DNA of 37,876 nt. Origin: a virus. Of the stretch, positions 1 to 37,876 are shown piece after piece. The notes under the pieces are model-generated. The model was not told where the DNA came from, did no database searches, and saw only the letters and a program-made list of their open reading frames with translations. The stretch is taken from IMG/VR virus record IMGVR_UViG_3300044712_001478, positions 1-37,876 of that record; one strand, written 5' to 3'. A program made the position numbers and the translations under genes. Position 1 is the stretch's first letter; every line of letters begins with the position of its first letter.

Positions 1-29
1 AAACGTCGTAACAGGAGCGGGAACCTTTA
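1..29. repeat. Terminal direct repeat (left copy)
   Basis: These 29 bases are identical to 37848-37876. Joining the ends at the repeat gives a circle of 37847 bp and keeps the tail-spike frame open across the junction. An overlap this short is most simply the assembly signature of a circular or circularly permuted molecule, not a biological terminal repeat. Confidence 0.93.
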
Positions 30-553
30 CTTTTACAGATATAAATTTCAGCTCGTCAGGAATCACAATAAATCCAACGACTCAGACAGCTCAATATACA
101 AATCTAGGTTGTCATATGGCTACGGGACAACCTGCTTTCTCGGCAAAAGTTTCATCGGTTGTTGATAATGTCACGGGAGACGGAACGGAATATACTGTTA
201 TTTCGACTACGGAGCTTTTTGATCAGGCATCAAATTATAACAATGGGACTGGCATTTTTACGGCACCAATAACAGGTAGATATCAATTTAATGGATTTGT
301 TTTAATGCAAAATACAACCAGTGGAATGGCTGCGATATTTGAAATAATAACTTCGAACAATTCATTTCTATTTGGAAATTTAGCAACTATAAATGTTAAT
401 GGAAATTTTCCAATGGGGCTTTCTATTTTTTGTGACATGGATGCAGCAGATACGGCAGATATGAGAATTCTTTTGGGCAATGGAAGTAAGGTTGCAGATC
501 TTTATGGTGGCGGAGATATTAGATCTGGTTTTAGTGGTTTTTTAGTATGTTAA
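1..553 (+). CDS. Tail spike or fibre, C-terminal part (continues from 37012)
   Basis: This is the 3' part of the gene that begins at 37012. Frame 2 is open from base 2 to the stop at 551-553, so the ATG at 116 is internal and not the true start. After joining, the protein has 462 residues. The last ~130 residues (asparagine-rich YNNGTG, then FTAPITGRYQFNGFV and a closing FSGFLVC strand) have the strand pattern of a C1q/TNF-like trimeric jelly roll, a fold often found at the receptor-binding tip of phage spikes. The preceding part is a predicted parallel beta-helix. The role in host recognition is inferred from fold and position. Confidence 0.85.
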   Translation, partial: NVVTGAGTFTFTDINFSSSGITINPTTQTAQYTNLGCHMATGQPAFSAKVSSVVDNVTGDGTEYTVISTTELFDQASNYNNGTGIFTAPITGRYQFNGFVLMQNTTSGMAAIFEIITSNNSFLFGNLATINVNGNFPMGLSIFCDMDAADTADMRILLGNGSKVADLYGGGDIRSGFSGFLVC

Positions 554-562
554 AGAGGTATT

Positions 563-895
563 ATGAAAGTAGAAAGTAATTTAAATACAGAAGAAGAACT
601 TCAGATAGTTATAACATTAAGCAAAGAAGACCAGCTTTGTCTAAAACACGACTTAATTGACATTGTAGAGTGGTATAGCAAAGGTCCATCTTCTGAAAAG
701 ATTTGTAACTGTCGAAAGAGGATGATAAAGGATTATAAAGAAACTCTAATGAAATCTCCAGAACTTCAAAAGATGACTCTAGAAGATGTCAATTCCTTAC
801 TTGGCAATGAGATGATGATATGTGAGAAGATATCGAAACTTCCAGAGTATAAGAACAGAGTCCAGAGAGAAGTAAGCGTCTCTAGTCTAGTATAG
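563..895 (+). CDS. Small conserved tail-associated protein
   Basis: 110 residues, starting 9 bases after the spike stop with AGAGG upstream. The pattern LSKEDQLCLKHDLIDIVEW...KICNCRKRMIKDY followed by a charged C-terminus resembles, from memory, a short family found downstream of tail-fibre genes in aquatic phages; no function is established. It has no membrane segment. The stop overlaps the convergent gene on the other strand by 14 bases (882-895), so this is the boundary between the late rightward and early leftward transcription units. A fibre chaperone role is possible from position only. Confidence 0.7.
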   Translation: MKVESNLNTEEELQIVITLSKEDQLCLKHDLIDIVEWYSKGPSSEKICNCRKRMIKDYKETLMKSPELQKMTLEDVNSLLGNEMMICEKISKLPEYKNRVQREVSVSSLV

Positions 896-1154
896 GCCTA
901 TGATCATCTGGCTCGTCTTCATTGTCTTGGGGTTGCTTGTTGAGAATCTTTAAGATATCTCTCTTGGTAGTGTCAACTTCGATGACATAGCAATAAGGTT
1001 GTGCAATATGCCTCCAGAGCTTGATATTTACTACTTGGCAATTATCTTCTTTAATAGTTCTTATCATTTCATCCATGAGATCGGTATCAGTGAAGATGAA
1101 TTCGTTGCAGAATAGATAGGTAGGCAAAAATAGTAAAAAAGCTACGTATCTCAT
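882..1154 (-). CDS. Small probable exported protein
   Basis: 90 residues, last gene of the leftward block. Residues 1-16 form a hydrophobic N-terminus typical of a signal peptide (MRYVAFLLFLPTYLFC), followed by an acidic mature part. The cysteine at 16 lies in LFC, which is not a good lipobox. The ATG overlaps the stop of the preceding 45-residue gene in an ATGA, so translation is probably coupled. Periplasmic location is inferred; function unknown. Confidence 0.65.
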   Translation of the reverse strand: MRYVAFLLFLPTYLFCNEFIFTDTDLMDEMIRTIKEDNCQVVNIKLWRHIAQPYCYVIEVDTTKRDILKILNKQPQDNEDEPDDHRPILD

Positions 1155-1288
1155 TCTATTTCCTTTTTGTCATTTCTCAAGACTTCTTCCGTAAATTGGG
1201 TGAGAGCATGAAAGAGTTGTTCATTGCCATCTCTTTTCGCTTTGATGATAGCTGCTAAAAGTGCAAGATATTGCTCAGGTTTTAGCAT
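1151..1288 (-). CDS. Short hypothetical protein, 45 aa
   Basis: Begins MLKPEQYLALLAAIIKAKRD and is mostly helical and charged. The reading frame fills the gap between two larger genes, starts after GAGAGAAATAAG, and ends in an ATGA overlap with the next gene, all as expected for a real gene in this tight operon. No family recognised. Confidence 0.6.
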   Translation of the reverse strand: MLKPEQYLALLAAIIKAKRDGNEQLFHALTQFTEEVLRNDKKEIE

Positions 1289-1493
1289 TCTTATTTCTCT
1301 CTTCGATTAGTAGAAGCCTGGCGTGAAAATCCTTAGATTCAGCTTCCCATCTATCCCTAAATTCCTTCATTTCTTGCTGAGCTCTTCGTCTATCCTCATT
1401 ACATTCTCTAAATAAATATAATGTTGTTGAGATAGATGCAAAAATCAATGCTATATTTGCTCCAACAATTGTAAAAACTTGTGTCCATTCCAT
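1275..1493 (-). CDS. Small membrane protein with coiled-coil tail (MEW family)
   Basis: 72 residues from the ATG at 1493, chosen over an upstream GTG at 1499 because AAGGTG lies at proper distance and the N-terminus then matches a paralogue at 18371. Residues 4-28 form one membrane segment (FTIVGANIALIFASISTTLYLF), and the rest is a charged helix. The start MEWTQVFTIVG parallels MEWIQTLFIVG at 18371 and the layout matches 7435-7686. Function unknown; holin-like, exclusion or membrane-tether roles are all possible. Confidence 0.68.
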   Translation of the reverse strand: MEWTQVFTIVGANIALIFASISTTLYLFRECNEDRRRAQQEMKEFRDRWEAESKDFHARLLLIEERNKNAKT

Positions 1494-1495
1494 AA

Positions 1496-1753
1496 TCACC
1501 TTACAAACAATTTAATCTTTTCTTCTTCACCAAAAATCTGAGGATTCAGTTCTTCAATAGTCGGTGTCTCTGGCTTGTTCGCATGCTTCCAGCATATCAC
1601 TTTTCTACCTTCAGGTACAAGCCAGCCGATCTGTGGGCTAAATCGAACTAGCCTTACAACATCAAGTTCATCTTCTAGACATACCCAACACCAATTTTCT
1701 GGGTCAGTCCCCTGTAGTGGTAGTTTCGTCTCGCAATAAGTCCACGGGTTCAT
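1496..1753 (-). CDS. Hypothetical protein, weakly DUF551-like
   Basis: 85 residues. The spacing of NPWTYCETKLPLQG, a central WVCLEDELDVVRL and a later VICWKHANKPETP recalls the short DUF551-type phage proteins (Trp, Leu-Pro, valine-rich strand, Trp, proline pair), but the match is by eye and weak. It has GAAGG upstream of the ATG. Its first 50 bases overlap the 3' end of the preceding gene in another frame. Confidence 0.55.
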   Translation of the reverse strand: MNPWTYCETKLPLQGTDPENWCWVCLEDELDVVRLVRFSPQIGWLVPEGRKVICWKHANKPETPTIEELNPQIFGEEEKIKLFVR

Positions 1754-2276
1754 CTTTAACCTTCTTCGCCTTTCTCTTTTGACTTTCTTTTATGAGATGA
1801 ATATTTTTCTTTATAGTGATTAAACTTTCGCACATTTTATCTTGTAATTTTTGCACATCTTTAAAATTACTGTAAACTGAAAAATTTTCCTTCTGAACAT
1901 AGTCGGTTATTCTATTAACACTTTCTTGTTGATTTGTTAAAACCTTATCTATAAGTAAGTTAAATCTAGAAGCGCTTATGTGTGTGTTATTTATTTCATT
2001 TATAATTCCTTGCATATACATAACAACACTATCAAAAAACGTTCTTATTTCTTGCGTTCGTTTATCGTCTAGCTCGGATATTTGCTCGGAGAACTTCTTG
2101 TTAAACAATTCAATATCGAATATTTCTATCACTTGATTTAAAACTCTCATTGCATCTTCTATCTTTTGATCTCTTGAAATGCAATTTTCAACAATTAAGT
2201 TTTTTATATTTTTTATAAAAAACAACGCGATCAAGTGAAAATATAAACATATAATCAAAACATATAGCCAGTCCAT
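1704..2276 (-). CDS. Membrane-anchored coiled-coil protein
   Basis: 190 residues. Residues 3-26 (WLYVLIICLYFHLIALFFIKNI) form an N-terminal membrane anchor; the remainder is long amphipathic helix rich in Lys, Glu, Asn and Gln, ending in a basic KRKAKKVKD stretch. The design (MDW start, one anchor, helical tail) repeats that of the smaller MEW-type proteins in this genome. It starts one base after the exonuclease stop. No family recognised. Confidence 0.65.
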   Translation of the reverse strand: MDWLYVLIICLYFHLIALFFIKNIKNLIVENCISRDQKIEDAMRVLNQVIEIFDIELFNKKFSEQISELDDKRTQEIRTFFDSVVMYMQGIINEINNTHISASRFNLLIDKVLTNQQESVNRITDYVQKENFSVYSNFKDVQKLQDKMCESLITIKKNIHLIKESQKRKAKKVKDEPVDLLRDETTTTGD

Positions 2277-2277
2277 T

Positions 2278-2841
2278 TTAAATCCTTGGTTCTCTAAAGT
2301 TTTGTACGCAATCCCAAAATTCAGATTCTTTTCTCAAAAGTTCCTCAATGTATTTATCATCTCGATAAATTTCTAGCACTTTGCCTTCTAGGCCATTAAA
2401 ACTGAAGTAATAAGACTTTTCTAAACCTGAAACTTCTATCTGATGTTGAAGCTGAGGATAATATTTTTCTGGTATCTTTCCATCGAGGGCGCATTGGTAA
2501 TCTTTTTTACCTGGGCACTTAATTTCAACTATATTCTTACCAAATAGGTCAATTCCATCGAAAGAAGCGACCATGTAATCGATCTTTGGATGTTGCACGA
2601 CTTCGGGAAAAACAATTAGACCGGTCATTTTTTCGAATTCTCTTCTCGCCTGGTCTTCTAGGTCATGGCCTCGTTTCATCGCAAAATTCATAGCTTTCTG
2701 TTCGACTAAACCTAGTTTCTGTTCCCATAGTTGAAGAGGAGTAGTCCATGGACTTATTTGCATGATTATGGGTGCGTCACTGGCGCCAATTTTCGATCGG
2801 CGCCATTCAAGCCAAAATGGAGTATTTTGCGTTGGGATCAC
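2278..2841 (-). CDS. YqaJ-type viral exonuclease
   Basis: 187 residues, the expected length for lambda-exonuclease-like YqaJ proteins. These degrade the 5' strand of linear double-stranded DNA and hand the 3' overhang to an annealing protein such as RecT. Visible motifs: RRSKIGASDAP near residue 14 (the family helix with Gly-Ala-Ser), a RGHDLEDQARREFE helix near 58, the metal site SFDGID...IVEIKCPG around 93-112 (Asp, Glu-x-Lys), and YYPQLQHQ near 127. The start is a GTG overlapping the previous stop (TAGTG) with GAGG seven bases upstream. Its partner recT lies upstream but across a terminator-like stretch, so the two may be expressed separately. Confidence 0.88.
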   Translation of the reverse strand: MIPTQNTPFWLEWRRSKIGASDAPIIMQISPWTTPLQLWEQKLGLVEQKAMNFAMKRGHDLEDQARREFEKMTGLIVFPEVVQHPKIDYMVASFDGIDLFGKNIVEIKCPGKKDYQCALDGKIPEKYYPQLQHQIEVSGLEKSYYFSFNGLEGKVLEIYRDDKYIEELLRKESEFWDCVQNFREPRI

Positions 2842-3140
2842 TATTTTTCCTCTCTATTAAACTTTTCTACATCATTTTCAAATCTTTCTATAAGCTTCTT
2901 TCCTTCGCTTTCTGGTAGGTGTTTAGACCCTTCTATTAGATATTCTCTTGTTAGTTGAACAATGTCTGCATCTTTATCCAAACAAGCTATTTCATATTTT
3001 AAATATCTAAAGTTCAAATCACTCATTTTTCGCGAGTTTTCAAAATTTTCATTAGATATTTTTATGATTAAGAAAAACCCACATATATTTATGAGAATCA
3101 TAACAATCACTAGTAGAGAAAACCATATGGTTTTTTTCAT
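2841..3140 (-). CDS. Small membrane protein, 99 aa
   Basis: The ATG at 3140 is chosen because AAGGAAG lies just upstream and the protein then begins MKKTIWFSLLVIVMILINIC, a membrane anchor or signal anchor. A longer frame to 3242 would add a basic stretch with no better start site. The remainder is a charged helical domain of about 70 residues. The stop overlaps the exonuclease GTG start. Function unknown. Confidence 0.65.
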   Translation of the reverse strand: MKKTIWFSLLVIVMILINICGFFLIIKISNENFENSRKMSDLNFRYLKYEIACLDKDADIVQLTREYLIEGSKHLPESEGKKLIERFENDVEKFNREEK

Positions 3141-3242
3141 ATTTTCTTCCTTAGTGTTCCTATTAAATTTCCATTGTCGATATATCTTGAGAGCTATTTT
3201 AAGCTTTTCGTGTCTCACACTTAAAAGTCTGGGCCTTGACAT

Positions 3243-3423
3243 AAAAACTGACCATTTTCAGGTGGTCACGAAAAAGGTTTCAGGAATCAGTCATTTTCTA
3301 TTTAGACTTACCCTTTCACCTAGGAAAACCCATCGTTCAGACTTACCGATAGGTTTTCTATCACTTACCTTTTCACTAGGTAAAAACATGGGGTCCAAGA
3401 AAAAAGCCTGGACCCCACCCTTT
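3243..3423. promoter_or_regulatory. Gene-free hairpin stack between recT and the exonuclease operon
   Basis: Three separate inverted repeats lie here. TGACCA (3249-3254) pairs with TGGTCA (3263-3268) and on the leftward strand is followed by GTTTTT. A 12-13 bp imperfect stem links about 3322-3334 to 3347-3359. GGGGTCCA (3390-3397) pairs with TGGACCCC (3409-3416). CTTACC also recurs at 3307, 3342 and 3364, and a CTTACC plus TTTCAC(C)TAGG unit occurs twice, 57 bp apart. I found no convincing leftward promoter in 3141-3240. Confidence 0.6.
3388..3420 (-). terminator. Rho-independent terminator after recT
   Basis: An 8-bp GC-rich stem, GGGGTCCA with TGGACCCC, around a T-rich loop lies about ten bases after the recT stop and is followed leftwards by ATGTTTTTA. 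On the rightward strand the same stem is followed by ACCCTTTTT, so it may act in both directions. Confidence 0.72.
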
Positions 3424-4260
3424 TTATTGAGCTTGTTCTTCTTCTTTCTGTAAAGCAGCTTTACATTCTTCGAGATTCTTGTTTGTTGCCTTGAGTAATC
3501 TCTCGTAAAGACTCTCTGGAAGGTTTTCCAAGTTCTCAGTAACACCTTGCTTACCGCAAAAAGTCTTGATTGTGTCCCTAAATTCCCTTGAGCAGTCATT
3601 TAAGAGAAGAACCAAGTCTTCTGCTTGAGTCTTTGTGATCATGGGTTGGTTACACTTTGTAACCGACTCGATTTCGGCGACAATAGCCGGTTTCTGAGCA
3701 AGTTCTTGGTCAAAGTGAGCATAGGATCCTTTCTCTGCTTTCTCAGCTTCGATAGAGGCTCTAATCTCACCCTCAACATAACAACCTTTGAGTACGTCCG
3801 GAAACAATTGCCTTCCCAGCCTAGTGAGAGCACGAGCAAAGAGCATATCGCTCGTATACTTCTCCCATACTCCCTTATAGATACCTGCTTTTTTTGCCTC
3901 AGCTACACTAAAACTTGCCGTCCAGGTGTCCCCATTATCAGCCCTTTTTCCTCGCAAGATGCAACAATCATCGGTCGATGCTTCATCTTTTACTATGCTG
4001 TGACCAGCTCGTCGAATTAAGTAATTCATCGTATTCGACGACAATTCTACTTTTCCTTGCACGAAGTAAACTCCTCCATTAAGTGCTTCCATTGGGCTTA
4101 AGCCTATGCTTCGGGCCTTTTGGACTATAGTATAGATACCAACCTCCCCCATTCGAGCATAATGGGGTGTCTTCATCAGCTGAGCACAAAGCTTCTGTGT
4201 TTCTTCTAACTCGACGACTGATTTCTCATATTCGCTCATCACAACTAATTCTGAGGTCAT
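3424..4260 (-). CDS. recT: RecT-family single-strand annealing protein
   Basis: 278 residues, normal length for RecT. RecT coats single-stranded DNA and anneals complementary strands during phage recombination. The family core is visible: an N-terminal helix, TIVQKARSIGLSPMEALNGG near residue 44, YFVQGKVELSSNTMNYLIRRAGH around 65-88, TASFSVAEAKKAGI near 114-130, and MLFARALTRLGRQLFPDVLKG around 138-160. The C-terminus is acidic and Gln-rich. It pairs functionally with the YqaJ exonuclease. The 3' end contains the palindrome TGTAAAGCAGCTTTACA that recurs at 29114. Confidence 0.92.
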   Translation of the reverse strand: MTSELVVMSEYEKSVVELEETQKLCAQLMKTPHYARMGEVGIYTIVQKARSIGLSPMEALNGGVYFVQGKVELSSNTMNYLIRRAGHSIVKDEASTDDCCILRGKRADNGDTWTASFSVAEAKKAGIYKGVWEKYTSDMLFARALTRLGRQLFPDVLKGCYVEGEIRASIEAEKAEKGSYAHFDQELAQKPAIVAEIESVTKCNQPMITKTQAEDLVLLLNDCSREFRDTIKTFCGKQGVTENLENLPESLYERLLKATNKNLEECKAALQKEEEQAQ

Positions 4261-4262
4261 TT

Positions 4263-4427
4263 TTATTTCTCCGTGCAGGTTATTTTTTTGATTGTCTTGG
4301 CTCTGTATTGCTCACTGACCCATCTTTTGAAGATAGAGAGGGCATCGTTTTTATCCAGTGCTTTCACTTCTAAGCTTACAACCCAGGCGATGCCTGGGAT
4401 TTTTGCGTCTATCTCAAAAGTTCTCAT
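4263..4427 (-). CDS. Hypothetical protein, 54 aa
   Basis: Frame MRTFEIDAKIPGIAWVVSLE... to ...KKITCTEK, read between the 86-residue gene and recT. It is coupled to the former by a TAATG overlap (4425-4429), and its stop lies two bases before the recT start, with GGAGAAAT serving as the recT ribosome site. The beta-beta-alpha-like pattern and the gap-free packing support a real gene. No function known. Confidence 0.7.
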   Translation of the reverse strand: MRTFEIDAKIPGIAWVVSLEVKALDKNDALSIFKRWVSEQYRAKTIKKITCTEK

Positions 4428-4687
4428 TATAAACCTGCCTTCATCATAGCGTGGACTTGATCGTAAATTGGGTTTGGTATTAGATCTTTTCTATGAGCTA
4501 CCTTTAGGTCTTCATCAGTAAATTTAAAATAGTCTTCACCAATCAATGCCTGACATAGAAATTTGATGCTATTATTTACTCTATCTTCTACGATGCTTTC
4601 TCTTGAGTCGTACAATTCTTCTACTAAAGCATGGAGCGCTTCTCCTGCTTGATGGAAGTAGTCTGGATTTATCATATTGCTTTTCAT
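4427..4687 (-). CDS. First gene of the leftward early operon, 86 aa, unknown
   Basis: 86 residues, helical and acidic, with an internal HQAGEALHALVEELYDSRES helix. AAGG lies seven bases before the ATG. It is the first gene behind the divergent operator region and is coupled to the 54-residue gene and recT, so an early role in recombination or regulation is likely by context. No family recognised. Confidence 0.7.
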   Translation of the reverse strand: MKSNMINPDYFHQAGEALHALVEELYDSRESIVEDRVNNSIKFLCQALIGEDYFKFTDEDLKVAHRKDLIPNPIYDQVHAMMKAGL

Positions 4688-4706
4688 TGTATTTCCTTAT
4701 GTCTTG

Positions 4707-4733
4707 GCCCACTCTGACAAGTGGGCTGTTTTT
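4707..4733 (+). terminator. Hairpin in the leader of the leftward operon
   Basis: GCCCACT (4707-4713) pairs with AGTGGGC (4720-4726), followed on the rightward strand by TGTTTTT. Read rightwards it is a compact terminator that would shield the operator region from antisense transcription. Read leftwards it forms a leader hairpin just before the ribosome site of the first gene. Confidence 0.45.
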
Positions 4734-4787
4734 CTCATCAAAACCTATTGAGCTCAAACTTGCTTTCGAGTTCTTGTCTTGATGGCT

Positions 4788-4875
4788 TAAATATACAACG
4801 TTGTATCATTTTAGCGCAAGCATAAAAGACGAAAATCTTTCGGTTGTATAAAATCAGGATAAGGTTGTATACTTG
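4788..4875. promoter_or_regulatory. Divergent promoter and operator region of the repressor
   Basis: A perfect 14-bp palindrome, ATACAACGTTGTAT, lies at 4793-4806, and its half-site GTTGTAT recurs at 4843-4849 and 4864-4870, the last two 21 bp apart (two helical turns). Rightwards, TTGTAT (4844-4849), an 18-bp spacer and TATACT (4868-4873) form a promoter for the repressor, with half-sites overlapping both boxes. Leftwards, TTGCGC, an 18-bp spacer and TATATT span the palindrome and could drive the recT operon. This layout suits one repressor controlling both directions. Confidence 0.65.
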
Positions 4876-4908
4876 GTGTTATAAGAAATAACTTACAAGG
4901 AAAAACAT

Positions 4909-5166
4909 ATGTATCTAGACCAATTTTTATTTAAATATAATATTTCAGCTAAAGAACTAGCTAAGAAAATGAATTCATCTCAGACGTACATTTCAGGTGT
5001 TATAACAGGAAGAGTTACTCCATCCATTAAATTTGCGAATGAACTTGAAAAAGTAACTCACGGAAAAGTTTCATGGGTTGAAGTAATTGAAGGAGGGAAG
5101 ATGACACATGAACAAAGGAATTTGACTCCTCAAGAGATTGAAGAGATGAAGTCATGGGTAGAATAA
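4909..5166 (+). CDS. Cro/CI-like helix-turn-helix repressor
   Basis: 85 residues with an XRE-type helix-turn-helix over about residues 9-60: ISAKELAKKMNSSQTYISGVITGRVTPS carries the paired helices with the expected small residue at the turn and a Ser-Gln recognition helix start. The C-terminal ~25 residues are acidic, and there is no LexA-like peptidase domain, so it is Cro-sized and not a self-cleaving CI. AAGG precedes the ATG. It faces the leftward recT operon across the operators. It probably sets the lysis-lysogeny choice and represses itself. Confidence 0.8.
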   Translation: MYLDQFLFKYNISAKELAKKMNSSQTYISGVITGRVTPSIKFANELEKVTHGKVSWVEVIEGGKMTHEQRNLTPQEIEEMKSWVE

Positions 5167-5167
5167 A

Positions 5168-5187
5168 AGGGGGCACGTACGCCCCCT
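5168..5187. other. GC-rich hairpin after the repressor
   Basis: AGGGGGC (5168-5174) and GCCCCCT (5181-5187) form a 7-bp stem with a six-base loop, directly after the repressor stop. It has no T-run, so it may be an RNA-stabilising or factor-dependent termination hairpin and not an intrinsic terminator. Confidence 0.45.
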
Positions 5188-5209
5188 ACGGGAGAGGTGA
5201 TAAGGCATC

Positions 5210-5290
5210 ATGAAAAAGTTTATGAGAAAGGCGTCGACCGTCACTCTCGAAAAGGCATTCATAGACACGCGGTCGACAAGCGCACCTTAA
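5210..5290 (+). CDS. Possible 26-residue peptide
   Basis: The frame begins MKKFMRKASTVTLEKAFIDT and has AAGG at the right distance. It lies over an inverted repeat, GTCGACCG with CGGTCGAC, about 27 bases apart. The basic N-terminus and good ribosome site are the only support; this stretch may equally be a structured untranslated RNA. Confidence 0.3.
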   Translation: MKKFMRKASTVTLEKAFIDTRSTSAP

Positions 5291-5321
5291 CAATGTAAAG
5301 AAATTATCACAAGGGAAAAAG

Positions 5322-5657
5322 ATGAGGCCATTGGAAAAATTCACATTAGACGATGAAGCGGATGGTTATCTAGAAAATAATCTAAATATGAATGCTCTTT
5401 TATATAATTACCTTTCAGAAGATGAAAGATATATTTTCATGTATTTTTCAACAAAATCAGAAAAAGAAAGCTATTTTCAAGAAGAATATAACAAATTTGT
5501 TAAGAATAAGCCTGAGCTTGTTTTAGGAATTAAAAAATGTTTACGTGAACAGTTAGTGGATCTCTTGTTTATTTTGAGCAACAGAAAATATATTGAGGCC
5601 TCAAAAGAAAAAATCATTCCAGTGATGAGAGCGTTGAAAGACGACTTGGGATTTTAA
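5322..5657 (+). CDS. Hypothetical early protein, 111 aa
   Basis: Acidic, helical protein with AAGGG upstream of the ATG. It has no membrane segment and no motif I recognise; aromatic residues are frequent (YLENN, YNYLSEDERYIFMYF). Position between repressor and replication initiator suggests an early regulator or accessory replication factor, by context only. Confidence 0.65.
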   Translation: MRPLEKFTLDDEADGYLENNLNMNALLYNYLSEDERYIFMYFSTKSEKESYFQEEYNKFVKNKPELVLGIKKCLREQLVDLLFILSNRKYIEASKEKIIPVMRALKDDLGF

Positions 5658-5875
5658 AAACCTTGAGCTAAATGTGGCTTGAGAATATGAACGGTGAGTT
5701 CGGTAAGAAAGAAGTCACCCCCATCCTCTAGTAAAGGATATAGGGGGCGAAAGAAAGCAAATTGATACCTTTCTTTATGGCTGACCAAGACAAATAACGC
5801 AACAAAAAAAGAAAGTCTTGGCATCTGGCTTCATTACTTACCTAAGAATTAAAAACTTTAATTTCGAGGGTAGTT
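5658..5875. promoter_or_regulatory. Structured leader before the replication gene
   Basis: Gene-free. It holds a strong hairpin (CCCCCATCCT at 5718-5727 with AGGATATAGGGGG at 5735-5747, three-base bulge) and a second inverted repeat (CCAAGAC 5785-5791 with GTCTTGG 5815-5821). An open frame of 19 codons from about 5675 ends inside the first hairpin but lacks a ribosome site. The arrangement could be an attenuator or antitermination leader; no clear promoter was found. Confidence 0.4.
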
Positions 5876-7036
5876 ATGTCAGAGCAAATCAAAAATATCG
5901 AAGTCGAAACAGAAATTGACAATCAAGCTGAAGAAGAATGTGTAAATGGATCTAGCAAGCATCAATATTTTGCACAAGTTCCAGAATTTTCTTTTCATCT
6001 TCTTCAAAATCCAGATTTCAGAGTATATGCAACATATATAAAAGTAATAGGGTGGAATGGCAAATGCTTTGCATCTAGAGAATATATTGCTGGTCTTTGT
6101 AAAATTGATGTTAAAACTCTTAATAGGGCAATAGAAAGGCTTTGTTTACCTTGTGAGGAATTGGGTGGTATTCCACTTATTGAGGTAAGAAGAAGGACTG
6201 CTTCAAACGGAAGAACCATGACAAATCAGGTTTTTCTAACTGATATTTGGGATCTGAATGTTGCCTTCACAAGAAAGGTAATTCAAGAAGCAAAAGAGCG
6301 AAAAGGGGAGGGGGGCACAATGCCCCATAGGGAGGGGGACAAAATTCCCCCCTCCCCCCTAATTTGCAGTGAAAAGGGGAGGGGGGCACAATTCCCCCCT
6401 GAGGGGGGCACAATTCCCCCCAAAGAATATTCTTCTCTTAAGAAGAGTATTGATAAAGAAACAACAACATCCGGAACGCGTGCGCGCGAAGACGCTGCTG
6501 CCGCTTCGGATCGCAAGGAGGACCTTGCTTTGGATCTTGGCGAAGACGCCGCTGTTTCGGATGTTGTTGTTTCTTCTATAGAAAAATTGAAGATTCAAGA
6601 AGCCTTGGTCAACATTCGATTCGCTGAGATAGACATCGTGGCCGTCATGAAACTTAATCCCACCTTCAAGCAAGTTGATAAAGCAATAGCTTGTCTACTT
6701 GGGAGTAAGACACCGACAAGTAATCCAATTGGTTATATTATCAAAGCTATAAGAGAAAATTGGGAGCCTGAAAAAAAAGTACAAAAAGAAATAGAGAAAG
6801 AAGAACAAAAGAAAATTGAGAAATCAATTCATGAAAAAATGATTGAATTTGAAAAGGCTATTCCAGAAGAGAAAAGGAACTTAGTTAAAGTTTATGATAC
6901 ATATTTACAAGTGAAAGTTCCAGGTTCTAAAGGTGGAAGAGATAATATTTATTATTCCGAATCATCTTTTAAAGATAAGTTCTTATGGCTATGTGATGAG
7001 ATTGTGAAAATGTCCAGCCTGAGGGCTTTCGCATGA
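5876..7036 (+). CDS. Replication initiator protein (phage O-like)
   Basis: 386 residues. Residues ~30-120 form a winged helix-turn-helix of the kind found in phage replication proteins (FASREYIAGLCKIDVKTLNRAIERL). A variable linker around 145-185 is encoded by the GC-rich iterons, and the C-terminal half has an NPIGYIIKAIRENWEPE motif seen in helicase-loading or DnaD-like initiator proteins, followed by a charged coiled coil. It probably binds its own gene's repeats to start replication with host polymerase; no phage polymerase or helicase was seen. GAGGG precedes the ATG. The stop overlaps the next start in ATGATGA. Confidence 0.8.
   Translation: MSEQIKNIEVETEIDNQAEEECVNGSSKHQYFAQVPEFSFHLLQNPDFRVYATYIKVIGWNGKCFASREYIAGLCKIDVKTLNRAIERLCLPCEELGGIPLIEVRRRTASNGRTMTNQVFLTDIWDLNVAFTRKVIQEAKERKGEGGTMPHREGDKIPPSPLICSEKGRGAQFPPEGGTIPPKEYSSLKKSIDKETTTSGTRAREDAAAASDRKEDLALDLGEDAAVSDVVVSSIEKLKIQEALVNIRFAEIDIVAVMKLNPTFKQVDKAIACLLGSKTPTSNPIGYIIKAIRENWEPEKKVQKEIEKEEQKKIEKSIHEKMIEFEKAIPEEKRNLVKVYDTYLQVKVPGSKGGRDNIYYSESSFKDKFLWLCDEIVKMSSLRAFA
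6300..6421. repeat. Iteron array inside the initiator gene (candidate origin)
   Basis: Four copies of a semi-palindromic repeat. Two are identical, GGGGGGCACAATTCCCCCC at 6381-6399 and 6403-6421, 22 bp apart (two helical turns); variants lie at 6310-6326 and 6334-6352. A 22-bp stretch at 6300-6321 recurs at 6371-6392. AT-rich DNA follows at 6422-6470, a plausible unwinding element. Iterons inside an initiator gene next to AT-rich DNA match the lambda origin plan. Confidence 0.72.
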
Positions 7037-7434
7037 TGACGAATAGAAATTCCTCTATTTTGGAATCGTGGCTTGAAAGTGAGTGTTTGGTCGCCTACAC
7101 AAAGAAAACTCATCCTAAAGCCTGCAAGGTGGCAAAAAAGGCCAATGTCATATTCATCAAGGATGAGGAAGATCAAAACGGAGGCTATAGCATCTATAGC
7201 AAACTTGAATTCGATGAGCTCATCGAAGAACTCAAAGAAGCAAGTAGAAGAGCTTTGAGAAATTCAAGGAAATTGTCTAATCTAAGTGATGAAATGAAGG
7301 CAAAAACCATTGAAGAATACAACCAAAGCGTTTATACTCAGTTACAAACGATCTTTCAGAGATATTGCAAGAAAAAGCAAGTATTCTGGAAGGATCTTGA
7401 TGATCTATGGAAAATAATTCGAGGAAAAATTTAA
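7033..7434 (+). CDS. Hypothetical protein downstream of initiator, 133 aa
   Basis: Lys- and Glu-rich helical protein coupled to the initiator by an ATGATGA overlap. In lambda-type modules this slot holds the helicase loader, but no AAA or P-loop motif is visible here, so that role is a guess from position. The only aromatic cluster is VFWKDLDDLWKIIRGKI at the C-terminus. Confidence 0.65.
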   Translation: MMTNRNSSILESWLESECLVAYTKKTHPKACKVAKKANVIFIKDEEDQNGGYSIYSKLEFDELIEELKEASRRALRNSRKLSNLSDEMKAKTIEEYNQSVYTQLQTIFQRYCKKKQVFWKDLDDLWKIIRGKI

Positions 7435-7686
7435 ATGGAACAGTGGTTGGGAATAGTTTTATCTTGTCTCACGATCATAGGCACAGTCTTAGGGATGGGA
7501 TATGCAACGATATCTTTTTTTAGAAAGGAATTTATAAGATTTGATATTGAAATGCAAATTCAAAGAGACAGAACAGACAAACTTTATGAATACACGCACG
7601 AATTAATTAAACAACAAGCAGAAAGAACAGATTCTTTATATAATATGTTTTATGAATTAGTGAAAAATCAAGGAAACAAAAAATGA
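7435..7686 (+). CDS. Small membrane protein with coiled-coil tail (MEW family)
   Basis: 83 residues. Residues 4-29 form a membrane segment (WLGIVLSCLTIIGTVLGMGYATISFF), followed by a charged helix containing two repeats of RTDxLY. The end RTDSLYNMFYELVKNQ matches RIDQLYQMFIDLLKEG of the protein at 18371, so the two are paralogues. A membrane location with a cytoplasmic helical tail is likely. Function unknown. Confidence 0.7.
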   Translation: MEQWLGIVLSCLTIIGTVLGMGYATISFFRKEFIRFDIEMQIQRDRTDKLYEYTHELIKQQAERTDSLYNMFYELVKNQGNKK

Positions 7687-8021
7687 GCAATTTTGAATTA
7701 ATATCTTATGAAGAATACCCACATGATATGTACACCAAAGCAGTAGCAATGGTTAGAATCGAAAATAGATATGTTGTGAATTATTGTTTGAAGGTCTCTA
7801 AGTCTGGTGGACACTTCTGGGCTCCTGCTACCATCGGAGTAACTCAGAACGGAGAGAAAAAATATATTCAAGCCTTTTTCTGTGACTCCATGAGCGAACA
7901 GAAGATGTTGGAGAAATTTATAAAAGATAATGCAAATCCTGAAACTCCACCTCATGGCGTGAGTCAAGCTCCAAAAGCTATTCCTTCAGCTGCTGTACCC
8001 GATAGCGAAATCCCCTTCTAA
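7683..8021 (+). CDS. SSB-like protein with DSEIPF tail
   Basis: 112 residues. The N-terminal ~80 residues look like a compact beta-rich domain (AVAMVRIENRYVVNYCLKVSKSGGHFWAPA), with some resemblance to SpoVG-like or OB-type folds. A Pro- and Ala-rich linker then leads to the final residues DSEIPF. That ending closely mimics the acidic tip of bacterial single-strand DNA-binding protein (DDDIPF), the docking site for host RecO, RecQ, PriA and other repair proteins. A phage single-strand binding or host-recruitment role is inferred from this tail and the replication-recombination neighbourhood. The ATG overlaps the previous stop (ATGA). Confidence 0.62.
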   Translation: MSNFELISYEEYPHDMYTKAVAMVRIENRYVVNYCLKVSKSGGHFWAPATIGVTQNGEKKYIQAFFCDSMSEQKMLEKFIKDNANPETPPHGVSQAPKAIPSAAVPDSEIPF

Positions 8022-8386
8022 TGGAAACAATAGAATTCTTCATGCCGATAAAAACCGTTTCAGAGTCAAATAATTTTGACCCATGGCGTAAGAAATCGGC
8101 AAGGCATAAGTCTCAAAAGATATCTACTCGCTTCTGTCTTCTTCAAAGTAGAGGTACTAAGGAAATAAAAATTCCTTGTAAAATAAAGTTAACGAGGATA
8201 TCACCGAGATTTCTTGATGAGCATGACAATCTACGAGTTAGTTTAAAGTATATTTTAGATGCCCTATGCGAGGAGATCATGGATGATCGAAGATCCGGTA
8301 GGGCAGATTCCTTACCAGGACTCTCTTTTGAATATGCTCAAGAGAAGTCTAAAAACCACGGCGTAAAGGTGGAGATTTCATGGTGA
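8021..8386 (+). CDS. RusA-like Holliday junction resolvase candidate
   Basis: 121 residues. The pattern CKIKLTRISPRFLDEHDNLRVSLKYILDALCEEI followed by a late YAQEKSK...GVKVEI strand matches, by eye, small phage RusA-like proteins, in which the Asp-x-x-Asp-Asn helix and a following Asp bind metal. RusA cuts four-way junctions so that recombined DNA can be packaged. Coupled by a TAATG overlap to the SSB-like gene. The family assignment is pattern-based. Confidence 0.6.
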   Translation: METIEFFMPIKTVSESNNFDPWRKKSARHKSQKISTRFCLLQSRGTKEIKIPCKIKLTRISPRFLDEHDNLRVSLKYILDALCEEIMDDRRSGRADSLPGLSFEYAQEKSKNHGVKVEISW

Positions 8387-8604
8387 CAGAATACGCAGCA
8401 AGAGTTTCAAGAAACATCGACTATACCGATCTCCAATACCTTTGCAAAAAGGCTAACAAGCTAGGAAAAGAAGGCTTTTCTATCGTCAGAGTCTTTTCAA
8501 AAGAAGATGGTGACAAAATAGACATCTTCTTCGAGATACAAAGTCAACATGAAGTTTCGATTCAAAGACGCATTCATCAGTACGAGGAGGCTATATGCCA
8601 CTAG
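8380..8604 (+). CDS. Hypothetical protein, 74 aa
   Basis: Alpha-beta protein, MVTEYAARVSRNIDYTDLQY... with a central strand FSIVRVFSKEDGDKIDIFFEI. GGTGGAGA precedes the ATG, and the first 7 bases overlap the resolvase gene. No family recognised; position suggests a DNA-metabolism accessory. Confidence 0.6.
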   Translation: MVTEYAARVSRNIDYTDLQYLCKKANKLGKEGFSIVRVFSKEDGDKIDIFFEIQSQHEVSIQRRIHQYEEAICH

Positions 8605-8735
8605 CAAAGGGATCTTCTAAAAGTGTGATGTCAAAGAACATTAGAGAGATGATGAAAGCGGGTCATTCACAGTCTCAAAGTATTGCTGCTGCTATGTCTA
8701 AAGCTGGAAAATCAAAGAAAAAAGGTAAAAAATGA
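8595..8735 (+). CDS. Small Lys-rich phage protein, 46 aa
   Basis: Starts MPLAKGSSKSVMSKNIREMM and ends in a KSKKKGKK tail; the SIAAAMSKAGKS helix is typical of short basic proteins common in aquatic phage genomes, from memory. A strong GAGGAGG precedes the ATG, and it overlaps genes on both sides (10 bases, then ATGA). Nucleic-acid binding is likely from charge; the exact role is unknown. Confidence 0.72.
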   Translation: MPLAKGSSKSVMSKNIREMMKAGHSQSQSIAAAMSKAGKSKKKGKK

Positions 8736-8938
8736 AAAAACATTTATTCTTATTGATGGTCTTATTATCGAGTTGTTCAACACTTTCTAAGTACATTCCT
8801 TTTATGGATCATCATGACACACAAATAGCAGGAAAAGTTGTAGAGGTGACAGGTGAAGGACTTGATAAGATCGGAGAAAAGATCCAGCAGGAATCAGAGG
8901 AAGAAGAAGCAGAAGAGAAAGCTACAAAGGCAAAATAA
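8732..8938 (+). CDS. Small lipoprotein, possible outer spanin
   Basis: 68 residues. The signal peptide MKKHLFLLMVLLSSC ends in a good lipobox (LSSC), giving a mature lipoprotein of about 54 residues with a very acidic Glu-rich end. Outer-membrane spanin subunits look like this, and the next gene encodes a one-segment membrane protein, but the gene order and the missing endolysin leave the assignment open. A host-surface exclusion lipoprotein is the main alternative. Confidence 0.68.
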   Translation: MKKHLFLLMVLLSSCSTLSKYIPFMDHHDTQIAGKVVEVTGEGLDKIGEKIQQESEEEEAEEKATKAK

Positions 8939-8939
8939 T

Positions 8940-9074
8940 ATGAATCTTTTCGATGATGGAAACGAGGATCTAGATCAAAAAGAAAAAAAATACGTTAGTT
9001 ATCTGATAGCACTCGTGTTTTTTTTTGTCATTATACTAAGTGCTTTCATGCTTTTTCAAGGAATAACCGAGTAA
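8940..9074 (+). CDS. Single-pass membrane protein, 44 aa
   Basis: Starts MNLFDDGNEDLDQKEKKYVS, with a membrane segment over residues 19-40. A longer frame from 8853 is rejected because it overlaps the lipoprotein tail and lacks a ribosome site. AAAGG lies upstream. Could be a holin-like or spanin partner of the lipoprotein next to it; evidence is only size, topology and position. Confidence 0.58.
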   Translation: MNLFDDGNEDLDQKEKKYVSYLIALVFFFVIILSAFMLFQGITE

Positions 9075-9080
9075 GGCTAT

Positions 9081-9671
9081 ATGACTGCTAAAAATCCAAA
9101 TGCTTATGTAAAAGGTACAGTACAAGAAGGAAGAATACCGAAGGGATTAAATCGTAGACAAAGAGAAGAGTATGTATTTGGTCGTCCTTCTAAATATGAT
9201 AAGAAAAAAATAGCTGAAGAATTGATCGAATGGGCTAAAAAACCGACAAGTATAAACTTGAATGGGTTTTGTTGTGAACATGATCCAATATTAGCACCAC
9301 AATTACTTTTAATATGGACTAGAGAAGACCCAGACTTTCTTTCAGCTTATTGTGAAGCAAAAGCTTTTATTGGTAAAAGAAGAGAAGAATTACATAATCA
9401 AGATGTAATTAAACCTAAAACATATGCAATCCATGCCCCAGTATATGACATCTTCCTGCAAGACGATTCAGATGAAACCTTCATCTTACAATCTGAGATC
9501 AAGGCTAATACAGATAACATAGTCCCTCAATCACCCAATCAAGAAGTATTGGATAATGACACGATTAAGTTTAGACAGGCTGCTAAAATTGCAAGACTTG
9601 AAGCAGAACTTGAAAGCTTAAAAAAGAAAGTGGTAATTTCAGAAGAAAGTGAAACTGATGATGCAAGATGA
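9081..9671 (+). CDS. Terminase small subunit (putative)
   Basis: 196 residues directly upstream of, and overlapping, the large terminase gene. The first half holds a basic GRPSKYDKKKIAEELIEWAKKPTSINLNGFCCEH stretch with DNA-binding helices. The C-terminal half ends in a coiled coil (AAKIARLEAELESLKKKV) suited to oligomer formation. This matches the DNA-recognition plus oligomerisation plan of small terminases. Sequence identity to a named family is not evident by eye. Confidence 0.72.
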   Translation: MTAKNPNAYVKGTVQEGRIPKGLNRRQREEYVFGRPSKYDKKKIAEELIEWAKKPTSINLNGFCCEHDPILAPQLLLIWTREDPDFLSAYCEAKAFIGKRREELHNQDVIKPKTYAIHAPVYDIFLQDDSDETFILQSEIKANTDNIVPQSPNQEVLDNDTIKFRQAAKIARLEAELESLKKKVVISEESETDDAR

Positions 9672-10962
9672 TGACGTTAAAGACTCAGGAATAAGCAAGA
9701 AACAGGCTTTGAGTTTTGATGAGTCAACTCATCGATTCAATATCTGGGTCGGTGCCGTTCGTTCTGGTAAAACTTATATAAGTCTCCGTCGTTTCATTAC
9801 CTTTCTTCAAGAAGGTCCTCCTGGTGATGCAATGATCATCGGAGTAAATCGCTCGACAATTCAAAGAAACCTTCTAAATCTAATGTTTGGAATTCTTGGA
9901 TTTCCAGTTCCTTCTCCAATGTCAAAAGAAACGAATATTTATGGAAGGAAACTTTATTTTGTTGGTGCTCCAGATGTAGGCGCTGTTTCTGTAATCCAGG
10001 GCTCAACGCTTGTTGCAGCTTATGTCGATGAAGCTACATGTATCCCTCTTGAGTTTTGGGAAATGCTTGAGACTCGTCTCAGTGTAGAGGGTGCGCAATT
10101 ATTTGCTACCGCCAACCCTGGAGCTCCTGCACACTGGCTTAAGAAGCTCTATCTAGACAGAGCAAATGTACACGACTTGATCTCTTGGACCTTTACCTTA
10201 GATGATAATCCCGTTCTTGGTGATACTTACAAGAATGCTATCAAAGCATCTTTCACGGGTGTCTTTTATAAGAGATACATCCTTGGAGAGTGGTGCCAAG
10301 CATCAGGTGCCATCTATCAAAACTTTGATCATACAAACATTTTCACAGACCCATTTCCTGCTCCTTCTTACTATCTTGTGGGCTTAGACTATGGAACTAC
10401 TAACGCGACCGCGGCCGTTCTCTGTGCTGTCACACCTAATAAGTGGCCACAACTACGAGTGGAGAAAGAGTACTACTACGACTCGGCAGTGGTAGGGAGA
10501 TCAAAGACAGATGCAGAACTTGTCAAGGATATTAAAGATTTTATAGGTTATTATAACGTAAGCGCGATATATGTAGACCCAGCAGCTGCGAGCTTGAAGA
10601 TAGCTATGCGTCAGCAGGATTTGCCCGTTGTAGATGCTAACAACGACGTTATTTTGGGTATTAAAACAGTTTCTAAGTTCATATCAGGCAAGAATATCGT
10701 TGTGCAGAAAGCTTGTAAGACACTCATCGAGCAGCTTCAAAGCTATGCATGGGATCCAAAAGCAGCAGAGAAAGGGGAAGATAAGCCTATAAAGAAAGAT
10801 GATCACATATGTGACGCCCTACGCTATGCCTGCACGCCCTTCTTCCTATCTGGCGAGTTTAACAACCCAGATGAAAACTTAACCATCGAGCAGATGAAGC
10901 GAAAGATATACGGAGATGATGGATTCGGTTTCATGTCACCTCAAGGGGGAAATTATTACTGA
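9658..10962 (+). CDS. terL: Terminase large subunit
   Basis: 434 residues from the ATG at 9658 (9661 is equally possible; a GTG at 9649 is less likely). Walker A is WVGAVRSGKT (about 30-39), Walker B is VAAYVDEAT near 121-129, and a coupling motif FATANPGAP follows near 148. The C-terminal RNase H-like nuclease has LVGLDYGTTN near 239, IYVDPAAASLK near 302 and DHICDALRYAC near 378, supplying the acidic metal ligands. It packages DNA into the prohead. The start overlaps the small subunit gene by 14 bases. Confidence 0.95.
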   Translation: MMQDDDVKDSGISKKQALSFDESTHRFNIWVGAVRSGKTYISLRRFITFLQEGPPGDAMIIGVNRSTIQRNLLNLMFGILGFPVPSPMSKETNIYGRKLYFVGAPDVGAVSVIQGSTLVAAYVDEATCIPLEFWEMLETRLSVEGAQLFATANPGAPAHWLKKLYLDRANVHDLISWTFTLDDNPVLGDTYKNAIKASFTGVFYKRYILGEWCQASGAIYQNFDHTNIFTDPFPAPSYYLVGLDYGTTNATAAVLCAVTPNKWPQLRVEKEYYYDSAVVGRSKTDAELVKDIKDFIGYYNVSAIYVDPAAASLKIAMRQQDLPVVDANNDVILGIKTVSKFISGKNIVVQKACKTLIEQLQSYAWDPKAAEKGEDKPIKKDDHICDALRYACTPFFLSGEFNNPDENLTIEQMKRKIYGDDGFGFMSPQGGNYY

Positions 10963-11147
10963 TGAGTAACATGAAAGTTTGTTCCGAATGTGGCAAGGAA
11001 TACGACTACAACGGCAAATGGAAAGTTAAAGACTGTTGTCAACGATGTTATAGTCGGTGGTATTACCAAGAAAATAGAGAAAAGATAAACGAAAGAAGAA
11101 GAAAGAATTCAACACACATAAACAATACAATGCCATTAAAGAGTTAA
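10962..11147 (+). CDS. Small zinc-ribbon-like protein, 61 aa
   Basis: Starts with a TGATG overlap on terL. It carries CSECGKEY near residue 7 and DCCQRCYSRWYYQENREKINERRRK near 24, i.e. two CxxC pairs followed by a basic helix. This is the short zinc-binding module also seen at the ends of phage HNH proteins, but no HNH core is present, so it may be a remnant or a free-standing DNA-binding peptide. Confidence 0.6.
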   Translation: MSNMKVCSECGKEYDYNGKWKVKDCCQRCYSRWYYQENREKINERRRKNSTHINNTMPLKS

Positions 11148-11188
11148 GATCTAGATTTGCTTAAGTCACCTAACCCAGGTTTACTACT

Positions 11189-13258
11189 ATGCCAAGTTAC
11201 GAAGGTCATGGATATAATGCGACGATGGGACAGGGCTACGTAGACCCAACCGACCAAGGAAGCAAAAACCTAACTCAGATGATGGATAATTTCTACCAAG
11301 CCCAGTATCCAGGGAATTCGAGTCTATGGATGCAAGGGGCTATTGATAAGCGCTTCAAGGTTGGTGATCAGTCTTTATATAATACTTTCTACGGTTTGGG
11401 TAATAACACTAACCAGATGACGCAGAAGTTCTTTTTCAACCTCATTCGTCGACATATAAACATGATATGTGGCTTTCAGCGTAAGAACAGAAAATCTACA
11501 ATCACAATGCCCTCTAATGATCAAGATGACCAAGTAGCAGATGATTATAACAAAGTGCTAAAATGGTGTGACGATCGAGACGGCTTTCAAGAGTATCTCA
11601 GTCAGTCTTTCGAGGGTGCTTGTGATACGGGCATGACGCTTCTTCATCTTTATCCTGACTATACAAATGATCCTATATCAGGGGATCTTTTCACTGATAA
11701 TGTGGCTTACAACAACTTTCTCATTGATCAATACTTTCGCAAGCAAGACCTCAGTGACTGTAACGGCATATGGCGAAGGCGTTGGCTAACTAAGCAAGGC
11801 GCAAAAGATATGCTTCCTGGCTACTCATCAGAGATAGATAAGATGAGACCTGGGGGTATGAAAGATGGTCGTTTCCCTGTTCAAGCCGAGCTTCTAAATA
11901 TTTCTGTTAATGACTTATTTACCTACGACGAGTTTTACTATAGGACAAGCAGGGAAGGAACGTTGATCTTAGATCCAAAAACGGGTGAATCTGTCGAATG
12001 GGAACAAAACGAATCAGATCCTGAAGATCTCCTTGATCAAACACTCACTCAGCAACCCTGGCTTATCACGAAAAAGGTCCAGATTCCCACTGTGAAGATG
12101 GTCCTAAAGTTAGGTGATAAAGTTGTATACCATGGCAAAAACCTTCTTGGGATCGACACTTACCCTTTTGTTCCTACTCTATGTTATCATGAGCCAGACG
12201 TGCAATCCTATTCGTGGCGATGTATGGGGGTTATTCGCAACTTGCGAGATCCTCAGTTCCTCTATAATATGCGCAAAGTCATTGAGCTCCAAATTTTACA
12301 ATCGCAGATAAATTCAGGCTGGATATTTCCTGTTGATTCTGTCACAGATATAAAAGCATTTAGACAGACTGGAGAAGGCTTTTTAATACCTTTAAAGACG
12401 GGTCACCTACCACAAGAAATCCAGCGCATTGAGCCAGCTGCCATACCTGAATCTCTACTCGCTCTCTCTGCTAGCCTATCAGAAGACATTACCAAGATCT
12501 CAGGCGTGAATGAGGAGCTTCTCGGAGCAGCTACAGATGACAAGAGCGGCATCCTTTCGATGCTTCGTCAAGGAGCTGGTCTTACCACCTTACAAACCAT
12601 CTTCGATAAACTTGATTACACACAGAGACTCTATGGTAAAATAAGGCTTCAGGCCATACGTAAGAACTTCAGCCGTGGAAAGATCAAGAACATCCTTGGC
12701 CATGATGCCGATGAACGATTCTTTACTAGCCACGCCCAGAAGTACGCGATCACAGTAGAGGAAGGAAACTACTCAGCCTCTCAAAGACAAGTAGAACTTC
12801 AACAGCTCCTTAACTTCAAAGAGCTGGGTATTGCTATTTCTGATAAATCTATTCTCAGAGCTGCGTTCATCACTAATAAAAAGCAAGTCATCCAAGAGAT
12901 GGAAGAAGGACAGCAGCAGCAAGCACAGGCTCAACAAGCACAGATGCAGCAAGACCAAGCAGTGAATGAAAGCAAGATAGAAGCTTCACAAGCCAAAGCT
13001 AGAAGCGATTTAGCCAGAGAGAAAGAATTAATGGCTTCTACTTATGAAAAGATGGCGAAAGTTAATGAATTAAATTCTAATGCTGAATACAACAGATCAA
13101 AGGCCGATCTTGAAATGGTTAAGACATTAATCGAACTCGAAGACATGGATCTTGCGAACTTTAAATCTAATTTAGAATTGGCAGAGTATATTAAGATGAT
13201 GAATAAGGCTCAAAGCGAGTCTCAAGAGGTTTCTCAACAACAAGCCGTAGTAGGCTAG
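11189..13258 (+). CDS. Portal protein (P22-like)
   Basis: 689 residues, close to P22-type portals and longer than siphophage ones. Supporting features are an N-terminal FFFNLIRRHINMICGFQRKNR segment around 75-100, a central YPFVPTLCYHEP...WRCMGVIRNLRDPQFLYNMRK segment around 325-370, a later ITKISGVNEELLGAATDDKSG stretch near 435, and a long Gln-rich coiled-coil C-terminus (570-689) resembling the P22 barrel. Twelve copies would form the DNA channel at the capsid vertex. The position after terL and before the scaffold fits. The ribosome site is weak (AGG). Confidence 0.88.
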   Translation: MPSYEGHGYNATMGQGYVDPTDQGSKNLTQMMDNFYQAQYPGNSSLWMQGAIDKRFKVGDQSLYNTFYGLGNNTNQMTQKFFFNLIRRHINMICGFQRKNRKSTITMPSNDQDDQVADDYNKVLKWCDDRDGFQEYLSQSFEGACDTGMTLLHLYPDYTNDPISGDLFTDNVAYNNFLIDQYFRKQDLSDCNGIWRRRWLTKQGAKDMLPGYSSEIDKMRPGGMKDGRFPVQAELLNISVNDLFTYDEFYYRTSREGTLILDPKTGESVEWEQNESDPEDLLDQTLTQQPWLITKKVQIPTVKMVLKLGDKVVYHGKNLLGIDTYPFVPTLCYHEPDVQSYSWRCMGVIRNLRDPQFLYNMRKVIELQILQSQINSGWIFPVDSVTDIKAFRQTGEGFLIPLKTGHLPQEIQRIEPAAIPESLLALSASLSEDITKISGVNEELLGAATDDKSGILSMLRQGAGLTTLQTIFDKLDYTQRLYGKIRLQAIRKNFSRGKIKNILGHDADERFFTSHAQKYAITVEEGNYSASQRQVELQQLLNFKELGIAISDKSILRAAFITNKKQVIQEMEEGQQQQAQAQQAQMQQDQAVNESKIEASQAKARSDLAREKELMASTYEKMAKVNELNSNAEYNRSKADLEMVKTLIELEDMDLANFKSNLELAEYIKMMNKAQSESQEVSQQQAVVG

Positions 13259-13267
13259 GGAGTATTT

Positions 13268-13453
13268 ATGAAGGAAAAAGGACAAGAAGGGCTTAAAGCC
13301 CCGATGGGCAAAGAGCATTGGGAAGAAAAACAACCCCAATCGAAAACATGCAACTTAAAGTATGCAGAAAGCGAGATGGGAAATCCCAAAGAGATGACTA
13401 AAAATAGCGATGCTCTTGCTGGTTATGTAAAGAAGAATAAGGAAAAAAGATAA
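13268..13453 (+). CDS. Small hydrophilic protein, 61 aa
   Basis: Charged, Lys/Glu/Gln-rich, with no hydrophobic core and probably disordered. GGGAG precedes the ATG, and the stop overlaps the next start in TAATG. Located between the portal and a conserved structural-module protein; role unknown. Confidence 0.55.
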   Translation: MKEKGQEGLKAPMGKEHWEEKQPQSKTCNLKYAESEMGNPKEMTKNSDALAGYVKKNKEKR

Positions 13454-14058
13454 TGAATCAGAGAGTCACAGCGGGCGAACTATCCAGGAAAGCTTTGTCA
13501 GATACGACAAAGTACGATTCAAGAGAAGTTGGCCATGCTATGGCTGATGATATAGGTAAGCACGTGATGGAGTGCGTAAAAAAACACCTATCAATTATCA
13601 ATGAAAATCAGTTTTGCGTCGTTATGGTTCTAGCTAAGGACCCCCTTATCCATAACTTGGTACGACGCAAATTTTATGCCTGGCCGTATTTGCCAAAACC
13701 CAGACCGAACCAAGCCGTATTTCTATATGACAAAAGAAAAGATACGCTGAAAAGGTTATGGGTTTTGCCTTGTGATATGGTTATGGCTGAACTCGCAGGG
13801 ACAAATGTCGTCGTTCATAAGCAATATCAGACTATGCAAGCCTGGAGTGTTGCTTTCTTTAAAGGTACCTTTTGGGAGTATATCAGACACGAGCACGGCA
13901 TAGACATGCCATCCGAACACGAATATTTCTTAGCACATAGACAGGAACTTATTAACGCGGGATGTAAGGTCGTCGATGATGCTCTTATTGAACCCTTCGA
14001 CTTTGGAAAGATCGCGATCGAGAAGATCGTAGACACGAAGACAGCCGTCAGCGAGTAG
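13453..14058 (+). CDS. Conserved head-module protein of unknown function
   Basis: 201 residues. A compact core (FCVVMVLAKDPLIHNLVRRKFYAWPYLPKPRPNQAVFLYDK...RLWVLPCDMVMAELAG) followed by MQAWSVAFFKGTFWEYIRHEHGI resembles, from memory, a protein often placed beside the portal in aquatic short-tailed phages; no function is known for it. Its last 129 bases overlap an antisense gene (13930-14196). Confidence 0.72.
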   Translation: MNQRVTAGELSRKALSDTTKYDSREVGHAMADDIGKHVMECVKKHLSIINENQFCVVMVLAKDPLIHNLVRRKFYAWPYLPKPRPNQAVFLYDKRKDTLKRLWVLPCDMVMAELAGTNVVVHKQYQTMQAWSVAFFKGTFWEYIRHEHGIDMPSEHEYFLAHRQELINAGCKVVDDALIEPFDFGKIAIEKIVDTKTAVSE

Positions 14059-14196
14059 TTTTTTCTCTATATGTTTGGGAAGGCATAAGGCACCAATAGG
14101 AGCATCTCCAACTAGATAGGAGATGGTTTTTTGATAGCGATTAAGAGAATTAATAAGATCATCATTTAACTTTATCGTTTTAACATTTTCAACCAT
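13930..14196 (-). CDS. Antisense protein resembling RNA polymerase alpha C-terminal domain
   Basis: 88 residues from the ATG at 14196, with AAGGGG four bases upstream. Residues ~35-85 (IGALCLPKHIEKKLLADGCLRVYDLLDRDLSKVEGFNKSIIDDLTSRVNKF) follow the alpha-CTD helix-hairpin-helix plan: L-x-LS-x-R-like start, a G..TV.DLL centre, and an I-x-GFG.KS-like turn before the last helix. In bacteria that domain contacts promoter DNA and activators. The reading frame fills a 149-base gap with no rightward gene and then runs antisense to the end of the preceding gene. A transcription-modulating role is inferred. Confidence 0.52.
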   Translation of the reverse strand: MVENVKTIKLNDDLINSLNRYQKTISYLVGDAPIGALCLPKHIEKKLLADGCLRVYDLLDRDLSKVEGFNKSIIDDLTSRVNKFLSMC

Positions 14197-14207
14197 AGGG
14201 CCCCTTA

Positions 14208-14966
14208 ATGGATCAACAACAAGAATCAAAACCTAAAGAAAACACTAATACACAACCTGCGCCATTAACTCAACAGATAGTTGCTACCAATACGCAACAA
14301 CCTGTTGCGCAAAGTTCAGCACAAGAGAAACCAGTAGAAGAAAACCAACAAGAGAAGAACTGGAAGCTCTTTCGTGAGCAGAGGGAAAAGGAAAGAAAAG
14401 AAGCTGAGGAGATGGCTAAGAAGGCGCAAAGAAGTGCAGAAGAAGCAGCAGCACTAAAAGCAGCCCTAGATTCCGTTCTCAATAAGCAACAGCCTCAAGC
14501 TAACCAATACGCAGAAGATGAGACCGAAGAGCAAAAGATAGATAGACGGGTCAATGAAATCATTGCACAAAGAGAGGCAGCTCAAGAGAGAAAGCGCCAG
14601 GAAGTAGAGCAACAGGAATTTCCCAAGAAGCTCGTCTCTACCTTTGGAGACTTTAACCAGGTATGCACCACTGAAAACTTGGACTATTTCGAATATCACT
14701 ATCCAGAAGTGGCAATGGCCTTTAAGAATGCACCAGATAGCTTTGACAAGTGGGCAGGTATTTATAAGGCCGTTAAGCGTTTTGTGCCCAATGTGGATTC
14801 AAAAAAGGAACAGGTTAGGGCTGAGAATAACTTCAAGAAGCCTCAGAGTCTATCATCGCAGCAATCTACTCAGACGGAAAAGGGAGCTTCTCCGACAAGG
14901 CTTGATGAGGCTAGAAAGGCTGCAAATTGGGAGAGGATGCAGAAGGCTTTGAAGCAGCTCAATTGA
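14208..14966 (+). CDS. Putative scaffolding protein
   Basis: 252 residues with typical scaffold features: disordered Gln/Pro/Thr-rich N-terminus, a long Glu/Lys coiled coil over ~55-95, a second charged helix (TEEQKIDRRVNEIIAQREAA), a small folded region around 145-190, and a basic helical C-terminus (DEARKAANWERMQKALKQLN) of the type that binds coat protein. It lies between portal and major capsid genes. The ribosome site AGGG sits in the GGGCCC core shared with the divergent antisense gene. No sequence match to a named scaffold was made. Confidence 0.7.
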   Translation: MDQQQESKPKENTNTQPAPLTQQIVATNTQQPVAQSSAQEKPVEENQQEKNWKLFREQREKERKEAEEMAKKAQRSAEEAAALKAALDSVLNKQQPQANQYAEDETEEQKIDRRVNEIIAQREAAQERKRQEVEQQEFPKKLVSTFGDFNQVCTTENLDYFEYHYPEVAMAFKNAPDSFDKWAGIYKAVKRFVPNVDSKKEQVRAENNFKKPQSLSSQQSTQTEKGASPTRLDEARKAANWERMQKALKQLN

Positions 14967-14973
14967 GAAATGA

Positions 14974-15008
14974 CCCGACTCGGCACGTTGCTTCGTCGGG
15001 GTTCTTCC
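14974..15008 (+). terminator. Probable terminator after the head-assembly block
   Basis: CCCGAC (14974-14979) pairs with GTCGGG (14995-15000) around a structured loop, followed by a weak T-rich tail GTTCTTCCT. It lies 8 bases after the scaffold stop and before a new promoter. Confidence 0.55.
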
Positions 15009-15020
15009 TAAACCATAAAG

Positions 15021-15049
15021 TTGCTATAAACATTTTAGCGATATATATA
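15021..15049 (+). promoter_or_regulatory. Promoter for the 81-residue gene
   Basis: TTGCTA (15021-15026), 17 bp, then TATATA (15044-15049) within an ATATATATAG run. The same TTGCTA box with a 17-bp spacer is used at 18755, ahead of the HNH and capsid genes. Confidence 0.5.
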
Positions 15050-15066
15050 GATTTTGGCAAAAAAAT

Positions 15067-15312
15067 ATGTCTATTCCAGTGATAAGTCTAGCGAGTCTCT
15101 CGCATGAAGAGTTCAAAGAATTGGTAGGTGAAGGGAAGAAGCAGGAGATAGATGCTGCTTCGACTCTGGCGCAGGTATCACCGATTGCCGTTCCTGCGCC
15201 TTTTCCTATGCATAGGACTTTTACCTATGTCAAGCGGCTTTACAAGCTCGGAAGTGGATTGGCTATTATGAAGCTTTACAATGACAATGTTAAGCGAAGA
15301 TATAGCGCTTGA
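15067..15312 (+). CDS. Hypothetical protein, 81 aa, own promoter
   Basis: Starts MSIPVISLASLSHEEFKELV, is helical in the first half, then Pro/Ala-rich, with a basic C-terminal helix (YVKRLYKLGSGLAIMKLYNDNVKRRYS). It sits alone between a terminator and the integrase promoter, and the ribosome site is poor (only AAAAAAAT upstream). An independent transcription unit next to the integrase suggests lysogenic or regulatory expression. No family recognised. Confidence 0.6.
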   Translation: MSIPVISLASLSHEEFKELVGEGKKQEIDAASTLAQVSPIAVPAPFPMHRTFTYVKRLYKLGSGLAIMKLYNDNVKRRYSA

Positions 15313-15346
15313 CTTGTTAGTCTGCTAATTAAAGGAGTGATTACTA

Positions 15347-15375
15347 TTGAATTAATTTAAGCCTTTTGTTACACT
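15347..15375 (+). promoter_or_regulatory. Candidate integrase promoter
   Basis: TTGAAT (15347-15352), 17 bp, then TACACT (15370-15375), giving a start about 35 bases before the integrase ATG. Both boxes match the consensus at 4 of 6 positions. Confidence 0.42.
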
Positions 15376-15416
15376 AGCCCAACCCAAAGTTGTGCATGGT
15401 ATACAAAAGGCGAACG

Positions 15417-16427
15417 ATGATTAATTCTTTAATTGATTTACAATCAAATAATTTACAAATTCACGACAGCAAAGATTACACTTCAAAAGTAGATCCTTAC
15501 GTCGTTCAGTCGATGTCAAAAAGAACGAGAGAAGGTTACAAGGCAGATATGAAATATTTCTGGGAATGGATGAAACTTTCCAATCCTGGTGAATCCGTCG
15601 TTACCGAAGAGATCGTTATTAAACACATCTTTCATCATCTTGAAGGAATGCCTAAGGAAATCGAGAAACAGCTTATTGCTAAAAATGTAAAAAAAGACGC
15701 TGGAGTACATTCCTTTTCTCATGTCAAAAGGAGAATCGTTGCGTTATCAGTCTTTCATAAACTAAATGATCTTCCAAATCCTTGCAAAAGTGAGAAGGTG
15801 AAAGATCTTTTGCGCGCTATGCATAAGAGCAGAACATCATTGAAGAAAAGTAAGGCAATATCAAAGAAAGTCTTAGAGGACATTATTGCAACTTGTGATA
15901 AAGGCACCCTTATAGATATAAGAGACAAAGCTATTATTCTATTTGCTTTTTGCTCAGGTGGCCGCAGACGTTCTGAGATACAAGAAGCTTCAATGGAAGA
16001 CTTACAAAAGGTCGATAATGGAGAATATCTCTATAGAGTGGCTAAGAGTAAAACCGATCAAAAGGGAAAGGGGTTTAGCGTTCCGATAACTGGAAAGGCA
16101 GCGGAAGCACTTAAAGAATGGCTTGATAAATCAGGTATAAAATTCGGTAGAATTTTTCGTTCTATAAATAAATCTCAGGCATTAGGAGAAAGTTACCATC
16201 ACATGTCATTAACCGAGATGTTTAAGAGAAGGATTCGTCAAGCTGGATATGATGAATCCATTTATTCCCTACACTCCTTGCGTTCTGGTTTTGTTACGGA
16301 AGCAGGTAAACAAGGATGCTCACTTGGTGATACAATGGCTTTAACGGGACATAAAGACGTTGTTGTCGCTATGGGATATTTTCAAGCTGGTGATGTTTTC
16401 AACAACAAAGCAGCAAGGCTTATATGA
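15417..16427 (+). CDS. int: Tyrosine recombinase / integrase
   Basis: 336 residues. The ATG at 15417 is chosen because AAAGG lies six bases upstream; longer frames from 15390 (TTG) or 15396 have no ribosome site. The N-terminal part has a core-binding SAM-like domain (REGYKADMKYFWEWMKL). The catalytic domain has the full set: Arg in SGGRRRSEI (~183-185), Lys in AKSKTDQ (~212), HSLRSG (His 286, Arg 289), GHK (His 312) and the nucleophile Tyr 321 in AMGYFQ. It would integrate and excise the phage genome; the attachment site was not found by eye. Confidence 0.94.
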   Translation: MINSLIDLQSNNLQIHDSKDYTSKVDPYVVQSMSKRTREGYKADMKYFWEWMKLSNPGESVVTEEIVIKHIFHHLEGMPKEIEKQLIAKNVKKDAGVHSFSHVKRRIVALSVFHKLNDLPNPCKSEKVKDLLRAMHKSRTSLKKSKAISKKVLEDIIATCDKGTLIDIRDKAIILFAFCSGGRRRSEIQEASMEDLQKVDNGEYLYRVAKSKTDQKGKGFSVPITGKAAEALKEWLDKSGIKFGRIFRSINKSQALGESYHHMSLTEMFKRRIRQAGYDESIYSLHSLRSGFVTEAGKQGCSLGDTMALTGHKDVVVAMGYFQAGDVFNNKAARLI

Positions 16428-16780
16428 AGGATAAAACATATCTATATTTCTTTGTTGTTTATTTTAAACAAGAGCTTTTGAGGCCTCCTTATTTATTTGG
16501 TAGATATCTTAGTTGTTCAACCAAAGCACTTGATATAGCAAGAGATTTATCAGAACTAATTTTCTCAGGTGATGATGATTTCGATGGTAAGATGTTTGTT
16601 TTTAGGAGTGAGGATATCAGTTACATTGAAATTTTCCCTCTTGATGACGAGTTTGAGAAAGATAATTTCAAGGACAATGAACACGTTATTTCTTATCTAA
16701 AAAAAGTGGATATGGTCAGAGTTAATGAGGGAAAAAGTTATGGAAAAAAAAGTAAGCAATCTAACACGATTAGCAAATAA
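16424..16780 (+). CDS. Hypothetical protein coupled to the integrase, 118 aa
   Basis: The ATG overlaps the integrase stop (ATGA), so it is probably co-expressed. Beta-alpha pattern with an aromatic strand (TYLYFFVVYFKQELLRPPYLF) and an acidic centre (FSGDDDFDGKMFVF). Distinctly AT-rich. An excision-directing role is conceivable from position, but no helix-turn-helix is evident. Confidence 0.62.
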   Translation: MKDKTYLYFFVVYFKQELLRPPYLFGRYLSCSTKALDIARDLSELIFSGDDDFDGKMFVFRSEDISYIEIFPLDDEFEKDNFKDNEHVISYLKKVDMVRVNEGKSYGKKSKQSNTISK

Positions 16781-16844
16781 AACATTTTCTAGTCAACCTA
16801 GTGAAGATTTTGTTAAACTTGATAGACTTCCTCATTTAATATAG
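16740..16844 (+). CDS. Short hypothetical protein, 34 aa
   Basis: MEKKVSNLTRLANKTFSSQP... in another frame over the end of the preceding gene, with GAGG nine bases before the ATG. The overlap and ribosome site favour a real gene; little else can be said. Confidence 0.42.
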   Translation: MEKKVSNLTRLANKTFSSQPSEDFVKLDRLPHLI

Positions 16845-16898
16845 AAGAGACTAGAGAGTACTATAAAAACAAGATGAAAAATGAGATATTAGATTGAC

Positions 16899-17132
16899 AT
16901 GAAAGATTATGATATAAGTAGTGATAATATCTTCAAAGATCTTGGTTTGAAAGATGCTGATAAATTGAAAGAAAAAACAATTCGTAAGATAAACAGCAAA
17001 CAATCTTGTTTAATAGATTCACTGGAAGAACAGTTTGATTTGCAAGAGTTTTTAATAGATCAATCAGATTTATTTATATATTGTGAAATTAGAAAAGGAT
17101 ATGAAGAAGAAATGAAAGAGGAAAAGAAATGA
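16899..17132 (+). CDS. Hypothetical protein with an antitoxin-like N-terminus, 77 aa
   Basis: NIFKDLGLKDADKLKEKTIRKI near residue 10 resembles the opening helix of HigA-type antitoxins (typically a DLG-x-x-DAEEL pattern), but the helix-turn-helix that normally follows is missing, replaced by an acidic segment. It may be a degenerate or repurposed antitoxin. The stop overlaps the next start (ATGA). Ribosome site weak. Confidence 0.5.
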   Translation: MKDYDISSDNIFKDLGLKDADKLKEKTIRKINSKQSCLIDSLEEQFDLQEFLIDQSDLFIYCEIRKGYEEEMKEEKK

Positions 17133-17374
17133 AGTTTCAAATAGTCCTACACTTTAAAGATAGAGAAGAGTTTTCTTATATCTTAAATGTTGATCAAAAA
17201 TTCAAGAATATTGAGGATTACATAACAGACTACATAAAAGAAATATTCGAGATGAATGTTTTATTTGACTGGGCTTATGACCTTGAAAGCGATTGCGAAA
17301 GTTTTTATTTTGGTTTGAACTTAGAGGGGTTACAAATGGTTGAGATGTGTATTATGAATAAAAAGGAAGAATAA
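17129..17374 (+). CDS. Hypothetical protein, 81 aa
   Basis: Acidic alpha-beta protein MKFQIVLHFKDREEFSYIL..., coupled to the preceding gene (ATGA) with GAGGAAAAG upstream. Size, charge and base composition match its neighbours in the AT-rich cargo cluster. No family recognised. Confidence 0.6.
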   Translation: MKFQIVLHFKDREEFSYILNVDQKFKNIEDYITDYIKEIFEMNVLFDWAYDLESDCESFYFGLNLEGLQMVEMCIMNKKEE

Positions 17375-17377
17375 TAG

Positions 17378-17620
17378 ATGAAGAAATATAGAGTTACGTT
17401 TTGGTGTTTAGCGAATCCTCTTTATGAAACTGAGATTAAATTCAAGCCTGGAGATATTATGTCTCATGATGATAAAAATTTCGTTCGTATTACAGATTTA
17501 ATGGATATGTATAACTTTAACTGTATAAATGGATACTATCAAGAAGATTGTGGTAATGAATTGAATTTGATAAATTTAAGTAATGTTCAAAGAATACAAT
17601 TTGAGGAACTTGAAGAGTAA
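17378..17620 (+). CDS. Hypothetical protein, 80 aa
   Basis: MKKYRVTFWCLANPLYETEIKF... with two predicted strands, a middle acidic loop, and an acidic end (IQFEELEE). GGAAG lies upstream. The fold may resemble the preceding 81-residue protein (both open with a basic strand then an acidic helix), but this is not firm. Function unknown. Confidence 0.58.
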   Translation: MKKYRVTFWCLANPLYETEIKFKPGDIMSHDDKNFVRITDLMDMYNFNCINGYYQEDCGNELNLINLSNVQRIQFEELEE

Positions 17621-17635
17621 AGAAGAGTTTTTTTT

Positions 17636-17863
17636 ATGACGAAATTCAATATTAATGATTCTTTAGATGAACATCTTCAAGACGATGAATTTAGGGCTAA
17701 ATTTATAAATGCAGCTTTTAAAGAGGATTATGACATATTCATGCTATGTGTTGATGACGTCATAAGAGCTAACAGGAAGCGAAAGGATAATGAATTTAAA
17801 AGACAACTTAAGAGACTTGTCGAACAAGACAAGGAACTTATGGATAAATTAGCAAAGAGATAA
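17636..17863 (+). CDS. Antitoxin-like protein, 75 aa
   Basis: FNINDSLDEHLQDDEFRAKFINAAFKEDYDIFMLCVDDVIRA (residues 4-45) follows the N-terminal pattern of addiction-module antidotes that accompany HigB/RelE toxins (FD...YL.dde..a.yL..A.e..D......l.dv.RA). The DNA-binding half is absent; instead a basic coiled coil follows. No toxin gene is recognisable next to it. A decoy or anti-defence antitoxin role is speculative. Confidence 0.5.
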   Translation: MTKFNINDSLDEHLQDDEFRAKFINAAFKEDYDIFMLCVDDVIRANRKRKDNEFKRQLKRLVEQDKELMDKLAKR

Positions 17864-17867
17864 GTAT

Positions 17868-18368
17868 ATGTGTAATGGTTTTTTTGATAAATATAGTGAA
17901 TTAGGTTTAACTAACAGTCTTAAAACTAATTTTTTTGACTTTGTTATTTTGAGATATCTGTATTTTTATGAAGATTGTTTTGAGTTAAAAAAGACAATTT
18001 TTGATAATTTATCAAGGGATGATTTTATAGATCGTGAAATGGGTATGTTATATCTTTTTTATAAAGAAAAACAAAACATTTCCATTAATGATTTAATATC
18101 GAACAATTTAAATGAATTTTTCTTTTCCATTTCAGATTTTCAGATTCGTATTAGTGAGTTTGATTTGTTGATTTGCATTCAAAGAATATTGGAAAGATCT
18201 TGGATAAAGAAGGTTGAAGGGATTGGTTATGATTATTATAACGCAAAAACAAATTCAAAAACAAATGATCATGATTTAGAAATTATTAGAAAAAGTCATT
18301 ATTTTGAAGCTAGAAATATTCCAAGTGTTGGCGTATGTATACCAGATGATATAGAAGAAAAGGAGTAA
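17868..18368 (+). CDS. Hypothetical protein, 166 aa
   Basis: Very AT-rich gene for a Phe/Ile/Asp-rich protein (TNSLKTNFFDFVILRYLYFYEDCFEL...). Helical first two thirds, then a short C-terminal part (EARNIPSVGVCIPDDIEEKE). Largest member of the cargo cluster. The composition differs from the structural genes and suggests a separate origin. No family recognised. Confidence 0.62.
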   Translation: MCNGFFDKYSELGLTNSLKTNFFDFVILRYLYFYEDCFELKKTIFDNLSRDDFIDREMGMLYLFYKEKQNISINDLISNNLNEFFFSISDFQIRISEFDLLICIQRILERSWIKKVEGIGYDYYNAKTNSKTNDHDLEIIRKSHYFEARNIPSVGVCIPDDIEEKE

Positions 18369-18370
18369 AT

Positions 18371-18547
18371 ATGGAATGGATACAAACATTGTTTATTGTT
18401 GGAACTTTAGGAAGCTTTACGTACTGGATGTTTAGTAAGCTAGATAGTGATGTAAAAATGTTAGCTGCTAGACAAGATAGTCAAACACAGAGAATTGATC
18501 AGTTGTACCAGATGTTCATTGACTTACTGAAGGAAGGGAAGAAATAG
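18371..18547 (+). CDS. Small membrane protein with coiled-coil tail (MEW family)
   Basis: 58 residues with AGGAG seven bases upstream. Residues 3-21 are a membrane segment (WIQTLFIVGTLGSFTYWMF). The tail ends RIDQLYQMFIDLLKEG, which pairs with RTDSLYNMFYELVKNQ at 7435-7686. The N-terminus pairs with the 1275-1493 protein. Third copy of this design in the genome. The stop codon lies in a 15-base sequence repeated nearly exactly after the HNH gene. Confidence 0.7.
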   Translation: MEWIQTLFIVGTLGSFTYWMFSKLDSDVKMLAARQDSQTQRIDQLYQMFIDLLKEGKK

Positions 18548-18555
18548 CGTGAATC
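18541..18555. repeat. Near-direct repeat flanking the HNH cassette (left)
   Basis: GAAATAGCGTGAATC matches GAAATAGCGCGAGTC at 19381-19395 at 13 of 15 positions. The two copies bracket the promoter, leader and HNH gene and may mark the edges of an inserted cassette. Confidence 0.45.
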
Positions 18556-18754
18556 CTCCATTTGGTGGTGGAATATCCGACGTCAAGTGGAGGATTTACA
18601 GATAGTCTCCCTACTGGGGGATTAGTGCCACAACCTGTGGCACTAATACTCATGGTGAATAGCTCCGCTGATTGGGGTGGATTTTGTTTCTTCTTGTTTC
18701 TAACTCGATTGCATCTAATCTAGGCAAAAAGCCTAGTCCTTGATATTCAATTAC
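18548..18754. other. Gene-free hairpin region before the HNH promoter
   Basis: No gene seen. It holds AATCCTCCA (18552-18560) with TGGAGGATT (18588-18596); a perfect 12-bp stem, ATTAGTGCCACA (18621-18632) with TGTGGCACTAAT (18636-18647), on a three-base loop; and CTAGGC (18720-18725) with GCCTAG (18731-18736). None has a T-run. They may act together as a factor-dependent terminator or be protein-binding palindromes separating cargo from late genes. Confidence 0.55.
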
Positions 18755-18783
18755 TTGCTATTTCATTCCCATTCATCTATAAT
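18755..18783 (+). promoter_or_regulatory. Promoter for the HNH and capsid genes
   Basis: TTGCTA (18755-18760), 17-bp spacer, TATAAT (18778-18783): a perfect -10 box and a 4/6 -35 box. The predicted transcript starts near 18790, exactly where the paired leader RNA begins. Confidence 0.68.
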
Positions 18784-18790
18784 GTTGCGC

Positions 18791-18853
18791 ATATACCTAG
18801 GGGGCACCCGAAAAGCGTATTCCTAACGCCTGGTATATCTTTTCTTAGGAATA
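18791..18853 (+). ncRNA. Candidate structured leader RNA with interleaved helices
   Basis: ATATACC (18791-18797) can pair with GGTATAT (18832-18838), while TATTCCTAA (18818-18826) can pair with TTAGGAATA (18845-18853). These pairings cross, so they form either a pseudoknot or two alternative folds. A short stem GCG/CGC (18815-18817, 18827-18829) would present the 9-nt segment as a loop. The element ends five bases before the AGGAGG site of the HNH gene, so it could switch its translation. No known RNA family was recognised. Confidence 0.5.
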
Positions 18854-18868
18854 ACTATAGGAGGTTAT

Positions 18869-19375
18869 ATGTCTAATCATGAAATCATCGAATGGAAAAA
18901 ACAGCATCCAAAAGCTACTGAACAAGAGATAATGAAACAACGTATCAAGTTTCATACTAAACAAAATGGCGAATGTCTTGAGTGGACTGCTACAATTTCA
19001 AATGGATATGGAACCTTTGAGCATAAGGGAAAAATGATGAATGCTTCTCGTGCTGCTTGGATTGCTACTTATGGGAATATTCCTAAAGGAATGTTAGTGC
19101 TTCATCATTGCGATAATCGAGCTTGTTGTAATGTAGATCATCTTTTTCTAGGTACTCATAAAGACAACACAAGAGACATGGTACAAAAAAAAAGAGATCG
19201 TTGGGATACTTGTAGAAAATTCCCTGTTGGAACTAGAGAAAAGGTTGGAGAGCTTAGAGAATCAGGAAAAATGTATCGAGAAATTATGGTAGAACTTGGT
19301 TTAACGATGGACCAAGTCAAGAGCCTTTTGCAGAATTATAAAAGAAACTTGCGCATAAATAAGGATGTAGAATAA
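18869..19375 (+). CDS. HNH homing endonuclease (free-standing)
   Basis: 168 residues with a strong AGGAGG four bases before the ATG. The HNH_3-type core is clear: CLEWTATISNGYGTFEHKGK (35-55), ASRAAWIATYGNIPKGM, then VLHHCDNRACCNVDHLFLGTHKDNTRDM (about 80-107) with the metal and zinc ligands His-His, Cys-x4-Cys and Asn. The C-terminal helices (EKVGELRESGKMYREIMVELGLTMDQVKSLL) form a DNA-binding helix-turn-helix. It lies outside any intron, 123 bases before the capsid gene, whose intron lacks an ORF, so it may drive that intron's spread by cutting intron-free capsid genes. Confidence 0.88.
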   Translation: MSNHEIIEWKKQHPKATEQEIMKQRIKFHTKQNGECLEWTATISNGYGTFEHKGKMMNASRAAWIATYGNIPKGMLVLHHCDNRACCNVDHLFLGTHKDNTRDMVQKKRDRWDTCRKFPVGTREKVGELRESGKMYREIMVELGLTMDQVKSLLQNYKRNLRINKDVE

Positions 19376-19380
19376 ATATT

Positions 19381-19395
19381 GAAATAGCGCGAGTC
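19381..19395. repeat. Near-direct repeat flanking the HNH cassette (right)
   Basis: Partner of 18541-18555. It lies just after the HNH stop. The remaining bases to 19498 hold only weak pairings (AGTCG with CGACT) and the capsid ribosome site GAGGTG. Confidence 0.45.
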
Positions 19396-19498
19396 GGGAT
19401 TCGCTAACCCCTTCGACTGTATGTGTCTCGTCAACACGGGCTGTACTTAGTTTGCTTCGCCAGCATTCGAATTACAAATCGTTTTGATGAGGTGACAC

Positions 19499-20680
19499 AT
19501 GTCATTTCCTTCTGGAATAACAAATATCAACAACATGGCTCCTGAGCTTCCCTTACAGGCTAGCGAGGACTTGCTTTCAACGCCCATAAAATGAATGTGG
19601 GCTTTAAACCTTCTCTGATTGGCTTGGAAACCCGATGGGGTGACAAGGCGGAAGCAGGCGAAAGCCGGGCACCGTGAACGACTAAGTGAGAGGGCACCTG
19701 AAAGGGTGATGCGATAGTCTGAACTCGACGAATACAAGAAGGTCGAGAGGGAGAAATAACAAAATCCCCGCCTAGAAATAGGTCATAAAGCAACAGAAAG
19801 GTTCAATTTAATTCACTCTTTTGGGGTGGATCTGCACCATGCGGAAGCCTATATCGGCAAGACAACCCGCATGAGCCGTTTCGAGCGCCTTTCTACGGAT
19901 GGAGGACAACTGGATGGATCTGGTATTGATCCAGCCTCTGAAGTTCCCGTTCGTTCTGATATCGACGCCACAATGGAAATCTACGCTAAGAGTATCGTGA
20001 CCAATGAGCAAGTCGTCTTGTACGAAAACTCCAAGACCTTAACGAAGTTTACGGCTTTGCTTGGCCAGTGGCTACGAGAAAAAGAAGACCTACTCATGCG
20101 CGACTTATTCGCCTCTAGCGTCTCTTACATTAATGCTACGGGGGGTTTGAATGGTGACCAACCTTCTAACATCTCTTTAAATGATATCAATAACATCGAA
20201 ACAATTTTGCTAGGCAACGACGCAAGGACAATGCTTACCAATATCGAAGCGATGAATAAATTCGGTACTGGACCTACTAGAGATGCCTTCGTTGCTTTGG
20301 CTCACACAAACTTGACGGCAGATTTGCAAAAGGTTCAAGGGGTACTTCTAAGAGCTAACTATCCAGAAACTGAAAATATTCGACCGGAAGAATATTGCGC
20401 CGTTTCTCGATTCCGCTTCTTTGTCTCTTCGAAAGCCAACAAAATTCCAAGTGCTTCGATGGCTGGACATACAGTTTATACTATCCCAATGTATGGACTT
20501 GAAGCAGCTGCGAAAATTGAGCAAAACAACTATACGGCAGTCATTGGATATCGTCCTCCATGGGTTGTCTCCTCTGTTGCTCAAAATTGCCAATTGTACG
20601 CGAAATTTGCGATTGCTCGCGCAATTACAAATCAAAACTGGATTTCCGGATTGAATGTAACAACCTTACAAGCTTCATAA
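19499..20680 (+). CDS. Major capsid protein (N4-gp56 family), split by a group I intron
   Basis: Exon 1 is 19499-19587 (29 codons plus AT) and exon 2 is 19801-20680. Splicing makes codon 30 ATG and gives a 322-residue protein reading ...LLSTP-M-FNLIHSFGVDLHHAEAYIGKT. The restored N-terminus has the N4-gp56 capsid pattern (a helix, HSFG, GKT-x-RxxRFERL, an acidic loop, then NEQVVLYENSKTLTKFTALLGQWL). Without splicing, translation stops at the TGA at 19592-19594 after 31 residues. The GTG at 19826 is only a false internal start. GAGGTG precedes the ATG. It forms the icosahedral shell. Confidence 0.88.
19588..19800 (+). ncRNA. Group I self-splicing intron in the capsid gene
   Basis: 213 nt, no ORF. 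P1 pairs exon GCCCAU (19582-19587) with intron GUGGGC (19597-19602), placing a U-G wobble at the 5' splice site. P10 pairs exon 2 GUUCA (19801-19805) with intron UGAAU (19592-19596). P7 is GACUA (19680-19684) with UAGUC (19715-19719). P8 is CACC/GGUG. P9 is CUCGAC (19724-19729) with GUCGAG (19742-19747). A GGC-GAAA-GCC hairpin lies in the P4-P6 region and a CCUA-GAAA-UAGG hairpin near the end. The intron ends in G at 19800. All are hallmarks of group I introns. Confidence 0.93.
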
Positions 20681-20692
20681 GGAGATCACACA

Positions 20693-21685
20693 ATGGCTTT
20701 TACTTTAATGCTTCAAGATTCGTTCGTTTCTACTGGTGCTGCCAAGGTTATTCCAATAACCTGCGGAATAGCTGATTACATGGTCACCAAGAATATCACG
20801 CAAATGGCTGCTGCGCCTGCAACGGCTGTTGTTATCACTTCAGAGTGGTATCGAGGCATGTTTGCTGACAATGATGGTATTAGATGGAAGAAATCTTCGA
20901 GTACCTCTGTCATCAATATCGACACCTTTGCGACAAGTACAGCTTCTAATGGCTTTACGTATGTTCCTACCAATCCAACGGTAGAAGCTGCGGTAACTGG
21001 GACGACCATTACCCAAGCCAATGGAGCGGTTTGTTCTGCTACAAATACCTACTCAGATGGAGACCGAGTTCGTATTTACGACTCTACGGGTATGCTTCAA
21101 ATCGCTGGAATGGACTTTACCATTTCATCTGTTAGCGGTTCCGCTTTTACATTGCTGGGTCTTGATTCTAGCGGCTTTGCTGCTGGGGCAACTGCTTTTA
21201 AAGTTCGACGTATAAGCAAACTTGCTCAAGTTGAACCCGAATTTCTTTATATCACAAAGATTTCGAAAGCAACCCAAGCTGTGGTAACCGTTTCTGTTGC
21301 TCATAGCTACGTAGTTGGTCAGCTCATTCGTTTTAGCATTGCCTCTTCAATGGGCATGCAAGAAATGAATGGACTAACTGGCAAGATTACCGCAGTCGGG
21401 ACTTACACGATTACGGTTGATATTGACTCGTCTTCGTTTACTACTTTTGCTTTCCCAGCAAGTACAGCAACGCCGACGGCTCAACTATTCTCCACTCTTG
21501 CTCCTGCTGGACAACGTACGCAATATGATCCTGTTACTCTCGTCCAGACTGGATATAATTTCACCTATGCTCCTTTCCATACAGGACAATTCATTCCTTT
21601 TATGCTTCTTGGTGGAGGCGCTCAATGCCCCGCTGGAGCAGCTAGCGATGTAATTGTGTATCAGATCTGGCGCAAGGAAAATTAA
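20693..21685 (+). CDS. Virion structural protein (decoration or head protein)
   Basis: 330 residues with AAGGAG eight bases before the ATG. Beta-rich, Thr/Ser/Ala-rich sequence with an Ig-like or FCCH-type unit around 190-260 (VTVSVAHSYVVGQLIRFSIASSMGMQEMNGLTGKI...YTITVDIDSSSFTTF). Located 12 bases behind the capsid gene and followed by a terminator, so it is likely made at high level with the capsid. Decoration or head-stabilising protein is the best inference. Confidence 0.72.
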   Translation: MAFTLMLQDSFVSTGAAKVIPITCGIADYMVTKNITQMAAAPATAVVITSEWYRGMFADNDGIRWKKSSSTSVINIDTFATSTASNGFTYVPTNPTVEAAVTGTTITQANGAVCSATNTYSDGDRVRIYDSTGMLQIAGMDFTISSVSGSAFTLLGLDSSGFAAGATAFKVRRISKLAQVEPEFLYITKISKATQAVVTVSVAHSYVVGQLIRFSIASSMGMQEMNGLTGKITAVGTYTITVDIDSSSFTTFAFPASTATPTAQLFSTLAPAGQRTQYDPVTLVQTGYNFTYAPFHTGQFIPFMLLGGGAQCPAGAASDVIVYQIWRKEN

Positions 21686-21700
21686 GTCTCTCGCCTCCCA

Positions 21701-21730
21701 GGAGGGTAACTTTTGTTGCCCTCCATTTTT
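21701..21730 (+). terminator. Rho-independent terminator after capsid and decoration genes
   Basis: GGAGGGTAAC (21701-21710) pairs, with one mismatch, to GTTGCCCTCC (21715-21724), followed by ATTTTT. It lies inside the structural block and would raise capsid-gene expression relative to the genes after it. Confidence 0.82.
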
Positions 21731-21756
21731 AACTTAAAAAAAATAGGAAAAACAAT

Positions 21757-22179
21757 ATGCCCTTACTCATGTGCACAGCATCCGGAGAACAACACGGACT
21801 TATTAATACGATGACTAACTCCGTTCCTTTTGATGACTTTAAAAACATGGATCCCAAAACAAAGGCTCTATGTGAGAAGGAAAAAAAGGAAGATGCAAGG
21901 ATTGTAAAAGTTAAGTACATCAACAAAAAAGGTCGCGTGGAGCGTCTAAGTAAGTCTTATTGTCGATGGGCTGGAGATCCTATCCAACAATGGCTTTTCA
22001 TTCCTAATTATGAGTACGAAGTGCCTTATGGTTTAGTCAAAGAAGTTAACGGAAAAAAAGAGACAAAGAGAAGCGGTCTTCTTAGTCAAGATGACAAGAA
22101 GGTTCGATCCGATGGATCACCTCTTGATAAGGACATAGAAGAAGAATCGGAACATCTTTTTGTACCTGTCAATTTTTAA
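21757..22179 (+). CDS. Hypothetical head-tail module protein, 140 aa
   Basis: Charged protein MPLLMCTASGEQHGLINTMT... with a central KVKYINKKGRVERLSKSYCRWAGDPIQQWLFIPNYEYEVP and a disordered acidic tail. It lies between the capsid terminator and a putative head-tail adaptor. The ribosome site is weak (AGGAAAAAC). No family recognised. Confidence 0.62.
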   Translation: MPLLMCTASGEQHGLINTMTNSVPFDDFKNMDPKTKALCEKEKKEDARIVKVKYINKKGRVERLSKSYCRWAGDPIQQWLFIPNYEYEVPYGLVKEVNGKKETKRSGLLSQDDKKVRSDGSPLDKDIEEESEHLFVPVNF

Positions 22180-22187
22180 GGATTAAA

Positions 22188-23228
22188 ATGACAATATCTC
22201 CTGCGGTCACAACTTTAGTAGCTATTAGGCAGAAAGTGAGAAGGCTTACCGCTTCGTCGAGTGAGTCTTCTTTAACTACTGCAACAATAGATCAATACAT
22301 CAACACCTTCTATTCTCAGGACTTTCCGTATTCGATTAAAGTTGATCAAATGAGATCTGTTTATACCTTTTTCACGGAGCCTTATAGGGATCGTTATCCT
22401 TTGGATGTTAACTATAACCAGGGCGTGAGAGCTCCTGTTTATTTTGAAGGCATCCAGGGCTCTTTTTTCAAAGATAGGCAACAGTTTTATACAATCTGGC
22501 CTAGATTCCCTACTAAGTTTGATTCAGTGGATGGAGACGGTGTAACTGTTGCTTTTTCTTTCACTGTTCCAGGACCTTTTCTTAGCAAAGAGGTCGTCAT
22601 TGGATGTGTAGATGTCGCAGGTAATCCGGTAAGTGTTTGTGATGATGGAATCGGAAACTTGCAACTTCAAACCCCTAAAGCCATTACTTCCGTTCCACTT
22701 CAGACAACGAGTCCTGCTGTCCCTGGCATGTATAATACAAACACAGGGAATCCTGGTTTAATCACTCCTACCAATATCGGGACTGTTAACTATGTCACAG
22801 GCGCGATAAGCATTACTTTCCCAGTTGCTCCAGCATCAGGACCTATTACGATATGGGTAAAGCAATATCAAACAGGAAGGCCATATTGTCTTCTATTCTG
22901 GAATAACGAATTTACAGTAAGACCTGTTCCTATTGAGATTTATAAGGTTGAAGTTGAGACATATCTTACTCCTGTTCAATTTATGGAAACCACCGATTCT
23001 CCTCTTTTAAATCAGTGGTGGCAATATATTGCAATTGGAGCAGCTATTAAAATCTTAGAAGATCGTCAAGATATGGAAGGCGTAGAGAACCTACAACCCA
23101 TGTTTTTAAAGCAGGAATCCCTTGTTTTAGAGCGTCAAGCCATCGAAGAATTATTCACTCCCAACACAACTCTTTTTAATAGTGTTTCTCCTACCGTTGG
23201 CGGTGTAAATGGCTTGGGGTATTATTGA
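22188..23228 (+). CDS. Putative head-tail connector or tail protein, 346 aa
   Basis: AAGGATT precedes the ATG. The first 60 residues form a helical segment (LVAIRQKVRRLTASSSESSLTTATIDQYINTFYSQDFPYSIK) like that of podophage adaptor proteins. A beta-rich domain follows (GVTVAFSFTVPGPFLSKEVVIGCVD...), and the helical end contains LNQWWQYIAIGAAIKILEDRQDMEGV. Position after the capsid genes suits a connector; the name is provisional. The stop overlaps the next start (TGATG). Confidence 0.62.
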   Translation: MTISPAVTTLVAIRQKVRRLTASSSESSLTTATIDQYINTFYSQDFPYSIKVDQMRSVYTFFTEPYRDRYPLDVNYNQGVRAPVYFEGIQGSFFKDRQQFYTIWPRFPTKFDSVDGDGVTVAFSFTVPGPFLSKEVVIGCVDVAGNPVSVCDDGIGNLQLQTPKAITSVPLQTTSPAVPGMYNTNTGNPGLITPTNIGTVNYVTGAISITFPVAPASGPITIWVKQYQTGRPYCLLFWNNEFTVRPVPIEIYKVEVETYLTPVQFMETTDSPLLNQWWQYIAIGAAIKILEDRQDMEGVENLQPMFLKQESLVLERQAIEELFTPNTTLFNSVSPTVGGVNGLGYY

Positions 23229-25489
23229 TGGGTAAGTATCAACCTCTCTACATTAAAGGAATGGAAAAGGGGCTTGTGCAATCACGAGAAGAGTTTATTC
23301 TTCCCGATGATGCCTATCCTACTCTTGAGAATGCTTTTGTTTGGCGCGAACGGATTAAGCGCAAGCAAGGGACGAAGCTTCTTGGTCGTCTTCGTCGTAT
23401 TATGTCAGCTGTAAATCTAAGTGGTGGCGGAGCTACGAGCGAAAATCTAATCACAAAATATTCATTAGATGCTACCGCAGAAATAGAAGTTGGATCCGTT
23501 GTTGTCACTGATGGCGTAAATACGTTAACCGATAATTCCTTAGGAGTTCTTGCGGGTAGCGTAGGAAGTGGCACAATAAACTATGCCACTGGAGCTATCA
23601 CCACGACGGGATTGGGAGTTCAAACAGTAGCTTATAATTACTTTCCTTGTCTTCCTGTAATGGGAATTAGGATTGAAGAAACAGATCTTATCAACAATGA
23701 GATAACGATCTTCTTTGATACTAAATACGCTTACAAATACCTTCCAACAGGTTTTCAAGAATTCATACCTGGAACAACTTGGACAGGACAAAATTATAAT
23801 TTCTTCTGGTCTACGAATTATTGGTCATCTACGGCCCCTGCTAATAAATCCTTGTTTTGGGTTACTAACTTCTCGGGCGTTGGAGGAGATCCAATAAGAT
23901 ATACGGACGGTACTACTTGGACTAATTTCGGTCCTACAGCAGCACCGACAACGGGACAAATAGACAGTGCAGGAAACTTCCTAACACAATGTCTTTGCTT
24001 ATTACCTTTTCGTGGAAGGCTTATAGCTTTTAACACACTAGAAGGAACCACTTTAGCGACTTCTGTGGCATATACCAACCGTATTCGATGGGCTGCTATA
24101 GGAAATCCGCTTATCACAAATACGGCTTCGGTTCCTGGTTCATGGCGTGATGATGTAACCGGTAAAGGTGGCTTTTTAGATATACCAACAACTGAAGATA
24201 TTATTTCTGTTGGATTTGTTAGGGATAACCTTGTCATCTATTGCGAAAGATCTACTTGGCAACTTAGGTATACTGGAAGATCAATACAACCCTTTCAGAT
24301 TGAAAAGGTGAATTCTGAACTTGGTGCATCAAGTACTTTTAGCGCCATTCAGTTTGATACCTCACTTGTTGGTGTAGGCGATAAGGGAATTGTCCAATGC
24401 GATAGCTATAAGAGTGACTATATTGACATTAAGATTCCCGATCTAGTTATCAATGGTTTTAATAGTCAAAATCAGGGACGACAAAGAGTATATGGAATAA
24501 GGGATTTCGAGCGGCGATTGGCATATTGGACTTATGTGGTGCCCAATAAAAACACCATATTCCCCGATCGAAGACTCGTTTATAACTATGAGAATGATTC
24601 CTGGGCCATATTCACGGATTGCTTTACTTGTCTAGGTACCTTGCAAATCGATAGCGCTCCTAAATGGAATCAATATCCTCATACAGGGATCACCAATTCT
24701 CCCAATTCTTGGCAGAATCAGAATTTCACATGGAATTTCAGACCTCCACTATTCCCTTCGATAATAGGTGGAAATCAAGAAGGATTCATATCATTTTTAG
24801 ATGAACAAGTTTCTAATGATTTTAGTCTTTCGATAACGGATATAACGGGAAATACGACGACAGCGACGGAATTAACAGTTCTTAATCACAACCTGCAAAA
24901 TGGCCAGATAATACAAATTGATAAGATACCAATAGGAACACCGTTTGCAAGTACTTTAAACGGAAATTTCTTTTTAGTTGATCGCAAGGATAAAGACACG
25001 ATAAGGCTTTTAAAACCTATTCCACCTAACAAGCCACAGACAGACGCTCCCGATGTGTATATTGGAGGTGGAAGGATAGCAGTAAAAGATAACTTTCGCA
25101 TCATTAGTAAGAAATTTAACTTCTTAGATGATGGTGAAAATATACAACTAGGTTTTATTGATGTTCTTCTAAATAAGACTACAGACGGAGAAATCACATT
25201 GAATGTTTACATGGACTATAACAACAGCGATCCAATTAATGCATTTCCTGAGAATAAAGAGAGCGACACTTTTTTCAATGTCACTGTTCCAACTAAGACC
25301 ATTTCCGGATTACCTGTTTCCAAGAACTGGCAACGTGTTTTTTGTTCTGCGAGAGGAGCATTTTTGACTTTAGAATGGACTCTTTCGAATGATCAGATGA
25401 TATCAAATGCTCAAGGATTAGAAGTAGAAATAGCATCACAAATCTTATGGATTAGAAAAGCAGGTCGACAACTACCTGTAGGAGTTTAA
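23228..25489 (+). CDS. Large tail hub / nozzle-like protein, 753 aa
   Basis: Start ATG at 23228 (TGATG overlap); an upstream TTG frame is not needed. The opening KGMEKGLVQSREEFILPDDAYPTLENAFVWRERIKRKQGTKLLG is typical of P22 gp10/T7 gp12-type tail hub proteins, which bind the portal-adaptor ring. A long beta-propeller-like series of GRLIAFN, RLVYNYENDSWAIF and WRDDVTGKGGFLDI blades follows, and a beta-sandwich ends the protein. Hub or nozzle function is inferred from these features and position. Confidence 0.68.
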   Translation: MGKYQPLYIKGMEKGLVQSREEFILPDDAYPTLENAFVWRERIKRKQGTKLLGRLRRIMSAVNLSGGGATSENLITKYSLDATAEIEVGSVVVTDGVNTLTDNSLGVLAGSVGSGTINYATGAITTTGLGVQTVAYNYFPCLPVMGIRIEETDLINNEITIFFDTKYAYKYLPTGFQEFIPGTTWTGQNYNFFWSTNYWSSTAPANKSLFWVTNFSGVGGDPIRYTDGTTWTNFGPTAAPTTGQIDSAGNFLTQCLCLLPFRGRLIAFNTLEGTTLATSVAYTNRIRWAAIGNPLITNTASVPGSWRDDVTGKGGFLDIPTTEDIISVGFVRDNLVIYCERSTWQLRYTGRSIQPFQIEKVNSELGASSTFSAIQFDTSLVGVGDKGIVQCDSYKSDYIDIKIPDLVINGFNSQNQGRQRVYGIRDFERRLAYWTYVVPNKNTIFPDRRLVYNYENDSWAIFTDCFTCLGTLQIDSAPKWNQYPHTGITNSPNSWQNQNFTWNFRPPLFPSIIGGNQEGFISFLDEQVSNDFSLSITDITGNTTTATELTVLNHNLQNGQIIQIDKIPIGTPFASTLNGNFFLVDRKDKDTIRLLKPIPPNKPQTDAPDVYIGGGRIAVKDNFRIISKKFNFLDDGENIQLGFIDVLLNKTTDGEITLNVYMDYNNSDPINAFPENKESDTFFNVTVPTKTISGLPVSKNWQRVFCSARGAFLTLEWTLSNDQMISNAQGLEVEIASQILWIRKAGRQLPVGV

Positions 25490-25490
25490 A

Positions 25491-26042
25491 ATGACTTATC
25501 AGCCAAATATTCCTCAAGCAACCGACGACTTATCGGATAGTCAAGCTAACTTGCTAGCAAATTTTCAAGTTTCTAATACAGTGATGTCAGTTGATCACTA
25601 TCCTTTTGACGATGCTACAGCTAACAAGGGATTTCACAAGCAAGTACATTTGACAAACTCAACACCAACTCTTGGCGGTGCCAATGGTGTTTTAGGTTGT
25701 AGTAGTGGATGGCCTGTTTGGGTAGACGGAGCCGGTAATACTGTAAATCTCATAAATGGAGAACCCAATACGGCAAATCCTGGATATACTTATCTTCCTG
25801 GCAATATGATTATGCAATGGGGAAGTGGATCGACAGGTTCAGGAGGAACAGGGTTTACAACCGTTACTTTTCCAATAGCATTCGGAACATTATATAGCTT
25901 CGTTGCCACTGCAAACGGATCGACTGTTATCGGAACGGGCACTTCTGGAGCGACAAGTTGTCTTGTTTCTACAAGAAGGGCGATCAGTCCATTTGATCTT
26001 TATAACACCTCATTTTTCTGGATGGCAATAGGTCATATTTAA
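25491..26042 (+). CDS. Tail fibre-like protein with gp53-type C-terminus, 183 aa
   Basis: GGAG precedes the ATG. The N-terminus (PQATDDLSDSQANLLANFQVSNTVMSVDHYPFDDATANKGFHKQVHL) is the helix-then-strand opener common in short-tailed phage fibre proteins. The C-terminus (YLPGNMIMQWGSG...VTFPIAFGTLYSFVATANG...FFWMAIGHI) resembles the tail-tip domain of gp53-like fibres. Probably attaches to the hub. Confidence 0.7.
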   Translation: MTYQPNIPQATDDLSDSQANLLANFQVSNTVMSVDHYPFDDATANKGFHKQVHLTNSTPTLGGANGVLGCSSGWPVWVDGAGNTVNLINGEPNTANPGYTYLPGNMIMQWGSGSTGSGGTGFTTVTFPIAFGTLYSFVATANGSTVIGTGTSGATSCLVSTRRAISPFDLYNTSFFWMAIGHI

Positions 26043-26044
26043 CC

Positions 26045-26061
26045 TGTAAAGCGGATTTACA
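26045..26061. promoter_or_regulatory. Palindrome replacing the ribosome site before 26062
   Basis: TGTAAAGCGGATTTACA abuts the ATG at 26062 and occupies the place of a Shine-Dalgarno site. The outer six bases (TGTAAA/TTTACA) pair perfectly. It is a variant of the 17-mer at 29114-29130. Confidence 0.6.
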
Positions 26062-26544
26062 ATGACGAGCAGTCAAGACTTTGAAAGCTATATCCCGGTG
26101 TATGATTCAGTACCTGATAAGTGGGAAGATGCTCGCGCTTTCCTTGTTGAGCAGCTTAAGAAAATCACCAATGGCGTGAATATTCGTGAGATTGGATGGT
26201 TAATCAATGATGAGATAATTAGCGGAAAACAGTTCATGCCAGCATCAGGGCAAAGGAACTTTCGAACTGTTTTGAGAAAGGTAATACCTTTAAATTCGAT
26301 TACAACAGGGACGACAACGACACCTCACGGAATAACATTTGATTCAAATTTTACTCTTATAAGTTTAAGTGGTGCAGCTACTGACCCGGTCAGTCGTGTC
26401 GCTATACCTTTGGGACTATCTGCTTCTGCTCCATTTCAAATAGAAATGTATATGGACGCTACAAATATCATCGTCAAAGCGGGTAGTGATAGAAGCGGTT
26501 ACACTAGAGCTTATGCCATCGTAGAATATATTAAGGAAGTATAG
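26062..26544 (+). CDS. Conserved virion protein, 160 aa
   Basis: The first 60 residues are helical (FESYIPVYDSVPDKWEDARAFLVEQLKKITNGVNIREIGW), with a beta-rich C-terminus (GITFDSNFTLISLSGAATDPVSRVAIPL...). This architecture is common among small virion proteins of short-tailed phages; no function is established. Translation starts without an ordinary ribosome site, right behind a palindrome. Confidence 0.65.
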   Translation: MTSSQDFESYIPVYDSVPDKWEDARAFLVEQLKKITNGVNIREIGWLINDEIISGKQFMPASGQRNFRTVLRKVIPLNSITTGTTTTPHGITFDSNFTLISLSGAATDPVSRVAIPLGLSASAPFQIEMYMDATNIIVKAGSDRSGYTRAYAIVEYIKEV

Positions 26545-26552
26545 GAGATTTT

Positions 26553-27140
26553 ATGGCCAACTGGTTTTCTAAATTATTTCAAGGTACACCTGAGAAGCAC
26601 GCGAGAGTTTCGACATTACTTCCAGAACAGCAAGCTCTATCTAATCAATTATTCCAAGCATCGCAACGCCCTGGCGCAGGTGGTGCATTTGGTGATGTTG
26701 CAGATTATTACAGAGGGAATCTAAGTAATGATCCAAGAGATTTCCAAGCTATGGCAGCTCCAGAGATGCGAAATTTCAATCAAAATATCATTCCTGGATT
26801 GTCTGAGCAATTCGCGGGTATGGGAAGTGGTGGTCTTTCTAGCTCGGGATTTAGAAATGCTGCTGTGAATGCGGGTACCGATCTTTCAGAAAGGCTTGGT
26901 GCGATTCGGGCACAGCTTAGACAGCAAAGCGCACAGGGTCTACAAGGACTTGCTTCTCAAGGTATGGGTAATTACAGCCAAGACGTAATGACACAACAAG
27001 GAAGCCCAGGATTGCTTTCTCAGGCAGGTCCTGCATTGGGTGCTATGGGTAGCGCATTATTTGGTCCTGCTGGCTCTGTTGTTGGTGGAGCTTTGGGAAA
27101 TTGGACTGCACAGAGATTTGGTCAAACTAAACCCTATTAG
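26553..27140 (+). CDS. Putative ejection (internal virion) protein, 195 aa
   Basis: GGAG precedes the ATG. Ala/Gly/Gln-rich helical protein with FNQNIIPGLSEQFAGMGSGGLSSSGFRNAA and a C-terminal glycine-zipper-like LGAMGSALFGPAGSVVGGALGNW that could insert in a membrane. With the next two large helical proteins it looks like the three-protein ejection set of podophages, which forms a channel through the host envelope. Inference from composition and order. Confidence 0.62.
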   Translation: MANWFSKLFQGTPEKHARVSTLLPEQQALSNQLFQASQRPGAGGAFGDVADYYRGNLSNDPRDFQAMAAPEMRNFNQNIIPGLSEQFAGMGSGGLSSSGFRNAAVNAGTDLSERLGAIRAQLRQQSAQGLQGLASQGMGNYSQDVMTQQGSPGLLSQAGPALGAMGSALFGPAGSVVGGALGNWTAQRFGQTKPY

Positions 27141-27148
27141 AGGTGACA

Positions 27149-28489
27149 ATGACATCATCAAGCTATGAAGTTAAACAGGCTAATCCTTGGGGCAAGTTGG
27201 GTACCTCTCTAGGTCAGGGTCTTTCTGAGCAACTTCCTAAAGAAGTTGATCGTTTTAGACTATCTCAAGGTCTTAAGAAATTCTCAGAAGATGCCCCTAA
27301 TCTTTCACAGATGCAACAACTTACTCGATTAGCTCAAATACCTGGAGCCTTAGAACATCCTCAACTCATTCAAACTTTCGGCGCTCTTGCTCAGCAGCAA
27401 GTTCGAAATGCTCAGTTTGAAAAAAGACAAAAAGAAGAAGAAGCACTAAAAGAAACTCCCAAGAAGTTTCCAAAAAGAGAAGAGGGAGCTATAGAAAGTT
27501 CTAAGAGTTTTTCTTCTTTAACAAAACCGGAAGATTTAGAAGAAATTCAGAAGGGATATATTACACCTTCTCATGATGAGATAATGAGAGAAGCGGAAAA
27601 GAGATATAAAGGAAATGAGCAATATTTTGGCAATGATCCGAAAAATGCAATAAATGAAGTTGAGCAACAAGTTCAATCACTCGTTGGTATAAATCAACAA
27701 TACCAACAACAGCATAAAGTGTTAACTGATTTACAAGATAATGTTGTTAAAAGATTACAAGACTATTCAGGAAAACTTGGAGTGGCTGTACCTGCTACAG
27801 AATATAGTAAAATTGAAGACAAAGCCATTAAAGCTGTTTTACCTAAAAAACAAGGTGGAGAAGGATTGACAGAACAACAAGCGATGAAGAAATATGGAGA
27901 CGAACTAAACAATATATCTATGAATTATGAATCTATTAATTCGTTAGGTAATTGGGGAATTACAGGGAGGAGTGCTAAAGAAACAATATCAAATTTAAAA
28001 GCACTTCAAAAGGTATTTAAAGAAAGAAATGAAACGGAGAATTTAGCGAATAAAATTATTTCTAAAAACAAAGTCTCTCCTATTTTAGCTTATGCAATTG
28101 CAGATCCTGTTAGTGATATAAAAGCATTAAACGAAGCAATTATTAAGCTACCTCCTGCGTATGGATGGCAAAAAGAAGGAAATGCTAAAGATATATTAGA
28201 GCGTATTAAGGGAGGAAATCCTGCAATAGAAAAAACCCTTAAAATATCAGAAAAATTGGCTTCACTTATGGGTAGAGAAGGAAGTCCTCTTTCTGTTGCT
28301 TATGAATTACAAAAGAAAGGATACGATCCTCTAACTTGGTTAAATTATCTTAGCGAGAAGAGAAAAGATCTAAATCTCACAGAAAAACAAGGAAGAGAAT
28401 TAGATAAGCCAAGAAATACTTTTGGTACCTTGAATGATTGGTGGCTTTCTGTTTTTTCAGGACTGGATAAAGTCAAAGGAGAAAAATAA
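27149..28489 (+). CDS. Putative ejection (internal virion) protein, 446 aa
   Basis: ATG at 27149 chosen with AGAGG upstream; a GTG two codons earlier is unlikely. Starts MTSSSYEVKQANPWGKLGTS, then is almost all Lys/Glu/Gln helix, as expected for a DNA-ejection protein. No enzyme motif (lytic transglycosylase) was seen. The stop overlaps the next start (TAATG). Confidence 0.6.
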   Translation: MTSSSYEVKQANPWGKLGTSLGQGLSEQLPKEVDRFRLSQGLKKFSEDAPNLSQMQQLTRLAQIPGALEHPQLIQTFGALAQQQVRNAQFEKRQKEEEALKETPKKFPKREEGAIESSKSFSSLTKPEDLEEIQKGYITPSHDEIMREAEKRYKGNEQYFGNDPKNAINEVEQQVQSLVGINQQYQQQHKVLTDLQDNVVKRLQDYSGKLGVAVPATEYSKIEDKAIKAVLPKKQGGEGLTEQQAMKKYGDELNNISMNYESINSLGNWGITGRSAKETISNLKALQKVFKERNETENLANKIISKNKVSPILAYAIADPVSDIKALNEAIIKLPPAYGWQKEGNAKDILERIKGGNPAIEKTLKISEKLASLMGREGSPLSVAYELQKKGYDPLTWLNYLSEKRKDLNLTEKQGRELDKPRNTFGTLNDWWLSVFSGLDKVKGEK

Positions 28490-29118
28490 TGCAACCTTAC
28501 CAAGAAGCTTCTCAAGAGATGCGAAGACAAGGAGAATTGCCAATAAGGGCAATAAAGACGGTAGGATCTGTTGGTGCTGGTGCTGCATTAGGTGGAGGTT
28601 TAATTGTTAGCAAGATTCTTCCTTTTTTAAATAGGCACATTCCAACTGATTTATTCCTTAAGGGTATCTCAAAAGTTGATCCTAGATTTGGGAAATTCGT
28701 GACTAGTGCTTTAGATTCTGGCTCATCAGTAGATGAGATAAAGGACTTTATAAGATCAAAAGCAATGGGTGAAGAATCACCAGAAGTAGCGGAGCAATCA
28801 ACTGAACCAGAAAAGAAAAACATCATTGCTCAGTATTCTGATAAGTTACATCAGTTCTTACAGAATTTAATTCGAGAAGGTAAGTCTCCAGTTGAGGCGG
28901 GTGCCATTGCTTCAGTTCAGCCAGAATTTAAGGAAGTAATCAAGAAAATGTCAAAAGATCACAAAGCAACATGGAATGACATTTTGATTAATACCTTTGG
29001 ACCTGGAGAAAAAGCACAAGCACAGCCTCAACAAGAACAAACTCAACAGCTACAACCACAGCAAGGAAATTCTGATCAAGCTCTCTTGGCGGCAATGCAA
29101 AAAATTCTCCAAATGTAA
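28489..29118 (+). CDS. Putative ejection protein, 209 aa
   Basis: Residues ~22-48 (IKTVGSVGAGAALGGGLIVSKILPFLN) form a Gly-rich membrane-prone segment; the remainder is helical with a Gln-rich tail (QAQPQQEQTQQLQPQQG). Third of the likely ejection set. Its stop codon lies inside the palindrome that precedes the next gene. Confidence 0.6.
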   Translation: MQPYQEASQEMRRQGELPIRAIKTVGSVGAGAALGGGLIVSKILPFLNRHIPTDLFLKGISKVDPRFGKFVTSALDSGSSVDEIKDFIRSKAMGEESPEVAEQSTEPEKKNIIAQYSDKLHQFLQNLIREGKSPVEAGAIASVQPEFKEVIKKMSKDHKATWNDILINTFGPGEKAQAQPQQEQTQQLQPQQGNSDQALLAAMQKILQM

Positions 29119-29130
29119 AGCAGCTTTACA
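29114..29130. promoter_or_regulatory. Perfect palindrome replacing the ribosome site before 29131
   Basis: TGTAAAGCAGCTTTACA (8-bp arms around a central A) carries the stop codon of the previous gene and touches the next ATG. The identical 17-mer occurs at 3449-3465 inside recT, and a variant at 26045-26061. Confidence 0.62.
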
Positions 29131-29637
29131 ATGAATGAGCAGAAGATAGAAGACCTTAAGAATGCACTAAAGGAAATAATGCAATTGATTGTCCAGAGAG
29201 GACAACCATTAACTGATGAAGAAAAGACTAATCTTGCTCAAGTGATGGAACATGTTGCCAGTAGAATACAACAACTAAGACAAGAGCAACAGCAGGAAGT
29301 AGGAAAAATAGAAGAACAACAAGCACCTACTGAACTTCCTCCTTTACCTCCAGGACCTCAGGAATCAAGTAATATCCACAGCTTCAAATACGATCCAAAG
29401 AGTCAGCAGTTAGTTATCAAGTTCCAGGACGAATATCCAGGGACAAATGGGCCAGAGTATCTTTACCAGGGAGTACCTCAACACATTTTCAATTTGTTAC
29501 GAACTGGAGCGGTTCCACCAAGAACATCCGGTAGTAATGCTTGGCACACATGGAAAGAAGGAGTCGCTCCAAGCCTTGGCGCCTCCGCTTATGCACTAAT
29601 TAAACAGGGCGGCTATCAGTACGAAAAATTGAGTTGA
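29131..29637 (+). CDS. KTSC-domain protein
   Basis: 168 residues. The N-terminal half is a Gln/Glu coiled coil with a Pro-rich hinge (LPPLPPGP). Residues ~84-165 form a KTSC domain (IHSFKYDPKSQQLVIKFQ...YLYQGVPQHIFNLL), a small domain found in phage and bacterial proteins, with unknown or RNA-linked roles. Here it extends into a domain ending in WHTWKEGVAPSLGASAYALIKQGGYQYEKLS. Its place among virion genes suggests a particle component. No Shine-Dalgarno; see the palindrome upstream. Confidence 0.68.
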   Translation: MNEQKIEDLKNALKEIMQLIVQRGQPLTDEEKTNLAQVMEHVASRIQQLRQEQQQEVGKIEEQQAPTELPPLPPGPQESSNIHSFKYDPKSQQLVIKFQDEYPGTNGPEYLYQGVPQHIFNLLRTGAVPPRTSGSNAWHTWKEGVAPSLGASAYALIKQGGYQYEKLS

Positions 29638-29722
29638 TTTAGGAGTGATTTTCAAGGTGATTTAGCGTGCATTATTTAGCCCTAAATCTTACATTAAATT
29701 TAATTTCACAAGGAGAAATCCC
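29638..29722 (+). promoter_or_regulatory. Intergenic region before the repetitive fibre gene
   Basis: Holds an inverted repeat (GATTTAG with CTAAATC, 16 bases apart), an AT-rich tract and AAGGAG for the next gene. A promoter is likely given the gap in an otherwise tight block, but no box pair stands out. Confidence 0.35.
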
Positions 29723-32278
29723 ATGACCGCCTCTCTATTTAATGCCCAAAATGGCCCTCTAGCCAATGTTGTAGACGCTTACGTCTATCCACAATTTATT
29801 TCAGCTAATAGAGCACCAAGTACACAAGATATTTACAATCCTGGTACTCGATGGCTTGATACATCGATTTCAACGCCTGTTTTATATGAAACTACTGGTG
29901 CAGGTACATGGGCACAAGGTGGAAATACCGCAGCAACGACAACGACATTGGGACTTGTGAAGTTAGATACTTATGCAGATCTTGCAGCTGGGACAGCAAA
30001 CGGAACAGTTCCACTTGGGTCTGATGTTTACACTTATGTCAATTCTGTAGCGGTTGCGGGAGCTCCAAATGCCTCCACGGTCACAAACGGGATTGTATAT
30101 CTTGCTTCTGCTGCTGAAGTTGTTTCTCCTTATACTGTAACGCACGCAAATACAGTAATGACACCTTCCAATATCTCAACATTTCTTGCTTCTCCTCCTG
30201 CTATTGGTGGAACGGCTCCTGCTGCGGGAACTTTTGTAGCTTTAACAGCTACAGGCTTAATCACTGGAGACGCAAGCGCATCCATCGCAACAGGTGGAAC
30301 GGCGCTTAATCTAGCTACTGATGCAACAACTGACGCGGTCAATATTGGCCTAGGAGGTGCTCGTGCAATTAGTATTGGAAACTCTGCTCATGCTCACGTT
30401 GTTGCTATTGGTTCCGCTACTGGTGCTGCTAGTCTTACCTTAAAGGCTGGTACTGGTAATTTCAGTTTAGATGGTGCTACGGCAACTACTTATACAGTCG
30501 GAGCAACTACAACGACCGGAACAATAACCATCGGCGGAACGGCCCAAACCGGAAATCTGACGATTGGGTCATCTTCTGGTACGAATGACCTTCGTATCGC
30601 TAATGGAACAGGTGCAACGACTGTTTCGATTGCTGTTGCTCAAGCTGCTGGTGCTGTTAACGTCGGAACGGCAATGGTTGCCGGAACAATAACCATCGGC
30701 GGAACGGGTCAAACAGGCGATATTACCCTGGGCTCTTCTTCTGGTACTAATGCGGTTTTAATTGCCAATGGTGCAGGCGCTAGCACAGTTTCTATCGCAG
30801 CAGTACAAACAGCCGGAGCCGTTAATATCGGATCGGCTATGACCACTGGGACAATATCCATCGGTGGAGCTTCTGCGCAAACTGGAACAATTACGGTTGG
30901 CGCTTCGACTGCAATTCAAACCATTGCGATTTCCAATGGAGATGGTAAAAAGACCATTGGTATTGGCAACGGCGTTTCTGGTAATGACCTAACGATTGCT
31001 AACGGTATCAATACCGCAGCGCAAACGGTTTCTATTGCTAATGGCGCATCGGCTGGAAATTCGACCGTAAGCATTCTTTCTGGAACTGGGACCTCTGGAG
31101 CTGGTGTTATTGCTTTGGGAAGTAATCCTAGAGTTACAACAATCGGCATTGCGAATGTTGCTCCTGATGCAGCTCGCACGACTACAATTTGCGGTGGTAA
31201 CCAAGCTCAAAATGATACGGTTAATGTTTTAAATGGCAACCCGACCGCAAATGCTCAAACTTGCAGTATTCTATCTGGAGTTGGAACAGCTGGTACAAAG
31301 GCTTTAAATCTTTGCAACACGACACAAAGTGCTGGAGCTGCAACCGTTAACATTTTAAGCGGTAATGCCACAGGTGGAACACTAGCCCTTAATATCGTAG
31401 GCGATTCAGCAGCTACAACCGCGGTTACAACTAAGCTTTGTACCGGTGCAGCTGCTCATACCTTAACGGTGGGCTCTGCTGCTGCTGGGGCAATAACGGT
31501 TGATACTGCCGCGGGTATATCTCTTGATGGTGCTACAGCCTCCAATTTCACCGTAACAGGTGCAGGACAAGATTTAACCCTTGCTTCTGCTGGTGGTTCT
31601 GTTGCTATCACTTCGACTGAAGATGCAGCAGCTGCCGTAAGCCTAAATGCCAATGGTGGAACAAGTGAAACCATTCGTATTAGGTCTCAACAAGGAACCG
31701 GAGTTGCTTCCTTGAATTTTGCTTCTACTGCTGGCGGTATTACCTTAAATTCCGGTCTTGCTTCTGCTGATGCGATTAACGTAGAAGCTACATCGGGCGG
31801 AGTAGATGTAAACGCTGCTTTAGAGATCAATATCGCATCTTCTCAAGCTGCTGCAACGGCGGTAAGTATCGTTGCCTCTGATGCTGGAGCTGGTGGGATT
31901 ACGATGACTGCCGGAGCTGGTGGAGTTGCCATTACTGGAGCAACTACCGTAACAGGAGATCTAACAACTTCAGGCAATCTTGTCTTGTCGAGTGTTGCTA
32001 CTAAGCTTCAGTATAACGGTGGAGCTGCTACGGACTTTATTGGAGCTACCACACTTGTCGCGGGTACTAAGACAATAAACAATACTAACATTGCAGCCAC
32101 TGATAAGATTTTCATTAGTAGAACAGCGGTAAACGCCTCGACTACTTTGGGAATGCTTAGTTATACAATCAGTGCAGGTGCAAGCTTCACTATTGAGAGT
32201 TTGATCGTTGGCACTCCTGGCTCGGTCGAAACGGGCGATGTGTCCGATGTTTCTTACTTTATCGTTGGTCAATCGTAA
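29723..32278 (+). CDS. Long repetitive tail fibre, 851 aa
   Basis: Strong AAGGAG upstream. The N-terminal ~60 residues (VVDAYVYPQFISANRAPSTQDIYNPGTRWLDTS) form an attachment-type opener also found in phage fibres. The centre is Gly/Ala/Thr/Ser-rich with short beta turns (G-T-I-T-I-G-G-T, IANG-x-GA-x-TVSIA). A 55-residue unit repeats from about residues 265, 320 and 375 (165-bp period in DNA). The C-terminus (~770-851) is a knob-like domain (TKTINNTNIAATDKIFISRTAV...YFIVGQS). Likely a trimeric receptor-binding or cell-surface fibre. Confidence 0.78.
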   Translation: MTASLFNAQNGPLANVVDAYVYPQFISANRAPSTQDIYNPGTRWLDTSISTPVLYETTGAGTWAQGGNTAATTTTLGLVKLDTYADLAAGTANGTVPLGSDVYTYVNSVAVAGAPNASTVTNGIVYLASAAEVVSPYTVTHANTVMTPSNISTFLASPPAIGGTAPAAGTFVALTATGLITGDASASIATGGTALNLATDATTDAVNIGLGGARAISIGNSAHAHVVAIGSATGAASLTLKAGTGNFSLDGATATTYTVGATTTTGTITIGGTAQTGNLTIGSSSGTNDLRIANGTGATTVSIAVAQAAGAVNVGTAMVAGTITIGGTGQTGDITLGSSSGTNAVLIANGAGASTVSIAAVQTAGAVNIGSAMTTGTISIGGASAQTGTITVGASTAIQTIAISNGDGKKTIGIGNGVSGNDLTIANGINTAAQTVSIANGASAGNSTVSILSGTGTSGAGVIALGSNPRVTTIGIANVAPDAARTTTICGGNQAQNDTVNVLNGNPTANAQTCSILSGVGTAGTKALNLCNTTQSAGAATVNILSGNATGGTLALNIVGDSAATTAVTTKLCTGAAAHTLTVGSAAAGAITVDTAAGISLDGATASNFTVTGAGQDLTLASAGGSVAITSTEDAAAAVSLNANGGTSETIRIRSQQGTGVASLNFASTAGGITLNSGLASADAINVEATSGGVDVNAALEINIASSQAAATAVSIVASDAGAGGITMTAGAGGVAITGATTVTGDLTTSGNLVLSSVATKLQYNGGAATDFIGATTLVAGTKTINNTNIAATDKIFISRTAVNASTTLGMLSYTISAGASFTIESLIVGTPGSVETGDVSDVSYFIVGQS
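30516..30900 (+). repeat. 165-bp tandem repeat in the fibre gene
   Basis: CCGGAACAATAACCATCGGC occurs at 30516 and again at 30681, and a diverged copy starts at 30846. Exact 165-bp spacing shows 55-residue units copied by tandem duplication. The third copy is only partly conserved. Confidence 0.75.
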
Positions 32279-32347
32279 TTTGAACTCATGGCGCCTAGGA
32301 ATTATCCGAAAAGCCCTCAGCCTGGCGCCTTCAATCTATAGGACGAT

Positions 32348-32557
32348 ATGTTAAAGAGTATATTAAGATTTCAAACAATAGTTAACGAAAAGACTTTTGA
32401 TTTTAACTTTGACAATGAAGTGCCAACAGCTGATTTGAAAGAAGCTATTTTTCAGTTATTGAAACTGATTGGTCAAATTGAAGATCATGCGGCAAAACAA
32501 CAAGAGGGAAAAAAAGATGAAAGCCTGTGCGAAAAAAATGAAGAAACCTGTATCTAA
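32348..32557 (+). CDS. Small virion-module protein, 69 aa
   Basis: AGGA precedes the ATG. The first half is beta (FQTIVNEKTFDFNFDNEVP), the second a helix and acidic tail. Short proteins of this build occur after fibre genes; no function is known. A GGCGCC-flanked inverted repeat lies in the gap before it (32291-32330). Confidence 0.6.
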   Translation: MLKSILRFQTIVNEKTFDFNFDNEVPTADLKEAIFQLLKLIGQIEDHAAKQQEGKKDESLCEKNEETCI

Positions 32558-32642
32558 GCACCTAAAAGAAGACATCAAGGAATCGAAGGAATCGATCAAA
32601 GAAGACAAGAAATTAATGTCTAAGATGAAGAAAGGAAAATAA
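32517..32642 (+). CDS. Short Lys-rich protein, 41 aa
   Basis: MKACAKKMKKPVSKHLKEDI... ending in KKGK, in a different frame overlapping the preceding gene by 41 bases. GAGGG lies upstream of the ATG, and the stop is three bases before the next start. Charged helical peptide; resembles the basic 46-residue protein at 8595 in character only. Confidence 0.5.
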   Translation: MKACAKKMKKPVSKHLKEDIKESKESIKEDKKLMSKMKKGK

Positions 32643-32644
32643 TT

Positions 32645-32986
32645 ATGGCCTGGTCGCAAGCGGTTGAGTTTGACACCCTGAGATCTCTCGGCTTTGCGAG
32701 TATTTCAGGCACTTATGTGGCAGTTGGAACGGAATTTCTTTTTCCAGTTCGATTGATTTGTATTACAAATAATACAGACGGGGACATGTTTTTTTCTACG
32801 GATAAGGTAAATGACATGCTTTTCATTCCAAGGAACTCCTTCAAGCTTTTTGATTTAACAACAAATCGTGGTGGTGTTGATGGAATTTTCTGTTTAAGAA
32901 AAGGAATTATCTTTTACGTTAGGCAAAGTTCTGCTCCTTCATCTGGAGGGGTTTATTTGGAAGCTGTTCATGGAATGGGGGATTAA
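32645..32986 (+). CDS. Conserved virion protein, 113 aa
   Basis: Beta-rich protein (TYVAVGTEFLFPVRLICITNNTDGDMFFSTDKVNDMLFIPRNSF) with an ending YLEAVHGMGD. The pattern of a small tail-tip or fibre-connector domain is known from many phages, function not established. AAGGAAA lies upstream. Confidence 0.65.
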   Translation: MAWSQAVEFDTLRSLGFASISGTYVAVGTEFLFPVRLICITNNTDGDMFFSTDKVNDMLFIPRNSFKLFDLTTNRGGVDGIFCLRKGIIFYVRQSSAPSSGGVYLEAVHGMGD

Positions 32987-33892
32987 ATGAGTGATGGTAA
33001 AATGTTCAAAACAAGAAAAATAATCTTAACTGTAGAAGAGTTACAAGATCAAATAGACTATGTCAGAAACAAGTTTCAGGAGAATTGCTCTAAGGTAGAA
33101 TCTTTTGAGTCTCAAATCAATGTTTTTGCCCAAGCCAATCAGGCATTGATGGCTCAGGTAACTTCTGTTCTTTCGGATCTATGTGATCTACACAAAGCAC
33201 AAGATGACTTGAAGGGTGATTTAAAAGACTCTGTTGCTTCATGCACTGCTTATAATGTTAGATGTCGAAACAAGTATGAAGAGTTAGAGAGTCGTTTAGA
33301 TGGTTTTGTTGAGACTTCGTGTTCCTTGAATTCTATGGCAAAACAAAATAATTCAGACGTCGAGTATTTAAAGAATGAAGTTAAACGCATTGGTATTTTA
33401 TCAAGCCAGCTTTCAAATTTAAAAGATCTTGTTAATTCAGTTCAAACCTCAAATTCAAATGCATTGGTTGGTCACAATGACAAAATTTCTGATTTAAAAG
33501 ACTCTATCAATTCCATGAAGCAGACACTTTGTGACTTGCAGATGTCTCAAGGATCTAATTTCTCCATCATGGATGATCTACAAAAGAAGATGATGAAACT
33601 TCAAAAAGAGATAAGCTTTAATGGTGAAGCGAATTTAAACCATGTTAACCAAAATATAAAAGAAATTAAATCTTATTTTCTCAGTTTGATTGATCAGATA
33701 AAAATTCCTGACACTTCGAACCTAATTAAGAAAGAAGATTTAACTTATGCTTCTTCTGGGTTTGAGAGAGCTTCTTTAGATGCTAGAAATGCAAATCTTA
33801 GATCTACCAATAATGAGCAAAAGATCTCGTTGATGGAAAAGAAGATAGAACAACTTCAGCTTCTTTTGAATCGCTACCAGTTACAAGAGTAA
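32987..33892 (+). CDS. Coiled-coil tail protein, 301 aa
   Basis: GGGG lies upstream, and the gene starts one base after the preceding stop. The protein is nearly all heptad-like helix (TVEELQDQIDYVRNKFQENCSKVESFESQIN...MEKKIEQLQLLLNRYQLQE), fit for a long trimeric rod or chaperone of the fibre proteins that follow. No family recognised. Confidence 0.62.
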   Translation: MSDGKMFKTRKIILTVEELQDQIDYVRNKFQENCSKVESFESQINVFAQANQALMAQVTSVLSDLCDLHKAQDDLKGDLKDSVASCTAYNVRCRNKYEELESRLDGFVETSCSLNSMAKQNNSDVEYLKNEVKRIGILSSQLSNLKDLVNSVQTSNSNALVGHNDKISDLKDSINSMKQTLCDLQMSQGSNFSIMDDLQKKMMKLQKEISFNGEANLNHVNQNIKEIKSYFLSLIDQIKIPDTSNLIKKEDLTYASSGFERASLDARNANLRSTNNEQKISLMEKKIEQLQLLLNRYQLQE

Positions 33893-33896
33893 GAGT

Positions 33897-34409
33897 GTGT
33901 CACAAGCAGGTATCGTTAACATTTCTCAAGAGATTTTGCCTGAGGATGTACCTACAGATTTTATTGCTGACATCGGATCGGCGGTACCTATTGCTAATAC
34001 GCTTAATGTCGTAGGCGGAGCGGGTATTTCTGTTTCAGGTTCTGGAAATACCCTAACAATTACTTCCTCAGCTTCTGGTTTTGCTTGGGTAGAAGTTACC
34101 AGTGTTTTAAATCCAATTACCTTGGTTCATGCCACGGGATATATTGCCAAGGGTGCAACTCCAGTAAATTTCGTTCTCCCCGCTGCTGCTAATGTAGGAG
34201 ACACTTTTTGGATTAAGGGATACGGTAATTTGTGGACTCTATCACAGAATGCAATGCAGAAAATTTCCATTGGATTTATTTCTACGAGTATAGGTGTTTT
34301 TGGTGGTATGTCAGCAACGCAAATAAAAGACGGAATAGAGTTTATTTGTGTAACAGCAAATACAGAGTTTGAAGTTTTAATATGCATTGGAAACCCAACG
34401 GTTTTCTAG
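33897..34409 (+). CDS. Tail-fibre protein, GTG start, 170 aa
   Basis: The GTG at 33897 is used; the ribosome site is poor. N-terminal linker (ISQEILPEDVPTDFIADIGSAVP) then a beta domain with G-G-A-G-I-S-V. The C-terminal ~110 residues (FAWVEVTSVLNPITLVHATGYIAKG...WTLSQNAMQKISIGF...EVLICIGNPTVF) are homologous to the end of the next gene. A receptor-binding domain is inferred. The amber stop at 34407-34409 is followed in the same frame by the next gene. Confidence 0.68.
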   Translation: MSQAGIVNISQEILPEDVPTDFIADIGSAVPIANTLNVVGGAGISVSGSGNTLTITSSASGFAWVEVTSVLNPITLVHATGYIAKGATPVNFVLPAAANVGDTFWIKGYGNLWTLSQNAMQKISIGFISTSIGVFGGMSATQIKDGIEFICVTANTEFEVLICIGNPTVF

Positions 34410-34418
34410 GAGGTACTT

Positions 34419-35183
34419 ATCGCAACTAATAATTCGATCAACGCGAATAAAACGGGACTTCAACGTTATGACGGTGCGGGTACTTTCGATGCCGTTACTG
34501 TAACACAGTATGATGTACTCGTCGGGGCAGCTAGTAACGGGATTACATCGGTTGCACCAAGTGCAGCATCGGGAATTCCGCTTATCTCTAACGGTGCGTC
34601 CGCGGATCCAAGTTTTGGTACTGCTCTTGTTGCTGGCGGTGGTACAGGATCAACCTCTTTCAATGCTTATGGAGTTGTGGTATCTGGAGCAACTTCAACA
34701 GCAGCCCTTACGGCATTAGCGCTTTCGAGCGGTCAGATCGTCATAGGTGGAACTACAACGCCGGCAGCGGGCACAATAACGGGCGGTCTGGGGATTACGG
34801 TTACAAATGCTAATAATTCAATCACAATTGACGCTACAGGTGGCGGATTAGCTTGGATTGATGTAACAGGCACGAGCGCTGCAATGGCCGTTAATACTGG
34901 TTATTATGCGAATAACGCAGGGTTAGTTACTTTGACCTTACCAGCAACAGCCGTTCAATTCTCTTCGATGAGAGTTGTTGGTGTCGGCGCGGGAGGGTGG
35001 AAGATTGCACAAAATGCAGGTCAGTCGATACAGTTCGGCTCTGCTACTGCTTCAACGGCTGGGGCAGGAGGTTATTTAGCTTCTACAAATAGGTATGATT
35101 GCGTAGAGTTAATTGCCACTGTAGGAGGCTCTTCGACGGTTTGGCAAGTGATTTCTTCAATTGGTAATATTACGATTGTTTAA
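34419..35183 (+). CDS. Tail-fibre paralogue with non-canonical AUC start
   Basis: 254 residues if translation starts at the AUC at 34419-34421. A perfect AGGAGG (34408-34413) lies five bases upstream, and the N-terminus IATNNSINANK parallels MATNNSSNYRP of the next gene, so the usual ATG seems to be replaced by ATC. The first ordinary in-frame start is only at 34677. The frame is the same as that of the preceding gene beyond its UAG, so readthrough is an alternative. The C-terminal domain (LAWIDVTGTSAAMAVNTGYY...GGWKIAQNAGQSIQFG...VWQVISSIGNITIV) is a duplicated knob. Confidence 0.62.
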   Translation: MATNNSINANKTGLQRYDGAGTFDAVTVTQYDVLVGAASNGITSVAPSAASGIPLISNGASADPSFGTALVAGGGTGSTSFNAYGVVVSGATSTAALTALALSSGQIVIGGTTTPAAGTITGGLGITVTNANNSITIDATGGGLAWIDVTGTSAAMAVNTGYYANNAGLVTLTLPATAVQFSSMRVVGVGAGGWKIAQNAGQSIQFGSATASTAGAGGYLASTNRYDCVELIATVGGSSTVWQVISSIGNITIV

Positions 35184-35191
35184 AGGATTAG

Positions 35192-36583
35192 ATGGCTACC
35201 AATAATTCATCAAATTACCGTCCAGTTATCCATTCCTCGCAAGTTGGCGGAGCTAACGGCACGCTTACAGATCTCACCATTGGAACTGATGGTCAGGTAC
35301 TAATTGGATCTACAGCCGCAGACCCGGCATTTGCAAGCATTACGAGCGCATCTGGAACGGTAGTTTTAACTTCTGGTGCAAATACTCTAGCCGTTGACGT
35401 TAACGCAGCCTTGAAGATAACAACTGGCTTCGCGACATGGGGAGGATCTGGCGACTATTTCGATGATACTACACTAGGAAGCTTCACAGTTCTTCGTCCT
35501 GGTACAGGTTATATCAACACGACTCCCGTCGCTTGGACAGCACCTCAAACCGTTACAGGACTAACAGCCGGAAATTGCTACTATATTTACATAGACTCAT
35601 CGGGAACGATACAAAAGACAAGCACATTTACCGATACTTTGTTTACTGGAAATATTGTTCTTTTTGAATGCTTAAGAGATTCAACACCGGTTACAAATAA
35701 TCAGATAACGGTAAAAGAAAATCATTCTTACGATTTTCAAGTAGAACCTTCCGTTTATCTTCATAATATCGTTGGTCCTGTAATTCAAAATACAGCTAAC
35801 GGAGCAAATATAACATTAAACGGAACTCAAAAAATACAAATAAATGGAGCGGATGTATTTTCTGACCATGGACTTTATACGACAATTCCAGATAGTGGAG
35901 GAGTGGCAGAGACCTTTCGAAAGATGTACACTCTAGCCTCTGGTAAATGGGCAACGTACTTAAATACAGATTCTTTTACAGGACATTACAACAACGCTGG
36001 GACTGTTACAGCTCTTTCCGCAAATCGTTATGCTATCTACACTCTATATTGCTCAAAAGATTCTCTAAACGTCACTACACCATTTTATTTTGCTGTTTTA
36101 GATACAGCTCAATATACAACAACAATTTCGGCAAACAATGCAATTTCTAATGGAACAACAGCAAGGGCGACTAATGAACTTTATGGCCTAGAAGTTTGTC
36201 AACTTGGGTATATTATCTATAGTCAAGCTTCAAACTCTATTGTTCAAGTAATTATATCCAAGCAGACTTTAAAACAGGCTTTTTCAACAAATGGCACTAA
36301 TACTGCATCTTTGATAAATACCGACACAACAAATTTTAATGGCATTCTTTCTCCTGCTGACTCTAACGTTCAAGCTGCCCTTGATACAATTGATAATTGG
36401 GGATCTGGAGCAACGGCATATAGTGTTCTCATTGGTGCTGGTGTAAATACTCCCATAACAGCAGCAGGCCCCGCGCTTACTCCTACCTTTTTAATGGCCA
36501 ATGGGCTAACAAGTAATCCTTCCTTCACAACTATCCCTCTGTACACAGGCACGCAGGGATATAGCCAATTTGGAGGCTTCTAA
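35192..36583 (+). CDS. Tail fibre, 463 aa
   Basis: AAGGATT lies upstream. The N-terminal part is Gly/Thr-rich beta sequence (GTDGQVLIGSTAADPAFASI). The centre has a beta-sandwich-like segment (VTGLTAGNCYYIYIDSSGTIQK). The C-terminal part has the fibre motif LSPADSNVQAALDTIDNWG. Likely a receptor-binding fibre. The stop overlaps the next start (TAATG). Confidence 0.7.
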   Translation: MATNNSSNYRPVIHSSQVGGANGTLTDLTIGTDGQVLIGSTAADPAFASITSASGTVVLTSGANTLAVDVNAALKITTGFATWGGSGDYFDDTTLGSFTVLRPGTGYINTTPVAWTAPQTVTGLTAGNCYYIYIDSSGTIQKTSTFTDTLFTGNIVLFECLRDSTPVTNNQITVKENHSYDFQVEPSVYLHNIVGPVIQNTANGANITLNGTQKIQINGADVFSDHGLYTTIPDSGGVAETFRKMYTLASGKWATYLNTDSFTGHYNNAGTVTALSANRYAIYTLYCSKDSLNVTTPFYFAVLDTAQYTTTISANNAISNGTTARATNELYGLEVCQLGYIIYSQASNSIVQVIISKQTLKQAFSTNGTNTASLINTDTTNFNGILSPADSNVQAALDTIDNWGSGATAYSVLIGAGVNTPITAAGPALTPTFLMANGLTSNPSFTTIPLYTGTQGYSQFGGF

Positions 36584-37011
36584 TGGCTTTGACGTACACC
36601 CCCATATTCCCGGTTACGATAAACAATACCTCTGTTCAAATACTCCCAGCGGATACAACGACACTGAAGACCATTTATACAGGTGCGACGAATGGCTCTA
36701 GACTAGAGAATATCCTAGTAACTAATACGGACACCGCAGCAGCTTCCGTTGTACAAGTCTACGCGGTCATCAGCGCAACTAACCACCTTTTAGGTACTGT
36801 GAATGTGCCAATATCCTCAGGTAACTTGATAGCTGTTCCATCTGTAAACTTGCTTTCATATAGCGGAAACTTAGGTAACTTGTTAAATCGTGATGCAAAC
36901 GGAAATACTTATTTGTATGTGGCATCAGGAACAATTATCAAAGTTGCTGTTACCGTGGCGGTGAATGCAGGGAAAATTTTAGATTTCTTCGCTCAAGGGG
37001 GGGATTTTTAG
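36583..37011 (+). CDS. Small virion protein, 142 aa
   Basis: Beta-rich (VTINNTSVQILPADTTTLKTIYTGATNGSRLENILVTNTDTAAASVVQVY), with a jelly-roll-like strand count and ending LDFFAQGGDF. Likely a decoration or tail-knob protein of the kind found beside fibre genes in marine phages. Coupled to the fibre gene by TAATG. Confidence 0.65.
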   Translation: MALTYTPIFPVTINNTSVQILPADTTTLKTIYTGATNGSRLENILVTNTDTAAASVVQVYAVISATNHLLGTVNVPISSGNLIAVPSVNLLSYSGNLGNLLNRDANGNTYLYVASGTIIKVAVTVAVNAGKILDFFAQGGDF

Positions 37012-37876
37012 ATGAGTTTTGGAACCTTCAATCCTAGGGTACCTGGAAGATATAATGCCAATAATGCTACCTCTGATCTTCGATGCGCTAGAATAATTGT
37101 CTCATCAAATCCACTACAAGGTGATTATACAACAATTGCCGGCGCTCTTGCTGGTGCAGTAAGTGGACAGACAATATTTTTAATGCCGGGAACTTATACT
37201 GAAAATATCACCTTAAAGGCTGGCGTAAACATAACGGCCTTTACTTGTGACGCTATAACTCCAAATGTAACAATTTCAGGTACAGCTACAGCCACTTTCG
37301 CAGGAACCTGTACCTTGTCAGGAATAAGGCTACAAACTAACGGAAGCTATCTCTTAACGGTATCGGGTTCTGATGCAACACTTGTTAAACTTGTAGATTG
37401 TTATATTAACTGTACAAATAACACAGGCATTTCTTTTACATCTTCAAATAGCGCTGCTGAAATAAACATACATCGATGTTTTGGAGATATTACAACAACA
37501 GGTATCGCCTTATTCTCATCAAGTTCTGCTGGCAATATTATCCAATATTGGAGTGATATCGTTAACTCAGGAAGTACCTCTACAGCTTCCACGTTATCAT
37601 CAGGAACATATACGCTTAGATGGTCAAGAATTTATCATCCTCTAACAACAAGTTCTACGGGAGTTGTCGTAGGAGAGGATTCAATTTTTGATACTGGATC
37701 AACAAATTCAACAGGAATAACTTTAGCAGGAACCGGCGCATTGTATTTATTTTTTTGTAGGATGGAATGTGGTTCTGGAAGTTGTATTTCAATTGGATCG
37801 GGAACCTCTGCGAGTGTTAGAAAATGCAGTTTAGGAAGTACTAATGCAAACGTCGTAACAGGAGCGGGAACCTTTA
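37012..37876 (+). CDS. Tail spike or fibre, N-terminal part (continues to 553)
   Basis: Begins MSFGTFNPRVPGRYNANNAT one base after the preceding stop, with AAGGGGG upstream. No stop occurs before the window ends; the frame enters the left end at base 2. The first ~300 residues have repeated pectate-lyase-like beta-helix rungs (GDYTTIAGALAGAVSGQTIFLMPGTYTENITLKAGVNI..., then CTLSGIRL, LVKLVDCYINC, INIHRCFGDI). The C1q-like end is encoded at 1-553. Total 462 residues after joining. Confidence 0.86.
   Translation, partial: MSFGTFNPRVPGRYNANNATSDLRCARIIVSSNPLQGDYTTIAGALAGAVSGQTIFLMPGTYTENITLKAGVNITAFTCDAITPNVTISGTATATFAGTCTLSGIRLQTNGSYLLTVSGSDATLVKLVDCYINCTNNTGISFTSSNSAAEINIHRCFGDITTTGIALFSSSSAGNIIQYWSDIVNSGSTSTASTLSSGTYTLRWSRIYHPLTTSSTGVVVGEDSIFDTGSTNSTGITLAGTGALYLFFCRMECGSGSCISIGSGTSASVRKCSLGSTNANVVTGAGTF
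37848..37876. repeat. Terminal direct repeat (right copy)
   Basis: Exact copy of bases 1-29, inside the spike gene. Removing one copy gives a circle of 37847 bp. Confidence 0.93.

Follow-up and report, generated by a model that had tools for sequence, protein, structure and literature searches.

Introns that interrupt the virion genes of phages have been described before. The capsid gene of mycobacteriophage LittleE contains an intron of ~819 bp, on whose opposite strand lies a nuclease frame, and the tail-gene intron of BAKA and Optimus is ORF-less (265 bp in BAKA). These introns are thought to be group I introns and their splicing was shown by RT-PCR (PMC3706429). The capsid-gene intron of phage Tuc2009 is a further case, according to the citation given in PMC3706429. 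A second set of related systems is that of collaborative homing, which includes psbA of the cyanophage S-PM2 with F-CphI, the T3/T7-like phages, and the ICP1 terminase with a T5orf172 nuclease (PMC3984707, PMC10448857). Phage capsid-gene introns, as well as ORF-less introns that have a free-standing nuclease gene next to them, are already known (PMC3706429, PMC3984707, PMC10448857). The intron presented here, its insertion site, its allele series, its association with an HNH endonuclease and the capsid-gene hotspot are new; no published description of any of them was found in the part of the literature covered.

The window, which is the whole stretch of DNA analyzed, comprises the 37,876 bases of a virus record and has a G+C content of 39%. 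Its major capsid gene is interrupted by a group I intron, inserted between the second and third bases of codon 30. The gene is organized as follows:

19499-19587, + strand: capsid exon 1, 89 nt, covering codons 1-29 plus the first two bases of codon 30; it abuts exon 2 in 80 intronless relatives
19588-19800, + strand: ORF-less group I intron, 213 nt, the final base being the conserved G; supported by same-site alleles, covariation and a covariance model
19801-20680, + strand: capsid exon 2

In the unspliced RNA, the frame of exon 1 reaches a stop codon two codons past 19587. Joining 19499-19587 to 19801-20680 yields a 322-codon open reading frame, whose product scores 73.0 bits against the N4-gp56 profile TIGR04387 (NCBI cut-off 60) and aligns with profile positions 1-270. 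The original prediction, that a 213-nt intron splits codon 30 and that its removal restores an N4-gp56-type protein of 322 residues, is borne out; the N4-gp56 match starts at the first profile position. The capsid also shows a weak match to PHROG 1357, annotated as 'major head protein'. Neither Pfam nor a tblastn search of annotated phages gave a match for the capsid.

The coordinates of the intron are exact. In a scan of viral contigs, eighty loci contain an uninterrupted capsid gene that lacks precisely this segment, with 85-90% protein identity across all or nearly all of the 322 residues (some alignments miss the first few residues only). In the nucleotide alignment of these intronless relatives the junction is seamless. 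Intronless relatives of the capsid are also found on two MAG contigs, labelled Bacteroidetes and Nitrospiraceae. Seven other phage contigs (L198, L204, L206, L207, L209, L210 and L219) carry an intron at the identical base, and the eight same-site introns, the window included, have 207-227 nt. The first five were found with a pattern that joins the P7 strand of the intron to the start of exon 2, and L210 and L219 by using the neighbouring HNH protein alone as query. A third pattern, placed on the 3' end of the intron, returned these same seven contigs and no additional capsid locus. Three contigs were fetched twice (L204 is L212, L207 is L211 and L219 is L232). Several candidates were rejected: L205 and L208, matched by the P7/exon 2 pattern, do not belong to this capsid and lack an intron core, and 12 of the 19 matches of the 3'-end pattern are likewise not this capsid and have no intron core. 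L096, a distant capsid with 39% identity, was discarded as a same-site case, its insertion being apparently ~4 nt away.

The elements of the intron are the following:

19582-19587 (GCCCAU, exon) with 19597-19602 (GUGGGC, guide), + strand: P1, with U.G at the splice site; two pairs have compensatory exon/intron changes in the eight alleles
19592-19596 (UGAAU, intron) with 19801-19805 (GUUCA, exon 2), + strand: P10; G-C becomes A-U in L206 and L210
19609-19615 with 19688-19694, + strand: P3; double changes in six of seven pairs (26-core alignment)
19623-19626 with 19644-19647, + strand: P4, which encloses P5; covariation alignments
19630-19633 with 19638-19641, + strand: P5; covariation alignments
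19649-19651 with 19672-19674 and 19654-19655 with 19669-19670, + strand: P6/P6a; every pair covaries and 100% are paired in the 26-core alignment
19680-19684 with 19715-19719, + strand: P7, which encloses the 3' strand of P3 and P8; compensatory changes in L210 and L219
19695-19698 with 19705-19708, + strand: P8; covaries in the 26-core alignment
19724-19729 with 19742-19747, + strand: P9; double changes in five of six pairs
19749-19751 with 19766-19768, as drawn, + strand: P9.1
19771-19774 with 19779-19782, + strand: P9.2

Every feature foreseen for the intron is there, namely P1 with a U-G pair at the splice site, P10, P7, P8, P9 and the terminal G. P2 is not evident in the intron, in which the spacing from the guide to P3 is six bases.

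Across the eight alleles, the structure formed by P1, P3-P9.2 and P10 has 97.1% of its cells paired, compared with 39-47% in slid controls. Twenty-three pairs are changed on both sides, with 38 double changes in total, a value reached by none of 500 shuffles. The guide of P1 tracks the exon: ACGCCCAT occurs with GTGGGC, ACGCCGAT with GTCGGC (L207 and L219) and ACCCCGAT with GTCGGG (L210). P10 tracks exon 2 in the same manner (GTTCA with TGAAT; GTTTA with TAAAT in L206). The exon changes matched by the intron strands of P1 and P10 are synonymous. In P7, pairing is kept through A-U to U-A in L210 and C-G to G-C in L219. In a larger set, with 26 cores drawn from many phages, 124 cells are doubly changed, and here too none of 500 shuffles reaches this value. 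P7 is invariant in this set because the search pattern fixed it, and its covariation rests on L210 and L219, which were found through the HNH protein. The covariance model R2, built from 18 introns with the window left out and with the structure from RNAalifold, places its sole match within the window at 19604-19725 (123.8 bits, E ~2e-25). The score of another model, R1, for the window is not taken as proof, since R1 includes the window sequence.

Given established group I chemistry, it is very probable that this ORF-less intron excises itself from the capsid mRNA to leave the full N4-gp56 capsid of 322 aa. The intron would be transcribed within the capsid mRNA and then fold into its P3-P8 core, with P1 and its U.G pair holding the 5' splice site and P10 holding exon 2. 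Two transesterifications, the first started by guanosine as in known group I introns, would then excise the intron. The product would be the mRNA for the full-length capsid protein.

Introns are inserted in about eight regions of this capsid family, which makes it an intron hotspot. A core pattern search returned at least 120 stretches. Among the matches listed, 39 loci combine an R1 core match with a match to this capsid family; most of these have the intron placed between segments of the capsid. The insertions, again among the matches listed, are near residues 30, 103-106, 137-138, 148-152, 185-190, 219-235, 265 and ~307 of the window capsid, positions that are approximate except at gap-free joins. 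Some capsid genes hold two or three introns. Loci of this kind include the following:

L087, L088, L100, L103, L106, L111 and L118: same-clade introns in related capsid genes
L119, L121, L136, L145, L170, L172, L202 and others: same-clade introns in related capsid genes

Two of the same-site contigs contain a second intron in the capsid gene. In L207 it spans 2464-3183, near residue ~100, and contains an opposite-strand LAGLIDADG frame (2551-2982, 143 aa) that falls just under the Pfam cut-off; this intron scores 27.6 bits against RF00028, below the cut-off of 50. In L198 it spans 6420-6778, near residue ~265, with its core at 6429-6548. Introns of the same clade, unannotated as such, are also found in the coat gene of podovirus ctn9Y15 (MW202674, L082, 2993-3113) and in Desulfovibrio phage 7757 (PV062637, L083, 2001-2131).

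The hosts of the same-site intron are scattered. On the capsid tree, intron presence requires eight changes for eight rows (AU p 1e-5), and on the tree of the downstream tail gene seven changes for seven rows, each forced by supported branches (AU p 9e-8). The introns themselves cluster against those of other sites, with three changes compared with 7.7 in shuffles (none of 500 as low), and their union in one clade is not rejected (p 0.37). The divergence of the introns is unrelated to that of the capsids (rho -0.05). Scattered hosts and clustered introns fit a single intron lineage that would have spread horizontally into one site, and the incongruence between host and intron trees favours transfer. 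Ancient presence of the intron followed by many losses would also be compatible with these trees.

A candidate partner for such spread lies immediately upstream:

18869-19375, + strand: gene for a free-standing HNH_3 endonuclease of 168 aa, the likely partner of the intron in mobility

The gene ends 123 nt before the ATG of the capsid and 212 nt upstream of the insertion site. The locus has in this way the feature of collaborative-homing pairs, namely an ORF-less intron with an adjacent free-standing gene for a homing-type endonuclease. Close relatives of the HNH protein, in L204, L206, L207, L210 and, truncated, in L219, directly precede the intron-containing capsid gene. Including the window, the intron is present in all six contigs with this HNH clade, and the clade occurs in none of the 80 intronless loci (Fisher p 5e-8, for contigs neither independent nor randomly sampled). 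The HNH carriers are scattered on the capsid tree as well (AU p 8e-5). The HNH motif is intact in the window protein, for which a search of solved structures matched a C-terminal repeat only.

It is rather likely, judging from these genomic patterns, that the intron spread by homing in trans with the free-standing HNH endonuclease as its partner. The enzyme would cleave capsid alleles that lack the intron, at its insertion site or close by, and the HNH gene, exon 1 and the intron would all be copied across during repair. Several observations stand against this partnership. L198 and L209 have the same-site intron without this HNH clade. The window protein lacks the N-terminal cysteine-rich module of ~55 residues carried by its relatives, which have 223-245 aa. 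Two further points speak against a recent joint transfer. The exon flanks of the insertion site show no excess similarity, in a sample whose pairs are all saturated at synonymous sites, and the HNH and intron distances are discordant (rho -0.65, ten pairs), which leaves a single shared history of the HNH gene and the intron unsupported.

Some of these observations also lend weight to a different account, in which the intron is real and splices, the HNH gene encodes an unrelated homing endonuclease with the gap between the scaffold and capsid genes as its own hotspot, and the association reflects linkage or old shared ancestry with repeated loss. Besides the missing co-conversion signal and the discordant distances, this account draws on the contents of the gap. 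HNH genes of other types occupy it in 10 of 76 intronless loci (L012, L032-L036, L063, L081, L006 and L057; those of L006 and L057 are 36-39% relatives of the window HNH), and L209 has a different HNH at 699-956, so that the gap is a hotspot for endonucleases in general. On the other hand, the clade that precedes the window capsid is always found with the intron and never at an intronless locus. Moreover, the hosts are polyphyletic for both the intron and the HNH gene, and vertical descent therefore requires many paired losses. An unrelated endonuclease is a plausible explanation that nevertheless seems the less probable one; homing in trans with the HNH partner is retained as the working interpretation. 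In the 76 intronless relatives the gap measures 116-2289 nt. The window has instead a stretch of 4.5 kb between the two genes, in which 14967-18868 contains a phage integrase (15390-16427) and small ORFs.

The HNH gene of the window starts just after a structured RNA:

18790-18853, + strand: int-alpA RNA (RF02996); the HNH start codon follows 15 nt downstream
18790-18868 of the window, L206:580-657, L207:1045-1126 and L006:3349-3429: int-alpA RNA with the stretch to the HNH gene
L210:2640-2717 (below threshold) and L212:4739-4820 (by eye): int-alpA RNA with the stretch to the HNH gene

In the relatives, too, the RNA lies ~15-20 nt before the HNH start codon. In 27 of 45 loci, the loop of its second hairpin is complementary, by at least six Watson-Crick pairs, to the stretch before the ribosome site, compared with 9% of shuffles. 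In 79 viral stretches with the motif, the start codon is mostly 71-79 nt after the pattern; many of the downstream genes are HNH endonucleases and many others are one primase-like gene. A hairpin around the Shine-Dalgarno sequence of the HNH gene was put to a crude shuffle test, which was non-discriminating (null 51%). A broader and more tentative proposal, on the doubtful side as a whole, is that the capsid intron makes up, with the HNH gene, a two-part unit of collaborative homing in which the int-alpA RNA controls HNH translation, and that one clade of small group I introns has repeatedly invaded the capsid family. If true, a structured leader would gate a nuclease that spreads a separate ribozyme. 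The HNH neighbour, the same-site alleles and the hotspot were all missed by the original prediction.

A reading without splicing is highly improbable. It takes the capsid to be the 284-aa product that starts at GTG 19826, and the 213 nt to be a structured leader or a decayed insertion. This frame exists: 19826-20680 on the + strand is the longest mechanical ORF, a shortened reading of exon 2, and scores as N4-gp56 by itself, with a match that begins at profile position 42. Rfam provides a second argument in its favour, with no group I match: RF00028 (Intron_gpI) detects nothing in the window at the gathering threshold or up to E 10, and nothing at gathering in the seven same-site loci, L103 and L082. 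The lack of a group I score had been named beforehand as a sign against the intron. The silence of Rfam is counted as a gap in the model, which also misses the same-site relatives despite their unambiguous covariation; RF00028 is reported to leave some group I subgroups largely unaligned (Weglewska et al., PMC11878797). Against the 284-aa reading, the intronless homologues have the 30 N-terminal residues, conserved and without a break, exon 1 keeps its reading phase in the seven other interrupted alleles as in the window, and the pairings of P1 and P10, which tie the intron to both exons, covary. Homologues devoid of those 30 residues had been named beforehand as another sign against the intron, and the relatives do not bear this out. 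The truncated call had been anticipated, and the corresponding misannotation is found in the deposited relative MW202674, in which the intron region is a 'hypothetical protein' between two 'P22 coat protein' CDSs. A group II intron, an intein or an assembly error, considered on account of the silent group I model and without any supporting evidence found, is refuted by the covarying group I core with its P7/P3 pseudoknot and by the same-base introns of seven other contigs, the intein also by the stops in the frame continuing exon 1.

The intron matters beyond this locus. Small group I introns of a clade that is common in phages split the capsid gene and go undetected by the group I model of Rfam. 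This gene is widely used to recognise phages, and capsid genes in viral metagenomes can therefore be truncated or split in annotation. The eight same-site alleles, the 80 empty alleles and the HNH clade that tracks the intron constitute a natural experiment on intron spread with an external nuclease.

The intron of the window shares the catalytic class of RF00028 by its anatomy (P3-P8 core, P7, U.G in P1, P10 and terminal G), although it is unmatched by that model, which is a detection tool and not a criterion for group I. It is 81% identical to the coat-gene intron of ctn9Y15 over intron positions 25-137, and both interrupt a coat or capsid gene; the coat protein of ctn9Y15 is annotated as P22-type, whereas the window capsid is unmatched in phage records. 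With LittleE and BAKA/Optimus, likened by description only, it shares a phage virion gene as host, the final U of exon 1 and the final G of the intron. It differs from LittleE in the phage, the capsid and the site, as well as in its 213 nt and in the nuclease gene placed outside the intron. With the collaborative-homing systems, it shares an ORF-less intron in an essential gene and a free-standing nuclease gene beside it. In the window, the host gene is the capsid gene and the predicted nuclease is an HNH_3 protein encoded 5' of exon 1.
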